Origin: Bdellovibrionales bacterium Ga0074139
Lineage (GTDB): Bacteria > Bdellovibrionota > Bdellovibrionia > Bdellovibrionales > Bdellovibrionaceae
Assembly: GCA_001464795.1 (NCBI GenBank)
Contig: LNEB01000013.1
Span: 1 to 64,000, forward strand
Direction of reading: 5' to 3'
DNA: 64,000 nt
A model generated the notes under the pieces. It was given only the letters and a program-made list of their open reading frames with translations, was not told the DNA's origin and made no database searches. Every line of letters begins with the position of its first letter. Position 1 is the stretch's first letter. Positions 1-64,000 of this stretch are shown here, in pieces. A program made the translations under genes and the position numbers.

Positions 1-408
1 AAACACCGGCAGAATTTGCCAAGGAACAGGAATCTATGCTAGCAAGCTAACGCCACCTGACTCAGATTGTCTGACACACAGAATCTGGGGCCAACCGCCG
101 CATAGGCAAACCGCAAAAGACGCAAACGGCACAAGACACACAATGTTCTTTCATCATTAGAAGTTCAAAAAATAAGCATTCCACAAAAGATATGCCCCTA
201 GCGAACGCTACTTGCCTCCTGCGTCCAAAATATCTAATGTTTTCGAATGTTTACGTATAGTCTGTGGACGCCGAAGATCCTCTTCTTAGCTGGCAACCCG
301 AGATGCATATAGTCTTTGCGTTCAAATTATCCAAATGTTAGTTATAGAAGCTATCGTTTGATGTAATGTGGCATCTCGCTTGCACAGTTATTTTGAGATG
401 AGGTCAAC
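1..408. other. Intergenic region with possible insertion-sequence end
   Basis: No complete gene is seen here. The first 50 bases can be read as the tail of an IS3-type transposase (separate entry). A 6-bp inverted repeat (CAGATT at 63-68, AATCTG at 82-87) follows it closely, and a second 7-bp inverted repeat lies at 221-227/265-271. The remainder up to the TTG start at 409 shows no convincing ORF, tRNA or strong promoter. Confidence 0.5.
3..50 (+). mobile_element. Probable C-terminal tail of an IS3-type transposase (cut by window edge)
   Basis: Frame 3 reads TPAEFAKEQESMLAS followed by TAA. The TPAEF-type ending resembles the C-terminus of IS3-family OrfB transposases (rve/rve_3 integrase core), where a Tyr/Asn-rich stretch is followed by TPxEF/Y and a stop. 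Only about 15 codons are visible, so the family assignment is tentative. A short inverted repeat a few bases beyond the stop could belong to the right end of the element. It would mark the left edge of the accessory region that follows. Confidence 0.4.
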
Positions 409-1143
409 TTGAAAGCATTAGCTTTTAAAACGATTTATAGATTAGATTACCCCGTTTCATTCGGGCTTGTTGACCATTTGGGGCACTACACCCAATTAGT
501 TAAAGAACATTCGGAAAAACCTGCTTTCACAGACGTAAGAAGCAATTTAAACCTCTCAAATCACACAGTAACAACTGCTGGGAAATGCGGAAGAGATGTA
601 TTTCGTTTTACTCTTTCTCTTCAAACTATGAATGCAGTAATTGAACACGAAGACGGAACCTCACTTTCTGATTTGAGCGCTCATCCTGTAATCAAATTGT
701 CTGACGATGTCCTAAGGTCTCTGAAAGAAAGTAGTTTCAATAAGTTTGAACGAATTGGTTTTAGATGTTTTGTTCTTGTCCAAGACACTAAATTTACTTT
801 TGAAAAACTCAAGAAACATTTTATAGAAAACTTCGGCGAGATGAGTTCTGCATTAAATAGAAACTTTGACATGTTTGAAGACATTGGGGTGGTTTTTGAA
901 CTGATGAATTCAAAAAATAATGACCATACCAAAATTTCCATGGGGCCGTATAAAAAAACTGAAATGGAAAAGTATTTTTCTATAAAGCCGGATGTGGAAG
1001 AAGGATTAATTGTTGATATCGATGTATGGCAAAAAAAATCAGAAATTGCTGATTTAAATTTATCAAAATTATCACGTCACTATTTTGACACAATCAAAAC
1101 TACGATAGCACTGATAAACGAAAAAACTTTGGAAAAGGTTTAA
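409..1143 (+). CDS. Unknown protein, first gene of a three-gene cassette (weak TIGR04255 resemblance)
   Basis: This 244-residue protein has no signal peptide or membrane segment, so it is probably cytoplasmic. I do not firmly recognise it. The C-terminal third (GLIVDIDVW near 205-213, then a helical tail with HYFDTIKTTI) recalls the sporadically distributed TIGR04255 family, but only weakly. The start is a TTG at 409 preceded by GATGAGG (397-403), a good ribosome-binding site. The stop is 2 bases before the next gene, so the three genes 409-2748 form an operon. No catalytic motif is evident. Confidence 0.7.
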   Translation: MKALAFKTIYRLDYPVSFGLVDHLGHYTQLVKEHSEKPAFTDVRSNLNLSNHTVTTAGKCGRDVFRFTLSLQTMNAVIEHEDGTSLSDLSAHPVIKLSDDVLRSLKESSFNKFERIGFRCFVLVQDTKFTFEKLKKHFIENFGEMSSALNRNFDMFEDIGVVFELMNSKNNDHTKISMGPYKKTEMEKYFSIKPDVEEGLIVDIDVWQKKSEIADLNLSKLSRHYFDTIKTTIALINEKTLEKV

Positions 1144-1145
1144 TT

Positions 1146-1640
1146 ATGTCTGCACTTACAGTAAAAGAAATAAAATATACCGCCGAACCTACTACTCCTG
1201 AATCTAGATATTATGACTTCGTTGATTTAAGCCCAGCCAAAAGTGGTATTGATTTAAGGGAAAATGATTCTAAAAGTGACTCTAAGAGCGATTCTCTTAT
1301 TGAATTCGAACCAGAGTACTTATTATCAAAAATAGCAGATACGCCAGAGATCTTACCTCATGCTGACAAAATTGTCAGCTCGATTAAGGCGGTCGTATTT
1401 GAGGTTTTAGATCATACAGTAAGGCTGAAGATCGGAAATGAGATAATGATCAATATTCCACGTGTAGTTTTCGATAATAAAGAAGAAGTTCTTAAATACG
1501 GACAACAAATTATTTACAGTATTAAAATGAGAGCAAATGGCTTCAGATATCAAGATTTTGAAATTGATAATACACCCTTTGAAAACCCTTATAAAAATAG
1601 AGTTCTTGAAGCATTAAGCCGCATCAAAGATGAACGCTAA
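1146..1640 (+). CDS. Unknown protein, second gene of the cassette
   Basis: This 164-residue soluble protein is not recognised. Residues about 40-50 are a low-complexity acidic/serine stretch made of DSKS repeats (DNA 1266-1296), followed by a mixed alpha/beta region with a probable small beta-fold (VFEVLDHTVRLKIGNEIMI, about 85-104). It begins 2 bases after the first gene and its last 11 bases overlap the start of the MBL-fold gene, which argues for coupled translation and a joint function. It may be an adaptor or inhibitor of the hydrolase, but that is a guess from position only. Confidence 0.7.
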   Translation: MSALTVKEIKYTAEPTTPESRYYDFVDLSPAKSGIDLRENDSKSDSKSDSLIEFEPEYLLSKIADTPEILPHADKIVSSIKAVVFEVLDHTVRLKIGNEIMINIPRVVFDNKEEVLKYGQQIIYSIKMRANGFRYQDFEIDNTPFENPYKNRVLEALSRIKDER

Positions 1641-2748
1641 TATTATACATTTTGATGTTGAACATGGAGATTCAATTCTCATTGAATTAACTTACGACAG
1701 CAAAGAGTATTATATCATTATCGACTCAAATTACACGAGGCGAGGTAGCAAATCTATCGTGCCTGCACATGAATATCTAAAAAACAAAAATGTAACACAA
1801 GTTGCTGCTGTCATCCTTACCCATCTTCATGCCGACCATTATTTAGGCTTAGAGGATATCTTTAATCATTACGATGTAAAAAAAGTTATAATTCCACCTT
1901 TTTTAAGCCGACGTGAGGACATTTATACTACCCAAGTGCATAACTTAAAGAAAAAAATTGCTGAACTTGTTGATCGATCTCCCGATGAAGAAATTGGTAG
2001 ACGCGCATATAGTCTTGCAGAGATCATTGCTTTCCTCTCTAATAATGACGATAAAATTGTAGAAGGAGAAGGTACCGAAATGCCCGTCAGAATTGACGGC
2101 ATTCCAACTCCAATCGGTAGAGTTTTTCTACCAATGAGACGGATAAAAGGACTTATTCGTCAAGCAATTGAGAATGGTGACTTTGAACTAGATTCTTTTG
2201 AAAATATGAACGATTCATCTGTAGTCTTTTGTTTAGAACTTGATGAGCATAAAATTTTATTTGGAGCGGATTCAACATTAGAGCAATGGAAAGAGCATGA
2301 GAGAGCATTAAATCGTGATGGGATAAAAAATCTCAAAGTAGATACATTGAAGGCACCTCATCACGGATCACGACATAATAATAATCTAGATATTTACAAC
2401 TATGTTTTAAAGCCTAATTCTCCTAATAATTTGGTGATTTCTGCTAATGGCAGAACTCATCCTCATAATGAGATATTCAATCTAATAACTCAAAAAGACC
2501 TAAAACCATACTGCACTCGTATTGCCAAACAATGTCTTGGAAATATTAGAAGCATCACCGCATTAAACAAAGTTAAAAAAGAACTTCGAAATGTGCTTTC
2601 CAACTACGATATTGAAGATGATAGCCAGCAGTGCCAAGGCGATATCTCGTATAGCATTTCAGGCACTCAAGTTCAGTTTTATTCTTCGACCGGAAACCAA
2701 TGTGTTTACCGCGCCACCACACCAGCATTGCAAAAAACTGTGCTTTAA
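1630..2748 (+). CDS. MBL-fold metallo-hydrolase, ComEC/Rec2 C-terminal-domain type
   Basis: This 372-residue protein carries the metallo-beta-lactamase fold seen in the C-terminal domain of ComEC/Rec2. The metal motif THLHADH is at 64-70 (H65, H67, D69, H70), a GADS motif follows near 210-220, and APHHGS supplies the distal histidine. There is no signal peptide or membrane segment, so unlike ComEC it is a stand-alone cytoplasmic enzyme. Such proteins are metal-dependent phosphodiesterases or nucleases; the substrate here is unknown. It overlaps the preceding gene by 11 bases. The cassette, tight overlaps and neighbouring mobile remnants suggest an accessory, possibly defensive, operon. Confidence 0.85.
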   Translation: MNANIIHFDVEHGDSILIELTYDSKEYYIIIDSNYTRRGSKSIVPAHEYLKNKNVTQVAAVILTHLHADHYLGLEDIFNHYDVKKVIIPPFLSRREDIYTTQVHNLKKKIAELVDRSPDEEIGRRAYSLAEIIAFLSNNDDKIVEGEGTEMPVRIDGIPTPIGRVFLPMRRIKGLIRQAIENGDFELDSFENMNDSSVVFCLELDEHKILFGADSTLEQWKEHERALNRDGIKNLKVDTLKAPHHGSRHNNNLDIYNYVLKPNSPNNLVISANGRTHPHNEIFNLITQKDLKPYCTRIAKQCLGNIRSITALNKVKKELRNVLSNYDIEDDSQQCQGDISYSISGTQVQFYSSTGNQCVYRATTPALQKTVL

Positions 2749-2762
2749 AGATTTATATCCTC

Positions 2763-2930
2763 ATCAGTTTATAGACTGGGAAACCATAAAAATCACTCTC
2801 TTGATTTTACTATGTTCGCTGCCTAAGCGGTTAGGCCCTAACAACGAATCTCACTTGCTCTTTGCGATACTTTCCAACCGCCTGGCTTACCTGAAAACAC
2901 TTTAGAAAATCCTTCTAAATTTATGACCCA
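2763..2930 (-). pseudogene. Decayed 3' end of an M13 metallopeptidase gene
   Basis: Read on the minus strand, this stretch matches the last ~35 codons and 3' flank of the intact M13 peptidase gene ending at 8876. INLEGFSK aligns with MNLEGFSK, then GKPG with CKPG, and after a one-base insertion YRKEQVRFVV aligns with YRNEQQRFVV. The non-coding flank (TTGATTTTAC...) is shared too. Relative to the intact copy there is a frameshift, and a ~10-base insertion containing a small palindrome GCCTAAGCGGTTAGGC at 2821-2836. The LRR gene's stop lies immediately upstream in the same frame. Confidence 0.75.
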
Positions 2931-3998
2931 TCAGGGGCGCACTTTATGTACGCCTAGAATGTGAACGCGTTCAGTCAATCCTAGTTCAGAGCGATAAATT
3001 TCAAAAATGTCATTGTTGCCAACGTCCAGGTATCGAAGCCCTGGTGAATTCTTAAAAGCTGCTAGAGGAAAACGAAATAGATGGTTATTGTCGAAATATA
3101 ACCTTTCAAGCCCCCTAAGTTCTTCAAAAAGTCCATCTTTAACAATTTCAACATCGTTATGACTTAACATTAGAGTGCTTAATTGGCCTAAGGAGCTAAA
3201 AGCATGTGCTTCGATTGTTCTCAATTTATTATAATTTAAGTTCAGAAGTTTTAAACGAGTTAAGCCTCTAAAAGCCTCAACAGGCAAGAATGACAAAGCA
3301 TTTGAAGATAAACCAAGCTCAACTAGCGACGGCGTATGCTTAAGCGCCTGAGTTGGTATTGTTGTTATTTTATTGCCACTTAATTCCAAAACTCGAAGAT
3401 TTGATAAGCCTACAAATGCATCATCAGATATGGTTTGAATTGCATTAACAGATAAATACAGCTTACTTAAGTTGGGTAGCTCTTCAAAGCTCTTGTCAGG
3501 AAGGTTTAAAAATTGATTTCCATTTACGTCCAAAGTAAGAAGTGAATTGTTTTTAATTTTTAATCCCGTTAATTTGTTGCCCTTTAAATTTAAAATTTCA
3601 AGCTTTGTTAAACTTAAAAATGCATCAGAATCAATATTGGAAATTTCATTATCCGAAAGATTAATATATTGAACTGATGGAAGGTATTTAAATACATCGG
3701 AAGGCAATTGAGTGATATTATTTCTACTGAGAACTAATGATCTTAAGCCAGTAAGTCCTCTGAATTGATCAGCCCTCAATTCTTGAATCGACAAATTTTC
3801 AAAATAAAGATTGTCAAGAGTGGCCATTTTTTCTTCAGAAACTTGATGACAGTCTTTGTTGCCCTGATTTGTGTATCCATTAACAGCTTTAGAGATTGCA
3901 ATACCAATTATTCCCCTATCACAAATATCAATTTCGCCGGCAAAACCGGTCACAGTTATTAAACTTAAAACTAAAATCAATAAAACCTTACAAGACAT
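2931..3998 (-). CDS. Secreted leucine-rich-repeat protein
   Basis: This exported protein of 355 residues consists of a signal peptide (LLILVLSLITVTGFAGE) followed by about ten typical leucine-rich repeats of ~24 residues with the LxxLxLxxNxI pattern. Such repeats form a curved binding surface for proteins. I chose the ATG at 3998, not the upstream in-frame one at 4031, because AAAGGA lies 6 bases ahead. It is the last gene of the minus-strand operon from 7222. The last ~14 residues (ERVHILGVHKVRP) look derived from an M13 peptidase C-terminus, since HALGRARIN occupies the same place in the intact enzyme. The gene therefore seems to be a chimera. Confidence 0.85.
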   Translation of the reverse strand: MSCKVLLILVLSLITVTGFAGEIDICDRGIIGIAISKAVNGYTNQGNKDCHQVSEEKMATLDNLYFENLSIQELRADQFRGLTGLRSLVLSRNNITQLPSDVFKYLPSVQYINLSDNEISNIDSDAFLSLTKLEILNLKGNKLTGLKIKNNSLLTLDVNGNQFLNLPDKSFEELPNLSKLYLSVNAIQTISDDAFVGLSNLRVLELSGNKITTIPTQALKHTPSLVELGLSSNALSFLPVEAFRGLTRLKLLNLNYNKLRTIEAHAFSSLGQLSTLMLSHNDVEIVKDGLFEELRGLERLYFDNNHLFRFPLAAFKNSPGLRYLDVGNNDIFEIYRSELGLTERVHILGVHKVRP

Positions 3999-4020
3999 AT
4001 CATCCTTTCTGATACTAAGC

Positions 4021-5535
4021 TTAATTAACATCTAATATAACACCCAGTCCTCTTTTTGAGACTTTAACCCTATGAGCGTTCAAATATTCAATTCCCTTAA
4101 ATTTTACATGGCAGTAGTCAAATCTTGGATCAGAACCAGGACGAATACGTAGGATTATCTCAATGGAATTGTCTTCATCATTTAAAAATATGATTTTTGA
4201 CTCATAAGACTCAATCCTGCAATATCCATTTTTATCCAAATCTATCTTTAAATTTTTCTTCCCAGGAAAGATCATGGGTTCATTTTCTTTTGATAAGTGA
4301 AGTTGTTTTACTTCAAGTTTGTTTTTACCAACCAATACATAGGCCGGCTTAACTAGTTCAAGAATCAAATTTTCGAACCATAGAAATTCAATTCTACGAT
4401 ACGCGTAAAACATTCCATCAAATTTAAAAAATGCATTCGAGTTTGAGTTTTTAGGATCACCACATTGTACCACTGGGTTTTTGTCCAATTCAAAGTAGTT
4501 GAACTCAAGTCCAAATCTGAGAAACGCCCAGTGTTCTTTTTCACAGATCGTTTTGAAATGTTTATTTTCAAAGATCATGTCTTCAGCGGGAATAAATCCA
4601 CCAGTGTGGAAATCTAAGATTGGAAAATCAAGATTTAAAACACTGGGATGCACCATGAAAACAATTGAATTTGTTTTCAGAGAATAGATTCTGTTGATTC
4701 TCCGGGATGCGTAGTCCGCGCTCCCTTGGAATCCGAAAATAGAAAACTCGTAATTGCTAGGTTCATTGCAATTATTGACGTAATCCTTGGTAGCCTTTAA
4801 GAAGTAACCACAAAATTTATAATACGAAAGCCTATGAATGCTGATATCCCCATAATCACTATATCTTGAGAGAAGACCAACATCTCCATTTTCAAACGCA
4901 ACCTCAAGTAGTCGGTGAAACTCTAATTCAAAAAGGGTTCGATTGAGATCGTTTAAGTCATCTATGACAGCAAACTTTTGCTTAGCGAAGTATCTAACAA
5001 GTGCTCTTGTATTAATTGAGTTGATCTGACCTTGTTCAAGAGCCTCTTCGTAAATAATTTCATGTAAGATAAGACCAGCTTTTTGAGTTCCATTTAGCAT
5101 TTGCCAAAGATTTTGGTCGACTAAATAGTTAGGTTGGCCATTGACTTTACTCTGAATGACCAATTGTCGAATTTCGCATCCTACTGGCAAAACAATGTGA
5201 TTAGAGTCTGGAACGTCCTGAAGTGGTCCTTGTGACCATTGAACTCTATTGTAAAAATTCAGTAACCTTTCTTGGTACTGTCCAGCTCGTATCGGTGAGA
5301 TTTTTTTAAAGCTATCAATGATTTTGGTAACTTTTGCTGCAGGGTCTTCATTCACGTCACCTAAATCGACAGTTAGGTTATCATAAAAGGAGAGCTCATA
5401 AAAATCGAGAAGCTGGAGCCGAGGCTGGTTTGGCGAAGAAGGGCAATACACACCATCGCCCCCATTTCCTACGCGACTGCCTCCAGCTTGTGCCACGGCA
5501 GAAATCAATAGAACTAAAAGTGCAAATAATCTCAT
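4021..5535 (-). CDS. Secreted protein with HEIIY motif, unknown function
   Basis: This 504-residue exported protein starts at the ATG at 5535 (AGAGG ahead), which overlaps the upstream stop as ATGA; the ORF itself extends to 5559. After a signal peptide ending AQA, the mature protein begins with a glycine-rich GGSRVGNGGDGVYC. Residues 156-165 read ILHEIIYEEA followed by INSINTRALVRYF. This HEIIY/NSxxTR arrangement looks like a conserved module in exported proteins of predatory bacteria. It resembles a metal-binding HExxx helix, but no full metalloprotease signature is seen. The long C-terminal half is unrecognised. Operon with its neighbours. Confidence 0.75.
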   Translation of the reverse strand: MRLFALLVLLISAVAQAGGSRVGNGGDGVYCPSSPNQPRLQLLDFYELSFYDNLTVDLGDVNEDPAAKVTKIIDSFKKISPIRAGQYQERLLNFYNRVQWSQGPLQDVPDSNHIVLPVGCEIRQLVIQSKVNGQPNYLVDQNLWQMLNGTQKAGLILHEIIYEEALEQGQINSINTRALVRYFAKQKFAVIDDLNDLNRTLFELEFHRLLEVAFENGDVGLLSRYSDYGDISIHRLSYYKFCGYFLKATKDYVNNCNEPSNYEFSIFGFQGSADYASRRINRIYSLKTNSIVFMVHPSVLNLDFPILDFHTGGFIPAEDMIFENKHFKTICEKEHWAFLRFGLEFNYFELDKNPVVQCGDPKNSNSNAFFKFDGMFYAYRRIEFLWFENLILELVKPAYVLVGKNKLEVKQLHLSKENEPMIFPGKKNLKIDLDKNGYCRIESYESKIIFLNDEDNSIEIILRIRPGSDPRFDYCHVKFKGIEYLNAHRVKVSKRGLGVILDVN

Positions 5536-6395
5536 GGTACCTCTTTCATATCGACGCAAGAATCAAGCTCACCGTTAAATCTATAGCCTATTGAACCGCG
5601 GCCACATTGAACTTTTTTGCCCGAAGGATTGTTCCAATCTTTTGGCCAAAAATAATAATCTGGTATTTCAGCAATTCTGATTATTCCATTTTTCCAAAAT
5701 TCGACGTTTTTCATGAAAAAAAACCCAGTACCCAATTGGATCAAATCACATTTCTGTGGCGTATTTTCATTCCACCAAGTGCAATCTTTTATGTCGACGA
5801 TCGAACCTGTATTTTGACTAACTGGAATTTTTAAATCAAATGATGATCCATAATCGTCGTCGAGAGTATTATAGTTAATGCCGTATTTAACAAAAAAGTA
5901 TTTTTCTCGCGCAGGCAGAATCTTGTACTTATCAGAAAAAACAACTTCAGCTACTTTAGGATTGTCAAAATGTAAGTTTAAAATAAGACGATTGTATTTA
6001 TCCAGCAATGAATAGTCGTTCGTGCTTCCCACATAACCAATGCCTTCGAAATAGACCACGACCGGGACAACATCACAACCGTTCATTTTCTCCGGCAAGC
6101 CTAAATTGGTTGGAACAAAATGAATGCCTTCCTTCCAAGTGACTTTTCGCTCAAGAGCTTTGCTTCCCATTTCATAATGTTTATACTGATGCTCAAACTC
6201 TAAGCTCCATGGAATAAAATCGGTACGACCATTCGCTCCATAATCAACACGCCTGGACTTTTTTTCTAAATCAACGGCAACAGAGGTGATGATTTGGCCA
6301 TTAGGACATTTCAAAAAGTAATAGCGCAGTTCTGGATCAGGCCCTGCAAAAACCTTAAGGCTGATTAAAAGAATCAGGATGAAGAGACTTTTCAT
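5532..6395 (-). CDS. Secreted protein of unknown function
   Basis: This 287-residue protein has a clear signal peptide (SLFILILLISLKVFAG) and several cysteines (PNGQ region, NGCDVV, DCTWW, QKCD, KVQCG, LDSC), suggesting a disulphide-bonded periplasmic or secreted protein. No family is recognised. Its start overlaps the stop of the TIGR02147 regulator by one base (TAATG), and its stop overlaps the next start (ATGA). The three proteins are therefore translated as a coupled unit. Confidence 0.75.
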   Translation of the reverse strand: MKSLFILILLISLKVFAGPDPELRYYFLKCPNGQIITSVAVDLEKKSRRVDYGANGRTDFIPWSLEFEHQYKHYEMGSKALERKVTWKEGIHFVPTNLGLPEKMNGCDVVPVVVYFEGIGYVGSTNDYSLLDKYNRLILNLHFDNPKVAEVVFSDKYKILPAREKYFFVKYGINYNTLDDDYGSSFDLKIPVSQNTGSIVDIKDCTWWNENTPQKCDLIQLGTGFFFMKNVEFWKNGIIRIAEIPDYYFWPKDWNNPSGKKVQCGRGSIGYRFNGELDSCVDMKEVP

Positions 6396-7222
6396 TAATG
6401 CTCCTGTTGCGTAAGTGGGAATAGAGCCACTTCAACTTGATAAACTTCGTCCCCGGGAGTTTTTCCAAGTTGAGATAGATCGTATTGTGCTTGTCGTAGA
6501 ATTTCCTTCGCTCGTACTAAATCTTTTTTATTCAGAGTAAAAGTCATACCTGATATTTCGCGCAAATCTGGCTTTATTGTATTTAAACTTTTTTGTGCCA
6601 TCTCTAAAACTTGTTCATGATATTTTCGTAAACCTTCGTCAGGCGAATCAGATTCAGTTTCTATTTGATTCGTATATTGAAGCTTGCCATTGGGTGCGCG
6701 CGACAAAAAATCCAATTCCAGCATGATACGAATAGCTTCATGAATCTGTTTCGTAGTTAATGGAAATCGAATTCGTTTTTGTATCCAAGTTGCGTCTTCT
6801 TTAAAATTTGGAAGATCAACAAGTTCGCGAATAGCGTAAAAATGCCAATTTGAAATGGCCTTAAAAGCATTTAAACTGATTCCTCGGAATTCTTTTCGCG
6901 GATGAATTTCAGCAAGTTTGAGTTCATTCAAAAATCTTTTCGAGCTTTCGCCCTTACTTTTCCCCAGGATAACCAATTCTCGAAAAAAGGTAGCTTCTCG
7001 TCCCACAAGCTTTAAATCACGAATGAACAGCTCGACTAATTCTGGCCCTGGATTTCTTTGACCATTAAGAATCATTGTCAATGCTGAGGGAGTTTTAAGC
7101 CCCAATCTTCGAGACCAAGCTCCGCAACTAAATCGACTGTTACGCTTTTTAATATCCCTGAGATAGTCCTTAAGAAAGGGACGGAAGTCTGAATAGTTAA
7201 GAATGGACAGATGATCATTCAT
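6395..7222 (-). CDS. TIGR02147-family regulator
   Basis: This 275-residue protein matches the TIGR02147 family (DUF4423 C-terminal region), which is abundant in Bdellovibrionota and Fibrobacter and is thought to regulate adjacent genes for exported proteins. The N-terminus has the typical NYSDFRPFLKDYL motif, then a helix-turn-helix-like SGAWSRRLGLKTPSALTMIL. The C-terminal half is helical. I place the start at the ATG at 7222. The longer ORF begins with a TTG at 7258 that is the -35 box of the putative promoter. The gene heads an operon with three exported proteins, probably its targets. Confidence 0.85.
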   Translation of the reverse strand: MNDHLSILNYSDFRPFLKDYLRDIKKRNSRFSCGAWSRRLGLKTPSALTMILNGQRNPGPELVELFIRDLKLVGREATFFRELVILGKSKGESSKRFLNELKLAEIHPRKEFRGISLNAFKAISNWHFYAIRELVDLPNFKEDATWIQKRIRFPLTTKQIHEAIRIMLELDFLSRAPNGKLQYTNQIETESDSPDEGLRKYHEQVLEMAQKSLNTIKPDLREISGMTFTLNKKDLVRAKEILRQAQYDLSQLGKTPGDEVYQVEVALFPLTQQEH

Positions 7223-7229
7223 TCCGAAG

Positions 7230-7258
7230 TTTATTTCATTACGGGAAAGCCATGTCAA
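7230..7258 (-). promoter_or_regulatory. Putative sigma70-type promoter of the TIGR02147 operon, possibly leaderless
   Basis: On the minus strand TTGACA (7258-7253) is followed after 17 bases by AATAAA (7235-7230). Transcription would start about 7 bases later, next to the ATG at 7222. No ribosome-binding site lies ahead of that ATG, which fits a leaderless mRNA. Confidence 0.4.
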
Positions 7259-7371
7259 AATTATTGTTCACAAGAATCTAAAAATCGTTCACAAGTTGTG
7301 AATGCAACCTGCCCTTTTGCGATCTGCCTCCCTTTAAGGTCGTTTGGACCTTGTCAAAATTGACCCCGCTG

Positions 7372-7557
7372 TCATCGCTCATTCTCAAATTTTCTATTTG
7401 GAAAGAATCTCGGACTTCCCCAAGTAGAGGTCCGCGATTCATACACAACCTTAGCCTGAGCCCGCCATATCCAATTCTGTAAAATGTCAAGCCGTCCACT
7501 GGCCGCGAACACAAGAACCACGCTCACAACCGTTGCTAAAAGTTTATCTAAGTTCAT
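7372..7557 (-). CDS. Small exported or membrane protein, copy 1 of a duplicated module
   Basis: This 61-residue protein has a hydrophobic N-terminus (LLATVVSVVLVFAASG) that could be a signal peptide or a membrane anchor, followed by a basic/aromatic tail. A very strong ribosome-binding site (GGAGG, 5 bases ahead of the ATG) lies inside the end of the recombinase-domain gene, which it overlaps by 14 bases. The near-identical copy at 11975-12157 keeps the same site and start, supporting it as a real gene. Function is unknown. Confidence 0.6.
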   Translation of the reverse strand: MNLDKLLATVVSVVLVFAASGRLDILQNWIWRAQAKVVYESRTSTWGSPRFFPNRKFENER

Positions 7558-8064
7558 ACTTGCCTCCGTTTTTGATGATTAAAATTTTCTGCTCAAATCG
7601 CTGAACGATATTTCGAATAGCAGCCCAGCTCCATTTTTTACCCTCACGGGATTTAACATTATGTTTGTCCAACTCTTGGTTGATTTGATGAATTGAGAGG
7701 CCTTGAGCCCACATTCGATGGATCTTAAGCAACACAGGGAATTCAATAGGATGTTTAGTTAAAGCGCCTTCGAAGTAACAGAATCCATAAAATGGCCTAG
7801 CACCCGATTTAGCCTTCTGTTGCAGGACAGCCGTTCGGGTTGACACACTAAGTGCAGGCCTCATGTTAATTTTGCACTTTTTTAAGGTCTTCAAAATCTT
7901 TTGTTTTGAACAGGAATAGAGGCTGGCGATATCCGACGCAGAACTGCCAGAAAGGTACTTTTCAACTATTTCCTTGGAATAATCGACCCTTTCTGAGATA
8001 CAGATCTGAGTGATTCCAAGAGGTTGAATTCGTTTGGATATTGGGTCACTCGGGTCACCAAATT
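7407..8064. repeat. Duplicated segment, copy 1
   Basis: This 658-base segment aligns to 12007-12664 without a single indel and with about 56 mismatches counted by eye (about 91% identity). It contains most of the recombinase-domain gene and the start of the small membrane protein gene. At its right edge the two copies diverge immediately after CACCAAATT, inside the spacer of an inverted repeat (8031-8080) that only this copy keeps whole. Confidence 0.9.
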
Positions 8065-8092
8065 TGCAAATATCCAAACGAAGGACCGGCAA
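7544..8092 (-). CDS. HTH plus Recombinase-domain protein lacking the resolvase catalytic domain
   Basis: The 182-residue protein has a resolvase-type helix-turn-helix (EIVEKYLSGSSASDIASLY, about 42-60). It continues into a region matching the Recombinase domain (PF07508) of large serine recombinases: ARPFYGFCYFEG, then LLKIHRMWAQGLSIHQINQELD and GKKWSWAAIRNIVQRF. The N-terminal catalytic serine domain is absent, so it cannot cut DNA by itself and is more likely a DNA-binding accessory or regulatory protein. The start is uncertain: TTG at 8092 has no good ribosome-binding site, and a second in-frame TTG lies inside the inverted repeat. It is coupled to the small downstream gene. Confidence 0.7.
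   Translation of the reverse strand: MPVLRLDICKFGDPSDPISKRIQPLGITQICISERVDYSKEIVEKYLSGSSASDIASLYSCSKQKILKTLKKCKINMRPALSVSTRTAVLQQKAKSGARPFYGFCYFEGALTKHPIEFPVLLKIHRMWAQGLSIHQINQELDKHNVKSREGKKWSWAAIRNIVQRFEQKILIIKNGGKYELR
8031..8080. promoter_or_regulatory. 12-bp inverted repeat between divergent genes (operator or recombination site)
   Basis: CGTTTGGATATT (8031-8042) and AATATCCAAACG (8069-8080) are perfect inverted repeats around a 26-base spacer that itself contains two GGGTCAC direct repeats (8043-8057). The site overlaps the 5' end of the recombinase-domain gene and lies about 33 bases upstream of the MNT gene, so it could be the operator for either. In the second copy of the module only the proximal arm is present. 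Confidence 0.55.
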
Positions 8093-8112
8093 GTTAGAAA
8101 GGTAATATCTTT

Positions 8113-8433
8113 ATGCAAAAATCTCTGCAGAACGATAAAAATCTAACCGAGATTGTTCAAAAATTAAAAGACCATTTTCATCCCTTAAAAATTTATCTTT
8201 TTGGATCCCGAGCCAATGATTCTGCAAATTCAGAAAGTGATTACGACCTCTTTCTTATTGTTAAAGACTCTAATCAAACTAAAATTGAACGTATGCAGGA
8301 GGCTAATCAAGTCCTATGGGGAAGGTCTGTATCAGTTGATGTATTTATTTATACCGAAGATGAATTTAATTCTTTAAGTAAAAACTTTAATTCTATCGCA
8401 AATACCGTGTCGACAGAAGGCCTCGAGCTGTGA
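8113..8433 (+). CDS. Minimal nucleotidyltransferase (MNT) of an MNT-HEPN pair
   Basis: This 106-residue protein is a small DNA polymerase beta-type nucleotidyltransferase. It shows G31-S32 in LFGSRAND, D43 and D45 in SDYDLF, and a third acidic residue D76 in VSVDVFIY, so the catalytic triad is complete. MNT partners of HEPN proteins act as antitoxins by transferring AMP or related groups to the HEPN protein. AAAGG lies 9 bases before the ATG. The stop overlaps the HEPN start (GTGA). It lies divergent to the recombinase-domain gene. Confidence 0.9.
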   Translation: MQKSLQNDKNLTEIVQKLKDHFHPLKIYLFGSRANDSANSESDYDLFLIVKDSNQTKIERMQEANQVLWGRSVSVDVFIYTEDEFNSLSKNFNSIANTVSTEGLEL

Positions 8434-8816
8434 AGGCTTCTGATGTTCAACGATGGTTCAAACTGTCACGTATTGATTTATTAATGGCCGAATATTTAGC
8501 TTCATCTAATAATTCAGAAATGTGGATTGGCGTTGTATTTAACTCCCAACAAAGTGTCGAAAAAGCAATCAAGGGACTTTTAAGTCATAATTCTGTGAAA
8601 ATTACTAAGACCCATGACATAGCTCAACTTTCATCAGAACTACTAAAATTTTACCCAGAACTAAATGACCTACTTCGCAAAGCTTCAAATTTAACTCCGT
8701 ATGCAGTTGCATATCGATATCAAGACGCTTTAATCGATGACTTAACAGAAAAGCAAGTTTTTGAAGCTATCGATTTAGCAAAAAAAACTTATTCAGCTCT
8801 AACAAGTCTTGTATAG
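8430..8816 (+). CDS. HEPN-domain protein (PF05168 type) paired with MNT
   Basis: The 128-residue protein is all-helical, with the HEPN signature FNSQQSVEKAIKGLL (37-51), KTHDIAQL (60-67) and LTPYAVAYRYQD (88-99). It starts with GTG inside the MNT stop. The R-x4-6-H ribonuclease motif of HepT toxins is not visible, so this is the PF05168 variant and its toxicity cannot be assumed. Together with the MNT gene it forms a two-gene toxin-antitoxin-like module inserted next to the 3' end of the M13 peptidase gene. Confidence 0.88.
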   Translation: MKASDVQRWFKLSRIDLLMAEYLASSNNSEMWIGVVFNSQQSVEKAIKGLLSHNSVKITKTHDIAQLSSELLKFYPELNDLLRKASNLTPYAVAYRYQDALIDDLTEKQVFEAIDLAKKTYSALTSLV

Positions 8817-8875
8817 ATACCCTACATCAACGATCAGTTTAAATACGGGTCGCCAACTTGATTTTACTTTGTTCA

Positions 8876-10876
8876 TTACCAAACAACGAATCTCTGTTGT
8901 TCATTGCGATACATTCTGTCCCCCGGTTTACATGAATATGCCTTAGAGAATCCTTCCAAATTCATGACCTGTTCGTTGATCCGAGCACGCCCCAGAGCAT
9001 GTGTGTCTGTTTTTAACAGCATTTTCTCAAGGTCAGGTTTGTTGACCTCACAAAAGGTCTTTGCGTAGGCAGTAAAAAATTTCTGAAGATCGCGAGTGTT
9101 GTTGGTTTTTGGGTAATTTGGAAACGCGGCTCGAAAGGCTGCTCGAATTCCCATATGATCACCAACATTCTCCCCAAGAGTTAAAGAACCGTCATGGCCA
9201 ATCTCATTAAATCTTTTTTCGAAACGTGAAGTTCTATTTTTAAATTCTTTCATATCTGCCTCAGACATCCATTGCCTTAATTTTCCAGTGTGGTCACGCC
9301 TGGAACCCTTGTCATCAATTCCATGGCCCAATTCATGGCCCGCCATGCTTCCGACTGCTGCGATATTCTCGATTTCAAAACGATCCAAATCAAAATAAGG
9401 CGGCTGAAGCATAGCCTGCAAAATGGACAGGCGATTATCTTCAGGGACGTAGAAGGCGTTAAACACCAGAGGACTTAAGTACCAAAGGTCTCTATTCTTT
9501 TCTTTCTTCATACGTTCAAATTTTTGATCTATAATTGCTTGTTCGAGCTTTAATTGGTTTTTAATTGGTTGAGTTTCTGAATACGTATTAAGAGGTCTAA
9601 AGTCCCAGTCTTCTTCTCGATCTGGAGTTGCAACAGAAAGTTTAGCTGTCTCCATTTTCTTAATGGCTTCAGTTTTTGCAGATTCAGAGAGCCATGTATT
9701 CTCCTTCAACTGCTCTATCAAAGCTCGACGTACTTTTTCTGCGATGTTTCGAACTTTTTCTTTCGGGAAATTCTTAAAAAGAACAGGCGTTAATTCAGCA
9801 TCAATTTCAAAAGGGAAATTATTCATGACAATTCGAGTGCAGCGCTCATCCCGCGGATGGCGTTCGGCAGGACCTCCGAAGTGCGTATGCTCAAATTTAA
9901 ATTTAGCCATAAAATAATCTTGATACCCATCATCAACGCGATCCTTTAAAGTTGCATAGAGAAGATACGTTTTTATTTCTTCAAGTGACGCAGAGGCGAG
10001 AAGTTTATTTGTAAACTCTGTGGCTTCTGGAATTTTGTTTCTGATTCTTGTTTTAGGGGGAAGTCGCTCAAAGTAGGCCTTCAATGGGAGTTCGGTGTAG
10101 GAAGAGAGCCACTTTTCTCGAGGCCAATAGGTATCGCGAGCTCCTCTTTGTCGAATTTCAGATGTACTTGGATATGAGTCAGCAAATTGACTTTCAATTT
10201 TTACGACAATCTTAGCTTTTGCTTTGGATTTTTTTTCGCCAATGGATTTAAAAAATGTGGATATCACACTTTCAAAATCTTTCCGTGTTGCTGGATTTTT
10301 GTAATAGGACTTCTCCGGCAAACTCATGAGTTTAGATGAAATAGAATAGTCAAAATGAGCAGGATTATTCAAGTCCGCATCTGCCTCTCCGTAAAGAAAA
10401 ACGTCCAATGGTGTACCTGCACGAGAATAAATAAAATTCTTTAATTCTTCTCTAGATGTTATAGCCAAAATTTCAGATCTTTGCGTAGTAACAAAATTGT
10501 GCTCGTCTTTCAAAGAAGACGACTCATCCATGCATGCAGAAAAAAATGACTTGAGCTGCGAAGCCCTTGGATTCGACGGCTTGTAGTCTTGAGAAAGCAA
10601 CTGAAAGTAGCGATTCTTAGCGTGAATTAGGCGCTCGTAGTTATCATTAACGGCAAAAGTATAACCATTTCTACTTGGAGGAAGTTGAAAGGAGCTTTCG
10701 ACTTCACTGCAAACATATTTATGAAAGTCGTCACATGGAGAATACTTCGAGCTGAGTTTATATTCTCGCTTATCAGGTATGGCTGATCTTTGGTAAAGAT
10801 ACTCAGACGTTGGGGCTTGACGTCCTTTTGACGCGAAAGCAAGTACACTTACGAAAATTAAAACAGATAGGCTCAT
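8876..10876 (-). CDS. Secreted M13-family metallopeptidase (neprilysin/PepO type)
   Basis: This 666-residue zinc peptidase has an N-terminal signal sequence, the Peptidase_M13_N region, and the C-terminal catalytic domain. Motifs are NAFYVPEDNRL, the zinc site HELGH at 514-518 with the third ligand in GENVGD (about 568-573), and the C-terminal HALGRARIN...CKPGDRM characteristic of the family. Length is normal. Signal plus family predict a periplasmic, outer-membrane or secreted oligopeptidase. The gene starts 2 bases after the stop of an exported protein gene (GGTGG ahead), so the two are co-transcribed, and a TetR gene lies divergently upstream. Confidence 0.95.
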   Translation of the reverse strand: MSLSVLIFVSVLAFASKGRQAPTSEYLYQRSAIPDKREYKLSSKYSPCDDFHKYVCSEVESSFQLPPSRNGYTFAVNDNYERLIHAKNRYFQLLSQDYKPSNPRASQLKSFFSACMDESSSLKDEHNFVTTQRSEILAITSREELKNFIYSRAGTPLDVFLYGEADADLNNPAHFDYSISSKLMSLPEKSYYKNPATRKDFESVISTFFKSIGEKKSKAKAKIVVKIESQFADSYPSTSEIRQRGARDTYWPREKWLSSYTELPLKAYFERLPPKTRIRNKIPEATEFTNKLLASASLEEIKTYLLYATLKDRVDDGYQDYFMAKFKFEHTHFGGPAERHPRDERCTRIVMNNFPFEIDAELTPVLFKNFPKEKVRNIAEKVRRALIEQLKENTWLSESAKTEAIKKMETAKLSVATPDREEDWDFRPLNTYSETQPIKNQLKLEQAIIDQKFERMKKEKNRDLWYLSPLVFNAFYVPEDNRLSILQAMLQPPYFDLDRFEIENIAAVGSMAGHELGHGIDDKGSRRDHTGKLRQWMSEADMKEFKNRTSRFEKRFNEIGHDGSLTLGENVGDHMGIRAAFRAAFPNYPKTNNTRDLQKFFTAYAKTFCEVNKPDLEKMLLKTDTHALGRARINEQVMNLEGFSKAYSCKPGDRMYRNEQQRFVVW

Positions 10877-10878
10877 TT

Positions 10879-11316
10879 CTAATACCCACCTTTTTCAATT
10901 CTTTTACTGTAAGAACTTCCTTGACCGATCAATTTCCCATTTTTAAATTCGTGATAGGACCACTTGAGTGTGTTTCCTTCAATCTCCAAATTAGATTTTG
11001 TGTATTTCGAATAACCGTATCTACTTACATCTTCATATTCAACATAAGATAATGTATTCGAAATCCATCGAGACGTAGTTACTTTATCAAGCTGCTTATT
11101 ATATAAAGGACGACCGTCCATTTCTAAATGCAATACTCTGCTCTTACCCCAAAAACCTTCCAGGCTTTTACATTGATTCTGCTTTATACGAAAACCATGC
11201 CTGCTTTCAATTTCAAGATCCTTATATGTACCCGAAAGGTCTAGGCAATGATCACTCGCGAAAGATGGCTGATAAACTGATAATGCCAAAAGCAGGCTTG
11301 CAAAAAAAATTTTCAT
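10879..11316 (-). CDS. Small secreted protein upstream of the M13 peptidase
   Basis: The 145-residue product has a signal peptide ending SFAS and a mature part rich in beta-strand patterns (DLSGTYKDLEIES, LHLEMDGRPLY, SNLEIEGNTLKWSY), resembling a small lipocalin-like barrel, though no family is firmly recognised. Two cysteines could form a disulphide. It is the first gene of the peptidase operon and faces the TetR gene across 87 bases that hold the palindromic operators, so TetR control is likely. Confidence 0.75.
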   Translation of the reverse strand: MKIFFASLLLALSVYQPSFASDHCLDLSGTYKDLEIESRHGFRIKQNQCKSLEGFWGKSRVLHLEMDGRPLYNKQLDKVTTSRWISNTLSYVEYEDVSRYGYSKYTKSNLEIEGNTLKWSYHEFKNGKLIGQGSSYSKRIEKGGY

Positions 11317-11349
11317 TTTAGCTCCTTATAAATTTTAACTTGTCTCTGT

Positions 11350-11379
11350 AACGATCGTTATATAACATTGTTATATAAG
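11350..11379. promoter_or_regulatory. Palindromic operator cluster for the TetR regulator
   Basis: The divergent intergenic region contains AACGATCGTT (11350-11359), the overlapping perfect palindrome GTTATATAAC (11357-11366), and a near-identical GTTATATAAG (11370-11379). Spacing of the two GTTATATAA elements is 13 bases. The TATA-rich elements could double as -10 boxes, so bound TetR would block transcription in both directions. Confidence 0.6.
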
Positions 11380-11403
11380 TTGACGGAGAAGTAGAGTAAA
11401 GTT

Positions 11404-11952
11404 ATGCCAAAGTCAATGCGAGAAAAAATTTTATCAGTTACCGCAAAAATTATAGCCTACGAAGGGCTTGATGCCGTCTCAATTCGCTCTGTGTGTGAGA
11501 AAGCGGGAGTTAGAGCGCCCACTGTTTATTATTATTTTAATGATAAAGAAGGCCTTATTGAAGCCGTAGTTGCCTTAGCTTATAAGAGATACACCAAGAA
11601 GCAGCTAGAGTTCGTTAAAGATGAATCACCACTAAACGGCCTTATTAAATCCTGGGATATATTTTTTGATTTTGTTGAGGACGAAACAGATCTCTATCAT
11701 GCAATCGTTATTGCTCATCTTAGACAGCGAATTCCGCAAGAAGGCTATGAACTGTTTGGGGTGATCGTTCAAATTTTTAAAAAACTTGAAGATAGAAATA
11801 AATTAAAGTTCGATCACTTAACGGCTTCTCGAATATTTTACGCCACCGCTTACGGTCTTGCTTTGGTTTACATTTCACAAGGAAAGAATCCAGTCTTAAA
11901 ACCAAATATCACCTTAACCCGAGATCTTTGTATTAATAGCTTGCTTTGTTAG
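11404..11952 (+). CDS. TetR/AcrR-family transcriptional regulator
   Basis: The 182-residue protein has the TetR N-terminal DNA-binding domain (REKILSVTAKIIAYEGLDAVSIRSVCEKAGVRAPTVYYYFNDKEGL in overlapping pieces, about 6-52), with the typical recognition helix ending in TVYYYFNDKEGL. A helical ligand-binding region follows. It is transcribed away from the secreted protein/M13 peptidase operon, across a palindromic operator cluster, so it most likely represses that operon and itself. The inducer is unknown. Confidence 0.93.
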   Translation: MPKSMREKILSVTAKIIAYEGLDAVSIRSVCEKAGVRAPTVYYYFNDKEGLIEAVVALAYKRYTKKQLEFVKDESPLNGLIKSWDIFFDFVEDETDLYHAIVIAHLRQRIPQEGYELFGVIVQIFKKLEDRNKLKFDHLTASRIFYATAYGLALVYISQGKNPVLKPNITLTRDLCINSLLC

Positions 11953-11974
11953 GTGAATAAATTAGTAGCTTCAA

Positions 11975-12157
11975 TTACTTTTGAACCTCTACTTTTGATG
12001 CAAAAAACCTCGGCGAGCCCCAAGTCGATGTCCGCGATTCATACACAACCTTAGCCTGAGCCCACCATATCCAATTCTGTAAAATATCAAGTCGTCCACT
12101 GGCCGCGAACACAAGAACCACTCTCACAGCCCACGCGAAAAGTTTATCTAAGTTCAT
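11975..12157 (-). CDS. Small exported or membrane protein, copy 2
   Basis: The second copy of the small protein gene encodes 60 residues from the ATG at 12157; the ORF nominally opens at 12169, but that earlier ATG lies in the ribosome-binding site itself (ATGGAGG). It differs mainly in the hydrophobic segment (LFAWAVRVVLVFAASG) and at the C-terminus, where the duplication ends. The middle part (RLDILQNWIW through STWGSPRFF) is almost unchanged, suggesting selection on the protein. Confidence 0.5.
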   Translation of the reverse strand: MNLDKLFAWAVRVVLVFAASGRLDILQNWIWWAQAKVVYESRTSTWGSPRFFASKVEVQK

Positions 12158-12664
12158 ACTTGCCTCCATTTTTGATGATTAAAATTTTCTGCTCAAATCG
12201 CTGAACGATATTTCGAATAGCAGCCCAGCTCCATTTTTTGCCCTCGCGGGATTTAACATTATGTTTGTCCAACTCTTGATTGATTTGATGAATTGAGCGC
12301 CCTGCGGCCCACAGCCTGTGGATCTTGAGCAACACAGGGAATTCAGTGGGATGTTTAGTCAAAGCGCCTTCGAAGTAACAGAATCCATAAAATGGCCTAG
12401 CGCCGGATTTAGCTTTCTGTTTTAAGACTGCCGTTCGAGTTGTCACAGTACGGGCGGGCCTCATGTTGATTTTGCACTTTTTTAAAGTCTTCAAAATCTT
12501 TTGTTTTGAACAGGAATAGAGGCTCGCGATATCCATTGCTGAACTGCCAGAAAGGTACTTTTCGACTATTTCCTTGGAATAATCGACCCTTTCTGAGATA
12601 CAGATCTGAGTGATTCCAAGTGGTTGTATTCGTTTGGATATTGGGTCACTCGGGTCACCAAATT
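12007..12664. repeat. Duplicated segment, copy 2
   Basis: Second copy of the 658-base segment at 7407-8064, lying exactly 4600 bases further on with no indels. Its right end abuts the stop codon of the large exported protein gene (12667) with only 2 bases between, and its left end fades out in the small protein gene shortly after the TetR gene. Confidence 0.9.
12144..12662 (-). pseudogene. 5'-truncated copy of the recombinase-domain protein gene
   Basis: The reading frame is open from 12662 down to 12144 and matches copy 1 from residue F11 onward, but the first ten codons are replaced by an in-frame TAA at 12665-12663. The first available ATG (12536) gives 130 residues, starting inside the helix-turn-helix (MDIASLYSCSK). 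The Recombinase-domain part (RPFYGFCYFEG to IRNIVQRF) is intact. It may be a dead copy or yield a shortened protein without a complete HTH. The downstream small gene keeps its own strong ribosome-binding site. Confidence 0.65.
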
Positions 12665-12666
12665 AT

Positions 12667-14463
12667 TTAATAAGAATTATCAGCTTCTTTATGTGGCCAC
12701 TTCTTTTTCTCGGCCGCTTTTCTTGCCTTTGATAGTTCTTCAGATATTTTTTGATACCTATCAAGACCATCAGGATCTGCGACCTCAAATTTATCAAAAT
12801 CGATATCACCAAATTTATCACCGAATCGAGTCGTGACATATTCTTGCTCAATCTTAAAACGACTTTCAAGCAGCATGTACTGACGAAATTCATTTTGTAG
12901 AACCTGAGTCCCATTTTTTGTTAGCTCTGTTAGTCTAACGGACTCATCAGCTAGCCTTGCAGAAAGCTGGGCCAAATTATCAGCATGATCTCCGCCTTCC
13001 ACTTTAGAAATTTTATTAGCAAGTGCTAAAACTTCATCAGGCTTCAGACCACCTGTAGCAGCACTTATCAACAGATCATCAGCTCTGGAATTACCCAAGG
13101 CTTTTTTGAAAGCCTCTGGAGGCAGATCTAAATAATTTTTATAGTAACCGTTGCCAATCTTAAAAGCTTCGGTCATTTGAGCTGTATTTTGACGATCAAA
13201 ACTATCAGCCATCATCTTCATCGATTGCAAACGAAGATCTTCTTTACCCGTGATTCCTGTGATTCCATTTCTCATAAGAGCATTAAATTCCTCGTTGGTA
13301 AAATAGGGCTTACCTGTATCAGGATTGATGGCTCTCGCCAGTTCCCGTTTTTTATCTTTGTCAGCTTTTGTTAATGCCGAAAATCCTCGGCCCTCGCTGG
13401 AACCCACATCATGCATTTTGATCAGCTGATCTTTTTCATTTTGCGATAATTTTTTATTAAAAAGGGATTCTACAACTTTGACACGCTCTGAATTGGATAA
13501 TTTTCCCGAAGCACTTAAGATTTCTGACTTTTCTAGTGGATTAACAATACGTCCTGAGACACCCGCTGTGGCCCTGTCAGCATTATTAATTTTTTCTAAA
13601 ACCTCTTCGACTTTAAGGTTTGATAACTTTGCCAATTTTGCAGCCCTTATGGCAAACAAACCCGGAATCGTCACAGAGGCCACAGTTGCTGCAATTTCGC
13701 AGCGAAGCTTGGCCGTTTGCTCTGGTGAATAGCATTTATCTTTTGTAATCATCTGATTATAAAGATTCTCGACCATCTCGTATAACCCCGAGCCTTTACT
13801 GCCTGCAACTCCACCCAGTCTTTTTTTATCGTACTCTAGAAATTCTATTTCACCCTTAGTTAAGGATGCTTTCTGTGTAGGTGACAGAGCTTTGTTATTT
13901 AAACTTCTTGAGAATGCATTCGTCTTCGTCTGCTTATGATTAAGAATGGTAACATGGATCTGATTGCACGACATAGCTGCTAACTTTTCTTTAGACGGGA
14001 TTTTCATACTCATGATCTTTGGCATATCTAAATTGTGGGCATGAATTAGCTGAACTTTTTGCTCAAAGCTTTTGTCACACTCCCTGGCCTTGTCCCAATT
14101 AACAGATGCTTTTGCTGCTGAGTCTTTAACAAAAATTCCTAAATCTTTAATGGGGTCTACGATGACTGCTGCTGCACAGGCGATCAATATGTCGCTTGTA
14201 AAAGAAAAATTCATGCGGTTTTCTATGGTTTTTTTATCACATTTTAATTTTTGGTAATCAGCTTCTTCACTGGACTTTGCTGTTTTATCAATCTGTGAGT
14301 ACAAATTCTTACAATCTGCAGAGTCCTTGATGGCCAAGCAACTGGCTTGCAAGACCTCTAAAGTATTGAACGGATTGTTTTTTAAATGACATGAAGGATT
14401 GGATCTGGCGTGCAGAGGCAAATAAATACAAATCAAAAAGCTAAAACTCAGCAGAATCCTCAT
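12667..14463 (-). CDS. Large secreted protein of unknown function
   Basis: This 598-residue protein has a signal peptide (ILLSFSFLICIYLPLHA) and a cysteine-containing N-terminal region (CHL, QASCLA, SADCKNLY, KLKCDKK). A hydrophobic stretch follows at about 90-110 (SDILIACAAAVIV) and another at about 265-285, then a long helical C-terminus that is lysine-rich at the end. Proteins of this build are common in predatory Bdellovibrionota, but I know no function. Its 3' end is joined directly to duplicated segment copy 2. The divergent gene at 14589 also encodes an exported protein. Confidence 0.75.
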   Translation of the reverse strand: MRILLSFSFLICIYLPLHARSNPSCHLKNNPFNTLEVLQASCLAIKDSADCKNLYSQIDKTAKSSEEADYQKLKCDKKTIENRMNFSFTSDILIACAAAVIVDPIKDLGIFVKDSAAKASVNWDKARECDKSFEQKVQLIHAHNLDMPKIMSMKIPSKEKLAAMSCNQIHVTILNHKQTKTNAFSRSLNNKALSPTQKASLTKGEIEFLEYDKKRLGGVAGSKGSGLYEMVENLYNQMITKDKCYSPEQTAKLRCEIAATVASVTIPGLFAIRAAKLAKLSNLKVEEVLEKINNADRATAGVSGRIVNPLEKSEILSASGKLSNSERVKVVESLFNKKLSQNEKDQLIKMHDVGSSEGRGFSALTKADKDKKRELARAINPDTGKPYFTNEEFNALMRNGITGITGKEDLRLQSMKMMADSFDRQNTAQMTEAFKIGNGYYKNYLDLPPEAFKKALGNSRADDLLISAATGGLKPDEVLALANKISKVEGGDHADNLAQLSARLADESVRLTELTKNGTQVLQNEFRQYMLLESRFKIEQEYVTTRFGDKFGDIDFDKFEVADPDGLDRYQKISEELSKARKAAEKKKWPHKEADNSY

Positions 14464-14565
14464 TAGGGCTGAATCGGATTTTTATAGCTTGAACTTGATA
14501 AGAACTGGACAAAGGTTTGACAGCTCTTTTCCTAAACAATGAGTCAAAATTAACCGATAGATCAC

Positions 14566-14571
14566 TATAAT
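14566..14571 (+). promoter_or_regulatory. Putative -10 box (TATAAT) for the exported-protein pair at 14589
   Basis: A perfect TATAAT lies 18 bases upstream of the ATG at 14589, followed by AAAAAGGA as ribosome-binding site. No good -35 hexamer is found 16-18 bases upstream, so the call rests on the -10 box alone. Confidence 0.35.
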
Positions 14572-14588
14572 TTAAAAAGGATTTATAT

Positions 14589-15377
14589 ATGAATTTTAAG
14601 TTGATGATCTACCTGGCTTTATTCTTAGCATTGACAGCCTTTAATTTTAAGCCTTTTATTGCTGAATTAATTACTGCTGTACCGCCTGAAAATGTGAAAT
14701 GGAGTCAAGTTAAACGAATATTGTTTAACAAAGGTGAAAACACACCCCTTGGGAAAAAGTTTATTGATGTCGTTCAAAAAGATAAAAATTTTCTAAAAGA
14801 GTCATTAAGTGATGAAGTCATTCTTGAACTCACAAAATCATCACGAGGCCTGTTAACTTTGAAAAAAATTAATTCTGGTCTTTTAATGGCCACTGATGAT
14901 CTTTCAAAGGGTCTTATTCGTAATGCTAAAGAAATGGAACTCAATCCCAAGCTAAGACCTGAGGTTGATGAAACTTTAAGACTCAAACTCAGGCTGATTG
15001 AAAACAAACGCAATGATATTGCAAAAATTGTTGCCCAACAAACCAAGCTTCAAAAAATTAATCCAGAGGAAGCTCTTGATTTGCTACTAGAAATTGATAG
15101 TAGAAAAATTGAAGGTGCACTCAGCAGACCTTTGCCTGTTTCTGTAAATCGAGTTTTATTTCCAGATCATCTGGTTAAGCACGAAGGTGGAACAGCTCAA
15201 AAACTACTTACCAACACAACACCCGAGGCAGAAAAGGGAATTAGTGAAATCGCTGGCACACTTGAGCGAAATAATGCTTGGATCCAGAAAAACTTGAGCG
15301 AGGGTCAAATTAATAAAATCTTTCCCTCAACACCTGCAATGGCTCCCAAATATCCGGCAGTTCCTCCACAGAAGTAG
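14589..15377 (+). CDS. Exported or membrane-anchored protein of unknown function
   Basis: The 262-residue protein begins with a hydrophobic segment (LMIYLALFLALTAFNFKPFIA) that may be a signal anchor and continues as a charged, helical protein with no cysteines. It ends in a proline-rich tail (PSTPAMAPKYPAVPPQK). No family is recognised. AAAAAGGA precedes the ATG. The next gene begins 8 bases after its stop, so the two are co-transcribed. Confidence 0.75.
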   Translation: MNFKLMIYLALFLALTAFNFKPFIAELITAVPPENVKWSQVKRILFNKGENTPLGKKFIDVVQKDKNFLKESLSDEVILELTKSSRGLLTLKKINSGLLMATDDLSKGLIRNAKEMELNPKLRPEVDETLRLKLRLIENKRNDIAKIVAQQTKLQKINPEEALDLLLEIDSRKIEGALSRPLPVSVNRVLFPDHLVKHEGGTAQKLLTNTTPEAEKGISEIAGTLERNNAWIQKNLSEGQINKIFPSTPAMAPKYPAVPPQK

Positions 15378-15385
15378 ATGGAAAA

Positions 15386-16636
15386 TTGAAAGTTTTAGTC
15401 TTACTTTTTTTTTCAGTTTATAGCTTATTGTGCCAAGCACAGAGTTCTAACTGTAAAGAAAACTTAAAACAAAATACATCCGAAGTTGAATTACTCAAAA
15501 AAGTAAAAAGCCAAGTTCACTTTGATCTTAAATATACTAATGCCACAGCCAGCCGCTGGCAGCAGTGCTGGAACAGTGAGGATAAAACCTTTGGTTTCGA
15601 GTATCCTGATCTCAAAGAGTCCTTTAAACAATACTGTGACCGTACGCGGATTAAAATATCAAGCTTCTTTGAAAATGAGTGGCTTCAGATGCGACAAGCT
15701 TTAGCACTCAATCGATCTTCAGAAGGTGCATTAAGATCTGGAGATTCTCAGGTTTTATCTCCTACACAATATCTTCCAGAAACACTTCCCAAAACAGATC
15801 AAGAGATTCGAAATTGGAATTACTTTGCGAATTCTGTGATTGCTCAAGATATCACTCATCAGCTATCAGGCTTTCGAAAACTGCAGCCACTTTCTGATCC
15901 CGAGATTTTAGCGGCCTTTAAAAAACTAAATGATCAGCAAGATCAGTTTTATGCATCAGAATTAAAAATAAATGCAGACCGCAAAGAAATAAAAGCTCAA
16001 CTTGAGAAATTAAACTCAAAAGAAAGAGCCAAACTTCAATACAAAAAAGATCTTACCTTTAAGACCCAGAATTGGCAGGATCAATATTTGGCATCATTAA
16101 AAAAAGCACCTATGCTTGCCCACCATGGACCCGAACCCGTTAGCACTCAATCGATCAACCAATCATTACAAAGATTTCATTACAGCTCTTTTCAACAACT
16201 CAGAAACTTTGAACTAAAAATGGACGACCAATCAATAGCCAATTTAGCCAGTCAGTATCCGCTTGTCTTTGAAAGAGTGATCAGAAAGAACCCAGAGTTT
16301 TGCCAATTAGGTGAAAAAATTCAGAAGCAATCAAGCACCTGGAACACTGTTAAAAACGTAGGACTCATGACTACGATGGTCGGAGCTGCCTTTTACTTAT
16401 GCAGAGGCAGTGCGACCAGACCACAAAAAATTTTTGGAAGCCTAGGATTATTTTCTTCTGATGCCGTGATGCTTGCCAATACGACAAGTGAATATGATGA
16501 GGTTCAAAAAAAGGCTCTCAATCAAATTGATGGAACTCAAGATCTTGTCAGCCTCAATCAACTTGACCAACTGAGTTTCGAAAAAAAGATGGCTCTGTAT
16601 CTCTTGCCACTCAGTGTGACTCCTTTAATTAAATAA
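15386..16636 (+). CDS. Secreted protein of unknown function
   Basis: A TTG start at 15386 gives a 416-residue protein with a signal peptide (VLVLLFFSVYSLLCQAQS). The mature part is mostly helical and glutamine/lysine-rich, with a short hydrophobic segment (NVGLMTTMVGAAFYLCRG, about 330-347). Four or more cysteines lie in the N-terminal half. Not recognised. It follows the gene at 14589 in one transcription unit and shares its helical, exported character. Confidence 0.75.
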   Translation: MKVLVLLFFSVYSLLCQAQSSNCKENLKQNTSEVELLKKVKSQVHFDLKYTNATASRWQQCWNSEDKTFGFEYPDLKESFKQYCDRTRIKISSFFENEWLQMRQALALNRSSEGALRSGDSQVLSPTQYLPETLPKTDQEIRNWNYFANSVIAQDITHQLSGFRKLQPLSDPEILAAFKKLNDQQDQFYASELKINADRKEIKAQLEKLNSKERAKLQYKKDLTFKTQNWQDQYLASLKKAPMLAHHGPEPVSTQSINQSLQRFHYSSFQQLRNFELKMDDQSIANLASQYPLVFERVIRKNPEFCQLGEKIQKQSSTWNTVKNVGLMTTMVGAAFYLCRGSATRPQKIFGSLGLFSSDAVMLANTTSEYDEVQKKALNQIDGTQDLVSLNQLDQLSFEKKMALYLLPLSVTPLIK

Positions 16637-16760
16637 CACTTTCCCCTCAAACGTGGAAAATTTGTCCATTTAAATATCAATCTCGTAGGAGTTTGATCTA
16701 GCCATGGATGGACTATTGCAGCTTTGAAATTACATATATTAATTTCAAAAAAGGATGGTT

Positions 16761-16964
16761 ATGAAAACAAATCTTCACTCCATGGATCGATCAATCCGAA
16801 TTATTGTAGGTCTATTTCTTATGAGTCTTGCCTTCTGGGGCCCCACTAACCCGTGGTTTTTCTTGGGTGTTATTCCTGTCCTCACTGGGATTATCGGCTG
16901 GTGTCCACTTTATTCTATACTGGGTATAAACACTAAAAGTAATATGCCAAAAATGTATAATTAA
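16761..16964 (+). CDS. DUF2892/YgaP-type small inner-membrane protein
   Basis: From the ATG at 16761 (AAAGGA 5 bases ahead; the upstream ATG at 16755 sits in that site) the product is 67 residues. It fits the DUF2892 family: N-terminal HSMDRSIRIIVGL, two short membrane helices (IIVGLFLMSLAFW and FFLGVIPVLTGIIGW), and the diagnostic WCPLYSILGINT. In YgaP this domain anchors a rhodanese in the inner membrane; here it stands alone. Function of the solo form is unknown. Confidence 0.9.
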   Translation: MKTNLHSMDRSIRIIVGLFLMSLAFWGPTNPWFFLGVIPVLTGIIGWCPLYSILGINTKSNMPKMYN

Positions 16965-16997
16965 TTCCAGTATCATTCGTAAATAAAAGTCGTTATA

Positions 16998-17020
16998 AGC
17001 TCCTTACAAAAAAGGGAGCT
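16998..17020 (+). promoter_or_regulatory. Hairpin that would mask the ribosome-binding site of the phosphatase gene
   Basis: AGCTCC (16998-17003) pairs with GGAGCT (17015-17020), extended by two more pairs across a one-base bulge. The right arm contains the ribosome-binding site AAGGGAG used by the ATG at 17025, so folding would reduce translation. Confidence 0.45.
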
Positions 17021-17024
17021 CATA

Positions 17025-17516
17025 ATGAAAAAATTGATACTTTTAGTCCTATTATCTTCTGTATTTGCGAATGCAGAAATCGTTCGTTTTATGGCTCTAG
17101 AAAAAGGTCGCATCTACCGTGGTGGTCAGCCATCAACAGTTGAAGATTATCAAAAATTAAAATCTTTGGGTGTAAAAACTGTCATTAATCTTAGATGGGA
17201 CGCATCTGTGGAAAAATCTAAGGTGGCAGCAAGAACCCATCGATTCAACTTCCTCAATTTTCCAATTAAAGCCACAGACTATCCAGATGCAGATCAAATT
17301 CATGAAATTTTTGAAGTTCTTAATGATTCAAGAAATTACCCCATTTTCATTCATTGCCAGCACGGAAAAGATCGCACAGGTTTGATCGCAGCTTTGTACC
17401 GAGTTCACATGCAAAACTGGACGCCAGAAGATGCAAGAAATGAGTGGATTCAAATGGGTTTCGCTGTTCATTTTTTAAGAAAACTTGATCAATTTTTTGC
17501 TGATTCCATACTTTAG
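17025..17516 (+). CDS. Secreted cysteine-dependent phosphatase (DSP/PTP fold)
   Basis: This 163-residue protein combines a signal peptide (LILLVLLSSVFANA) with a dual-specificity phosphatase fold. GRIYRGGQPS precedes the P-loop HCQHGKDRTG (C at about 116), which has the catalytic Cys and Arg of the HCx5R signature. The upstream aspartate in KATDYPDA may be the general acid. Export predicts a periplasmic or secreted enzyme. Substrate (phosphoprotein, inositol phosphate or lipid) cannot be told from sequence. Confidence 0.9.
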   Translation: MKKLILLVLLSSVFANAEIVRFMALEKGRIYRGGQPSTVEDYQKLKSLGVKTVINLRWDASVEKSKVAARTHRFNFLNFPIKATDYPDADQIHEIFEVLNDSRNYPIFIHCQHGKDRTGLIAALYRVHMQNWTPEDARNEWIQMGFAVHFLRKLDQFFADSIL

Positions 17517-17522
17517 AATAAT

Positions 17523-18419
17523 CTATGAGCTATAAGGTAGTCGCTCGTACTTATTATGAATCCAAAGCATCGTCACGCCAAATAGAACAGCGACTACCAC
17601 TAAAATATTATTTAACAAACCTTCAGTTCCAAAGGAAATTTTGATTAGAATAGTTGAAATCACAAAGCCTGAATTTCGAATCACTGTGCTAAATCGATCC
17701 GTCCGCAAGAAGGAAATCAACAAAAGTAAAACATCAACTAAAATAAGAATCGTAAAAAATCGATCAAAGAAAATTCCATCGAGTTTAGATATTCTATCTG
17801 GAGTTGTTCCAGTGGCAAAAAAGTTTTGATAGGTCCATTCAAATAAACTGTAAAAAGCAATTCCAATAAAAATGGGAACTAGAATAGTCGCAATGGCATT
17901 TTTTAAGCGCACAAATTGAGATGTGCCTGGTGCCAATTCAAACTGTGGTGATTTCTTTTCCTCTTTTTGAGGATTAAGCCCGTAAAAAACCCATATTAAA
18001 AAAAACATGATCACGGTTGCTATAAGATCATAAGTGAAAACCAAATCACCGCGAACTTTGAACCAATCTGGGGTTAATTCCAATCCTGATAGATCTTTAA
18101 AAAGCCTACGAATCAAAATCAAGGTCATGATTTCATACTGTTTACCAATGTAAACAGTGATGGATTTCGGAAGGTAATAAATCAGCAAATACACTTCATA
18201 GATTAAAATAAATGAAAATGGAGTGTAGATAGCAGCGATCGGATTAGTAAAAAGATTTGAAGGATCTGAAACTTCAATGAGTTCAAGATCAACTAGTAAT
18301 ATCGCAATAAGATGAATTACAAAACTTGCGATAGCTAAAATGATGATCTTAGGCTCAATGAAGGCCTTCGCTTTTTCAGAGAGCAATTTTGAGAATAAAA
18401 AATCAAAGAATTTTGTCAC
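17523..18419 (-). CDS. Multi-pass inner-membrane protein of unknown function
   Basis: The 298-residue protein has about six or seven membrane helices, for example IIILAIASFVIHLIAILLV, FILIYEVYLLIYYLP, LIATVIMFFLIWVFYG, IATILVPIFIGIAFYSLFEW and NNILVVVAVLFGVTMLWI, with short charged loops. I recognise no transporter or enzyme motif. It lies 95 bases downstream of the ChaA-type antiporter gene on the same strand and may be co-transcribed, which is the only hint of a role in ion handling. Confidence 0.75.
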   Translation of the reverse strand: MTKFFDFLFSKLLSEKAKAFIEPKIIILAIASFVIHLIAILLVDLELIEVSDPSNLFTNPIAAIYTPFSFILIYEVYLLIYYLPKSITVYIGKQYEIMTLILIRRLFKDLSGLELTPDWFKVRGDLVFTYDLIATVIMFFLIWVFYGLNPQKEEKKSPQFELAPGTSQFVRLKNAIATILVPIFIGIAFYSLFEWTYQNFFATGTTPDRISKLDGIFFDRFFTILILVDVLLLLISFLRTDRFSTVIRNSGFVISTILIKISFGTEGLLNNILVVVAVLFGVTMLWIHNKYERLPYSS

Positions 18420-18514
18420 AGTTAATAGTTAGCCCTCCCCGATGTGGTTTGGCTAATAAGCATTACATTTACATGGCAATTGACAATTTTTTGTCGATTT
18501 GTGTGCCTGATATT

Positions 18515-19609
18515 TTATGGCATCAATGTCATTGCTATGTAGCTCGCTAAAATTGTCAAATGCATGACACCACTCAAGGTGGTTGTACGGTCAGAAGCGA
18601 ATGTAAAAGCACCTACCACAAATGTTAACAATAAAAATATAGAACTTTTTGAGTCTAATCCAAGATTTAATTCTTGAGCTGTCATTAGGGAGTAAACGCT
18701 TACAACTGGAATTGTTAATGCAATACTGGCTGCACCTGAACCTAGTGCTAAATTTAAACTTGTCTGTAGCTGATTAATTTTAGCTGCATTGACTGCTGCT
18801 AGTGTTTCAGGTGCCAAAACTAACAGCGCGATAATAATACCTAACACAGCTTTCGGAGCACCAAAATAAATGACACCACTTTCGATAGTAGGACTTAGAA
18901 GTTTGGCAAGTCCTACAACAGCTACAAGAGATAACACTAATGTTATAAAACTTAATAAAGCTCGATTTCGACTGGGAATCTTTTCTTGTTTTTCTAAAAC
19001 ATCAAGTTCATTTTGAGTATGAGATTCAAAGTAACTTTTGTGTGTTTTAGTTTGAGCCCATACTAAAGCACCATACAAAAAAAGTGATGCAACTGATACA
19101 AAAATTAATTGTCCTGTATCATATGTAGGTCCGCTGGAACTTGTCGTGAAATTAGGAAGTACTAAAGTTAAACAAGCAAGTACTGCAATAATTCCCATTA
19201 AAGAATTAGTACCAACTGATTGATAGGCAAGCTCTTTGAATCGAAAACCACCTAATATAATACTCACTCCAAGAATACCATTCGTTACAATCATAATCGC
19301 AGCAAATACAGTATCTCTTGCTATGTTACTAGCATCTTCAGAACCATTACCCATCAAACTCACGATTAATGCCACTTCTATGACGGTCACAGATAATGCA
19401 AGTATCAGTGTTCCCAAAGAGGGACCAACTCGATTAGCTATAGTTTCTGCACTGTGAACAGCACTTGAAATTCCTAATGCTAAAAAAAGCACTGCAATGA
19501 TCAAGAATGGCAAGCTATCAAAGGGAAAGAAAAAGGATAGACTAAGAACAGTGAAAGATAATACAGAAACAATGTCATTAATGGAAAATTTTTTAAATTT
19601 GAAAATCAT
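18515..19609 (-). CDS. chaA: Ca2+/H+ (Na+/H+) antiporter, ChaA/CAX family
   Basis: This 364-residue inner-membrane protein has eleven or so helices in two homologous halves, as in ChaA. Signature segments are AETIANRVGPSLGTLILALSVTVIEVA in the first half and LVLAPETLAAVNAAKINQLQTSLNLALGSGAASI in the second, whose Glu residues form the cation site. ARDTVFAAIMIVTNGILG also matches ChaA closely. It exchanges cytoplasmic Ca2+ or Na+ for protons and so serves alkaline and salt tolerance. TTAGG lies ahead of the ATG. Confidence 0.93.
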   Translation of the reverse strand: MIFKFKKFSINDIVSVLSFTVLSLSFFFPFDSLPFLIIAVLFLALGISSAVHSAETIANRVGPSLGTLILALSVTVIEVALIVSLMGNGSEDASNIARDTVFAAIMIVTNGILGVSIILGGFRFKELAYQSVGTNSLMGIIAVLACLTLVLPNFTTSSSGPTYDTGQLIFVSVASLFLYGALVWAQTKTHKSYFESHTQNELDVLEKQEKIPSRNRALLSFITLVLSLVAVVGLAKLLSPTIESGVIYFGAPKAVLGIIIALLVLAPETLAAVNAAKINQLQTSLNLALGSGAASIALTIPVVSVYSLMTAQELNLGLDSKSSIFLLLTFVVGAFTFASDRTTTLSGVMHLTILASYIAMTLMP

Positions 19610-19730
19610 AAAATTAACCTAATTTATGTTTTAGTTAAATGTCATTAATATTTTGGTCCCAAGGTATCTGATTAACTGTTTTAAACTTTATTTCTTTGAC
19701 AAGAAGGTGGACATAGATGAAGTCATCTGA

Positions 19731-20714
19731 ATGAAAAAATCACTTCTATTGCTCTCTGTTCTTCTCGTCATTGCAGCCACATTTTACATGACTCGTAAAG
19801 GCTCATCCAAGGACGCTAATACGATTTCCAAACCAAATACAGTTCCACAAAAACTTAGTGAACAACTTGAAGTTTTTAAGGGCCTGGAAAAATCAACTCT
19901 TTCTGAAGCAGAAAAATCCAGCCCCTGTGGCCCACTTTTTGAGCGACTTGAAACCTATTCACTAAAAGTGATCATGGATGATTTAAAAAATAAGGAACTT
20001 CAATTAGAGGCCAACTGTTTTAAAGAAAACACCAGTACAAATGCGTTTCTAAAAGGCTTCCCTGAAACCTGCCAACTTAATGATCAGGGACAACTTTCAC
20101 CCACTTGCCAAGTGCAGTTGGTTGCAATCAAGTCATTTCGGGTTCACCGAGCAACTGAATATCAATCTCCAGACTCACTTTCCACAGAGCTATTGATCAA
20201 CCGACTCATGGCCTATTTAACCAGTCAATCTTTCAATACAGTAGAGGGTAAAAAAAACTTACGAGAATTGGGTCAAGAGCTTTATAAAAGACTTCCTGAG
20301 AATGAATCCGCAGCTAAAGCGGCTGGTATTGGATACTTAATGGATGATAATTTAACTCCAGAGGATCAACAGAAATTTTCTGATTTGGGATCTGAAATAA
20401 GACAGAAATTTCCTGACAACTGGGAAATTTATGAAATTAATTTATTAAGTAAAAAGAATCAAAATAAAGAAGAATTTGAAAATATAATTGTTTCTGACTA
20501 TCAGGCGAATCCTAATTCAGCTATTGCAAATTATTATATGGGCTGTCGAAGTTGGAAAAACAAAAACTTTCCAGAAGCAATTAAGTATTTTCAATTAGCA
20601 CTTCAAATTTCACCCAATCACAAAAGATTCAAGCAAACACTTGCAGACACATCTGACACAACAAACCAAAAGGTATGTCGATTCGAAATTGGCTTTAATC
20701 CTAAAGATTTCTAA
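19731..20714 (+). CDS. Membrane-anchored TPR-type protein
   Basis: The 327-residue protein has an N-terminal signal anchor (SLLLLSVLLVIAATFYMTR) and a periplasmic or cytoplasmic helical domain. It ends in one recognisable tetratricopeptide repeat (NYYMGCRSWKNKNFPEAIKYF followed by ALQISPN, about 267-297, given in two parts). Several cysteines lie in the N-terminal half (SPCGPLF, EANCFK, ETCQLN, PTCQVQ). It is the first gene of a run with the SET and ECF sigma genes (15-base gap). Confidence 0.75.
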   Translation: MKKSLLLLSVLLVIAATFYMTRKGSSKDANTISKPNTVPQKLSEQLEVFKGLEKSTLSEAEKSSPCGPLFERLETYSLKVIMDDLKNKELQLEANCFKENTSTNAFLKGFPETCQLNDQGQLSPTCQVQLVAIKSFRVHRATEYQSPDSLSTELLINRLMAYLTSQSFNTVEGKKNLRELGQELYKRLPENESAAKAAGIGYLMDDNLTPEDQQKFSDLGSEIRQKFPDNWEIYEINLLSKKNQNKEEFENIIVSDYQANPNSAIANYYMGCRSWKNKNFPEAIKYFQLALQISPNHKRFKQTLADTSDTTNQKVCRFEIGFNPKDF

Positions 20715-20729
20715 TTTAATCTTTCATAT

Positions 20730-21224
20730 ATGCACTTCAAAATTAAAAAAACATCAAGAAAAGGCCAAGGGGTGTTTACAACCAAGCCCTTTAAAAAAGG
20801 AGATTTAGTTCATGTTTTTGCAGGTGACCGACTGACATCAAAACAAATCGACAAAAGAATTGAAGCTGGCTTTGAGACCTGTGATGATCCTTTCCAAATC
20901 AGCCGCACAATGTACATAGATCTTGATGAGCTCTCCAGATCCATCAACCACAGTTGTGACCCCAACTGCGGCATCAAACAAGAACTCAAGTTATTTGCCA
21001 TACGAGATATCGCCATCGGAGAAGAAATCTGTTTTGACTACTCCACCACTGTTCCTCAGTACAAATCTTGGTGGAAAATGAAATGCTTTTGCAAAAGTTT
21101 AAATTGCCGAAAAGTGATTAGTTCTTTTAATAAAATTCCCAAAAAGCACTTAGATTATTATTTAAAGCTGCAAATTCTGCCTCTTTGGGTTAGAAAATTT
21201 AGAATCTATGACCGATACTCCTAA
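20730..21224 (+). CDS. SET-domain lysine methyltransferase-like protein
   Basis: This 164-residue protein is a compact SET domain. GQGVFTTKPFKKGD opens the fold, N73-H74 in SINHSCDPNC and Y104 in EICFDYSTT are the SAM-binding and catalytic positions, and a post-SET-like CFCKSLNCR (C119, C121, C126 with a SET cysteine) can bind zinc. SET proteins transfer methyl groups to lysines, often of histones. Bacterial examples are sporadic and their targets mostly unknown. Its last 17 bases overlap the ECF sigma gene, so a role tied to that sigma factor or its regulon is plausible. Confidence 0.9.
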   Translation: MHFKIKKTSRKGQGVFTTKPFKKGDLVHVFAGDRLTSKQIDKRIEAGFETCDDPFQISRTMYIDLDELSRSINHSCDPNCGIKQELKLFAIRDIAIGEEICFDYSTTVPQYKSWWKMKCFCKSLNCRKVISSFNKIPKKHLDYYLKLQILPLWVRKFRIYDRYS

Positions 21225-21807
21225 TAAAAGTTACCTTTCAAATGAACTTATGATGAAGTTGAAAAACAGGGACACTGAAACTCTGTCTCAATTGTTTAAA
21301 GAAATTAATCCCTATTTACAGCGTATTTTGATTTCACGTAAAATTTTTAATGAACATGCCTTTGATCTTTTACAAGATACTTGGTCCACTTTTCTTAATC
21401 ACTTAGATCAATTCGAGGGTAGATCCCAATTAAAAACATTTTTAGCCGGGATTTTAATTAATAAGATTCGTGAATTTCAAAGACATCAAAAAAGAGTCCA
21501 GCCAGAGGAAGATTTTGAAAAAATACTAAGTCAGAACTTCACTCCGGATGGATGGTGGAAACAGGATCCAAAAAGTCCTGAATTTCTGATGCAGTCCCAG
21601 GAAACTCTAAAGTTTATTCAAGAATGTTTGGATGATCTGACAGATAATCAAAGGGACGCATTTATTTTAAAAGAGATCGACCAAAATGAGACGGATATTA
21701 TATGTAATATTTTAAGTGTTTCCAACACTCACTTAGGAGTTCTGTTATTTCGAGCCAAACAAAAACTTCGTATGTGTATTGAGGGAAAGATTTTAGTTAA
21801 TGAATAA
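21208..21807 (+). CDS. ECF-type RNA polymerase sigma factor
   Basis: The 199-residue protein has the sigma70 region 2 pattern (YLQRILISRKIFNEHAFDLLQDTWSTF, in 35-62) and region 4 (CLDDLTDNQRDAFILKEIDQNETDIICNIL, then GVLLFRAKQKLR, in 138-190). A long linker with TPDGWWKQDPKSPEFLM lies between them. This matches ECF sigma factors. It overlaps the SET gene upstream and its stop overlaps the start of a zinc anti-sigma gene downstream, the usual sigma/anti-sigma layout. Confidence 0.93.
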   Translation: MTDTPNKSYLSNELMMKLKNRDTETLSQLFKEINPYLQRILISRKIFNEHAFDLLQDTWSTFLNHLDQFEGRSQLKTFLAGILINKIREFQRHQKRVQPEEDFEKILSQNFTPDGWWKQDPKSPEFLMQSQETLKFIQECLDDLTDNQRDAFILKEIDQNETDIICNILSVSNTHLGVLLFRAKQKLRMCIEGKILVNE

Positions 21808-22105
21808 ACTGTCTCAAAATCTTAGAAAAATTTGACACTGGGTTTACTACCGCCTGAGTGGTCGAAAAGGTGTTGATTTTGCACTTCGATGCCAGCAAGT
21901 AGCAAGTCACATTGACCATGGACCTAAAACATCCAATTTTCAATTCTTTCTTCACTTAAGTCTATGTCAGGCTTGCACAAACTATTTTAATTTTTCTAAA
22001 GTATTGTCTGAACATGCAAAGAAACTCAGTTCATCTGAAGAGCCAATTGAAAAAATAAACGAAAAATTAATTAAAAAATTAGCAAACCCCAAGAGCGAAA
22101 TTTAA
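21800..22105 (+). pseudogene. Zinc-binding anti-sigma factor gene interrupted by an in-frame TGA
   Basis: The frame starting at ATG 21800, overlapping the sigma gene by 8 bases, reads MNKLSQNLRKI, then TGA at 21833-21835, then continues open for 89 codons (HWVYYRLSGRKGVDFAL...) to TAA at 22103-22105. The second part contains HIDHG and HLSLCQAC, which is the H-x3-C-x2-C zinc anti-sigma (ZAS) motif. No ATG, GTG or TTG lies between the TGA and that motif. Loss of function, a sequencing error (TGG to TGA) or UGA readthrough are possible. The 3' end runs 27 bases into the convergent decarboxylase gene. Confidence 0.7.
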
Positions 22106-23707
22106 AATATTTTTTACATGTTCAAAATTCAGCTGTGGGTGCACAAAAATCATTCTTAAAAAAGCTCCATCCTTGGAATTTTCCGAATAATTCACCATGG
22201 CTTGATGATGCTTGATCATTTGTTTGCGAACATGAATTGACCAAGCACGAGGATCGGCCTCACTGCCTTGAGGTGGCAAAACTTGAACACATAAATTTAA
22301 AAAAGAAGGATGACTAATTAATCTGAGTCGTTGTTGATTTTTTATAAAATCAACAGTGGTCTGCACAAGTTCTAATTTTTGATCAATAGCGTTTTGCAAG
22401 CCCTGATCACCTAGGTTTTTCCAAAGGGTCCAAAAACTTAAAAATTCTGCACCTCGTCCGCATTGCCAAGATAGTCTTCCACGATCAAGTTCCTCTGACT
22501 CGTGAAATAAGTATTCTCCACCTTTAACATCATTGGCTTCAAACAACAGAGCTCCATTTTTAACCACGAAAAATGTAGAAGTTAGGTCCGCACCAAAAAA
22601 CTTATGGGCATCAAATGTCAAAGAGTCTGCCAATTCAGATCCTTTTATTAGATCTGTGTTTTTTGAAAAATAAGCGGGAGCTCCCCATGCTGCATCCACA
22701 TGCAACCAAAGATTGAACTTTCGAGCCACAACAGCCAATTCATCGATGGGATCAAATGCACCTAATACTGTTGTGCCCGCAGTGGCAGCAACTAATAATG
22801 GCTCATGACCGGATTTAAGATCTTGTTGAATTTGAGCTTGTAAATCATCGGAAATCATTTTTCCAAATTCATCTGTTTGAATTGAAACAACAGAATTTGT
22901 TCCTAAACCGATAGCATTAGCAGACTTTAAAAAAGAATAATGGGCCTGATCAGAAACATAGATTCGGTAACTGTGATTTTGATTTCCCTGGGTTTTTGCA
23001 AGAGGGTTATTAGAGTGCCTAGCACAATGCAAAGCCATCATGTTAGCTGCACTTCCCCCTGAGATTCCAATACCATCAGAATTCTTTGAATCCCATCCCA
23101 TTTTCATCGCTAATTTTTTTGTAATTTCTTTTTCAATCAGTGAATAAACGGGACTGGCTTCCCAAGTCGCTAACGTTGTGCGGGTGCGATGAATAACTGA
23201 TTCAGCAGCTAAAGTTTGAGAATGAACTCCAGAAAACAACTGGTTCATAAAATAAGGTGAGCTTGTGGTGACCGAAGATTTTTCAATCTCACTCAGTAAA
23301 TGGGAAACATGATTCCAATTCAGTGAATCACCTAAATCTAGATGGAATTCTAATTTATCATTTTGATTATGAAAAGTTGCAGGCTTTAGATCTTTTGAAA
23401 TTTTTGGAGAATAAACATGCAGTGTTGTTCCTGTTTCACTTATACATTTAATTTCATGTTCAGCGGCTATTGGTGTGGTGAAAAACTGTCCTACTTTGAG
23501 TATCTGAGTTTCAGTTTTAAATCCTAGAACCGTTTTATTTTCAAATATTCCGTTTTCAATTAAAACAGAGCATTGACTGACTCCATGAGAATGCAACATT
23601 GAAATTGCCTCTTTTTGCCAAACACATCTAACGACCTCAAAGGCCTCAGTTTCAAACAAAACAGTTCTTGTATACTTGGCATCTCGTAGTGTTTCTGTCT
23701 CAAACAT
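22079..23707 (-). CDS. Fusion of cysteine-dioxygenase-like cupin and PLP decarboxylase (cysteine sulfinate type)
   Basis: Residues 1-103 form a cupin with the cysteine dioxygenase active site: iron ligands H39, H41 and H84, plus C46, H97 and Y99 with exactly the spacing of H86/H88/C93 and H155/Y157 of mammalian CDO. Residues about 130-542 are a group II PLP decarboxylase (GGSAANMMAL, HVDAAWGAP, PLP lysine about K369 in DAHKFF). Together they would turn cysteine into cysteine sulfinate and then hypotaurine in one polypeptide. The decarboxylase substrate is inferred from the fusion; glutamate/aspartate or aromatic amino acids remain possible. Last gene of the YHS-DoxX operon. Confidence 0.9.
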   Translation of the reverse strand: MFETETLRDAKYTRTVLFETEAFEVVRCVWQKEAISMLHSHGVSQCSVLIENGIFENKTVLGFKTETQILKVGQFFTTPIAAEHEIKCISETGTTLHVYSPKISKDLKPATFHNQNDKLEFHLDLGDSLNWNHVSHLLSEIEKSSVTTSSPYFMNQLFSGVHSQTLAAESVIHRTRTTLATWEASPVYSLIEKEITKKLAMKMGWDSKNSDGIGISGGSAANMMALHCARHSNNPLAKTQGNQNHSYRIYVSDQAHYSFLKSANAIGLGTNSVVSIQTDEFGKMISDDLQAQIQQDLKSGHEPLLVAATAGTTVLGAFDPIDELAVVARKFNLWLHVDAAWGAPAYFSKNTDLIKGSELADSLTFDAHKFFGADLTSTFFVVKNGALLFEANDVKGGEYLFHESEELDRGRLSWQCGRGAEFLSFWTLWKNLGDQGLQNAIDQKLELVQTTVDFIKNQQRLRLISHPSFLNLCVQVLPPQGSEADPRAWSIHVRKQMIKHHQAMVNYSENSKDGAFLRMIFVHPQLNFEHVKNILNFALGVC

Positions 23708-23713
23708 AAATAA

Positions 23714-24103
23714 TTAAACCTTAACGAATTTTCTAAGCAATTGTTGAATAGAATATCGATTGTAGTAGAGTACAAACAAAGAACTACAAAAAACTAAAAT
23801 TGCCAATCCAAAAAGTGATCCCCCATCATCTTGAACAACAATTCCTAAAACAAAGAGATGACTTAAAATGGCTCCTGCCATGATACCCAGTGCCAGCAGG
23901 GCTCCAAAAATTTGAGTGGCAGGCACAACTAATAAAATGCCTGCAAACAACTCGAAAACTCCGCTCGCGATTCGACCGAAAGGCTCAACACCCATTTGTG
24001 TAAAAATATAGACAGATTCGGGAGCCGCCGTGAACTTAAAGAAAAGTGTTTGCAGCAGGATTGTGGCTGCAAGAATTCTAGCTATCCAATTGATCTTATT
24101 CAT
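23714..24103 (-). CDS. DoxX-family membrane protein
   Basis: The 129-residue protein has four membrane helices in the DoxX arrangement: IARILAATILLQTLFFKFT, a loop with IFTQMGVEPFGRIASGVFEL, then ILLVVPATQIFGALLALGIM, SHLFVLGIV and LFGLAILVFCSSLFVLYY. DoxX proteins are small integral membrane proteins, some linked to thiosulfate:quinone oxidation or redox stress. It lies between the YHS-domain gene (5-base gap) and the fused decarboxylase gene (6-base gap), so sulfur or redox metabolism fits the context. Confidence 0.9.
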   Translation of the reverse strand: MNKINWIARILAATILLQTLFFKFTAAPESVYIFTQMGVEPFGRIASGVFELFAGILLVVPATQIFGALLALGIMAGAILSHLFVLGIVVQDDGGSLFGLAILVFCSSLFVLYYNRYSIQQLLRKFVKV

Positions 24104-24108
24104 ATTTA

Positions 24109-24552
24109 TTACTCTTTTGACTTTGCGACAACGGGCCAGTTTTGATTGGCTTTTAGGATTTGCTCTGGCTCGTTTTTAAGCCAATCTTTTTTGGCATCCC
24201 CTCGCCATCCCTTATAAAACAAATAAAGCTTACCATTCGTTATTCTGTAGTGGGTCGGATCTATATCAAACTTATACCCACCAGCCACCGCAGTAGCACA
24301 CCAGCCTTCATACTGAGGCACGTAAGCTTCAGGTTGTGCTAAAAATAGAGTTTTGTTTTCTTCAGCACTAAATAAGTAGGTCAGCCCTTTATGCTCTGCC
24401 TTTATTTTACTTTCGCCCTTTATAGGCTGGTTTTTAAAGTAGCTCACAGGATCATATCCTTTCAGCATAACACCTTTTTCCAGATTCGCGGTGGATTGGG
24501 AAAAGGCCACCAATGGTAAGCAAAAGCTAAATAACAAGAATAATTGTTTCAT
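24109..24552 (-). CDS. Secreted YHS-domain protein
   Basis: This 147-residue protein has a signal peptide (LFLLFSFCLPLVAFSQS) and a YHS-type domain: LKGYDPVSYFKNQPIKGE, GLTYLFSAEENKTLFLAQPEAYVPQYEGWCA. YHS domains are thought to bind metals, though this variant has few candidate ligands. GYDPVSYF-type secreted YHS proteins commonly occur beside DoxX genes, as here. AAGGGG precedes the ATG by ten bases. Confidence 0.9.
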   Translation of the reverse strand: MKQLFLLFSFCLPLVAFSQSTANLEKGVMLKGYDPVSYFKNQPIKGESKIKAEHKGLTYLFSAEENKTLFLAQPEAYVPQYEGWCATAVAGGYKFDIDPTHYRITNGKLYLFYKGWRGDAKKDWLKNEPEQILKANQNWPVVAKSKE

Positions 24553-24611
24553 AATTAAAAACCCCTTTATTTCTTGTAAGAGATTAAAAAGTTCGATTTA
24601 TTACAGCTTCC

Positions 24612-26189
24612 ATGTGGAATGAATTATTTTGGTCCTTATTTTTTGGAACATTCGTATTAGAGGACGTGGCCTTAGCCTCTATGATAACTCTCATTGCCCA
24701 GGAAAAAATCAGCTCTGAACTTGGTTTTTTAGCCTGTTTTTTGGGCATAAGCGTTGGGGATCTAGCGATTTATTATTTCGGCTGGTGGTTATCAAGCATA
24801 AAAAAAATTGAACACTATCCCCGATTAATGAAATTAAAACATAAAGTCCAATCTGTTCATCCTCGCTCCATGCTTGCGGCCGTATTTATCTGTCGCTTTG
24901 TACCAGGAACACGGGTCATCACCTATCTAGCTGCAGGATTTCAAAATTTTTCTCAAATATCTTTTTGGTTGATAACTGTGATTAGCGTGGGGGCATGGGT
25001 GGGAGTTGCTATGCTAGGAGCTCATTTTTTTGCTGTCTTTTTTATTAACAATCTATTGATTTCCATATTATTGGCTCTTTTGTTTCTGTTTGTCCTTAGA
25101 AAAATTTTTATTTTAGGCACGCAACCGATCAAGGCTCAGCAGTTTTTAAACAGCTATAGAAAGTATTTATCCTTCGAGTTTTGGCCTCCTTGGCTATTTT
25201 ATCCTCCTCTTATTTTTTATATTATTTATCTCATGATCAAAAATCGTAGTATCACAGCTTTACTTGATGCCAATCCCCAAATCCTTTACGGCGGACTTTT
25301 AGGTGAATCCAAATGGGAATTCTATCAGCATATGTTAAATCACCCTTTTTCCCTGCCCACCTATAAAATTCATCAAACAAATAAAGAAGAATCAGTTGAG
25401 CAGTTATTAAAATCTAAACTTTTAAGCTATCCTTTTATTTTGAAACCTGACGTAGGCCAAAGAGGCTTTGCTGTTCGAATCATTCGTGATTCCTATCAGC
25501 TAAGTGAATACTTGAATCTTGCAAATTTTGATCTGATCGCACAAAAGTTTTGTTCTTGGCAGAATGAGGCTGGACTATTTTATATCCGCAAACCCAATCA
25601 AAATGTTGGCTTTATCTTTTCAGTAACAGATAAAACTTTTCCATTTATCACTGGTGATGGCAAAAGAACTATCGCCCAACATATTTTTGATGACCCCAGG
25701 GCTCGAATCATTTCTGAAACTTATCTTGAACGTGCCGGTGACCGGGCGAATGAAATATTAAAACAAAATGAAATCTACTACCTCTCTGAATGTGGGAATC
25801 ATTGCCAGGGTGCTATATTTAAAAATGGAAAAGATTTAATTACCCCACAATTAACTTCAGCAATTGATGAACTGGCCAAGAAAATTCCTGACTTTTATTT
25901 TGGTCGATTTGACATTCGTTACGAATCGAAAGAAAAATTAATACAAGGCCTTGGCATTCAGGTCGTGGAAGTGAACGGGGCAGGTTCAGAGGCCACTCAC
26001 ATTTGGGATCCTCAAACGACCTATCTTGAGGCCTATCAAACGTTGATCACCCAGTGGAATTACTTGTTTGAAATTGGTCTGCTTGTTAGAAAACTTAACA
26101 AACAGAAGCAAAAAAATTCTTTATTCGGTTTGGCAAAAGCCTATTTTAACATGCTAACTCAGAAAAAAGATCTGCAAAGCTCGTCCTAG
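24612..26189 (+). CDS. Fusion of DedA membrane domain and ATP-grasp domain
   Basis: Residues 1-170 are a DedA/SNARE-associated membrane domain (GDLAIYYFGWWLS, then FICRFVPGTRVITYLAAG), a lipid-scramblase-like module. After two further hydrophobic segments (to about 215) the C-terminal half is an ATP-grasp enzyme. It has FILKPDVGQRGFAVRII as the ATP-binding strand, HHxxG-like CGNHCQGA, and FGRFDIRYES with VVEVNGAGSEATHIWDP as the metal-binding end. ATP-grasp enzymes join a carboxylate to an amine or thiol, so the protein may modify a substrate at the inner membrane. No ribosome-binding site is seen before the ATG, which starts only about 11 bases after a TATTAC -10-like box. Confidence 0.88.
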   Translation: MWNELFWSLFFGTFVLEDVALASMITLIAQEKISSELGFLACFLGISVGDLAIYYFGWWLSSIKKIEHYPRLMKLKHKVQSVHPRSMLAAVFICRFVPGTRVITYLAAGFQNFSQISFWLITVISVGAWVGVAMLGAHFFAVFFINNLLISILLALLFLFVLRKIFILGTQPIKAQQFLNSYRKYLSFEFWPPWLFYPPLIFYIIYLMIKNRSITALLDANPQILYGGLLGESKWEFYQHMLNHPFSLPTYKIHQTNKEESVEQLLKSKLLSYPFILKPDVGQRGFAVRIIRDSYQLSEYLNLANFDLIAQKFCSWQNEAGLFYIRKPNQNVGFIFSVTDKTFPFITGDGKRTIAQHIFDDPRARIISETYLERAGDRANEILKQNEIYYLSECGNHCQGAIFKNGKDLITPQLTSAIDELAKKIPDFYFGRFDIRYESKEKLIQGLGIQVVEVNGAGSEATHIWDPQTTYLEAYQTLITQWNYLFEIGLLVRKLNKQKQKNSLFGLAKAYFNMLTQKKDLQSSS

Positions 26190-26258
26190 GTCGTGGTCAG
26201 AGTGACACCAATAAGATTGGCATGAATTTCGTATTACTCATTCCCAACAGGGGGCAAT

Positions 26259-26696
26259 ATGAAATCCATCACTTTAGTTTTAATCCTACTCAGTTCACTC
26301 TTAGCACACGGTCAAAGGTTTGGTCGGCCCGAGCGTCCAGAACGACCTGCACCTCCAGGACGGCAAGACCGTCTTGTGAATGTTTCTTTGGGAAGCGTTA
26401 GAACCAACAAGCTGATTACTGAAACCCATAGTTTTCAACCTCGAAATTGGAATGAGCGAATTTTTCGTCTCGAGATCGTAGCCATCAGAGGTACTGTGGA
26501 CATTCAATCCGTCATCGTTATTTACCAAAATGGATATTCAGAAGAAATCCCAGCTTTCAGAGGAAATCTTTCTGATGGCAGAAAAATGTCCTCAAGAATT
26601 TATTCTGATTACGTTCGAGAAATCCGAGTTGTAGCAACGTCTGGTTTACTTGGATCTCGGGGTCAATTTGAAGTCATTGCTGGTGTGTTAAGATAA
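26259..26696 (+). CDS. Small secreted beta-rich protein
   Basis: The 145-residue product has a signal peptide (ITLVLILLSSLLAHGQ), a charged R/P/E linker (FGRPERPERPAPPGRQDR) and a beta-rich domain (FRLEIVAIRGTVDIQSVIVIY). The last domain weakly resembles DUF2541-type small secreted proteins. AGGGGG lies ahead of the ATG. Transcription is probably ended by the large hairpin at 26721-26783. Confidence 0.7.
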   Translation: MKSITLVLILLSSLLAHGQRFGRPERPERPAPPGRQDRLVNVSLGSVRTNKLITETHSFQPRNWNERIFRLEIVAIRGTVDIQSVIVIYQNGYSEEIPAFRGNLSDGRKMSSRIYSDYVREIRVVATSGLLGSRGQFEVIAGVLR

Positions 26697-26720
26697 TCAA
26701 TTTTAGCCCAGGTCTATAAG

Positions 26721-26787
26721 AATCCTTTTGTTTAATGGTGGGCCTCATTTACAATGAAGGCTCAACAAACCAACAAAAGGATTTTTT
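26721..26787 (+). terminator. Long nested hairpin with T-run that contains the next gene's ribosome-binding site
   Basis: AATCCTTTTGTT (26721-26732) and AACAAAAGGATT (26772-26783) are perfect 12-base complements. Between them an 11-pair inner stem (26739-26749 with 26753-26764, one bulged A) closes a 3-base loop. The structure is followed by TTTT, so it looks like an intrinsic terminator for the gene at 26259. The right arm also carries AAAAGGA, the ribosome-binding site of the ATG at 26789. Confidence 0.65.
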
Positions 26788-26788
26788 C

Positions 26789-27277
26789 ATGATGAAAGTT
26801 GTATTATTTGTACTTTTCTTATCAAAATTTGCAATGGCTGCTGATGGAAGCTCAGGCTGCGGACCTGGCTGGTATATTCTAAAAGATAACTCCTTATTAT
26901 CATCGGCATTACGTTCAACCACAAATGGATTTTTAGCGCCAGTTGCCACTTTTGGTATGACCTCTGGTACTTCAAACTGTACAAAACACAAAATTGTGTT
27001 GAAAGAAAAAGAAAGTCTACATTTTGTCACTCACAATTATTTTGAGCTCAAATCACAAGTGGCTATGGGATCGGGAACTCACATCAGTGCTTTGTCACAA
27101 ACGATGGGCTGTTCAGGTGTTAACCAACAAATGAATCAAAGCTTAAAAAATTCCTATTCAGAAATTTTTGATAATTCTAATAATGCGAATCCTGAAAAAG
27201 CATTAACAGAAATTTTTAAAGTTATTTTACGTAACCCTGAATTAGCTAAAAAGTGCGACTTTCCTCAGTTAGTTTAA
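26789..27277 (+). CDS. DUF3015-family secreted protein
   Basis: From the ATG at 26789 the protein has 162 residues: a signal peptide (VVLFVLFLSKFAMAADG) and a DUF3015 domain recognisable by GCGPGW near the mature N-terminus, TFGMTSGTSNC, LKSQVAMGSGTHISAL and the MGC motif. The role of DUF3015 is unknown. Genes of this family are often followed by DUF4105, as here, where the next gene starts 25 bases before this one ends, suggesting linked function in the envelope. Confidence 0.88.
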   Translation: MMKVVLFVLFLSKFAMAADGSSGCGPGWYILKDNSLLSSALRSTTNGFLAPVATFGMTSGTSNCTKHKIVLKEKESLHFVTHNYFELKSQVAMGSGTHISALSQTMGCSGVNQQMNQSLKNSYSEIFDNSNNANPEKALTEIFKVILRNPELAKKCDFPQLV

Positions 27278-29028
27278 TCTTTATCTTTCAACTTTCTTGG
27301 GGTTCTGTTTTTACAGAACCCCAAATTTCAAGTCTCAAAAAATTATATCACTTCAATAATCCTTCAGGATCATCAGAATTTTTAGATCCTAGCTTTTATG
27401 TTCATGCCAATGGCAATAAAAACTTTGAGCTTGAGCTTCAAGCATTAGTTGAAGGTTTAGAAAAACCGTCAAGTGAAAATAGTGTGGCCTGCTTGTTTCC
27501 TGCTCGAAAAAAAAGAATTGAACAATTCTTAAATAAAAAATTTCCCAATCCACCGTGCCCAGAGCTTGATTATTGGCGAGCCAATTTGAAAAGTACCCAT
27601 ATTAGCTTATTATTTTCAGGGGCCTACTCACAAAACCCTGCATCGCTTTTTGGTCATACACTATTTCGTATTTCAAACCGTGAAGACCCTAAACGAACTT
27701 CCGCTTTACTTAGTTATGCAGTTGGATTTTTAGCTTCTACAGGAGAGGATGGAGCCTTAAGTCGAATTCGCAAAGGACTCACTGGACAGTATCCAGGATA
27801 CTACAACCTTGAACCCTTTTATATTAAACTAGGTCTGTATAATAACTCTGAATCTCGAGATATATGGGAAGTGGATCTTAATTTTTCTCAAACAGAGGTT
27901 GATTTTTTTATCGATCATCTTTGGGAAATTTCTAGATATTCTAAACCCTATTATTTTATCAAAAGAAATTGTTCATTTCATTTACTCCGTGTTGTTGAAG
28001 CCATAAGGCCTGATTTAAACCTTGTGCAAAACCATGGCTTTGAAACCCTTCCCCATGAAAGTGTTCGAACTCTTATAAATGCAGGGCTGACCAACGAAAA
28101 TAAACGATTTTACATGTCCTTAAAACGAAAAATGATTCTTTTGCTGGAAAAAATGAATGCATCGCAAATGTTTCAATTTAAACAAAGTCAAAAAAGTCTT
28201 CAATCACTTGATACAACTGTTGATCCTCTTGTCTTGGATGCCCTTATTTATCACTGGCAAATGGTTAACTATCAAAACAATGCAAAATTAACAGAATCAC
28301 AAAAAAAATTAATGGATCTTACACTTAATAAAAGAGCTCTAGTGCCAATTGCATCTGATCACAACCAATTGGTTTCCCAAGATGTAGGTCCTTTAGCGCC
28401 CTATGATGGACATCTTCCACAACAGATCAAATTGGGTGTCACCGATAAAAATTCCAGTTGGTTAAGCTATCGACACGGTGTACATGGATTTAACCAAAGC
28501 TCTATGGGATTTGATGATTTTTCGTCCATCGAATATTTAGGGTTAAAATATCAAGTACAAAATAATGATTTACAAAATAAACAGTATCAAATTTTATTAG
28601 CTGATATCAGGTCTTTTGAAACAACAGAAACTTTTGAAACGAAAAAATCCTGGATGATAAGCACAAAACTGAATAGTCGAAGTTATTTTTTAAATAACCT
28701 TTCAGATTACTTTTCCGCTAAGGCTGGACTTGGATTTTCAAAAAAATATCAATCTACTTTGCTCTATTCATTAATATTAGCTGATGCTGAAATCGGTATT
28801 GAAAACAAATATGTCCACAATCTACGCCCCGGCTTACTGATGGGTTTAAGATCTGAAATTGGTTTAGCACGAATGATACTTGAAGCTGAGATCTATCAAA
28901 AGGAAACCATTTGGAAGATAGATTTGGGTTACAATTGGACAAGACAGCTGGCTTTTTATGTCAGTTACCAACTTGATTTATTACTTAATAAAAATTCTTT
29001 GCAGTTTATTGTGGAATCAAATTTCTAG
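27253..29028 (+). CDS. DUF4105-family exported protein
   Basis: The 591-residue protein starts with GTG inside the DUF3015 gene and has a short signal peptide (SLIFIFQLSWGS). The DUF4105 core contains HISLLFSGAYSQNPASLFGH, LLSYAVGFLA, GLTGQYPGYY and a RNCSFHLLRVVEA segment with conserved Cys/His that recall NlpC/P60-like or LRAT-type peptidases. The C-terminal third reads as a beta-barrel-like series of strands ending in a terminal phenylalanine (VESNF), suggesting outer-membrane location. The 3' end overlaps the convergent gene by 23 bases. Confidence 0.85.
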   Translation: MRLSSVSLIFIFQLSWGSVFTEPQISSLKKLYHFNNPSGSSEFLDPSFYVHANGNKNFELELQALVEGLEKPSSENSVACLFPARKKRIEQFLNKKFPNPPCPELDYWRANLKSTHISLLFSGAYSQNPASLFGHTLFRISNREDPKRTSALLSYAVGFLASTGEDGALSRIRKGLTGQYPGYYNLEPFYIKLGLYNNSESRDIWEVDLNFSQTEVDFFIDHLWEISRYSKPYYFIKRNCSFHLLRVVEAIRPDLNLVQNHGFETLPHESVRTLINAGLTNENKRFYMSLKRKMILLLEKMNASQMFQFKQSQKSLQSLDTTVDPLVLDALIYHWQMVNYQNNAKLTESQKKLMDLTLNKRALVPIASDHNQLVSQDVGPLAPYDGHLPQQIKLGVTDKNSSWLSYRHGVHGFNQSSMGFDDFSSIEYLGLKYQVQNNDLQNKQYQILLADIRSFETTETFETKKSWMISTKLNSRSYFLNNLSDYFSAKAGLGFSKKYQSTLLYSLILADAEIGIENKYVHNLRPGLLMGLRSEIGLARMILEAEIYQKETIWKIDLGYNWTRQLAFYVSYQLDLLLNKNSLQFIVESNF

Positions 29029-29599
29029 GTGTTTGAATAAATAAATAAAATGATGTGTCCATATACTTATGCAGAAAAAAGTACCTGGATTCAGGCTCTT
29101 TTAATTTGCGCTCTATGCTGTTAAGGCTAACAAATTTAATGCAATCGGCATCTAGAATTTTTTTATTCATACAACTTTCAGGGATGGGCTCGACCCGATC
29201 AAAATTCACCCAATCGACTTTAACAAAGTTGTTCAATTTTTCTTCATCAACTTTTGAAAATATCCAACAAGGCTTCGGACATGTTTCTATGGGTTGACCA
29301 GCACTTAGAACATTCACATTTTTTTGAAAAATTTTTTGATACTCCTGAAGAATTTGCTTTTCGAGTAACTGACTTTCAGTATTTTCAGGATCTAAATTCC
29401 AAATCACGTAATCAGTGCTTTGAAACTCTGGAAACATTCTTAATGCTAAATGCCTAGATACAGGTTCAAAATTTTCTTGAATAACAGTGGGCTTTATCAA
29501 TGGCTGTGGGCGAATAATAACTCCACGCTTAACAATCACCAGAAGTAGAATCGAAATCACAATAAAACTAACACCAAAAGCCCAAAATATTTTTTTCAT
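29006..29599 (-). CDS. Membrane-anchored protein of unknown function
   Basis: The 197-residue protein has a single N-terminal membrane segment (FWAFGVSFIVISILLLVIV) and a periplasmic domain with four cysteines (ETCPKPCW, ESCMNK, DADCIK). No family is recognised. It begins 3 bases after the stop of the YkgJ-type gene and is therefore the third gene of the rhodanese/YkgJ transcription unit. Confidence 0.72.
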   Translation of the reverse strand: MKKIFWAFGVSFIVISILLLVIVKRGVIIRPQPLIKPTVIQENFEPVSRHLALRMFPEFQSTDYVIWNLDPENTESQLLEKQILQEYQKIFQKNVNVLSAGQPIETCPKPCWIFSKVDEEKLNNFVKVDWVNFDRVEPIPESCMNKKILDADCIKFVSLNSIERKLKEPESRYFFLHKYMDTSFYLFIQTPRNLIPQ

Positions 29600-29602
29600 A
29601 AA

Positions 29603-29959
29603 TTACAACTCCCAGTCTTCGCGCCGTAAAGCCGGAAGACCATGTTTTTTTCTTGCCTCATCACAACGCGGCCTGTGAACACCGTGCTCGTAGGAAGCCG
29701 CAAAGTTTCGACAAGGTGATGGTCTGTTTTCATAAATTGAGCACTTGACCCACTCACCCACTTTTCCACCAAGCCCTGCACATTTTGGATTGTGCTTGCT
29801 ATCCGTTCCCTTCATCACTCGGTAATGCCCCGACCCTTCTTCCCAAAATTCCTGCGGTACTGCATGAACACTATCTTTCTTCTCTGCTTCTCTCCAGTAA
29901 AAGGAAACTCGGTAAGAAGAACAACAAGCTCCACATTTTTGACAAGGATGAACTGGCAT
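29603..29959 (-). CDS. YkgJ-family cysteine-cluster protein
   Basis: This 118-residue protein carries the YkgJ (CxxCxxCC) signature PCQKCGACCSSYRVSF at residues 5-20. Further conserved cysteines are at PKCAGL, VKCSIYENRPSPCRNF and RPRCDEA. The cluster binds zinc or an iron-sulfur centre in this family. Its ATG overlaps the rhodanese stop by one base (TAATG), so the two proteins are made together. Confidence 0.92.
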   Translation of the reverse strand: MPVHPCQKCGACCSSYRVSFYWREAEKKDSVHAVPQEFWEEGSGHYRVMKGTDSKHNPKCAGLGGKVGEWVKCSIYENRPSPCRNFAASYEHGVHRPRCDEARKKHGLPALRREDWEL

Positions 29960-30297
29960 TACTCAGAGACCGTTGGAAGCTGCTTTCTATTCCATTCGAT
30001 CATTCCACCTATCATGTTATAGGATGAAGTTATGCCAAGTTGTTGGCTGACCATGGTCGCCTGACCCGAACGTCCACCACTGCGACAAACAAATATTACT
30101 TTTTTTGATTTTTCCAAATTTTCTAAGTAATTCATAAGATCAGGACCAAGAGTGACAAGCTTGGCCCCATCGATGTGACCCAGTTCTCCGTTAAATTCTT
30201 CAGGAGTTCTTACGTCTACCAAAAGGAACTGGTTTTTTACCTCAAGAACAGTTTGAACTTCTAATTCAGGAATTCCATTTTGCTGAATGACTTTCAT
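29959..30297 (-). CDS. Single-domain rhodanese-like sulfurtransferase
   Basis: This 112-residue rhodanese domain contains LVDVRTPEEF, GHIDGAKLV and the active-site loop VCRSGGRSGQA with catalytic Cys (about residue 72), followed by MIGGMIEWNRKQLP. It lacks a signal peptide, so it acts in the cytoplasm as a sulfur carrier or transferase, as GlpE/PspE-type enzymes do. AAAGGAG lies 9 bases before the ATG. First gene of a unit with the YkgJ-type gene. Confidence 0.93.
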   Translation of the reverse strand: MKVIQQNGIPELEVQTVLEVKNQFLLVDVRTPEEFNGELGHIDGAKLVTLGPDLMNYLENLEKSKKVIFVCRSGGRSGQATMVSQQLGITSSYNMIGGMIEWNRKQLPTVSE

Positions 30298-30326
30298 TTT
30301 TCATAACTCCTTTGCAGAGTTATGAC

Positions 30327-30836
30327 TTAGAACTGAAGTCCAAACTCTGCATCTTCATTTGTATACCTGGAAGGATACTCATTTAACTCGTCGTAATCAC
30401 GACAAGGCGATCCATAATCATCACAGGAATACCATGATCTACGATTTTCGAAGCGATTTCCATGAGTAGGATCCTGTATATCCACACGAACACTTATCAA
30501 AGAGCTGCAAACGGGTTGTCCATTGCGATTAAAGCCCTTACAGCTGGCATAAAGCTTAAGACCCGTAGGTTGATCCACTTGCTCGCAGCGTGTGCCGCGG
30601 CATAAGTATTCAGCAAATCCATACTGAAACCTTTCAGTTCCCAATTGATCAATGTAATAGCGCCTTAATTTAACCAAATTGCCACGCTTTTCGATCAATT
30701 CAGGCTTTGTTTGTGCCAAAATCTTGTGTTTAAAAGCGTCATTAAATTGAACTTTCGGAACCTTTAACTTTACAGCAGAAACAGATGTTAAACTTATGAA
30801 CACCATTGAAACAATCAACCCTAATTTAGCTCTCAT
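30327..30836 (-). CDS. Small secreted protein of unknown function
   Basis: I chose the ATG at 30836 because GGGAG lies 8 bases ahead; the ORF itself begins at 30851. The 169-residue product has a signal peptide (LGLIVSMVFISLTSVSA) and six or more cysteines (LCRGTRCEQ, ASCKG, PVCSS, YSCDDYGSPCRDY), which predicts a disulphide-rich extracytoplasmic protein. No family is recognised. It is divergent from the AI-2E-type transporter gene. Confidence 0.72.
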   Translation of the reverse strand: MRAKLGLIVSMVFISLTSVSAVKLKVPKVQFNDAFKHKILAQTKPELIEKRGNLVKLRRYYIDQLGTERFQYGFAEYLCRGTRCEQVDQPTGLKLYASCKGFNRNGQPVCSSLISVRVDIQDPTHGNRFENRRSWYSCDDYGSPCRDYDELNEYPSRYTNEDAEFGLQF

Positions 30837-30874
30837 ATCGAATACTCCCATGTTAGAACCACCGTGGTGCGTAG

Positions 30875-30903
30875 TTGCAAAGCCCGGACCGATCTTTTAT
30901 ATC
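30875..30903 (+). promoter_or_regulatory. Putative promoter of the AI-2E-type transporter gene, possibly leaderless
   Basis: TTGCAA (30875-30880) and TATATC (30898-30903) are separated by 17 bases. The ATG at 30910 lies 7 bases after the -10 box and has no ribosome-binding site, consistent with a leaderless transcript. Confidence 0.4.
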
Positions 30904-30909
30904 TAAAAC

Positions 30910-31944
30910 ATGAATCAATTTCTAAAAACCTATCGTCACACCGTTATCATTCTTCTTATGGCTGCTGTTGCTTTTCCCTTCCTTTGGATTTTAAAGCCCT
31001 TCTGGATAACAATTATTTTAGGACTTGTTTTTGCTGTGGCCATAGCACCAGCACTGGATTTTGTTGAACGTAAATTAAAAGGTCGAACCAATCTGTCTTT
31101 ATTTTTACTCCTAAGCGGTATGACCCTTTTATTTATTATTCCCTTTGGACTCACCTTAATAAAAGGGACGCAGACTTTGCGAGCACAACTCGATCTCTAT
31201 AACAACGAAGAATCCATTCAACAATTTAAACAGTATCAAGAAGGCTTGCTTGCAAAAATTGATATCTTTCAAAATTATGGAATCGATACTCAAGTTATTA
31301 ATGAACAACTGTGGGGACTCGTGCAAAAAACAGGTGGAATTTTAACAGCTGTGTTTAGTGATGCTGTGACCAAAATTCCAGAATTACTCCTTATGTTTTT
31401 TGTTCTTATTTTATCAATCATTTCTTTTTTACTCATGAGGAAATCCTATTACACTACAATAGAAAAAATTGATTGGCTCTCTCAAGAGGGTCTTCACAGG
31501 CTAACAAATACTTTTGTCAATTGCTGTCGCTCTGTTGTCCTAAGTTCATTTATTACCGGATTTGCACAGGCTTTATTAACCGCACTGGGTGCCGTCATTT
31601 TCACTGATTATCAATTTTTATTGGTCTTTTTTATAACCTTTTTATTATCTTTCATTCCTGTGATTGGCGCAGGACCTGTTTCCTTAGTTATGGCTCTTAT
31701 AGCGATTGCAGATTCGAACTGGTTTTCTGGTATTGGACTGTTCGTTATCGCAGGCCTAGCTTCAGTTTTGGATAATATTCTTCGTCCTATTTTACTAGCT
31801 GGTAAAACTCAAATCCCTTCTATCTGGGCTTTGTTTTGTACGATTGGTGCTATTATAGTATTTGGACTTCCAGGATTATTTGTGGGACCACTGATTGGGG
31901 CATTAGCCTTTGAATTACTTCCCATATTAGCTGATGAGTATTAA
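30910..31944 (+). CDS. AI-2E family (PF01594) membrane transporter
   Basis: The 344-residue protein has the seven-to-eight helix layout of the AI-2E/PerM/YhhQ-like exporter family. It begins with an N-terminal pair of helices (TVIILLMAAVAFPFLWIL, IILGLVFAVAIAPALDF), and a long soluble loop (about 90-150) follows. The C-terminal signature contains ALGAVIFTDYQFLL, PVIGAGPVSLVMALIAI and GKTQIPSIWALFCTIGAIIVFGLPGLFVGPLIGA in consecutive pieces. Substrates vary (AI-2, ions, unknown). It ends in a 4-base overlap with the convergent FadL-like gene. Confidence 0.92.
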   Translation: MNQFLKTYRHTVIILLMAAVAFPFLWILKPFWITIILGLVFAVAIAPALDFVERKLKGRTNLSLFLLLSGMTLLFIIPFGLTLIKGTQTLRAQLDLYNNEESIQQFKQYQEGLLAKIDIFQNYGIDTQVINEQLWGLVQKTGGILTAVFSDAVTKIPELLLMFFVLILSIISFLLMRKSYYTTIEKIDWLSQEGLHRLTNTFVNCCRSVVLSSFITGFAQALLTALGAVIFTDYQFLLVFFITFLLSFIPVIGAGPVSLVMALIAIADSNWFSGIGLFVIAGLASVLDNILRPILLAGKTQIPSIWALFCTIGAIIVFGLPGLFVGPLIGALAFELLPILADEY

Positions 31945-33182
31945 AAATTAAGTGAAGTTCCCACAAGCATAGTAAAGATATTTTGTCTTTTTGTAATGAC
32001 GGTATAATCATTAAAATTCTTTTGTAATGATCGCCCTGATCCACCTGTGTAGTAACCACCAAATGTGTAGGCGATTTTCTTATCACTGATAAATACAAAA
32101 TTAGTACTAAATCCTAACATGTCCACATGATCTTTTTGATTCCTTAAAAGACTTGGGTTGGGATCAGGATGAGCTGAAAAATTTGTAAAAATCCCAGCTC
32201 TTAACTTCAGCCAATCTCTAAATGTATTTTCAAATCCCAAGGATGTATTAACCACTGAATCCATATGTACCAATGTGGAATCAGTGCGATTTTTAAGATC
32301 ATAAAAGCGCAGTCCCTCGTGAATATGAATGTCCCAAGCCATTTGAAGCGATGATGAGATTTGATAAGACAATCCCAAATTCAGCCTCGCTGGAATAAAC
32401 ACCTGGCTTTTTAAGCTTTCGGATTCAGGAGCTTGCAAAGTTACACTACCACCAGACGCTGAAATCAAAGTTTCTTTAATTCCTGCAGAGCCATTGATAA
32501 CCAGAGGTGTCCACCTCAAAGAGGCTCCAAGACCTAATTTGTCGTTCAATTGATGATAAATTCCTAAGATTGTAACGATCGCGTTTTCTTTAATACTTCG
32601 GTCCTCTGATCGATACTCAAGCTCTGTCGCACTAGGAACATCTCTTTCGATCTCTTGCTGGGAAAAATTTCTGGCCGTATAGTAGGCAGTCAAACCCCAA
32701 AATGTTTTTTCATTCCATTGATTGGATAAGCTTGCGCCGACCCAAAGAGATTCATCTGTAAAATTCATATTTTTTGTTTCAGTGCCTGATGAAAAAACAC
32801 GACCCGAGAACTGATCATAATCCGGGGTTACAATTGATAGGGCCAATTTATAGCCTTCATAATCGATCACTTGACCTGTGGCTGAAGGAAGTGAGCGAAA
32901 ATATCCTTTGTTCACTCGCAAAGGAGCCGCCAGTAAATCTTCTTTTTGATTAAAGACAGTATCAAATTTTTTATAAATTCCCACAGCTGCAGAAAAAGAG
33001 GAACCCTTTAGATTGGACAGCAATGCAGGATTATAAAATGAAGCCGATGATACGTCACCTTGAATGGCAGTCCCTGCGCCCGATAGACCTGCTGCCAAAT
33101 CACCGATTAAAATCGAATTATGATTGGAATAGGCCGCCCACAAATGGGGACTGAATAATAAAAAACAAATCAGTCTTTTCAA
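31941..33182 (-). CDS. FadL/OmpP1/TodX-type outer-membrane protein
   Basis: This 413-residue protein has a signal peptide (LICFLLFSPHLWA) and the FadL N-terminal plug motif (AAGLSGAGTAIQGDVSSASFYNPALLS, residues 30-57, in parts). A 14-strand-like barrel follows, ending in GTSLNF with the terminal phenylalanine needed for BAM insertion. FadL-type porins admit long-chain fatty acids or hydrophobic compounds by lateral diffusion. It is 3 bases downstream of the ManC-type gene on the same strand. Confidence 0.88.
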   Translation of the reverse strand: MKRLICFLLFSPHLWAAYSNHNSILIGDLAAGLSGAGTAIQGDVSSASFYNPALLSNLKGSSFSAAVGIYKKFDTVFNQKEDLLAAPLRVNKGYFRSLPSATGQVIDYEGYKLALSIVTPDYDQFSGRVFSSGTETKNMNFTDESLWVGASLSNQWNEKTFWGLTAYYTARNFSQQEIERDVPSATELEYRSEDRSIKENAIVTILGIYHQLNDKLGLGASLRWTPLVINGSAGIKETLISASGGSVTLQAPESESLKSQVFIPARLNLGLSYQISSSLQMAWDIHIHEGLRFYDLKNRTDSTLVHMDSVVNTSLGFENTFRDWLKLRAGIFTNFSAHPDPNPSLLRNQKDHVDMLGFSTNFVFISDKKIAYTFGGYYTGGSGRSLQKNFNDYTVITKRQNIFTMLVGTSLNF

Positions 33183-33185
33183 AGT

Positions 33186-34580
33186 TTAAGCTCGGTTATA
33201 ATCATCAGAGTAGCGAACGATGTCGTCTTCACCGAAATAAGTACCTAATTGGACTTCAACAAATTCTAAAGTTTTATCACTGTTATTGCGAATTCTGTGC
33301 TTGGCCCCCATAGGAATAAAAACGTGGGATCCGGCCTTCACAGGAATCACATCATCATTCAAAACCACTTCACCTTGACCTTTGGTTATAATCCAGTGCT
33401 CAGCCCGTTTGGCATGGGATTGATAGGAAATTTGAGAATGGGCCCAAACTTGAATCACTTTTGATTTAAAATCATCTGTGTTTTTTAAAATCTCGAAATG
33501 ACCCCAAGGCCGCTCTTCAGAGGAAGTATCCTCTGAAAGTTTTGATTTTTTTTGATTGAGCTGATCCACGATCTCTCGCACTTTTTGCGATGACCCCTTA
33601 GAGGCAATCATCAATGTGTCAGGCGTATCGACGACAATTAAATTATCCACATCAACCAAAGCCACTTCACGTCCGGTTTGAGAAAATACGAAATGCTGGG
33701 GCTCTGATTTTGTTGATAAAACTTCAGTCCCTTTTGCATTCAACCCTAAAGCCATAAAATGTTCGGCCACGGCATCCCAACTTCCCACATCGTTCCAACC
33801 CAAATCCACCGGTACAACCGCTAATTCATTGTCATTCAATTTTTCCATGATGGCATAATCAAGACTGATATTAGGCATTTTTTCATAAATTTCTGCCATG
33901 TTCGACAGATCTGATTTTAGTTGATTTGCCACTTTCCACATTTCGTTTTGAAACTTTTCAAAACACTGTAAAAAGGTTTTAGCTTTCCCAACAAAAATAC
34001 CGGCATTCCATAAATACTCTTGAGTCAGTAAAAACTTTTTTGCTTTTTCTAGATCTGGCTTTTCATGAAACTGAACAACGCCAAAAACTTCAGAACCTGA
34101 TTGAAGACTTTTTTTATTTTTTTGGATGTATCCATAACCAGTCTCGGGATAAGTGGGCCTCACCCCCAAAGTAACAAGCCTACCTGAATCTCCGACAGAA
34201 CTTGCCAGATTGACTGCGCTTAAAAATTCTTCTTCATCTTGAATCAAATGATCAGCTGGAAAAAATCCCACACTCTCGTTTTCTAAACCCATTAATTTTA
34301 ACCACTGGCAGGCCACTAAGACGGCAGGGCCCGTGTTTTTAGCTTTAGGCTCATAGATCACTTGTTTCACTGAAACCTTTGATTTTTTGATATGAATTTC
34401 AGTTAGGGTTTTAAGATCCTGACCTGTGACAAGAACAGGGGATCCTAGCTGAGCCACTCGCTTCAGAGTTAAATTTTGTAGCGAATCATTAAAAATTTCA
34501 CAGAATTGCTTAGGAAACTTACGTCTTGAAATCGGCCAAAGTCGTGTGCCACTGCCACCAGATAGAACTATTGGTATCAC
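33186..34580 (-). CDS. manC: Mannose-1-phosphate guanylyltransferase / mannose-6-phosphate isomerase (ManC/AlgA type)
   Basis: I take the GTG at 34580 as start because GAGGGAG lies 9 bases ahead and the family begins with IPIVLSGGSGTRLWP; the ORF runs back to 34652. The 464-residue enzyme has the GTP/sugar-1-P nucleotidyltransferase domain (SGGSGTRLWP, VGFFPADH, WNAGIF, DLGWNDVGSWDA) and a C-terminal cupin isomerase domain (QISYQSHAKRAEHW, GQGEVVLNDD, IPMGAKHRIRN). It makes GDP-mannose from mannose-6-phosphate via both steps, supplying LPS or capsule synthesis. Confidence 0.93.
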   Translation of the reverse strand: MIPIVLSGGSGTRLWPISRRKFPKQFCEIFNDSLQNLTLKRVAQLGSPVLVTGQDLKTLTEIHIKKSKVSVKQVIYEPKAKNTGPAVLVACQWLKLMGLENESVGFFPADHLIQDEEEFLSAVNLASSVGDSGRLVTLGVRPTYPETGYGYIQKNKKSLQSGSEVFGVVQFHEKPDLEKAKKFLLTQEYLWNAGIFVGKAKTFLQCFEKFQNEMWKVANQLKSDLSNMAEIYEKMPNISLDYAIMEKLNDNELAVVPVDLGWNDVGSWDAVAEHFMALGLNAKGTEVLSTKSEPQHFVFSQTGREVALVDVDNLIVVDTPDTLMIASKGSSQKVREIVDQLNQKKSKLSEDTSSEERPWGHFEILKNTDDFKSKVIQVWAHSQISYQSHAKRAEHWIITKGQGEVVLNDDVIPVKAGSHVFIPMGAKHRIRNNSDKTLEFVEVQLGTYFGEDDIVRYSDDYNRA

Positions 34581-34726
34581 GCTGAATATCTCCCTCAAAA
34601 ATAAATTAGAGCTTGTAAAATAGCCACACTCTCTGTCGCTTCCAAGCAACAAAGATGATTCGTATTGTCATGTAGACCTCGAGCCAAACTCTTGGCATAC
34701 TAATGCTTCTTTACCAGGAGAACAAA

Positions 34727-35842
34727 ATGTCTTCGATCCCATTTATCGATTTAAAATCACAGTACAACGCTCTTAAAACTAATATCGATTCTCGAATCAT
34801 GAAGGTTCTCGAATCGGGGGCATACATCGGTGGGCCTGAAGTGGCAGAACTTGAAAAAAAATTAGCCGAACATACGGGTGTTAGTCATGTGCTAGCCTGT
34901 GCTAGCGGAACAGATGCACTTCTTATTCCTATGATGGCACTTGGCATTGGCCCAGGTGATGAAGTGATCACCACTGGATTTTCTTTTATCGCGACTGCTG
35001 AAACAATAGTACTTGCTGGCGCTAAACCAATTTATGTTGATATCGACAAAAGAACTTACAACATTGATCCTGTTGCCATCGAAAAAGCGATCACCCCTAA
35101 AACCAAAGCGATCGTTCCTGTATCTTTGTACGGACAAGTGGTCGACATGGATGAAATTATGGCCATTGCAAAAAAACACAACCTCTATGTTCTCGAAGAT
35201 TTGGCACAAAGTTATGGCGCACGCTACAAAGATAAAAAAAGTGGATCCTTTGGAATTGCCTCTGGAACCAGCTTTTATCCTGCAAAACCATTAGGTTGCT
35301 ACGGTGACGGCGGAGCTATTTTCACCAATGACGCCAAACTAGCAGTCGCTATGAAAGAAGTGCGCGAACACGGCTCTGAAAAGAGATATTACCACACAAG
35401 ACTAGGCGTGAATGGCCGCTTAGATACTATTCAGTGCGCAATTTTGCTGGCAAAATTGGAACGCTACGATTGGGAACTGGAACAACGCCAAAGAGTGGCA
35501 GATCGATACAATCAGGCGTTTTCAGAAATCAAAGCTCCTCAATTCACCACACCTTATATTAAACCTGATAGAAACTGTGCTTGGGCCCAATACACTTTAA
35601 CCGTTGAAAACAGGGCTGAATTTCAAAAGAAGCTACAGGATAAGGGTGTCCCTACCTCGGTTCACTACCCTATGACCATGGCCGATCAACCCTGGTACAA
35701 AGAGCACACAGCAGGGGCCACAGCGAATATCCCCAATGCTCGTTGGGCGGCGGACCACGTCGTGAGCTTACCGATGTTTCCTGATATGACAAATGACATT
35801 CAGGACCGAGTGATCGAAGCCGTCATTACTGCTTTAAAATAA
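34727..35842 (+). CDS. DegT/DnrJ/EryC1/StrS-family sugar aminotransferase
   Basis: From the ATG at 34727 (CAGGAG ahead) the enzyme is 371 residues. It has CASGTDALLI (PLP phosphate), TTGFSFIATAE, EDLAQSYGARYK and the PLP lysine motif FYPAKPLGCYGDGGAIF. This places it among nucleotide-sugar aminotransferases, close to WbpE/WlbC-type enzymes that act on UDP-3-oxo-GlcNAcA derivatives; the exact substrate is inferred. It leads the kdsA transcription unit and probably supplies amino-sugars for LPS or capsule. Confidence 0.9.
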   Translation: MSSIPFIDLKSQYNALKTNIDSRIMKVLESGAYIGGPEVAELEKKLAEHTGVSHVLACASGTDALLIPMMALGIGPGDEVITTGFSFIATAETIVLAGAKPIYVDIDKRTYNIDPVAIEKAITPKTKAIVPVSLYGQVVDMDEIMAIAKKHNLYVLEDLAQSYGARYKDKKSGSFGIASGTSFYPAKPLGCYGDGGAIFTNDAKLAVAMKEVREHGSEKRYYHTRLGVNGRLDTIQCAILLAKLERYDWELEQRQRVADRYNQAFSEIKAPQFTTPYIKPDRNCAWAQYTLTVENRAEFQKKLQDKGVPTSVHYPMTMADQPWYKEHTAGATANIPNARWAADHVVSLPMFPDMTNDIQDRVIEAVITALK

Positions 35843-35853
35843 AGGAAGATAAA

Positions 35854-36705
35854 ATGCATCAATTCCATCCGCTTAAAAAACCTGTAGTTCTTCAGCAAGG
35901 ATCTCACAAGATCACATGGGGCGATGGTAAAAACTTTGTGCTTTTTGCAGGTCCTGACATCATTGAAGATGAGGGCCTTGTGATGGAAGTCGGTCATGAA
36001 TTGAAACGTGTGACCACGAAATTAGGTATTCCTTGGATTTTAAAATGCTCTTTTGATAAAGCCAACCGCCAAAGTCTTAAAAGCTTTCGCGGTCCCGGTA
36101 CTGGTTCCGCTCTCAAATCTTTAGAAAAAATAAAGACCCAGCTTGATTGTTTACTTCTGACTGACATTCACGAAACCATTCAGGTCGAACCCACTGCTGA
36201 AGTGGCAGACGTTTTACAAATCCCTGCCTTTTTAAGTCGACAAACAGACCTGATGGTAGCGGCTGCAAAAACAAACCGTGTGATTCATATCAAAAAAGGA
36301 CAATTCTTAGCCCCCTGGGACATGAAAGCTATCGCTCAAAAAGCGGTGGAAACAGGAAATGACAAACTTCTTCTTTGCGAGCGAGGAACCACTTTTGGCT
36401 ATAACCGCTTAGTTAATGATATGACAGGACTTGTGGAAATGCGCGCTCTTGGCTTTCCCGTTATTATGGATGTGACTCACTCCACTCAGTTACCAGGCTC
36501 CACTGGCGAAAGCAGCGGAGGTCGCTCAGAGATGGTGGCCCCTCTTGCACGAGCAGCACTGGCCGTCGGAGTAGACGGAATTTTTCTTGAAACTCACCCC
36601 AATCCTGCAGCCGCACTTTGTGATGGACCTACTTCTTTGCCACTTAAAGATTTAGAACCTTTGCTTCAACAACTCATGAAAATTTGGAAAGTTCACTCGG
36701 CGTGA
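35854..36705 (+). CDS. kdsA: 3-deoxy-8-phosphooctulonate (Kdo-8-P) synthase
   Basis: The 283-residue enzyme condenses phosphoenolpyruvate with arabinose-5-phosphate to Kdo-8-phosphate for lipid A-core. Characteristic segments are FAGPDIIEDEGLVMEVG, LKCSFDKANRQSLKSFRGPG, TDIHE, DVLQIPAFLSRQTDL, IKKGQFLAPWDM and ERGTTFGYNRLVNDM, all typical of KdsA. It follows the aminotransferase by 11 bases and its stop overlaps the next start (GTGA). Confidence 0.96.
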   Translation: MHQFHPLKKPVVLQQGSHKITWGDGKNFVLFAGPDIIEDEGLVMEVGHELKRVTTKLGIPWILKCSFDKANRQSLKSFRGPGTGSALKSLEKIKTQLDCLLLTDIHETIQVEPTAEVADVLQIPAFLSRQTDLMVAAAKTNRVIHIKKGQFLAPWDMKAIAQKAVETGNDKLLLCERGTTFGYNRLVNDMTGLVEMRALGFPVIMDVTHSTQLPGSTGESSGGRSEMVAPLARAALAVGVDGIFLETHPNPAAALCDGPTSLPLKDLEPLLQQLMKIWKVHSA

Positions 36706-37670
36706 ATTTTAAAAAACACGCCATGACTTTTCTAAAGCTCAGCTTTTCTGCTGGGCTTGTCTACTGGCTGATTTCCACAGATCGATTCAAACTCAGCGAA
36801 CTCGAAAACTTCTTAACCCCTCCCAATCTCTTGATTGCCTTTATACTAGTGGGTTTAGGCCTTCTCATTATGACTGAAAGGTGGCGTGGATTGATTCAAT
36901 CTCAAGGCTACAGCTTAAGTCGCTTAGAAATTATCAGACTGAATCTTATTGGTTTGTTTTTTAATTTTGCTGTACCAGGCGGTGTGGGCGGTGATGTGAT
37001 TAAAGCCCACTATCTTCAAAAAGACTTACAAATTCCCAGAGCTGTTTCCTACTCAAGTGCACTCATGGATAGGATTTCAGGGCTTTACACATTTGTTTTA
37101 TTAGCTCTTTCCGGTCTGATATTTGAAATTTTTTATCTCAAGGTCAGTAACTCCACTTTGAATCAACTTCTGTTCTGGGTCTGCTTTATATTTTTAGGGA
37201 TGACGACATTTTTTGTAGGCCTAAAGTATTTTAAAACCACCGAGCTTCAAATGAGCGATAGTGGTATTAAAGGAAAATTTTTTAGATTTAGTTTTGCCTG
37301 TAAAGGCTTTGTACAAAATCCTAAAATTTTGTTGATCGCAATTTTCACAACCGTGCTGGCACAAAGCACGACTCTTTTATTTTTTAATTGGTTTATCGAG
37401 ACTGTGATGAACGAAACCGTCAGTGGACCGCTATTATTTTTCGTAGTCCCGTTGGGTTTTATGCTGATGGCCATTCCCATCACTCCAGCTGGAGTGGGCG
37501 TAGGACAAGCGGCTTTTTATTTTTTATTTCATACTTTTTCAGAAGGAAAAATTAATTCTGGATCCAGTGTGATAACAGCTTTTCAGCTGATGCTTTTTGC
37601 TTGGGGCCTGGTCGGATCCTACTTCTATCTGACAAAAAAAAATCGCTCTCACATATCTGCTGAAATTTAA
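36702..37670 (+). CDS. Lysylphosphatidylglycerol-synthase-type membrane protein (UPF0104)
   Basis: A GTG at 36702 overlaps the kdsA stop and gives 322 residues. The protein has about eight membrane helices and the family motifs LLIMTERWRGLIQSQG, NLIGLFFNFAVPGGVGGDVIKAHYL and PITPAGVGVGQAAFYFLF. This corresponds to the flippase-like membrane part of MprF without the synthase domain. Members flip or modify lipids or glycolipids; position in an LPS-sugar operon suggests lipid-linked sugar handling. Confidence 0.9.
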   Translation: MNFKKHAMTFLKLSFSAGLVYWLISTDRFKLSELENFLTPPNLLIAFILVGLGLLIMTERWRGLIQSQGYSLSRLEIIRLNLIGLFFNFAVPGGVGGDVIKAHYLQKDLQIPRAVSYSSALMDRISGLYTFVLLALSGLIFEIFYLKVSNSTLNQLLFWVCFIFLGMTTFFVGLKYFKTTELQMSDSGIKGKFFRFSFACKGFVQNPKILLIAIFTTVLAQSTTLLFFNWFIETVMNETVSGPLLFFVVPLGFMLMAIPITPAGVGVGQAAFYFLFHTFSEGKINSGSSVITAFQLMLFAWGLVGSYFYLTKKNRSHISAEI

Positions 37671-37711
37671 TTAAGCAAATCCCCACTTGCGTTTTATGTA
37701 TTGAAAGTCTT

Positions 37712-38329
37712 CTATTTTTTATTTCGGTACTGAATATGTCCCGATTCCACCAAAGCTTTTTCAGTCAAAAAACAAATCGTGTGGTAAATTGCAATGTGAC
37801 ACTCTTGAATCCGAGCCGTGTGGACTCCAGGAGCTAAAATCACAACATCAGCAAGATTTTGTTTTTGAGCCTCACCACCTTCTTTTCCAGAAAGCAAAAT
37901 AGACTTCACACCTTTTTCTCGGCACATTTTAAAAGCTCTTAGTAAGTTCTCTGAATTTCCCGAAGTTGTAATCCCTAGGAACACATCTTGAGGCTTCATC
38001 AAGCCTTCCACTTGCCTAGAAAAAATTTCGTTGTAGCCGTAATCATTTCCAACTGCAGTTAAAAGTGATGAGTCCACTGTCATGGCATAAGCCGGCAATG
38101 GGGTCCGATCAAGAGCTAGCTTTCCCACCATTTCGGCTGCGATATGTTGAGCATCGGCTGCTGATCCACCATTTCCGGCTATAAACAACGCGCCTTTGTT
38201 TTGATAAGAATGAATGATCATCTCGGCGGCTTTCACAACTTGAGATTGGACTAAAGCGTTCTCTGCTAAGATTTTAAAGGTTTCAAAAGATTCTTGAAAA
38301 CTACTTTTAACATATGCACCGTGATCCAT
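37712..38329 (-). CDS. gmhA: Phosphoheptose isomerase (sedoheptulose-7-phosphate isomerase)
   Basis: From the ATG at 38329 (GAGGG 8 bases ahead) the enzyme is 205 residues. The SIS-domain signature is clear: GNGGSAADAQHIAAEMVGK, AVGNDYGYNEIFSRQVEG, GITTSGNSENLLRAF and ECHIAIYHTICF. It converts sedoheptulose-7-phosphate to D-glycero-manno-heptose-7-phosphate, the first step to LPS core heptose. DiaA is a paralogue with similar sequence, but the LPS-gene neighbours favour GmhA. Confidence 0.92.
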   Translation of the reverse strand: MDHGAYVKSSFQESFETFKILAENALVQSQVVKAAEMIIHSYQNKGALFIAGNGGSAADAQHIAAEMVGKLALDRTPLPAYAMTVDSSLLTAVGNDYGYNEIFSRQVEGLMKPQDVFLGITTSGNSENLLRAFKMCREKGVKSILLSGKEGGEAQKQNLADVVILAPGVHTARIQECHIAIYHTICFLTEKALVESGHIQYRNKK

Positions 38330-38455
38330 ATTCAATGCCCTCACAACTCTATTTTCAAATTTAATACAGCCTCTAAGAATCTACAATGTGACTCGCCACG
38401 CAAACTAGATGAAAACGGTGATCTTAAAACACATTTTGCCTATCATACTTTTCAT

Positions 38456-38512
38456 TGCCAATCGTAGTTGCCACTGCCAATCATGACTGCTACTGCCAAT
38501 CATGATTTTTAC
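38456..38512 (+). repeat. Three tandem imperfect 19-base repeats upstream of the TIGR03546 gene
   Basis: Units at 38456-38474, 38475-38493 and 38494-38512 share TGCCAATC at their start and AC at their end; units 2 and 3 share TGCCAATCATGA. They end 6 bases before the ribosome-binding site GGAGGA (38515-38520). They could be regulator-binding sites or a replication-slippage product. Confidence 0.75.
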
Positions 38513-38524
38513 TCGGAGGAATCC

Positions 38525-39055
38525 ATGACTTTACTTCTCAAGCAAATTTTTGCCTTTTTAAGGCTGCTTAATTCCGACACTGGAACAGAGCAATTGGCAG
38601 CCGGCCTAACCATGGGACTCTTTCTGGGCTTCTCCCCCTTTTTATCGCTTCAAACCCTCCTATTTTTGTTTGTTCTTTTCTTCTTCCGTATCCAAATCGG
38701 TGCAGCTTTCCTAGGTGCTTTCTTTTTCAAGTTTGTCGCTTTCCTTGCAGATCCCTTGGCTGACATCCTTGGCCGAATCGTACTTGAAGCAGAGGCTTTA
38801 CGAAGTCTTTGGGTGACCCTCTACAATATGCCGATTATTCCAATGACACGATTTAATAACTCGATCGTCATGGGGTCTTTCTTAGCAGCTCTCGTCCTTT
38901 GTGTGCCCACCTACTTTGCATTCAAGTCTCTCATTCTCAAGTACCGAGCCACAGTGGTGGCTCGAATTAAAGAAACCAAAATCTGGAAAGCTATTACAGC
39001 CACCAAGTTTTATAATTGGTACATTAGCTACGACAAACTCTACGGGGCACAATAA
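38525..39055 (+). CDS. TIGR03546-family membrane protein
   Basis: The strong site GGAGGA before ATG 38525 fixes the start, 57 bases inside the ORF. The 176-residue protein has four membrane helices with the DUF2062/TIGR03546 signature LAAGLTMGLFLGFSPFLSLQ and FFFKFVAFLADPLADILG. TIGR03546 proteins are nearly always encoded beside TIGR03545, as here, so the two are thought to work together in the envelope; the process is unknown. Confidence 0.88.
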   Translation: MTLLLKQIFAFLRLLNSDTGTEQLAAGLTMGLFLGFSPFLSLQTLLFLFVLFFFRIQIGAAFLGAFFFKFVAFLADPLADILGRIVLEAEALRSLWVTLYNMPIIPMTRFNNSIVMGSFLAALVLCVPTYFAFKSLILKYRATVVARIKETKIWKAITATKFYNWYISYDKLYGAQ

Positions 39056-39057
39056 TC

Positions 39058-40998
39058 ATGGAGCAAAATAATATGAAAGAAAAAAAAGGCCTTGGTAAAA
39101 TCATTCGTTTTGAAGCGATTATCCCTTTTACAATTATTATTTTATTGATCGTTCTTTATACAAAATTCTTCTTTGATTCTCATATGAAATCGGCCCTCGA
39201 GTGGGGAATGACAAAAGCTTTGGGTGCAGAAGTTAATATTGCTAGTTTTCAAACAAAAATTTCTGATCTATCGCTCAAAATACAAAAAATTGAGATCACT
39301 GATGCTCAGGCACCTCATCAAAACTCCATTCAAATCGGAGAAATTCGATTTTCTGCTCTTTGGGATGCAATTCTTCGTGCCAAGTTAGTCGTTAATGAAG
39401 CTGCCATCGAGCAAATTGAATTTTCAGTGCCACGAAAAAAGCCAGGCTACGTAGCGCCACCGACTTCTTCAGAAGAAGAAGGACCTAGTGCCATGGATAA
39501 AATTAAAGACCAAGCTTTGGACGCCACCCAAAAGAAATTTAGCAATAATGTTTTAGGCGACGCCGCTTCTTGGCTTGGCAATCCTGATCAAGATCCCCTG
39601 GAAGGGATAAAAGGATCAGTTCAATCAAAAGCTCTGATCGAAGCTTTCGAGAAAGAAATCGAATCAAAGAAAAAGGGTTGGGAAAAAAGATTTGCTGAGC
39701 TTCCTAAGCCAGAGGAGTTCAAAGCCTTAGGCGACCGAATGGGCAAAGTGAAAACATCTAATTTTAAAAACCCAGGCGAACTTGCATCATCACTTCAAGA
39801 GCTTGATAAAATTGTCAAAGAGGCCGACAAAAAATACAAAAGTATCGACGGTGCAAATAAAGACTTAACAAGCGACTTAAAAAGAATCGACAGCGAAATC
39901 AAATCCATTGAATCCCAAGTTAAAAACGACATTAAAGATCTAGAAAATAGAATCAAACTTCCAAAGCTAGACGCTCAATCACTGGCCACCTCTGTATTCA
40001 TGGGCTATTTAAGTCCGTACAAGGATCAAATGCTTAAATATAAAGCCATGGCCTTAAAGTACATGCCTCCTAACTTAAAGAAAAAGGGAGGAAATGAGCC
40101 TGACCCCTCGATGCAACCTAGGCCTCGTGCCAATGGAGTGTCTTACGAGTTCGGTAAACCCATGGCCTACCCACTTGTATGGATCAAAAAAACTCGTATT
40201 ACATCGCAAGCTGGAAGCTCACCCTACTCTGGCAATATTGAGGGTGAAATTCGTCACATCTCAACTAACCAGCTTTTGACTAATGAACCCATTGTAGCGG
40301 ATTTAAAAGGCAACTTCCCAGCCTCACAAGTCGAAGGATTTCGAACTCAACTCACTTACGATAACAGAAAAGCTGAAAGCCTTGTCGATTTTCAACTCGC
40401 AGTGGCCTCATACAAAGTTCCCGCACCAAAAACACTACTTGAAACAAAAGATATTAATTTAGTTTTAAATGAATCCAATGCCCGGCTTAATCTAGGACTG
40501 CAACTCATTGACCTAAAGGCCTACACTCTCAATATTCAAAATGATCTCACCTCAGCTCAATTTGCCGTCACAGCACCTCAAAAAATAGTGAAAGAAGTTT
40601 TTGAGAGCGCTTTAAGTTCACTTCCAGAAATTACTTTAACAGCAAAAGCCAAGTCTCAATTACCCAATTTTCCATTAAATATTGATTCCAATTTAGGTCG
40701 TGAGCTGGGTAAGGCTTTTGAGAAGGAACTCAAGGCTCAAGTCGACAAAGCAAAAAAAGCGCTCCAAGAACAAATTGATCGGGAAATTTCAAAAAACAAA
40801 GCGGCACTTGATAAACAGATCAATGAATTTAAATCTCAAATTCAAGGTCGACTGGATAGCCTGAAAAACCAAGCAGAGGGGCAAAAGAAACAAGCAGAAA
40901 ATCAGATCAAAAGCTCTCAAAAATCATCTGAGAATAAGGCTAAAGAGCAGATTGGAAAAGAAGCCGAAAAAGCCCTAAAAAAACTTTTTGGTAAATAA
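39058..40998 (+). CDS. TIGR03545-family envelope protein
   Basis: This 646-residue protein has an N-terminal membrane anchor (AIIPFTIIILLIVLYTKFFF) followed by an AsmA-like beginning (GMTKALGAEVNIASFQTKI, LKIQKIEI). A long charged coiled-coil region (about 190-300) and a C-terminal lysine/glutamine-rich coiled coil (about 550-640) complete it. It starts 2 bases after the TIGR03546 stop, the standard partner. The AsmA-like N-terminus hints at a lipid-related periplasmic role, which is only inference. Confidence 0.88.
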   Translation: MEQNNMKEKKGLGKIIRFEAIIPFTIIILLIVLYTKFFFDSHMKSALEWGMTKALGAEVNIASFQTKISDLSLKIQKIEITDAQAPHQNSIQIGEIRFSALWDAILRAKLVVNEAAIEQIEFSVPRKKPGYVAPPTSSEEEGPSAMDKIKDQALDATQKKFSNNVLGDAASWLGNPDQDPLEGIKGSVQSKALIEAFEKEIESKKKGWEKRFAELPKPEEFKALGDRMGKVKTSNFKNPGELASSLQELDKIVKEADKKYKSIDGANKDLTSDLKRIDSEIKSIESQVKNDIKDLENRIKLPKLDAQSLATSVFMGYLSPYKDQMLKYKAMALKYMPPNLKKKGGNEPDPSMQPRPRANGVSYEFGKPMAYPLVWIKKTRITSQAGSSPYSGNIEGEIRHISTNQLLTNEPIVADLKGNFPASQVEGFRTQLTYDNRKAESLVDFQLAVASYKVPAPKTLLETKDINLVLNESNARLNLGLQLIDLKAYTLNIQNDLTSAQFAVTAPQKIVKEVFESALSSLPEITLTAKAKSQLPNFPLNIDSNLGRELGKAFEKELKAQVDKAKKALQEQIDREISKNKAALDKQINEFKSQIQGRLDSLKNQAEGQKKQAENQIKSSQKSSENKAKEQIGKEAEKALKKLFGK

Positions 40999-41003
40999 TT
41001 GGA

Positions 41004-41588
41004 CTATTTTTTTTCTGATGATTTTTCAAAATCTTTTATCATTATTTCGAAGTAGGACTTAGCATCTTCAGTTGTCCAATCAATGGCACCAGATATCTTT
41101 TTAACCATTTTTTTATCCTGATTATAGATATAACTTTCAGGCAGCTTATTTACGTTCCAGCGCTTTATAAACTGCTTTTCAGAGTCCCATACGATATTAA
41201 AATGATTGGCCTTTAATGCCTCAGGAAATGACTTCAGAAAAACATTCATCTCTTCTTGATTCGAGTCTCCTGATATTGCCATTATAACAACTTTACCGTT
41301 AAACTGATTCGAAAGATCAATAAGTTGAGGAAACTCATCCACACAGGGAGCACACCAAGAGGCCCAAAAGTGCATGATATAAATCTTATCATCGCTTGCA
41401 TTGAACTCAAATTTTTGGCCTTTGATATCTGATATTTTTGTTCCGATGAGAGACTCAATGCTAAGTGACTTTTCTGTGACTCGCCCTGAGAGCTGACTGC
41501 TTGGAGATTTTAGCCAATAGAACAAAGCTACTGAGGCAATAATAATGGGTAATAATATTATGAGTGGTCGAATATAAATTTTAGACAT
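41004..41588 (-). CDS. TlpA/ResA-type membrane-anchored thioredoxin
   Basis: The 194-residue protein has one N-terminal membrane segment (LIILLPIIIASVALFYWL) and a periplasmic thioredoxin fold with the active site FWASWCAPCVDEFP (WCAPC near 82-86) and the cis-proline loop KLPESYI. Such proteins reduce disulphides in apocytochromes or other exported proteins, or act as periplasmic peroxidase partners. It is convergent with the TIGR03545 gene (5-base gap). Confidence 0.92.
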   Translation of the reverse strand: MSKIYIRPLIILLPIIIASVALFYWLKSPSSQLSGRVTEKSLSIESLIGTKISDIKGQKFEFNASDDKIYIMHFWASWCAPCVDEFPQLIDLSNQFNGKVVIMAISGDSNQEEMNVFLKSFPEALKANHFNIVWDSEKQFIKRWNVNKLPESYIYNQDKKMVKKISGAIDWTTEDAKSYFEIMIKDFEKSSEKK

Positions 41589-41624
41589 ATTCGAATTCTC
41601 TCACAATTCCATGCCTTCAAAAAG

Positions 41625-41655
41625 AAAAAAGGCCTGATTTTCATCAAGCCTTTTC
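41625..41655 (-). terminator. Intrinsic terminator after rplQ
   Basis: On the minus strand AAAAGGCTTGAT pairs with ATCAGGCCTTTT (one mismatch) around a short loop and is followed by TTTCTTTTT. It lies 43 bases after the rplQ stop and closes the ribosomal protein series. Confidence 0.75.
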
Positions 41656-41698
41656 ATAAATTTTTTGTCTGAAAGATTACAAATAAAGTAGACTTGCA

Positions 41699-42238
41699 CT
41701 AGGCTCTAGAGACTGTACGTGCCTTTTTCTTTGCTTTCTGAGTTTTCTTCTTTTTGTTAGCAACCAAAGTCGTCACTGCTTTTTTAGCCTTCGCCTTAGC
41801 TTTTGCTGCCGTTTTAGCTTTATCTGTAGATTTTGAACCTTTAGTATCTTCAGACTCGTTGGAGCCTTTAGTTTTAAAGTCATAGTCTACAAATTCGATG
41901 AACGCCATTTCAGCTTGATCACCAGGTCTACGACCAATCTTGATGATACGAGTGTATCCACCAGGACGGCTTTGGAATCGCTTTGATAAATCATCTACGA
42001 TAGTTGTCATAGCATCTTTATTTGCAATTCGAGCCAAGATCACACGACGAGTCGCTACATCACCTTTTTTTCCAAGTGTAATGAGCTTTTCAATGTGTCT
42101 TCTGAGTTCCTTAGCTTTATCAACAGTCGTTTTGATGCGACCGTGTTCAACTAAAGAAGTCATCAAACCTCTTAACAAGGCTCTTCGTGGCTTTGCTGTT
42201 CTACCAAAATGTTTAACTCTTCTTCTATGGGACGACAT
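41699..42238 (-). CDS. rplQ: 50S ribosomal protein L17 with basic C-terminal extension
   Basis: Residues 1-115 are a normal L17 ([21 protein letters not shown], then [28 protein letters not shown] in parts), which lies by the peptide exit tunnel. The protein is 179 residues instead of the usual ~120-130. The extra ~60 residues are lysine/alanine-rich with a KAKAKAKK stretch, likely disordered and RNA-binding. It is the last gene of the series, 17 bases after rpoA, and is followed by a terminator. Confidence 0.96.
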
Positions 42239-42255
42239 ATATTACCTCAAAAAAA

Positions 42256-43296
42256 TTATTGTGGCTGCTGTTCTCGTTTAGAGATCTGTGGAGCCGTGTT
42301 GGGATCCCATCCTACTGGTGGCCATCCGTCGATTTTCATTCCAAGACCTAATCCCATTTCAGTCAAAATTTCTTTGATTTCATTCAAAGATTTACGACCG
42401 AAGTTTTTAGTCTTGAGCATCTCAGCTTCAGAGCGAACGACAAGTTCACCGATAAAGCGAATGTTAGCATTTTTTAAGCAATTGGCTGAGCGAACAGAGA
42501 GTTCTAAATCATCGACTGATCTAAACAAATTGTCGTTTAGCTGTGGAGAAGATGGATCACGCTTTTCTTCTTGAGGCTCCATCTCTTCATCAAATGTAAG
42601 GAAAATCTGAAGTTGTTCTTTCATGATTTTTGAAGCCAAAGAAATTGATTCTTCAGGCTTTAAAGATCCGTCCGTCCATACTTCAAGTGCTAATGCATCG
42701 TAATCAGTTCTTTGACCAACACGTGCATTGGATACACTGTAGTTCACTTTTCTGATTGGACTAAAAAGTGAATCCACACCAATGAATCCAACTGGAAGGT
42801 CAGTTTCACGGTTTTCAACAGGAACGTAACCACGACCATAAGCCACGATAATTTCAGCACTGAAATTTCCGTTAGACCCTAAAGTTGCAATATGTTGATC
42901 CTTGTTGAGGATTTCGATTTTATCGCTAGTTTGAATATCACCTGCAGTTACTTTACCAGGACCGTTTTTCACGATTCTTAAAGTAACAGGCTCAGAAGTG
43001 TACTGCTTAAATCGAACTTCTTTTAAGTTCAAAATAATATCAGTTACGTCTTCGAGAACATCAGGAATAGTCGTGAATTCATGAAGAACACCTTCGAAGC
43101 GTACTGCAGAAATTGCAGAACCCATCATTGAACTCAGTAAAATTCTTCTTAAAGAGTTACCGAGAGTCACACCAAAGCCACGCTCAAGTGGTCTGATAAC
43201 AAAACGACCGTAATCGTCTCGGATAGTCTCTTTGTCGACCTCAAAACCTTTTGGTTTAATGAGATCTCTCCAGAATTTATAATAATGTTCTTGCAT
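42256..43296 (-). CDS. rpoA: RNA polymerase alpha subunit
   Basis: The 346-residue protein has the N-terminal assembly domain ([27 protein letters not shown] in parts, [25 protein letters not shown]) and the C-terminal DNA/activator-binding domain ([34 protein letters not shown]). Length is slightly above the usual 330 owing to a linker and a glutamine-rich tail. It sits between rpsD and rplQ, the standard alpha-operon order. Confidence 0.98.
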
Positions 43297-43322
43297 ATCT
43301 TTAGCCCCCGGCTTTTTAAAAT

Positions 43323-43949
43323 TTATCGAGAGTAGTACTCAACAATCATGTTTTCTTCAGATGGAACTGTTATTTCTTCACGAGATGGAAGATCCTTCAC
43401 AAGTCCTTTAAATTGACCGTGATTAGCTTCTAACCATGAAGGCATAGTTCGTCTGCTAACTGCTTGGATGGCAGAAAGAACACGAGTGTGTTGGCGTGAT
43501 TTTTCACTTAGTTCAATTTGATCACCTTTTTCGACTAACAAGCTAGGAATATTAGCTTTTTTGCCGTTAAGGAGAACGTGATTATGCTTTACCAATTGGC
43601 GAGCTTCTCTGCGTGAATTTGCATAACCTAAAGTGTAAAGGACATTATCAAGTCTCATCTCTAGGTTTCTTAGAAGAGCCATTCCTGTTAAGTCCTTAGA
43701 CTTTGTAGCGTCATGAAAATAGCGACGGAATTGCTTTTCAGATAGACCGTACCATCTTTTGGTTTTCTGTTTTTCGCGCAATTGAAGAGCAAAGTCAGAA
43801 AATTTAATCCTTTGCTGACCGTGCTGTCCTGGCGGATAGGGACGTCTTTCGAAAGAACACTTATCAGTGTAGCAGCGGTCACCTTTAAGAAATAACTTTG
43901 TATTTTCTCTTCGGCAAAGCTTGCAAACACTTTCATTAATACAGCTCAC
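43323..43949 (-). CDS. rpsD: 30S ribosomal protein S4, zinc-binding type
   Basis: The 208-residue S4 binds 16S rRNA early in assembly. The N-terminus has the zinc-finger form CKLCRRE...RCYTDKC with PPGQHG, and the S4 RNA-binding domain follows (RLDNVLYTLGYANSRREARQLVKHNHVLLNG in parts). It is encoded 20 bases after rpsK. In many bacteria S4 represses its own operon; nothing in the sequence here proves that. Confidence 0.98.
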   Translation of the reverse strand: MSCINESVCKLCRRENTKLFLKGDRCYTDKCSFERRPYPPGQHGQQRIKFSDFALQLREKQKTKRWYGLSEKQFRRYFHDATKSKDLTGMALLRNLEMRLDNVLYTLGYANSRREARQLVKHNHVLLNGKKANIPSLLVEKGDQIELSEKSRQHTRVLSAIQAVSRRTMPSWLEANHGQFKGLVKDLPSREEITVPSEENMIVEYYSR

Positions 43950-43969
43950 ACTAAACTCCTCTTAATTAA

Positions 43970-44362
43970 TTAAATTCTGCGTCTTTTGGGAGGTCGGCAT
44001 CCGTTATGAGGAATGGGAGTGATATCTTTCATAGAAAGCACTTTCAAACCAACACCAGCTAACGCACGAATTGCGGGCTCACGACCAGCACCAGGACCAG
44101 TAAGATAAACATCTACAGATCTCATGCCTGCTTCCATAGCCTTCTTCGCAGCATCCTCAGCAGCCATCTGAGCAGCGAATGGTGTACCTTTTCGACTTCC
44201 TTTGAAGCCTAAGTGACCTGCAGAGGACCAGGACACGGTATCACCCTTTGGATCTGTCATCGTGATGATAACATTTCCAAATCCAGCTTGAATATAGCAA
44301 TTTCCCTGTGGGACATTTCTTTTAACTTTTTTCTTATTTACTACTTTTTTTTCCATGTTCAT
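43970..44362 (-). CDS. rpsK: 30S ribosomal protein S11
   Basis: The 130-residue protein shows the S11 core [40 protein letters not shown] and the C-terminal [17 protein letters not shown]. It belongs to the 30S platform with S6/S18. AAGGA lies 6 bases before the first ATG (there is a second in-frame ATG two codons later). It follows rpsM by 27 bases. Confidence 0.98.
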
Positions 44363-44389
44363 AAAAAATCCTTAATTCCTTATCGTGGA

Positions 44390-44764
44390 TTAGACAGCTT
44401 TTTTCTTATTAGCGACTGTCTTCTTAGGACCTTTACGAGTCCGTGCGTTTGATCGAGTATTTTGACCACGAACCGGTAAACCTTTTCTATGGCGAATTCC
44501 ACGATAGCAATTGAGATCCATTAGTCTTTTAATAGATAAGCCCACTTCACGGCGCAAATCCCCTTCAATCTTGAAGTTTTGCTCGATGTAAGCTCTGATT
44601 TTTGCAACCATATCATCAGTCAGGTTATCTGTTCTGAGTGATTCATCGATGTTCGCAAACTTACAAATTTCTTTAGCTCTTGGACGTCCAATACCAAAGA
44701 TATAAGTAAGAGCTATTTCAACACGTTTGTTCCGGGGTAAATCTACTCCTGAAATACGAGCCAT
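44390..44764 (-). CDS. rpsM: 30S ribosomal protein S13
   Basis: This 124-residue S13 begins [25 protein letters not shown] and ends with the basic [20 protein letters not shown] tail, both diagnostic. It sits in the head of the 30S subunit and contacts tRNA and the 50S subunit. It starts 3 bases after rpmJ ends. Confidence 0.98.
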
Positions 44765-44767
44765 TTT

Positions 44768-44881
44768 TTAACCCTGCCTTTGCTTATGTTTAGAATTTTC
44801 GCAAATAACACGAATAACGCCTTTGCGCTTAATGACTTTACACTTATTACATATTTTTTTTACAGAGGGCCTGACTTTCAT
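44768..44881 (-). CDS. rpmJ: 50S ribosomal protein L36
   Basis: This 37-codon gene encodes [20 protein letters not shown] followed by [17 protein letters not shown] and TAA. The zinc ligands C11, C14, C27 and H33 (C-x2-C...C-x5-H) are all present, the zinc-containing L36 form. It lies between adk (57 bases) and rpsM (3 bases), its usual place except that infA and map, often found just upstream, are absent. Confidence 0.96.
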
Positions 44882-44938
44882 CTTTCACCTTCATGGAAAC
44901 TGCGAGCGTCGGAAATTAACATTAGAAAAAGGGTCTGT

Positions 44939-45577
44939 CTACAAAATCATTAAATCTTTTATTGACTTGTATACACTCTCTTCGTCTCTGTCTCCGTCCA
45001 CCTCTGCATATTGTCCTGTTTGTTTAAAGTAACTTTTCAAGGGCATTGTAAATTCCTCATATGTTTTGAGTCTATTCGCAATAACCTCGTCCTTATCATC
45101 ATTTCTTTGCACTAACTCACTTGCACATACATCACAAATTCCTTCTTTTTTAGAAGGTTTTGAGACTATGTGATACACTGCTCCACAGGACTTGCAAACT
45201 CTTCTTCCAGTTAACCTGGAAAAAAGTACATCAAATGGAACATGAAGGAAAACTGCTTTTTGAATCTCAAGCCGCAATCCCTTTAATAACTGTCCCAGAG
45301 CATCAGCCTGGATTACCGTTCTTGGAAATCCATCTAAAATAAATCCAGGCCCCTTACCAACAACAACTTCTTTGACCAATCCAATAACCAGCTCATCTGG
45401 AACAAGCTCACCTTTATCAATAAAGGATTTTGCTTTAACTCCGAGGTCAGAACCTGATTTAATTGCTCCTCTGAGTAAGTCACCAGTGCTTATGTGGTGC
45501 AGCCGATCTCTTTGAATTAAAAGATTTGACTGCGTTCCCTTACCAGCTCCAGGTGCACCGAACAAAATCAAATTCAA
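44939..45577 (-). CDS. adk: Adenylate kinase, zinc-LID type
   Basis: The 212-residue enzyme interconverts AMP+ATP with 2 ADP. It has the P-loop [10 protein letters not shown] (residues 7-16), [14 protein letters not shown], and a LID with four cysteines (CKSCG...CDVC), the zinc-stabilised form. The start is a TTG that overlaps the secY stop by 4 bases (TTGA), so translation is coupled. Position after secY is conserved in bacteria. Confidence 0.97.
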
Positions 45578-46896
45578 AACTGAACCCTCCGGCTCCGAAT
45601 TTTTGCACCTTTAAGGAAACCTTCGTACTTAGAAGTTAAAAGATGAGACTGGATCTGTTGAGCAGTATCAAGAGCAACCCCGACTAGAATCAACAAACTA
45701 GTTCCACCAAAGTAGAATGGTAATTTAAAGTAATTTTGGAAAACAACTGGCATTAAGCAGACTAAACTTAAATAAGTGCAACCTGCTACATTTACACGCT
45801 CTAGAACCCGTTGGATGTAATCAGCAGTACTAGAGCCAGCACGTACACCTGGAATAAAACCACCATACTTTTTTAAGTTTTCAGCAACATCCTTAGAGTT
45901 GAATACAATTTCAGTGTAAAAAAAGCTGAAAAATACGATGAGTGAAACAAATAAAATATTAAATATTACACCATTAGGATTTAAAGAATCCTGCATGGCT
46001 TTGATCCAAGGTGTTTGTGTGAACTGAGCCATTGTGGCCGGGAACATAAGTAAAGAACTTGCAAAAATAGGAGGAATGACTCCAGCAAAATTAATTTTGA
46101 TTGGAAGGTGACTGGAGGGTGCTGCCATCGATTGAGGACCCATTTGGCCACGTTGAGAATACTGAATGGTAATTCTACGTTGAGCCACTTCCATGTAAAT
46201 AACTGCAGAAATGATAGCAAGCATGAAAAGCACGACCAAAAGTGCAATAACAGCTTTCATTTCGCCGTTACTTACAAGTTCAAAAAGCTTTTGAGCACCT
46301 GAGGGAATCGAAGCTGCAATACCAGTGAAAATTACAAGTGAAGTACCGTTACCAATTCCGCGATCTGTAATTTGTTCGCCAATCCACATTACAAAACATG
46401 TGCCCGCGGTGAGTGTTAAAATAGTAACAACTTGAAAAGGCAAAAAACCAACTAATGGAGAAATAACTAATTTAGCGCCTTCAAAATTTGAACCCATTAG
46501 CCAAGAGCTCATTCCGTAACCTTGAACAATTGCTAAAAGAATAGTGGCGTAACGAGTGTACTGTTGAATCTTTTTTTGACCTGAAGGTCCTTCTTTTTTT
46601 AGTGCCTCAAGAGATGGAACCGCAGAAGTTAAAAGTTGAAAAATAATAGAGGCAGAAATGTAAGGCATAATACCTAATGCGAAAATACTAAACTGCTCGA
46701 GTGCACCACCTGTAAAAGTATTAAACAGGCCGAAAATGCCCTGACTTTGCGCTTGGAAAAAACCCAAGACTGCATTTCCGTCAACTCCAGGAGTAGGAAC
46801 GTGCACACCGATACGGTAAACAGCTAGCATACCAAGAGTGAATAGAATTCTTTTGAGTAGATCCGAATTCTTTGTTGCATTTTCATTTGTTGCCAT
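45574..46896 (-). CDS. secY: Protein translocase channel SecY
   Basis: The 440-residue protein has ten membrane helices and typical SecY segments: [43 protein letters not shown], ERRxTI-type [11 protein letters not shown], and [20 protein letters not shown] near the C-terminal cytoplasmic loop that contacts SecA. It forms the inner-membrane channel with SecE/SecG. Encoded 25 bases after rplO and overlapping adk. Confidence 0.98.
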
Positions 46897-46921
46897 CGTG
46901 ATGTACCTCTAGATGATCTAG

Positions 46922-47365
46922 TTAAACGCTAAGAACTTCGGCTTTTCCGCCAGCTTTTTCGATTGCACTTTTAGCTTTTTCACTGAATTTGTGGGCCTTT
47001 ACGTGCAACGCTGATTTAACTTCACCAGTGCCTAAAATTTTAATTAAAGCTCTTTTATTAACAAGACCCTTCGCGATTAACTGTTCAGGACCAACAGTTG
47101 AGCCCAGGTCAACAAGCTGACTAAGGTTAACGATATCATAACGAGTTTCAAAAGCGACGTTGCTAAAACCGAACTTAGGTAATCTTCTGTGCAAGGGAGT
47201 TTGACCACCTTCGAAGCCACGGCGAATACTTCCACCTGATCTTTGAGTTTGGCCTTTTCCACCTTTACCAGAATATCCACCAAGACCAGAACCGATACCG
47301 CGACCGACTCTTTTTCTGTAATGTGTAGCACCTTCGCCAGGTGATAAATTTGATAACAAGTTCAT
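46922..47365 (-). CDS. rplO: 50S ribosomal protein L15
   Basis: This 147-residue L15 has the glycine/arginine-rich N-terminus (GRGIGSGLGGYSGKGGKGQ) that threads into 23S rRNA, RRGFEGGQTPLHRRLPKFGF, and the C-terminal KALIKILGTGEVKSALHVKAHKFS region in parts. It is a late assembly protein. It lies 21 bases after rpmD in standard spc order. Confidence 0.98.
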   Translation of the reverse strand: MNLLSNLSPGEGATHYRKRVGRGIGSGLGGYSGKGGKGQTQRSGGSIRRGFEGGQTPLHRRLPKFGFSNVAFETRYDIVNLSQLVDLGSTVGPEQLIAKGLVNKRALIKILGTGEVKSALHVKAHKFSEKAKSAIEKAGGKAEVLSV

Positions 47366-47386
47366 ATAAACTCCTAAATAAAAAAA

Positions 47387-47575
47387 CTATTTTGAAACAA
47401 CAACATCTAACATGTGCTGAACTTTGAGAATTTGACCCCTGTTTGCAGGAGTGTCATTCACGTCAACTGTTTGCTGTCTTTTTGTTAAACCTAAACAGCG
47501 GATTGTTTCTTTTTGGCTTTTGTTGCAACCAATTAGAGATCTTTTCAATGTAATAACAAATTTTTTATTAGCCAT
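47387..47575 (-). CDS. rpmD: 50S ribosomal protein L30
   Basis: The 62-residue protein matches L30: FVITLKRSLIGCNKSQKET, CLGLTKRQQTVDVNDTPANR, then GQILKVQHML. It lies 10 bases after rpsE. L30 is dispensable in some bacteria; its presence here is normal for this operon. Confidence 0.96.
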   Translation of the reverse strand: MANKKFVITLKRSLIGCNKSQKETIRCLGLTKRQQTVDVNDTPANRGQILKVQHMLDVVVSK

Positions 47576-47585
47576 TTACTACCGC

Positions 47586-48038
47586 CTATTTCTGATTCTT
47601 TAGTTGCTTTAAGCCATCTAAAGTTGCACGTACTGCATTATGAGGATTACGAGTTCCAACGCATTTTGTTAAGATATCTTTTACACCAACAGATTCAAGA
47701 ACTGCACGAACTGCACCGCCAGCAATCACACCGGTTCCTGCAGCAGCAGGCTTCATTACAACCTTTGCTGCTCCAAATTTACCGATTACTTCGTGAGCTA
47801 TTGTACGACCTTCTTTGAGGTCAACTGAACGTGAGCTTTTTTTAGCTGCACGTGATGCTTTTCCAATAGCTTCAGGAACTTCTCCTGCTTTACCGGTACC
47901 GAAACCGATTTGGCCATTTTTGTCGCCAATTACAACAAGTGCCGCAAAAGAGAACCTACGGCCACCCTTTACAACTTTTGTTACACGATTGATCGCTACA
48001 ACACGTTCTTCGAATTCACTTACTGTCTTATTGTCCAC
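47586..48038 (-). CDS. rpsE: 30S ribosomal protein S5
   Basis: The 150-residue S5 starts with GTG (AAGGAG 8 bases ahead). It shows the N-terminal dsRBD-like part [20 protein letters not shown] and the C-terminal [21 protein letters not shown]. It helps control decoding accuracy with S4. 12 bases separate it from rplR. Confidence 0.98.
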
Positions 48039-48050
48039 AAAAAAATCTCC

Positions 48051-48422
48051 TTAGAAGTTTAATCCACCCTCACGAGCTGCATCTGCAAGCGCCTTAACGC
48101 GTCCATGGTAGATGAAACCATTTCTATCAAACACTACGTTTTTAATATTTTTCGAGAGCGCTGCTTTGGCAACTTCTAGTCCTACAGCTTTAGCCAAGTC
48201 CACACCTGTGGTATCAGACTTTAAAACTAGAGATGAAGCAGAAGCGAGTGTAACTCCCTTAACATCATTAACTACCTGTGCATACATATGAGAAGCACTT
48301 CTGAAGACAACCAAACGAGGTCTTTCATCAGTACCTTTAACAGTTTTACGAATTCTGATCTTCTTTTTAAGACGATTCGCTTTTCTTTCAGCTGTATGTT
48401 TTCTAACTTTAATTTTCATCAT
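48051..48422 (-). CDS. rplR: 50S ribosomal protein L18
   Basis: The 123-residue L18 has [26 protein letters not shown], and the C-terminal [20 protein letters not shown] with AREGGLNF, which bind 5S rRNA. Two in-frame ATG codons are adjacent at 48422 and 48419; the first is used here. Spacing to rplF is 13 bases. Confidence 0.98.
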
Positions 48423-48435
48423 ATATTACTGCCTT

Positions 48436-48978
48436 TTATTTACCAGCCGACTTACCAGCTTTGCGTCTAATATTTTCACCAACATAACGAACACCTTTAC
48501 CTAAATAAGGCTCAGGAGGTCTAAATGAACGTATCTTTGAAGCAACTTGTCCAACTAAATCACGACTAGCACCAGTTATTGATATAGCGGTCTGCTTTTC
48601 AACTTTAATTTCAATTCCATCAGGAATATCAAAAATGATGGGATGACTGAATCCAAGTGAAAGTTCTAATTTTTTACCGCTAACTGTAGCTCTGTAACCT
48701 ACACCGTGAAGCTCTAATCCACGAGTAAACCCTTTACCTACACCTGTAACAGCGTTTTGAATAAGAGCTCTGTACAATCCATGGAGTGAATGAGCTTGCT
48801 TAGTATCCTTGTTACAAACCAAAACAACTTTTTTCCCATCAACTTTGGCTGTTACTTCAGGCTTCAACTGAATGTTTAATGATGTCTTGGGACCTTTAAC
48901 TGTTACCTGATTAGATGAGGAAACAGAGACCTGAACTTTGTCATCAAAATTGATTGGAGCTTTACCTACACGAGACAT
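48436..48978 (-). CDS. rplF: 50S ribosomal protein L6
   Basis: The 180-residue L6 begins SRVGKAPINFDDKVQVSVS and carries the duplicated L6 fold, with ELHGVGYRATVSGKKLELSL and the C-terminal ASKIRSFRPPEPYLGKGVRY signature. It contacts the sarcin-ricin loop region near the factor-binding site. Seven bases separate it from rpsH. Confidence 0.98.
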   Translation of the reverse strand: MSRVGKAPINFDDKVQVSVSSSNQVTVKGPKTSLNIQLKPEVTAKVDGKKVVLVCNKDTKQAHSLHGLYRALIQNAVTGVGKGFTRGLELHGVGYRATVSGKKLELSLGFSHPIIFDIPDGIEIKVEKQTAISITGASRDLVGQVASKIRSFRPPEPYLGKGVRYVGENIRRKAGKSAGK

Positions 48979-48985
48979 TTAACAC

Positions 48986-49375
48986 CTACCAAACTGTACA
49001 TAAAAGTTCGCCACCGACATTTTTTTGAGTAGCTTCGGCACCAGTCATGATACCTTGGCTTGTACTCAAAATGCACATACCTGTGCCAGAGCGAACGTTA
49101 GGGATTTTAGTTGAATGAACATACACCCGACGACCAGGGGTGCTCACGCTGCTTAATGCCGTTATAGCACTTTGACCTTTATCATCATACTTAAGATAAA
49201 TTCGCATGATTCCCTGCTTGGAGTCTTTTGCTACTTTGAAAGAGCGGATAAAGCCAGAATCCTGAAGAATCTGGGCAAGACCGGCACGCAATTTAGAGGC
49301 TGGAATATCAACCTTATCGTGTCGTGCCAAAGAAGCATTGCGAATTTGAGTTAAAAACTGTCCGACCTTATCCAT
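48986..49375 (-). CDS. rpsH: 30S ribosomal protein S8
   Basis: This 129-residue S8 has the N-terminal FLTQIRNASLARHDKVDIPA and C-terminal GTGMCILSTSQGIMTGAEAT that binds 16S rRNA helix 21. In E. coli S8 represses the spc operon by binding mRNA near rplE; I did not find a clear mimic here. Confidence 0.98.
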   Translation of the reverse strand: MDKVGQFLTQIRNASLARHDKVDIPASKLRAGLAQILQDSGFIRSFKVAKDSKQGIMRIYLKYDDKGQSAITALSSVSTPGRRVYVHSTKIPNVRSGTGMCILSTSQGIMTGAEATQKNVGGELLCTVW

Positions 49376-49383
49376 TTAAACCT

Positions 49384-49689
49384 CTACCAACTGGCCTTAG
49401 TAACGCCAGGTAATTTTCCAATTAATGCCAATTCTCTGAATGCAATTCTAGATAACCCAAATTTCTTATAGTTACCACGAGGACGTCCAGAAATTTGACA
49501 TCTTGTAATAACTCGATTTGGATTTGTATCACGAGGTAATTTTTGCAACTTGAGGAAGGCCTCTGCCTTTTGCTCGTCACTCAATTTAGGATCGAGAGAC
49601 ATTGCTCTGAGCTGTCTTCTATACTTATAGTACTTCGAAGACTTTTCTTTTCTTTGCTCGTTTTTTTTGATCGAAGATAATCTTGCCAC
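49384..49689 (-). CDS. rpsN: 30S ribosomal protein S14, zinc-free type
   Basis: The 101-residue S14 is the long, zinc-independent (C-minus) form, lacking the CxxC pairs. It ends with [20 protein letters not shown] and [11 protein letters not shown], both diagnostic. It lies 12 bases after rplE in the order rplE-rpsN-rpsH. Confidence 0.97.
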
Positions 49690-49701
49690 ACTAAACCCCG
49701 T

Positions 49702-50241
49702 TTACTTTCTAAATGGCATACCAAGTGATTCTAATAATGCACGACCTTCAACATCAGTCTTTGCAGTTGTACAAATAGTGATATTCATACCTCTAACTTT
49801 GTCAACGCGATCGTAGTTAATTTCAGGGAATACAATTTGTTCTTTCATACCCATGTTGTAGTTACCACGACCGTCAAATCCTTTTGATGGTAAACCGCGG
49901 AAGTCACGAACACGAGGCAAAGCTAAGTTATTCAAACGATCCAAGAAGTACCACATTTTTTCACGTCTCAAAGTTACGCGAACACCAATTGCAAGACCTT
50001 TTCGAAGCTTGAAGTTTGAAATGGCCTTTTTTGACTTAGTGATCACAGCTTTTTGACCAGCAATCGCAGTAATTTCGTCAACTACACTGTTTAAAACTTT
50101 CGGGTTTTGAACAGCTTCACCCGTACAAACGCTGATCACAATTTTCTCGAGACGAGGAACTTGCATTGAGCTTTTGTAGCCTTGCTTTTTCATTAGTTCA
50201 GGAACTATTTCACTTGAGTATTTATCTTTTAATCTATTCAT
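49702..50241 (-). CDS. rplE: 50S ribosomal protein L5
   Basis: The 179-residue L5 has [30 protein letters not shown]-type [20 protein letters not shown] and [20 protein letters not shown], and it binds 5S rRNA. Its ATG lies only 6 bases after the rplN stop, with GAGGAATT between them. In most bacteria rplX (L24) occupies this position, so the junction is unusual. Confidence 0.98.
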
Positions 50242-50247
50242 AATTCC

Positions 50248-50616
50248 TCACAATACTTCTGGAGCAAGAGAAACAATCTTAACAAACTGTTTAGCTCTGA
50301 GCTCACGTGCTACTGGACCAAAAATACGGGTTCCGATTGGCTCTTTAGAGGCGTTGATCAAAACAGCAGAGTTATCATCAAATCTGATGTAAGACCCATC
50401 GGCTCTTCTTAGCTTATGGATTGTTCTAACAACGACAGCTTTTGCTACGTCGCCCTTTTTTACTTTCGAATTCGGTAAAGCATCTTTGATGGAAACAACA
50501 ATGATGTCACCAATTGATGCCGTTCTACGCTTAGAACCACCCAAAACTTTAATACACTGGACTTCTTTAGCGCCTGAGTTGTCTGCAACATTAAGTCGCG
50601 TCTGCATTTGAATCAT
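50248..50616 (-). CDS. rplN: 50S ribosomal protein L14
   Basis: The 122-residue L14 begins [20 protein letters not shown] and contains [13 protein letters not shown] and [11 protein letters not shown], all typical. It contacts 16S rRNA across the subunit interface and binds the silencing factor RsfS. AGGGGA precedes the first ATG. Unusually, rplE rather than rplX follows. Confidence 0.98.
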
Positions 50617-50629
50617 AAAATCCCCTAAA

Positions 50630-50926
50630 TTATTTTGAAGTGTCCAGAACTTCAGAAAGTGCCCATCGCTTAGTTTTGCTCATCGGGCGGGTTTCGTGAA
50701 TTTTGACTTTATCACCTAGCTTAGCAACACCTTTTTCGTCATGGGCCTTAAAAACAGAAGTTTTTTTCAAAAACTTACCATATTTCTTGTGGCGTACCAT
50801 TCTGAAAACAAGAACAGAAATTGTTTTAGCCATTTTTGTGCTAACAACTTCACCTACGACTTCGATTTTTCGTCCTCGAGGTTCAACTTCAGCTACTACT
50901 TTTGAAACTTCTTTTTTCTTTGCCAT
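50630..50926 (-). CDS. rpsQ: 30S ribosomal protein S17
   Basis: I take the ATG at 50926 (AGAGGA three bases ahead) rather than the ORF start at 50980, which would overlap rpmC. The 98-residue product has the S17 OB-fold: [40 protein letters not shown], then [14 protein letters not shown] short lysine/glutamate-rich N-terminal extension precedes it. Confidence 0.95.
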
Positions 50927-50933
50927 AAATCCT

Positions 50934-51128
50934 CTAAGCTCTGTCTGACTTGCCAACAATGGCGGTATTAATTCTTGCAATGTCTTTTCTGAGCTGTCTA
51001 ATTACAAGTGGGTTAGCTAATTGCCCGATAGAATTTTTCATTCTTACTTCGAATAACTGGTCACTTAGTACAGTGCGCTTTTTCTTAAGTTCAGCAACAG
51101 ACATATCTTTAATTTCATTATATTTCAT
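50934..51128 (-). CDS. rpmC: 50S ribosomal protein L29
   Basis: The 64-residue L29 is a two-helix protein with MSVAELKKKRTVLSDQLFEV, GQLANPLVIRQLRKDIARI and the typical NT tail. It lies at the exit tunnel next to L23, where SRP and trigger factor dock. Two bases separate it from rplP. Confidence 0.97.
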   Translation of the reverse strand: MKYNEIKDMSVAELKKKRTVLSDQLFEVRMKNSIGQLANPLVIRQLRKDIARINTAIVGKSDRA

Positions 51129-51130
51129 AC

Positions 51131-51538
51131 TTACTCCCGAACCAAAAACCGAGTTTTGAATGGTAACTTGTGAGCTGCTCTTTGGAAAGCTTCCTGAGCT
51201 TGTTCACGAGTAACACCGTTCATTTCGAATAAAACTTTTCCTGGAAGGATATTAGAAACCCAAAATTCAGGATTACCTTTTCCAGAACCCATTCGAGTCT
51301 CAGCTGCTTTTTTTGTCACTGGTGTATCAGGGTATACTCGTACCCAAATTTTACCACCGCGCTTTACAGAACGAGAGATCGCGATACGACCAGCCTCGAG
51401 TTGTCGAGCAGTCAACTTTCCACTCTCAGTTGCTTGAAGACCGAAATCACCAAAATCAAGATTAGCACCGCGAGCTGCAAAACCACGTGAACGTCCAACA
51501 AACTGTTTTCTCCACTTTACTCTTTTAGGACTTAACAC
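51131..51538 (-). CDS. rplP: 50S ribosomal protein L16
   Basis: This 135-residue L16 has [59 protein letters not shown] and [11 protein letters not shown]. It organises the A-site region of the 50S subunit. It overlaps the end of rpsC by 14 bases, so their translation is coupled. Confidence 0.98.
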
Positions 51539-52190
51539 GACCAGCCTCCTCTACTTCACGAGCTGACATAATATCACCTTTATAAATCCAAACCTTTAAA
51601 CCAATAATTCCGTAGGCAGTCAAAGCCTCAGCAGTTCCGTAGTCGATGTCTGCACGAAGAGTATGTAATGGTACGCTTTTTTCGTTGTACCACTCTGAAC
51701 GAGCAATTTCAGCACCGTCTAAACGACCAGAAACACGAATTTTAATACCACGTACGCCACCTTTGATAGCAGCAGCGATTGATTTCTTTAAAGCACGTCT
51801 CCAAGAAATTCTTTTTTCCAATTGAAGTGCTATGTTTTCTGCAACAAGCTGAGCATCGATATCTGGTTTTCTAATTTCTTGGATGCTAAGAAAGACTTCA
51901 TTCGTAGTTAGTTTTTGAACTTCAGCCTTGAGCGCATCAATTCCAGTTCCTTTTTTTCCAATTACAACACCAGGTCTTGCAGTTGAAATGATAAGTTTTA
52001 CTTTTTTAGCAGCTCTTTCAACTTCAATCTTTGCTACACCAGCATGCTTAAGTTTCTTTTTTAGATAATTACGTAGCTTAAGATCCTCGTGGAGGTATTC
52101 GAAATACTGTGCGCCTTTAGCATACCATCTAGAATCCCAAGTTCTAATAACACCAAGTCTTAAACCAATTGGATTAACTTTTTGTCCCAC
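51525..52190 (-). CDS. rpsC: 30S ribosomal protein S3
   Basis: The 221-residue S3 begins [20 protein letters not shown], has the KH domain with [16 protein letters not shown], and the C-terminal [30 protein letters not shown]. It forms the mRNA entry site with S4/S5 and has helicase-like activity. Two bases separate it from rplV. Confidence 0.98.
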
Positions 52191-52192
52191 GC

Positions 52193-52525
52193 TTACTTCT
52201 CCTCAAGAACGACGTTAATATGACTTGTTTGCTTGCGAACACCGTAAGCACGACCTTGAGCACGAGGTCTAAATCGCTTTAGAACTGGACCCTTATCAAC
52301 AAAAATTGTCTTAACAACAAGCTTGTCGAGATCCATCGTTTTTTTGTAATCTGCATTTGCAACAGCAGATTCAATTAATTTTTTAATCATTAGGGCAGAT
52401 TTTTTATTAAGATAAGTCAAAGACTTCAGAGCAGCACTTACGTCTTTACCTCTTACAAGGTCTGCTACTAAGCGAGCTTTTTGGGCTCCTACTCTGGCGT
52501 ATTTGAGGCTAGCTTTTGATTCCAC
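52193..52525 (-). CDS. rplV: 50S ribosomal protein L22
   Basis: The 110-residue L22 has [20 protein letters not shown] and the tunnel-reaching beta-hairpin [20 protein letters not shown]. It lines the exit-tunnel constriction with L4. No resistance-type insertion or deletion is apparent in the hairpin. Confidence 0.98.
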
Positions 52526-52541
52526 TTGTATATCTCCTCAA

Positions 52542-52838
52542 TTATTTCTTAGCTGCAGATGATGCTGCAGGAGCTGCTTTTTTCTCGGCATGACCATGGA
52601 AAGTGCGAGTTGGTGCAAATTCTCCAAGCTTATGACCGATCATATTTTCAGTTACATACACAGGAACGAATTTTCGACCGTTATGAACCGCAAATGTTAA
52701 ACCTACATAGTCAGGAAGAACAGTAGAACGTCGAGACCATGTCTTAATTACTTTTTTGTCGTTTTTTTGAATCGCTGTTTCCACTTTTTTAGAAACATGG
52801 TGATCAACAAAAGGACCTTTCTTAATTGAACGTGCCAC
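52542..52838 (-). CDS. rpsS: 30S ribosomal protein S19 with Ala/Lys tail
   Basis: Residues 1-85 are normal S19 ([59 protein letters not shown]). The last ~13 residues ([13 protein letters not shown]) are an alanine/lysine-rich extension beyond the usual end. S19 forms a complex with S13 in the 30S head. Confidence 0.97.
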
Positions 52839-52847
52839 GCGTAACTC

Positions 52848-53666
52848 CTACTTTCTTCTCTTCACGATGCTAGAGTTTGTTCTTTTATTATGTCGAGTTT
52901 TATAACCCTTAGATGGCTGTCCCCAAGGAGTAACTGGATGATGTCCTTTACCGACACCCTCACCACCACCCAATGGATGGTCGACTGGATTCATTGCCAT
53001 ACCACGGACGGATGGTCTAACACCCTTCCATCTTGCACGGCCTGCTTTACCTAATGCGATATTTTCATTATCAGTATTACCAACCTGACCAATAGAAGCT
53101 TTGCAAACTGCCAAAACTTTCTTGATCTCGCCAGAAGGAAGACGCACTAAACAGTAAGCTTCTTCTTTTCCAAGAAGAACCGCACTTGCACCTGCTCCAC
53201 GACAAATTTGACCGCCCTTGCCAGGACGCAATTCGATATTATGAATTGTCGTACCAACGGGAATAGCACCTAATGATAGTGTATTGCCTGGCTTGATGTC
53301 TGCTTTATCAGATGAAATAACAGAATCACCTACGTTAAGTCCTACAGGAGCAATGATGTAAGCTTTGCTACCATCAGTGTAATTGAGTAGAGCAATGCGA
53401 CTTGTTCTGTTGGGATCATATTCTATCGAAACAACCGTAGCCGAAACTTCTACTTTATTTCTTTTAAAATCTATCAAGCGGTAACGACGCTTATGTCCGC
53501 CACCCACGTGTCTCATTGTAATTTGACCCGTATTGTTACGAGCGGCAGTTCTTTTCAAACTAACCGTTAAAGATTTTTCAGGAGAACTAGCTGTGATTTC
53601 AGAGAAATCATAACCTGTTTTATGTCTTAATCCAGCCGATCGAGGACTGTATGTTTTGATTCCCAT
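52848..53666 (-). CDS. rplB: 50S ribosomal protein L2
   Basis: The 272-residue L2 has [59 protein letters not shown] and [12 protein letters not shown] with the His needed near the peptidyl-transferase centre (VDHPLGG). It is required for subunit joining. Length and order are normal. Confidence 0.99.
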
Positions 53667-53668
53667 TA

Positions 53669-53947
53669 TTATGCTCCCTCAAAAACTGCGATTTTTTCAC
53701 CCGCAGCCAGTTTAACAAAAGCCTTTTTCCAGTGAGGAGTTTGGCCGGGACCGAATTTAGTTTGCTTTGCACGACCACGAGCATTCGCCGTTCGTATCGC
53801 CTGAACTTTTACTTTAAATTTTTTCTCAACGGCAAACTTGATGTCAGTCTTTGTTGCTTCTTTATTAACTTCGAAAACGTAAACACCAGCTGCCTGATGT
53901 AGAGTGTTCTTTTCAGTAATTAATGGACGCTTTACGATAGTTTTCAT
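53669..53947 (-). CDS. rplW: 50S ribosomal protein L23
   Basis: The 92-residue L23 has [40 protein letters not shown] and a loop with [20 protein letters not shown]. It is the main docking site for trigger factor and SRP at the tunnel exit. Its start overlaps the rplD stop by 4 bases. Confidence 0.97.
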
Positions 53948-54576
53948 CGCTTCACCTCAGTCGAACATTTTCCAACAATTGCATCGATGGAAGTTTTAGA
54001 AATAATAACTCCATCGTACTTTAGAAGGTCGTAAACATTTAATCCGTCTACATCGTAATACTTAAACTTTGGTAAATTTCTTGCCGCTTGATATGTTTTT
54101 TGCTCGGATTGAGCATCAATCAATATACCTTTTGCAAGACCCAAAGATTTTAAGTTTTTTGCGATATCTTTTGTTTTTCCAGAAACTGCCAAGCTATCGA
54201 TAACCATTAACTTACCTTCTTTGAGAAGGTGAGAAAGAGCCATCTTGAGACCGAGCTTTCGCATTTTCTTGGGCATTGTAAATGAGTAATTGCGTGGTTC
54301 TGGACCGAAAGTCGTTCCTCCACCAGGCATTAAAGGAGATCGAGTCGAACCTTGTCGCGCGTTACCAGTTCCCTTTTGCTTAAATGGCTTTTTACCGCCA
54401 CCACTAACAAGGCCCTTAGTTTTCGTCGCTGCGTTTCCTTGGCGACGCGAATCCAACTGCCATTTTACAACAGCGTGAAGAACGCTAGGCTTTACTTCAA
54501 CTTCAAAAGTAGTTGCAGGTAAATCTACAGTTCCTGTTTTTTCTTTTTTCCAGTTTAATACTTCAACTTTAGCCAT
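53944..54576 (-). CDS. rplD: 50S ribosomal protein L4
   Basis: This 210-residue L4 has the tunnel loop KPFKQKGTGNARQGSTRSPL with MPGGGTTFGPEPRNYSF, and the alpha/beta body MRKLGLKMALSHLLKEGKLM. In gamma-proteobacteria L4 also represses the S10 operon through the leader; no such structure could be confirmed here. Confidence 0.98.
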   Translation of the reverse strand: MAKVEVLNWKKEKTGTVDLPATTFEVEVKPSVLHAVVKWQLDSRRQGNAATKTKGLVSGGGKKPFKQKGTGNARQGSTRSPLMPGGGTTFGPEPRNYSFTMPKKMRKLGLKMALSHLLKEGKLMVIDSLAVSGKTKDIAKNLKSLGLAKGILIDAQSEQKTYQAARNLPKFKYYDVDGLNVYDLLKYDGVIISKTSIDAIVGKCSTEVKR

Positions 54577-54582
54577 TGTAGA

Positions 54583-55233
54583 TTACTCCTTAACCAGTTT
54601 TACGAGAGTGTTTCTGGCGCCAGGAACAGGACCTTTAACCATCACTACATTTTCACCAGGTATAACATCAACAATTTCAATATTTTTTACAGTGACAGTT
54701 TCATCACCAAGGTGACCAGGAAACTTTTTACCGGGCATTACACGGCCTGGCCATGTTCTGTTACCACTTGATCCAGGCTGTCTATGAAAGTGAGAACCGT
54801 GAGTTGCTGGTCCACCGGCAAAATTCCAACGCTTCAAAACTCCGGCAAAACCTTTACCTTTAGACTTTGAAGTCATCTTAACAACATCGCCCTTTGCAAG
54901 GCTATCAATTGAAACTTTCGATCCTACAGTTGCACCTTCAGGGAGGGCTTGACGAAATTCTTTTACAAATCGAGCACCAGCTTCAAAACCAGCTTTTGCA
55001 AGATGACCTTTTTCAGCTTTATTGCTGTTTTTCGCTTTTTTGGGACTGCATGCAATTTGAATGGAGTCATAACCATCTTGCTTAACAGTTTTAACTTGTG
55101 AAACTGTCCAAGGTTCGTAACGAAGCACAGTAACAGGAATGGCTTCACCCTTGTCGTTGTAAATTGTAGACATTCCAACTTTAAAAGCAAAAAGCCCGTT
55201 TAGTTTAATTTCTTGAGAATTAGTTTCGCTCAT
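54583..55233 (-). CDS. rplC: 50S ribosomal protein L3
   Basis: The 216-residue L3 has GLFAFKVGMSTIYNDKGEAI, KGKGFAGVLKRWNFAGGPAT, HGSHFHRQPGSSGNRTWPGR and VMPGKKFPGHLGDETVTVKN. It binds near the peptidyl-transferase centre and starts 50S assembly. The Gln in the GSHFHRQPGS segment is the usual PrmB methylation site. Confidence 0.98.
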   Translation of the reverse strand: MSETNSQEIKLNGLFAFKVGMSTIYNDKGEAIPVTVLRYEPWTVSQVKTVKQDGYDSIQIACSPKKAKNSNKAEKGHLAKAGFEAGARFVKEFRQALPEGATVGSKVSIDSLAKGDVVKMTSKSKGKGFAGVLKRWNFAGGPATHGSHFHRQPGSSGNRTWPGRVMPGKKFPGHLGDETVTVKNIEIVDVIPGENVVMVKGPVPGARNTLVKLVKE

Positions 55234-55248
55234 TTTTAGGCTCCTTTC

Positions 55249-55566
55249 CTACACAGCTGAGAGTTTAATTTCGACGTCAACACCAGCTGAAAGATCAAGC
55301 TTCATGAGTTGGTCGATGGTTTGTTGTGTGGGCTCTAAGATATCGAGCATTCTTTTGTGAGTTCTGATTTCAAACTGTTCACGAGATTTTTTATCAACGT
55401 GAGGAGAGCGAAGAACTGTGAAACGATTAATTCGTGTTGGCAAAGGAATGGGTCCAGCAACACGAGCCCCAGTACGTCGAGCCGTTTCAACGATTTCTTT
55501 AGTCGATTGATCCAATAGCTTATGATCGAAAGCTTTTAGACGAATTCTGATCTTTTGACTTTGCAT
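55249..55566 (-). CDS. rpsJ: 30S ribosomal protein S10
   Basis: The 105-residue S10 (NusE) begins [20 protein letters not shown] and includes [20 protein letters not shown] and [20 protein letters not shown]. Besides its place in the 30S head it joins antitermination complexes with NusB and NusG. It is the first gene after the promoter at 55692-55720, with a leader of about 120 bases. Confidence 0.98.
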
Positions 55567-55691
55567 ATACCACTCTTTGTTAAAGCAGGTTCTTGTTTAA
55601 CGATCTCTTAATTTCCACATCGAAGGTGAATCCCTGCGGCTGTCTGCCTGATATAGGGGACCTTTTGTTAGAAATAAGTCACGAGCGTCGA

Positions 55692-55720
55692 AATATGCCC
55701 AAGCGGCTAATCCGTGTCAA
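55692..55720 (-). promoter_or_regulatory. Consensus-like promoter of the S10 operon
   Basis: On the minus strand TTGACA (55720-55715) is followed after exactly 17 bases by CATATT (55697-55692). Transcription would start near 55685 and give a leader of about 120 bases before rpsJ. The 270-base fusA-rpsJ gap otherwise contains no gene that I believe. Confidence 0.65.
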
Positions 55721-55836
55721 AGAAAATAATGAGGCAAGGTATAAAGATTATTTAGAAGAGCTCGATAATAATGCGCTGTATATAAATTACAGGGAAATAG
55801 GCAACTTCGAACCCACTGAAAGCAATCAAAGTAGTA

Positions 55837-57939
55837 TTAGCGACCCATTCTTTGAAGTATTTCTGTTTTCACCTTATTTGGAATTGTCGCATATTCTAGA
55901 AATTCCATACTGAATGAAGCTCGGCCTTGGCTAAGACTTCTGATATCTGTCGCATAACCAAAAAGATTCGCTAGCGGAGCCTCAGAGGCAATAATTTGAC
56001 CGCCACCTGTTCTGACCGCCATTGAGTGAATCTTACCTCGCCGAGAGTTTAGGTCACCCACAATATTTCCAACAAAATCATCTGGACATATCACTTCAAG
56101 CTTCATTATTGGCTCAAGAAGGTCACCCTTAATATCACGCAGCTTTTGTCTAATACCAATTGAGGTTGCAGCCTTAAATGACATTTCGTTTGACTCTTGA
56201 GGGCGTAACTCGATGGATAATAGTGTTCCCTTAAGGCCAATCATTGCATAACTTGCGACGGGCCCAACTTCCATGGACTCTCGGAATCCTTGTTCGATGG
56301 CTTTGAGAAAAGCGGCATTAAAAGTCTGTGACACTGGAACTTGTGAGTGAAAAGTGATTCCGTCCTTGAAAGATATGGGTTCAATTTTCATGGAGACACG
56401 AGCGAACTGCTTATCACCAGCGAGTTCTTTTTCGAATGTGTAATCAAAACCAAATGGTTCCAATATTGTCTCCCTGTAGCTCACCTGAGGCTTTCCCACA
56501 TTGGCTTGAATTTTATGCTCACGTAGTAATCGATCAACTAAAATATCAAGATGCAGCTCTCCCATTCCTGAAAGCAATGTTTGCCCTGTTTCTGGATCTA
56601 ACCGAATTCGGCATGAAGGATCTTCTTTTTGAAGTTTTTCAAGCCCAGCTAGCATTTTTTCCATATCTGCAGAGGATTTTGCTTCAACAGCAACAGCAAT
56701 CACAGGCTCTGGAAAACGAATGGATTCTAAAACAACTGGATGAGAAATAGGACAGAGAGTGTCTCCGGTGCCAGTAAATTTAAGACCAATCACAGCTCCA
56801 ATATCGCCAGCCTTCAAAGAGTTGATTTCCTCTCTGGCATTTGCATGCATTTTTACGATTTTTTGAATACGTTCTTTTTTTTCTGTTCTTGGATTGTAAA
56901 GCTGATCGCCCACTTTCATCGTGCCTGAGTAAACTCGAACATAGGTCAAAGTTCCCGCAAATGGATCGTTTGCTATCTTAAAAGCTAGACAAGCAACAGG
57001 TGATTCAAAGTCTGTGGGACAATCAATTTCTTTATCTGCTTTTTCCGGATGAAATCCTTTAATTGCAGGGACGTCCAAGGGAGAGGGAAGATAATCTAAA
57101 ACAGCATCAAGAAGAGGCTGTACACCTTTATTTTTAAAGGCTGCTCCGCAAAGAACAGGAAAAACATTTAAAGCTAATGTTCCTTTTCTAAGTGCTTTTT
57201 TTAACTCTATGGCAGTGACTTCTTCACCATTTAAATATTTTTCAAATAAAGCATCATCAAGCTCTACGATTCGTTCGATCATTTTAGTTCTAAATTCTGA
57301 AACTTCTTTGGCAATATCCGCTGGAATTTCTCCGATTTTAAAACCATCATCTTTTCCAGATTGATCCCAAATCAAGCTGACGTTTTCAATTAAATCGATG
57401 CAGCCTAAAAACTTATCTTCTGCGCCAATCGGAAGCTGTATGGGAATTGCGTCTGCATTGAGTTTTTCTTTTAAAGACTCAACACACATGCTAAAATCTG
57501 CACCCACTCTGTCCATTTTATTAATAAAACAAATTCGAGGAACTTTATATTTATCGGCTTGGCGCCAGACGGTTTCTGTTTGAGGCTCAACACCGTTCAC
57601 AGCATCAAAAACTGTAATCGCACCATCAAGCACACGAAGTGATCTTTCCACTTCGATTGTAAAATCCACGTGCCCTGGAGTATCGATCAAATTAATTCGG
57701 TGATCTTTCCAAAAAATCATAGTGGCAGCAGAGGTGATTGTAATTCCACGCTCTTGTTCTTGCACCATCCAATCCATGGTAGCAGCGCCATCATGAACTT
57801 CCCCGATTTTATGATTCTTACCCGTGTAGTAAAGAATTCGTTCGGAAGTTGTCGTCTTTCCAGCATCAATATGAGCCATCACTCCAATATTTCTAGTGGA
57901 GACAAGGTCGAGATGAGATTTTGGATCTAGATTGGACAT
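55837..57939 (-). CDS. fusA: Elongation factor G
   Basis: The 700-residue translocation GTPase has G1 [20 protein letters not shown]2/G3 ([18 protein letters not shown]) and NKMDR. Later domains include [20 protein letters not shown] and the C-terminal [20 protein letters not shown] with [20 protein letters not shown]. It is preceded by a strong terminator after rpsG and followed, not by tuf, but by the S10 promoter region. Confidence 0.98.
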
Positions 57940-57963
57940 ATTATTTTCTCTTTCGATCGTTGC

Positions 57964-58001
57964 AAAAAAAAATCCCCTGGTTCAATAACAAACCAGGGGA
58001 T
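57964..58001 (-). terminator. Strong intrinsic terminator between rpsG and fusA
   Basis: On the minus strand ATCCCCTGGTT pairs with AACCAGGGGAT (perfect 11 pairs, 57972-57982 with 57991-58001, short loop) and is followed by nine T residues. It would end most transcripts of rpoBC-rpsL-rpsG before fusA, unless antiterminated. Confidence 0.88.
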
Positions 58002-58023
58002 CAAATAAATTGTCAAAACTAAT

Positions 58024-58497
58024 TTACCAGTTGTAGTGAGAGAATGCCTTATTTGCATCTGCCATCTTGTGAACGTCTTCTTTTTTCTTGATCGCATTTC
58101 CACGATTGTTAAAAGCGTCCAAGATTTCACCGGCTAAACGCTTGGCGAAGTCTTTTTCACCTCGAGCACGTGAGTACTCGATCAACCAACGCATTGCGAG
58201 TGAAAGTCTACGAGAAGGTCTAACATCCGTAGGCACCTGGTAAGTGGCGCCACCGACTCGACGAGAGCGAACTTCGATGGAAGGCTTTGTATTTTCCAAA
58301 GCTTTCTTCAAAATTGCTAAAGGCTCTTCGTTAGGTACTTTACCTTTAAGTTCATCAAGTGCTCCGTAGAACATTTTTTGAGCAGTGGCTTTTTTACCTT
58401 GAATCATCATTTTATTAACGAATTTTGCAATTACCAAATCTTTGAAAACTGGATCTGGAATTACTTCTCTTTTGTACGTGCGTTTACGTCGAGACAT
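58024..58497 (-). CDS. rpsG: 30S ribosomal protein S7
   Basis: The 157-residue S7 begins [20 protein letters not shown] and contains [20 protein letters not shown] and [20 protein letters not shown]. It starts head assembly on 16S rRNA. It follows rpsL by 15 bases and is followed by a terminator. Confidence 0.98.
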
Positions 58498-58512
58498 TTA
58501 AATACCCTCTTA

Positions 58513-58887
58513 TTATTTCTTTGGTTTCTTAGCGCCGTATTTAGATCGACTGCGCAAACGACCGTTAACACCTTGTAAATCTAAAACACCGCGAACGATG
58601 TGATAACGAACTCCGGGGAGATCCTTAACACGGCCACCACGAATAAGAACAACTGAGTGTTCTTGCAAGTTATGCCCAATTCCAGGGATGTAAGAAATCA
58701 CTTCAAAGCCATTAGATAAGCGAACTTTCGCGACTTTTCTAAGAGCTGAATTCGGTTTTTTTGGAGTCGTTGTATAAACACGAGTACAAACACCACGACG
58801 CTGTGGACATGATGCAAGTGCTGGCGACTTTGTACTGCTTTTTTGAACAGTACGCTCTTTGCGGATGAGCTGGTTGATAGTAGGCAC
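58513..58887 (-). CDS. rpsL: 30S ribosomal protein S12
   Basis: The 124-residue S12 starts with GTG (AAAGGA 7 bases ahead). It contains [20 protein letters not shown] with the wild-type lysines of the streptomycin-contact loop, and [19 protein letters not shown] with the second one. The sequence therefore predicts no rpsL-type streptomycin resistance. It monitors decoding in the A site. Confidence 0.98.
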
Positions 58888-58905
58888 AGTAAAATCCTTT
58901 CAAAA

Positions 58906-58961
58906 GTCTTGTTAACAAGACCAGAAGCGGTTGGAACTTAATCCTGTTCCTGCATCTGGTC
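58906..58961 (-). ncRNA. Structured spacer/leader between rpoC and rpsL
   Basis: The 89-base rpoC-rpsL gap holds two structures on the minus strand. One is an imperfect hairpin (58919-58961) with GACCAGA/TCTGGTC and GGAAC/GTTCC pairings, the other a perfect 16-base palindrome GTCTTGTTAACAAGAC (58906-58921) that shares its edge. They are mutually exclusive folds. There is no T-run, so this looks like a processing or regulatory element and not a terminator. Confidence 0.45.
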
Positions 58962-58976
58962 AAGTTTTTCTATTAT

Positions 58977-61900
58977 TTAACCCTGCGGCTGAGCTGTAAT
59001 TCCTGGCAACGCCATCATTGGCTCATCGTCGTCCTCTTTCACGATGACTTTCCAACGTTTGTACGTTGTCAGACCCGTTCCAGCAGGAATCAAGCGACCC
59101 ATGATAATGTTTTCCTTTAAGCCACGTAAACCGTCTGTTCTGCTATTGATAGCCGCTTCCGTAAGAACCTTAGTGGTTTCTTGGAAAGAAGCTGCAGAAA
59201 TCCAGCTGTCCGTGCTTAAGCTTACTTTTGTGATTCCCAATAGAAGTGGTCTTGCCGTTGCAATCTGTCCACCTTCTTTTGTAACCTTTTCATTCTCTTC
59301 GATGAAAGAGTACTTCTCTGTTTGCTCACCCGTTAAGAAACGAGTGTCTCCTGGATCAGTAATTTCCACCTTACGAAGCATCTGACGAACGATCACTTCA
59401 ATATGCTTGTCATTGATCGCCACACCCTGAAGTCGGTAAACTTCTTGGATTTCATTGGCTAAGTAAGCCGCAAGTGGTTTTTCACCAAGTACAGCTAAGA
59501 TGTCATGTGGATTTGTAGGTCCATCCATGAGAGCGTCTCCCGCTTTCACGTACTCACCCTCACGAACGCTAACAGCTTTTCCTTTAGGGATAAGATATTC
59601 GCGCTGTTCGCCCACTTCTGGAGTTACAATTACTCTTTGTTTACCTTTTACGTCTTTACCAAAAGTGATGTAACCATCAATTTCAGAAATGATCGCAGCT
59701 TCTTTTGGCTTACGAGCTTCGAAAAGTTCAGCCACGCGAGGAAGACCTCCCGTGATATCTTTTGTTTTTGAAGCTTCGCGAGACATCTTGGCAATGATAT
59801 CACCTGCGTGAATATCTTGGCCTTCAGTCACAAGAAGTTGAGCGCCCACTGGTAACAAGTACCGAGCTGGCAACTCTCGACCTGGAAGATTGAGCGGCTT
59901 ACCGGCACCATCAACAAGGTAAATTGTCGGCTTAACATCAGTTGATTTTGATTCAGTGATCACTTTTGTTGCGAACCCTGTTACAGAATCGACCTGTTCC
60001 TGCATGGTCGTTCCTTCTTCAATATCCTGATAAGTGATAAGGCCTGTGACCTCAGCAATAATTGGATTTGAATAAGGATCCCACTCGGCCACATTAGAGC
60101 CTTTAGTGACCTTGTCACCGTCTTTGAAATTTAAAATTGTACCGTAAACAAGCTTGAAACGTTCACGCTCACGTCCTGAATCATCGATAACAGTCGCTTC
60201 GCTATTTCGGTTCATGACAGTCAACTTACCTTGACGGTTTTTAACTGTTTGAACACCGTGAAGTTTCAACACACCATCATGACGAGATGTATGAACAGAT
60301 TGCTCAACTGATTTAGAAGCGGCTCCACCTAAGTGGAAAGTTCTCATTGTTAATTGAGTTCCGGGCTCACCAATGGATTGTGCAGCGATAATACCAACTG
60401 TTTCACCTAAGTTCACAGTGGCACCACGAGATAAATCACGACCGTAACACTTCACACACACACCGCGAGCGGCTTCACATGTAAGGCCTGAACGGATTTG
60501 AACTTTATCGACACCTGCTTCATCAACGATCTTGATCTGTGTTTCAGTGATTTCATCACCTTCACGAACCAAAACTTTTTGAGAAACTGGATCGACGATA
60601 TCTTTAAGAGCCGTACGACCCAAAATTCTTTCGCCGATTCCTTGAATGATTTCTCCGCCTTCATAAAGTGGAGTCACTTCAAGACCATCACTTGTTCCGC
60701 AATCAATTTCAGTCACAACAACGTCTTGAGCCACGTCAACGAGTCGACGAGTCAAGTAACCAGAGTTGGCTGTTTTTAAAGCTGTATCGGCAAGACCTTT
60801 ACGAGCTCCGTGAGTGGAGATGAAGTACTGAAGAACCGTTAATCCTTCACGGAAGTTCGCCGTGATAGGAGTTTCGATGATTTCACCTGATGGTTTTGCC
60901 ATCAATCCACGCATCGCACCTAACTGACGAATTTGGTTCGCAGATCCCCGCGCTCCAGAGTCAGCCATAATGAAGATTGGATTGAATGAAGGTCCAACGA
61001 TTTCTTTACCGTTGATAACGAATTTCGATTTTTCAATCTGACCCATCATCTCTTTAGCTAATTTGTCGGCTGTTTGCGCCCAGATATCCACCACTTTATT
61101 GTAGCGTTCTCCGTCGGTGATCAAACCTTCATCGTATTGTTGTTGAATTTCTTGAACTTGCTTATCCGCATCGCCAATCAATTTTGGTTTGCTTTCAGGA
61201 ATAATCATATCGTCGATACAAATCGACATACCTGCGTATGTTGAGTATTTGAAACCGAGTTGCATGATGGAATCCGCTAAAATACAAGTGGCTTTAGCAC
61301 CCGCAAGACGGAAAGTTTTATCGATCAAACCAGCAATGGTTTTTTTGTTCATCACCACGTTCACTTCGTTAAAAGGAACTTCTCTGGGGACAACGTCAGC
61401 CAAGATTGAGCGACCAACAGAAGTTTCTTGTAATTTGCCGTTGATACGAACTTTACATGCCGCTTGAAGATCCACGAGACCTGTTTCAAAAGCGTATAGA
61501 GCTTCTTGAACGTTCGTGAAGATCTTGCCAGTCCCTTTAGCACCAGGACGAATACGAGTTAACCAATAGAGACCCAAAACAACGTCCTGTGAAGGATTGA
61601 TGATGGGCTTACCGTTCGCTGGAGAAAGAATATTATTTGTCGACATCATCAATACGCGAGCTTCCACTTGCGCTTCGATTGAGAGCGGAACGTGAACAGC
61701 CATCTGGTCACCGTCGAAATCCGCATTGAAGGCCGTACAAACAAGAGGGTGAAGCTGGATCGCTTTACCTTCGTGTAGAACAGGCTCGAAAGCTTGAATT
61801 CCAAGTCTGTGTAGAGTGGGTGCACGATTCAAAAGAACAGGGTGCTCTTTCACAACATCAGCCAAGATATCCCAAACTTCTGTGACCTCTTGGTCAACAA

Positions 61901-63098
61901 GGCGCTTGGCTTGCTTGATTGTTGTAGCTAAGCCTTTTTCTTCTAATTTGTTGTAAACGAAAGGCTTAAACAACTCGAGAGCCATCTTCTTTGGAAGACC
62001 GCACTGGTGAAGTTTAAGATTAGGACCAACCACGATTACTGAACGACCGGAGTAATCCACACGCTTACCAAGTAAGTTTTGTCGGAAACGACCTTGTTTA
62101 CCTTTAAGCATGTCACTGAGTGAACGAAGAGGTCTTTTGTTAGGACCTGTAAATGTTTTACCACGTCGACCGTTATCAAGAAGTGCATCCACTGATTCTT
62201 GTAACATTCGTTTTTCGTTTCGAATGATAATATCAGGAGCATTCAATTCTTGAAGACGCTTCAAACGGTTATTTCTGTTGATCACACGACGATAGAGATC
62301 GTTCAAGTCAGAAGTTGCAAATCGACCACCATCAAGAGGTACTAGCGGACGTAAATCCGGTGGCAATACGGGAAGTGTTTCAAGCATCATCCACTCGGGC
62401 TTATTTGTTGAGTTTTTGAAAGCTTCAACAACTTTTAAGCGCTTAGATAATTTTTTGATCTGAGCTTCTGATTTTGTTTCTTTAATTTCGAGACGCAATT
62501 TTTTAGAAAGGTACTCGACGTCAATTTTACGAAGTAAATCACGAACAGCTTCTCCGCCCATTCCGGCTTTAAAGTTAGGTCCGTATTCATTGAGTGCACC
62601 CTGGTAAGCTTCTTCTGTAAGGACTTGTCCCTCAAGAAGAGCTGTTTCCATAGGATCAATCACAACGTAAGCTTCACAGTAAAGAACCTTTTCAACATCT
62701 TTCAATGAAAGATTCAAAAGGTTACCGATTCGTGAAGGCAGTGATCGGAGGAACCAAATGTGCGCAACTGGAGTTGCAAGTTCGATATTTCCTAAGCGCT
62801 CTCGGCGTACTTTGCTTTGCGTGACTTCAACGCCGCACTTTTCACAAATAACACCGCGATATTTCATTCGCTTGTACTTACCGCAAAGACATTCGTAATC
62901 CTTGATAGGACCGAAAATTTTTGCGCAGAACAAACCATCGCGCTCGGGTTTAAAAGTTCTGTAGTTGATTGTTTCGGGCTTTTTCACTTCACCGAATGAC
63001 CACTCACGAATCATCTCTGGGCTAGCCAAAGAAATTCGAACAGCATCAAACGAAAGTGGATCTTTAGGCTTGTCGAAAAAATTTAATAAATCTCTCAA
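58977..63098 (-). CDS. rpoC: RNA polymerase beta' subunit
   Basis: The 1373-residue protein has the N-terminal zinc ribbon ([20 protein letters not shown]), [15 protein letters not shown]-type [20 protein letters not shown], and the catalytic [12 protein letters not shown] with the three Mg-binding aspartates. The trigger-loop region [12 protein letters not shown] and a second zinc site with [16 protein letters not shown] are also present. Length is close to the proteobacterial norm. It starts 25 bases after rpoB. Confidence 0.99.
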
Positions 63099-63123
63099 GT
63101 TCTACCTCTTTACTTTCTAATTC

Positions 63124-64000
63124 CTAGTGAGTGGGTTGGGTGATTGTTGGCTGACCGTCTGGCTCGATAGATGATTCCTCATCGTTCGAATCAGTTAATA
63201 TGTCAGATTCAATTAGCTCAACATTCAGAGCGAGTGACTGGAGTTCTTTCACGAGTACGTTGAAAGACTCTGGTAAACCCGGTTCTAAGATGTTTTCACC
63301 CTTTACAATGCTTTCATACATTCGAGTTCTACCTGCGACGTCATCGGACTTCACAGTTAAGAATTCTTGCAATGAATAAGCAGCACCGTAAGCTTCGATC
63401 GCCCAAACTTCCATTTCTCCAAGTCTCTGACCACCAAACTGCGCTTTACCGCCAAGAGGTTGTTGAGAAACAAGTGAATAAGGCCCGATAGAGCGTGCAT
63501 GAATTTTTTCTTCAACGAGATGATGAAGCTTCAGCATGTACATGATTCCAACAGTCACAGGATTTGTGAAAGGCTCGCCTGAACGACCGTCAAACAAGAT
63601 TGTTTGACCTGTCGATGGAAGATTGGCTTTTGCAAGCATATCTTTCACATCTTTTTCACGTGCACCTTCGAAAACCGGTGTTCCTACGTGAACTCCGTCT
63701 TTCATCGTTGTGATCATTTTCTTGAGTGAAGCCTCGTCCGCTGTTTCCACTTTTTTAGTGATATCAGTGTCAGAGAAAATATTTGTTAAATCTTTTCGAG
63801 CCGCGTCCGCATTCCAGTTATCAAGGTAAGTTGATAATTGCTTACCTAAATTGTGAGCGGCCCAGCCTAAGTGAACTTCCAAGATCTGACCGATGTTCAT
63901 ACGAGAAGGAACGCCGAGTGGGTTCAATACCATATCAACAGGAGTTCCGTCAGCGAGGTAAGGCATGTCTTCAACTGGAAGAACCCGTGAAACCACACCC
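63124..64000 (-). CDS. rpoB: RNA polymerase beta subunit, C-terminal part (cut by window edge)
   Basis: The visible ~292 C-terminal residues include [77 protein letters not shown] and [20 protein letters not shown], all diagnostic of RpoB. The N-terminal portion, including the rifampicin pocket, lies beyond the window. The C-terminus ends in an acidic/proline tail. Confidence 0.98.

Follow-up and report, generated by a model that had tools for sequence, protein, structure and literature searches.

The window, by which we mean the whole stretch of 64,000 nucleotides analysed here (contig LNEB01000013.1 of Bdellovibrionales bacterium Ga0074139), encodes a natural fusion of a cysteine dioxygenase (CDO)-type cupin with a PLP-dependent amino-acid decarboxylase. 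Judging from the protein sequence and from genome comparison, we consider it rather likely that this protein is a one-chain enzyme that takes cysteine to hypotaurine, that its decarboxylase half derives from an aspartate/cysteine-sulfinate decarboxylase, and that its gene belongs to a redox-stress operon. If so, both steps between cysteine and hypotaurine would be naturally coupled on a single chain, in a group of bacteria whose taurine synthesis is poorly known, and a function would be on offer for a DoxX-like family. No published description of a CDO-type cupin/decarboxylase fusion was found in the literature searched; algae or other bacteria may nevertheless have CDO-CSAD fusions that are already described. 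The locus comprises the following features.

22079..23707 (-), fusion gene: CDO-type cupin, linker and PLP decarboxylase, 542 aa (ORF, Pfam, PDB and profile)
23399..23707 (-), cupin domain, residues 1-103 (conservation among 10 orthologues, profile)
22079..23320 (-), PLP-dependent acidic amino-acid decarboxylase domain, residues ~130-542 (PF00282, PDB matches, substrate triad)
23714..24103 (-), DoxX-like membrane protein, separated by 6 bases from the fusion gene downstream of it (PF13564, DoxX_2, 2.6e-6)
24109..24552 (-), homologue of secreted YHS-domain (seleno)proteins, first gene of the operon (NF041384, 124.9 bits against a cut-off of 70)
24612..26189 (+), VTT-domain membrane protein, divergent (PF09335, 1.7e-8)
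21208..21807 (+), sigma factor of the ECF type, its gene convergent with that of the fusion (Sigma70_r2 and r4_2)
21800..22105 (+), anti-sigma-like small frame with HxxxCxxC, overlapping the 3' end of the fusion gene (translation)
20730-21224 (+), bacterial SET-domain protein, immediately preceding the sigma factor gene (PF00856, 1.3e-16)

The fusion protein and its cupin domain

The fusion gene starts with ATG and is read through 542 amino acids without an internal stop, the cupin (residues 1 to ~103) being followed by a linker and by the decarboxylase (~130-542). In an AlphaFold2 model built from 38 sequences (mean pLDDT 91.7, pTM 0.89), strands at residues 12-100 are consistent with a beta barrel, after which comes the decarboxylase fold; an earlier model from 6 sequences (pLDDT 59) was set aside. 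When the whole-chain model was compared with known structures using Foldseek, only decarboxylases were among the best 50 matches. The fusion is kept across several families, which bears out the original prediction that it is natural.

The single-sequence match of the cupin to the Pfam CDO_I family (PF05995) is weak (12.1 bits against a cut-off of 23, E = 0.14), and the CDO assignment therefore needed independent support; the orthologous cupins scored 13-18 bits or had no listed match, every member being below the threshold. When a profile of 10 intact-cupin sequences, drawn from families f1, f6, f12 and f21, was compared with solved structures, B. subtilis CDO came first (2e-8), followed by mammalian CDO (~1e-4) and the remaining cupins (~2e-3). 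Alignment with the CDO family, which had been proposed as a check of the original prediction, thus identifies CDOs as the best solved relatives of the profile, with R14 corresponding to Arg60, H39/H41 to His86/88, C46 to Cys93 and H97/Y99 to His155/Tyr157.

The notable residues of the cupin are R14, H39, H41, C46, H84, T95, H97, Y99, S100 and P101. All CDO positions named at the outset (H39, H41, C46, H84, H97 and Y99) are present in the sequence, and their spacings match those of CDO (HxHxxSxC, then H, then (S/T)LHxY(S/T)P); R14, the equivalent of Arg60 of mammalian CDO, is a further CDO position that the original prediction did not list. Among the intact-cupin orthologues, 10/10 keep R14, H39, H41, H84, H97, Y99 and P101, and 9/10 keep C46, which is replaced by Ala in one G279 copy with a nearly intact cupin. 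The predicted three-His iron site of CDO (HxH...H; H39, H41 and H84) is accordingly found in 10/10 orthologues, and so is the Arg that marks Arg-type enzymes, in place of the Gln that characterizes the Gln-type 3-mercaptopropionate dioxygenases (PMC8050391). At the positions of the Ser-His-Tyr triad of CDO, the cupin has T95-H97-Y99, with Thr replacing Ser153 and the His and Tyr kept, and the mammalian-type Cys93-Tyr157 pair is matched by C46 (9/10) and Y99 (10/10), a candidate cross-link. The window cupin resembles Arg-type CDO I (B. subtilis, 3eqe/4qm8; mammalian CDO1) in the three-His site, the Arg60 equivalent, the His and Tyr of the (S/T)-H-Y residues, the LHxYSP segment and, as in mammalian CDO, the Cys93/Tyr157 pair, whereas it differs in its length of ~100 residues, its fusion to a decarboxylase, its sub-cut-off CDO_I score and the Thr for Ser153. 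The Cys-Tyr pair is mammalian-like, and in bacterial CDOs the Tyr is reported to stay unmodified (PMC8050391), whereas the window cupin keeps the Cys.

A search of the window genome with PF05995 found no stand-alone CDO. Stand-alone CDO_I genes above the Pfam cut-off occur in two other genomes, G010 (C51:5257-5691) and G043 (C4:24968-25255), in neither of which was a close relative of the fusion found.

The decarboxylase domain and its relatives

Residues 140-473 match Pyridoxal_deC (PF00282; E = 1.5e-63, 215 bits against a cut-off of 27), and the PLP residues D338, H368 and K369 are all present and nearly invariant, in agreement with the earlier statement that the PLP domain is complete. The best PDB match is human CSAD (4.6e-74), followed by GADL1 and GAD. 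Compared with CSAD, GADL1 and GAD65-67 (2jis, 6enz, 2okj), the window protein has the same fold, family and PLP residues at ~32% identity, and differs in its N-terminal cupin and in its substrate triad, which is F158/T178/A180 (F/T/A) as against F/S/Y in CSAD, Y/S/Y in GADL1 and S/N/F in GAD; all complete fusions carry Thr at the second and Ala at the third triad position. The CSAD triad, which we take to be Phe, Ser and Tyr in F-x19-S-x-Y, a definition reportedly from Agnello 2013, is thus lacking in the window decarboxylase. CDO and CSAD operons, reportedly described in the same work (cited in PMC12585060) from Synechococcus PCC 7335 and marine flavobacteria, likewise pair CDO with an acidic amino-acid decarboxylase, as separate genes, and the Psychroflexus decarboxylases, which served as the outgroup, carry F/S/Y whereas the window protein carries F/T/A. 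As to CSAD identity, the proximity to the CSAD/GADL1/GAD family therefore stands, and the triad does not, the protein grouping with stand-alone enzymes that appear to replace PanD. By its sequence, the decarboxylase half has the look of an aspartate decarboxylase and not of the enzyme known from the taurine pathway; aspartate is a live candidate substrate, and specificity for cysteine sulfinate is putative only. Several members of the CSAD/GADL1/GAD family from insects and mammals accept Asp as well as cysteine sulfinate (PMC5947694, PMC10594873).

We searched 325 genomes of the phylum for relatives, and found a close decarboxylase relative in 56, panD in 197 and panC in 278. Among panC+ genomes, panD is absent from 43/48 with a PLP relative and from 44/229 without one (Fisher, p = 1.4e-20, with the window genome left out and genomes counted as independent); for stand-alone relatives, 36 of the 38 panC+ genomes are without panD. 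The swap is also seen within genera: in g31, G089 has panD and G047, G052 and G090 have the decarboxylase, and in g40, G105 and G106 have panD and G058 has the decarboxylase. Because the stand-alone members with the F/T/A triad, which is common to them and the fusion, are nearly confined to panD-less, panC+ genomes, they are probably aspartate decarboxylases serving pantothenate synthesis. By this distribution they resemble the PLP replacements of PanD, V. fischeri PanP and D. vulgaris DVU0867, of which the D. vulgaris PLP decarboxylase has been shown to act in place of PanD (PMC10102598); the window protein differs from these in its PanP model score (TIGR03799, 144.5 bits versus an NCBIfam cut-off of 606.1), in the presence of PanD in its genome and in the fused cupin. 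These counts rest on the genome homology search because a peptide-pattern search of the genome collection retrieved only Psychroflexus CSAD-type relatives. Three stand-alone members with a W/S/Y triad (G096, G113 and G123, one with panD and two without panC) do not follow the panD-replacing distribution and possibly act on a different substrate. Separately, 44 phylum genomes (for example, G021, G200-G202 and G254-G258) are panC+ and panD- and carry no such decarboxylase; neither beta-alanine source was found in them, and another decarboxylase or a uracil-route enzyme may serve them.

The window genome (G000) has both panD and panC, so that the fusion is not in place of panD. Likewise, panD accompanies the intact fusion in G005, G012 and G031, a stand-alone paralogue accompanies it in G205 and G206, and a decayed-cupin copy in G279. 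Another source of beta-alanine is thus available in 7 of the 9 intact-fusion genomes, and its supply there does not have to depend on the intact fusion. No beta-alanine candidate besides the intact fusion was found in G057 and G288, which suggests activity on Asp; in these two genomes the fusion may do both jobs.

The decarboxylase-domain tree unites all fusions and the two cupin-less g31 enzymes in one clade (support 100/100) nested inside the stand-alone enzymes, so that a single origin of the fusion is the simplest reading. Its cupin has decayed in G052, in G044 and in one G279 copy, and G047 and G090 have none; these genomes are all panD-less and panC+. Decay or loss of the cupin has thus happened at least three times, and only where panD is absent. 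When the cupin decays, the Arg and the cupin ligands disappear together. G279 has two fusion copies, L094 (C322) and L070 (C243), of which the one with the nearly intact cupin (Ala for Cys) lies in a YHS-DoxX operon and the one with the decayed cupin is without it. The decayed-cupin relatives, and this one genome with both versions, provide ready-made controls for substrate choice. If the proposed function is correct, these enzymes would illustrate the interconversion of PanD-replacing and taurine-pathway decarboxylases.

The operon and its neighbourhood

The operon reads YHS - DoxX-like - fusion, on the same strand, with gaps of 5 and 6 bases. Within the order, a DoxX orthologue is present in 5/117 genomes, exactly those with an intact-cupin fusion, and in 0/112 others, the decayed-cupin genomes among them (for independent genomes the chance would be 6e-9, but the genomes are not independent); it also adjoins the fusion in G001, G205, G206 and G288 and at the intact G279 copy. 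The connection with DoxX, originally noted as an operon gene that fits sulfur chemistry, has therefore turned out to be much stronger than claimed. The YHS protein has a single conserved Cys, in GWCA in the alignment; its homologues, unlike DoxX, are scattered over 26/117 genomes, and YHS alone was dropped as a marker of the fusion.

The divergent VTT-domain neighbour accompanies most intact-fusion loci, recurring in G057, G012, G031, G005, G001, G206, G288 and G279; the VTT-domain protein of the window has a long C-terminal part with a weak match to ATP-grasp-like models. An ECF-type sigma factor adjoins the operon in the window genome and in G005, G012, G031, G205, G206 and G288. The anti-sigma-like frame of the window contains an in-frame stop after 11 codons and has uninterrupted HxxxCxxC homologues in G012, G031, G205 and G206; it may be a pseudogene, or its start may lie downstream. 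MsrB and MsrA are adjacent to the fusion locus in G206, and MsrB and a DsbD/thioredoxin protein lie near it in G279. In Haemophilus, an HOCl-induced ECF sigma factor has msrAB and a DoxX cluster under its control; the Haemophilus/Neisseria regulon resembles the present neighbourhood in its DoxX-like gene, MsrA/B, ECF sigma factor and small anti-sigma factor, whereas a thiol dioxygenase or decarboxylase is not described there (PMC7907618). Given the ECF sigma/anti-sigma pair, the MsrA/MsrB and DsbD-like neighbours and the Haemophilus parallel, a redox-stress role is favoured, and the surrounding genes speak for oxidative or envelope stress and not for osmolyte supply. The suggestion that taurine serves as an osmolyte found no supporting genomic context and was dropped. 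In an oxidative-stress setting, hypotaurine would be an induced antioxidant, not an osmolyte.

Proposed reactions and alternatives

Cysteine sulfinate is an analogue of aspartate, and an aspartate-type enzyme could hence be recruited with little change. In the scheme that we favour, Fe(II) would be held by H39, H41 and H84 of the cupin, R14 would hold the carboxylate of cysteine, and O2 would attack the sulfur to give cysteine sulfinate, with C46 and Y99 possibly cross-linked. The cysteine sulfinate would then pass to the PLP site (K369), in a domain presumably descended from a dual-specificity aspartate/cysteine-sulfinate decarboxylase, and lose CO2; it is in this way that we infer hypotaurine production by the fusion protein. 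Fusion would make the intermediate locally, channelling not being implied. Redox stress probably switches on the operon via the neighbouring ECF sigma/anti-sigma pair, and the DoxX-like protein in the membrane probably deals with the product or with its electrons. A more elaborate scenario, which we consider unlikely as a whole, is that the DoxX-like protein, obligately co-inherited, converts hypotaurine to taurine with the quinone pool as oxidant, or handles the sulfinate in some other way, beside a stress-induced one-chain CDO-decarboxylase. The latter would have originated through capture of a thiol dioxygenase domain by a PanD-replacing aspartate decarboxylase and would revert to beta-alanine production on cupin decay; this DoxX family would then be a sulfinate-processing membrane enzyme.

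The fusion might instead be an aspartate 1-decarboxylase that makes beta-alanine, with a cupin that either regulates it in a thiol- or O2-dependent manner or provides a side activity. Such a role would accord with the F/T/A triad and ancestry common to the fusion and the stand-alone enzymes of panD-less, panC+ genomes, with the panD swaps in g31 and g40 and with the replacement of PanD by a PLP decarboxylase in Desulfovibrio (PMC10102598), and it is kept alive by G057 and G288, whose beta-alanine may come from the intact fusion alone. However, panD and panC coexist with the fusion in the window genome, both are also found in G005, G012 and G031, and a second family member in G205, G206 and G279; moreover, the enzymes that serve beta-alanine alone show a decayed cupin and no DoxX operon, so that the intact cupin seems to have another purpose, and we regard an aspartate-only enzyme as a minority prospect.

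The same two steps could also act on other compounds, another thiol (homocysteine, a cysteine derivative or 3-mercaptopropionate) being oxidised and another amino acid decarboxylated. The third triad residue is Ala, not Tyr or Phe, which could make the pocket larger, and the cupin is a divergent branch, but the Arg at the CDO-60 position is that of Arg-type, not Gln-type, enzymes (PMC8050391) and the nearest solved decarboxylases use acidic amino acids, which makes other substrates improbable. A reversed order, in which cysteine is decarboxylated to cysteamine, followed by ADO-like oxidation, would yield the same hypotaurine; no result of the analysis favours it, and with the carboxylate-binding Arg kept in 10/10 orthologues and CDOs, not ADO, as the best relatives, it appears very improbable.

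The window genome also encodes a second, distant PLP decarboxylase-like domain (G000:C7:198058-198924) inside a protein of ~1034 aa, and similar large proteins occur in several relatives.
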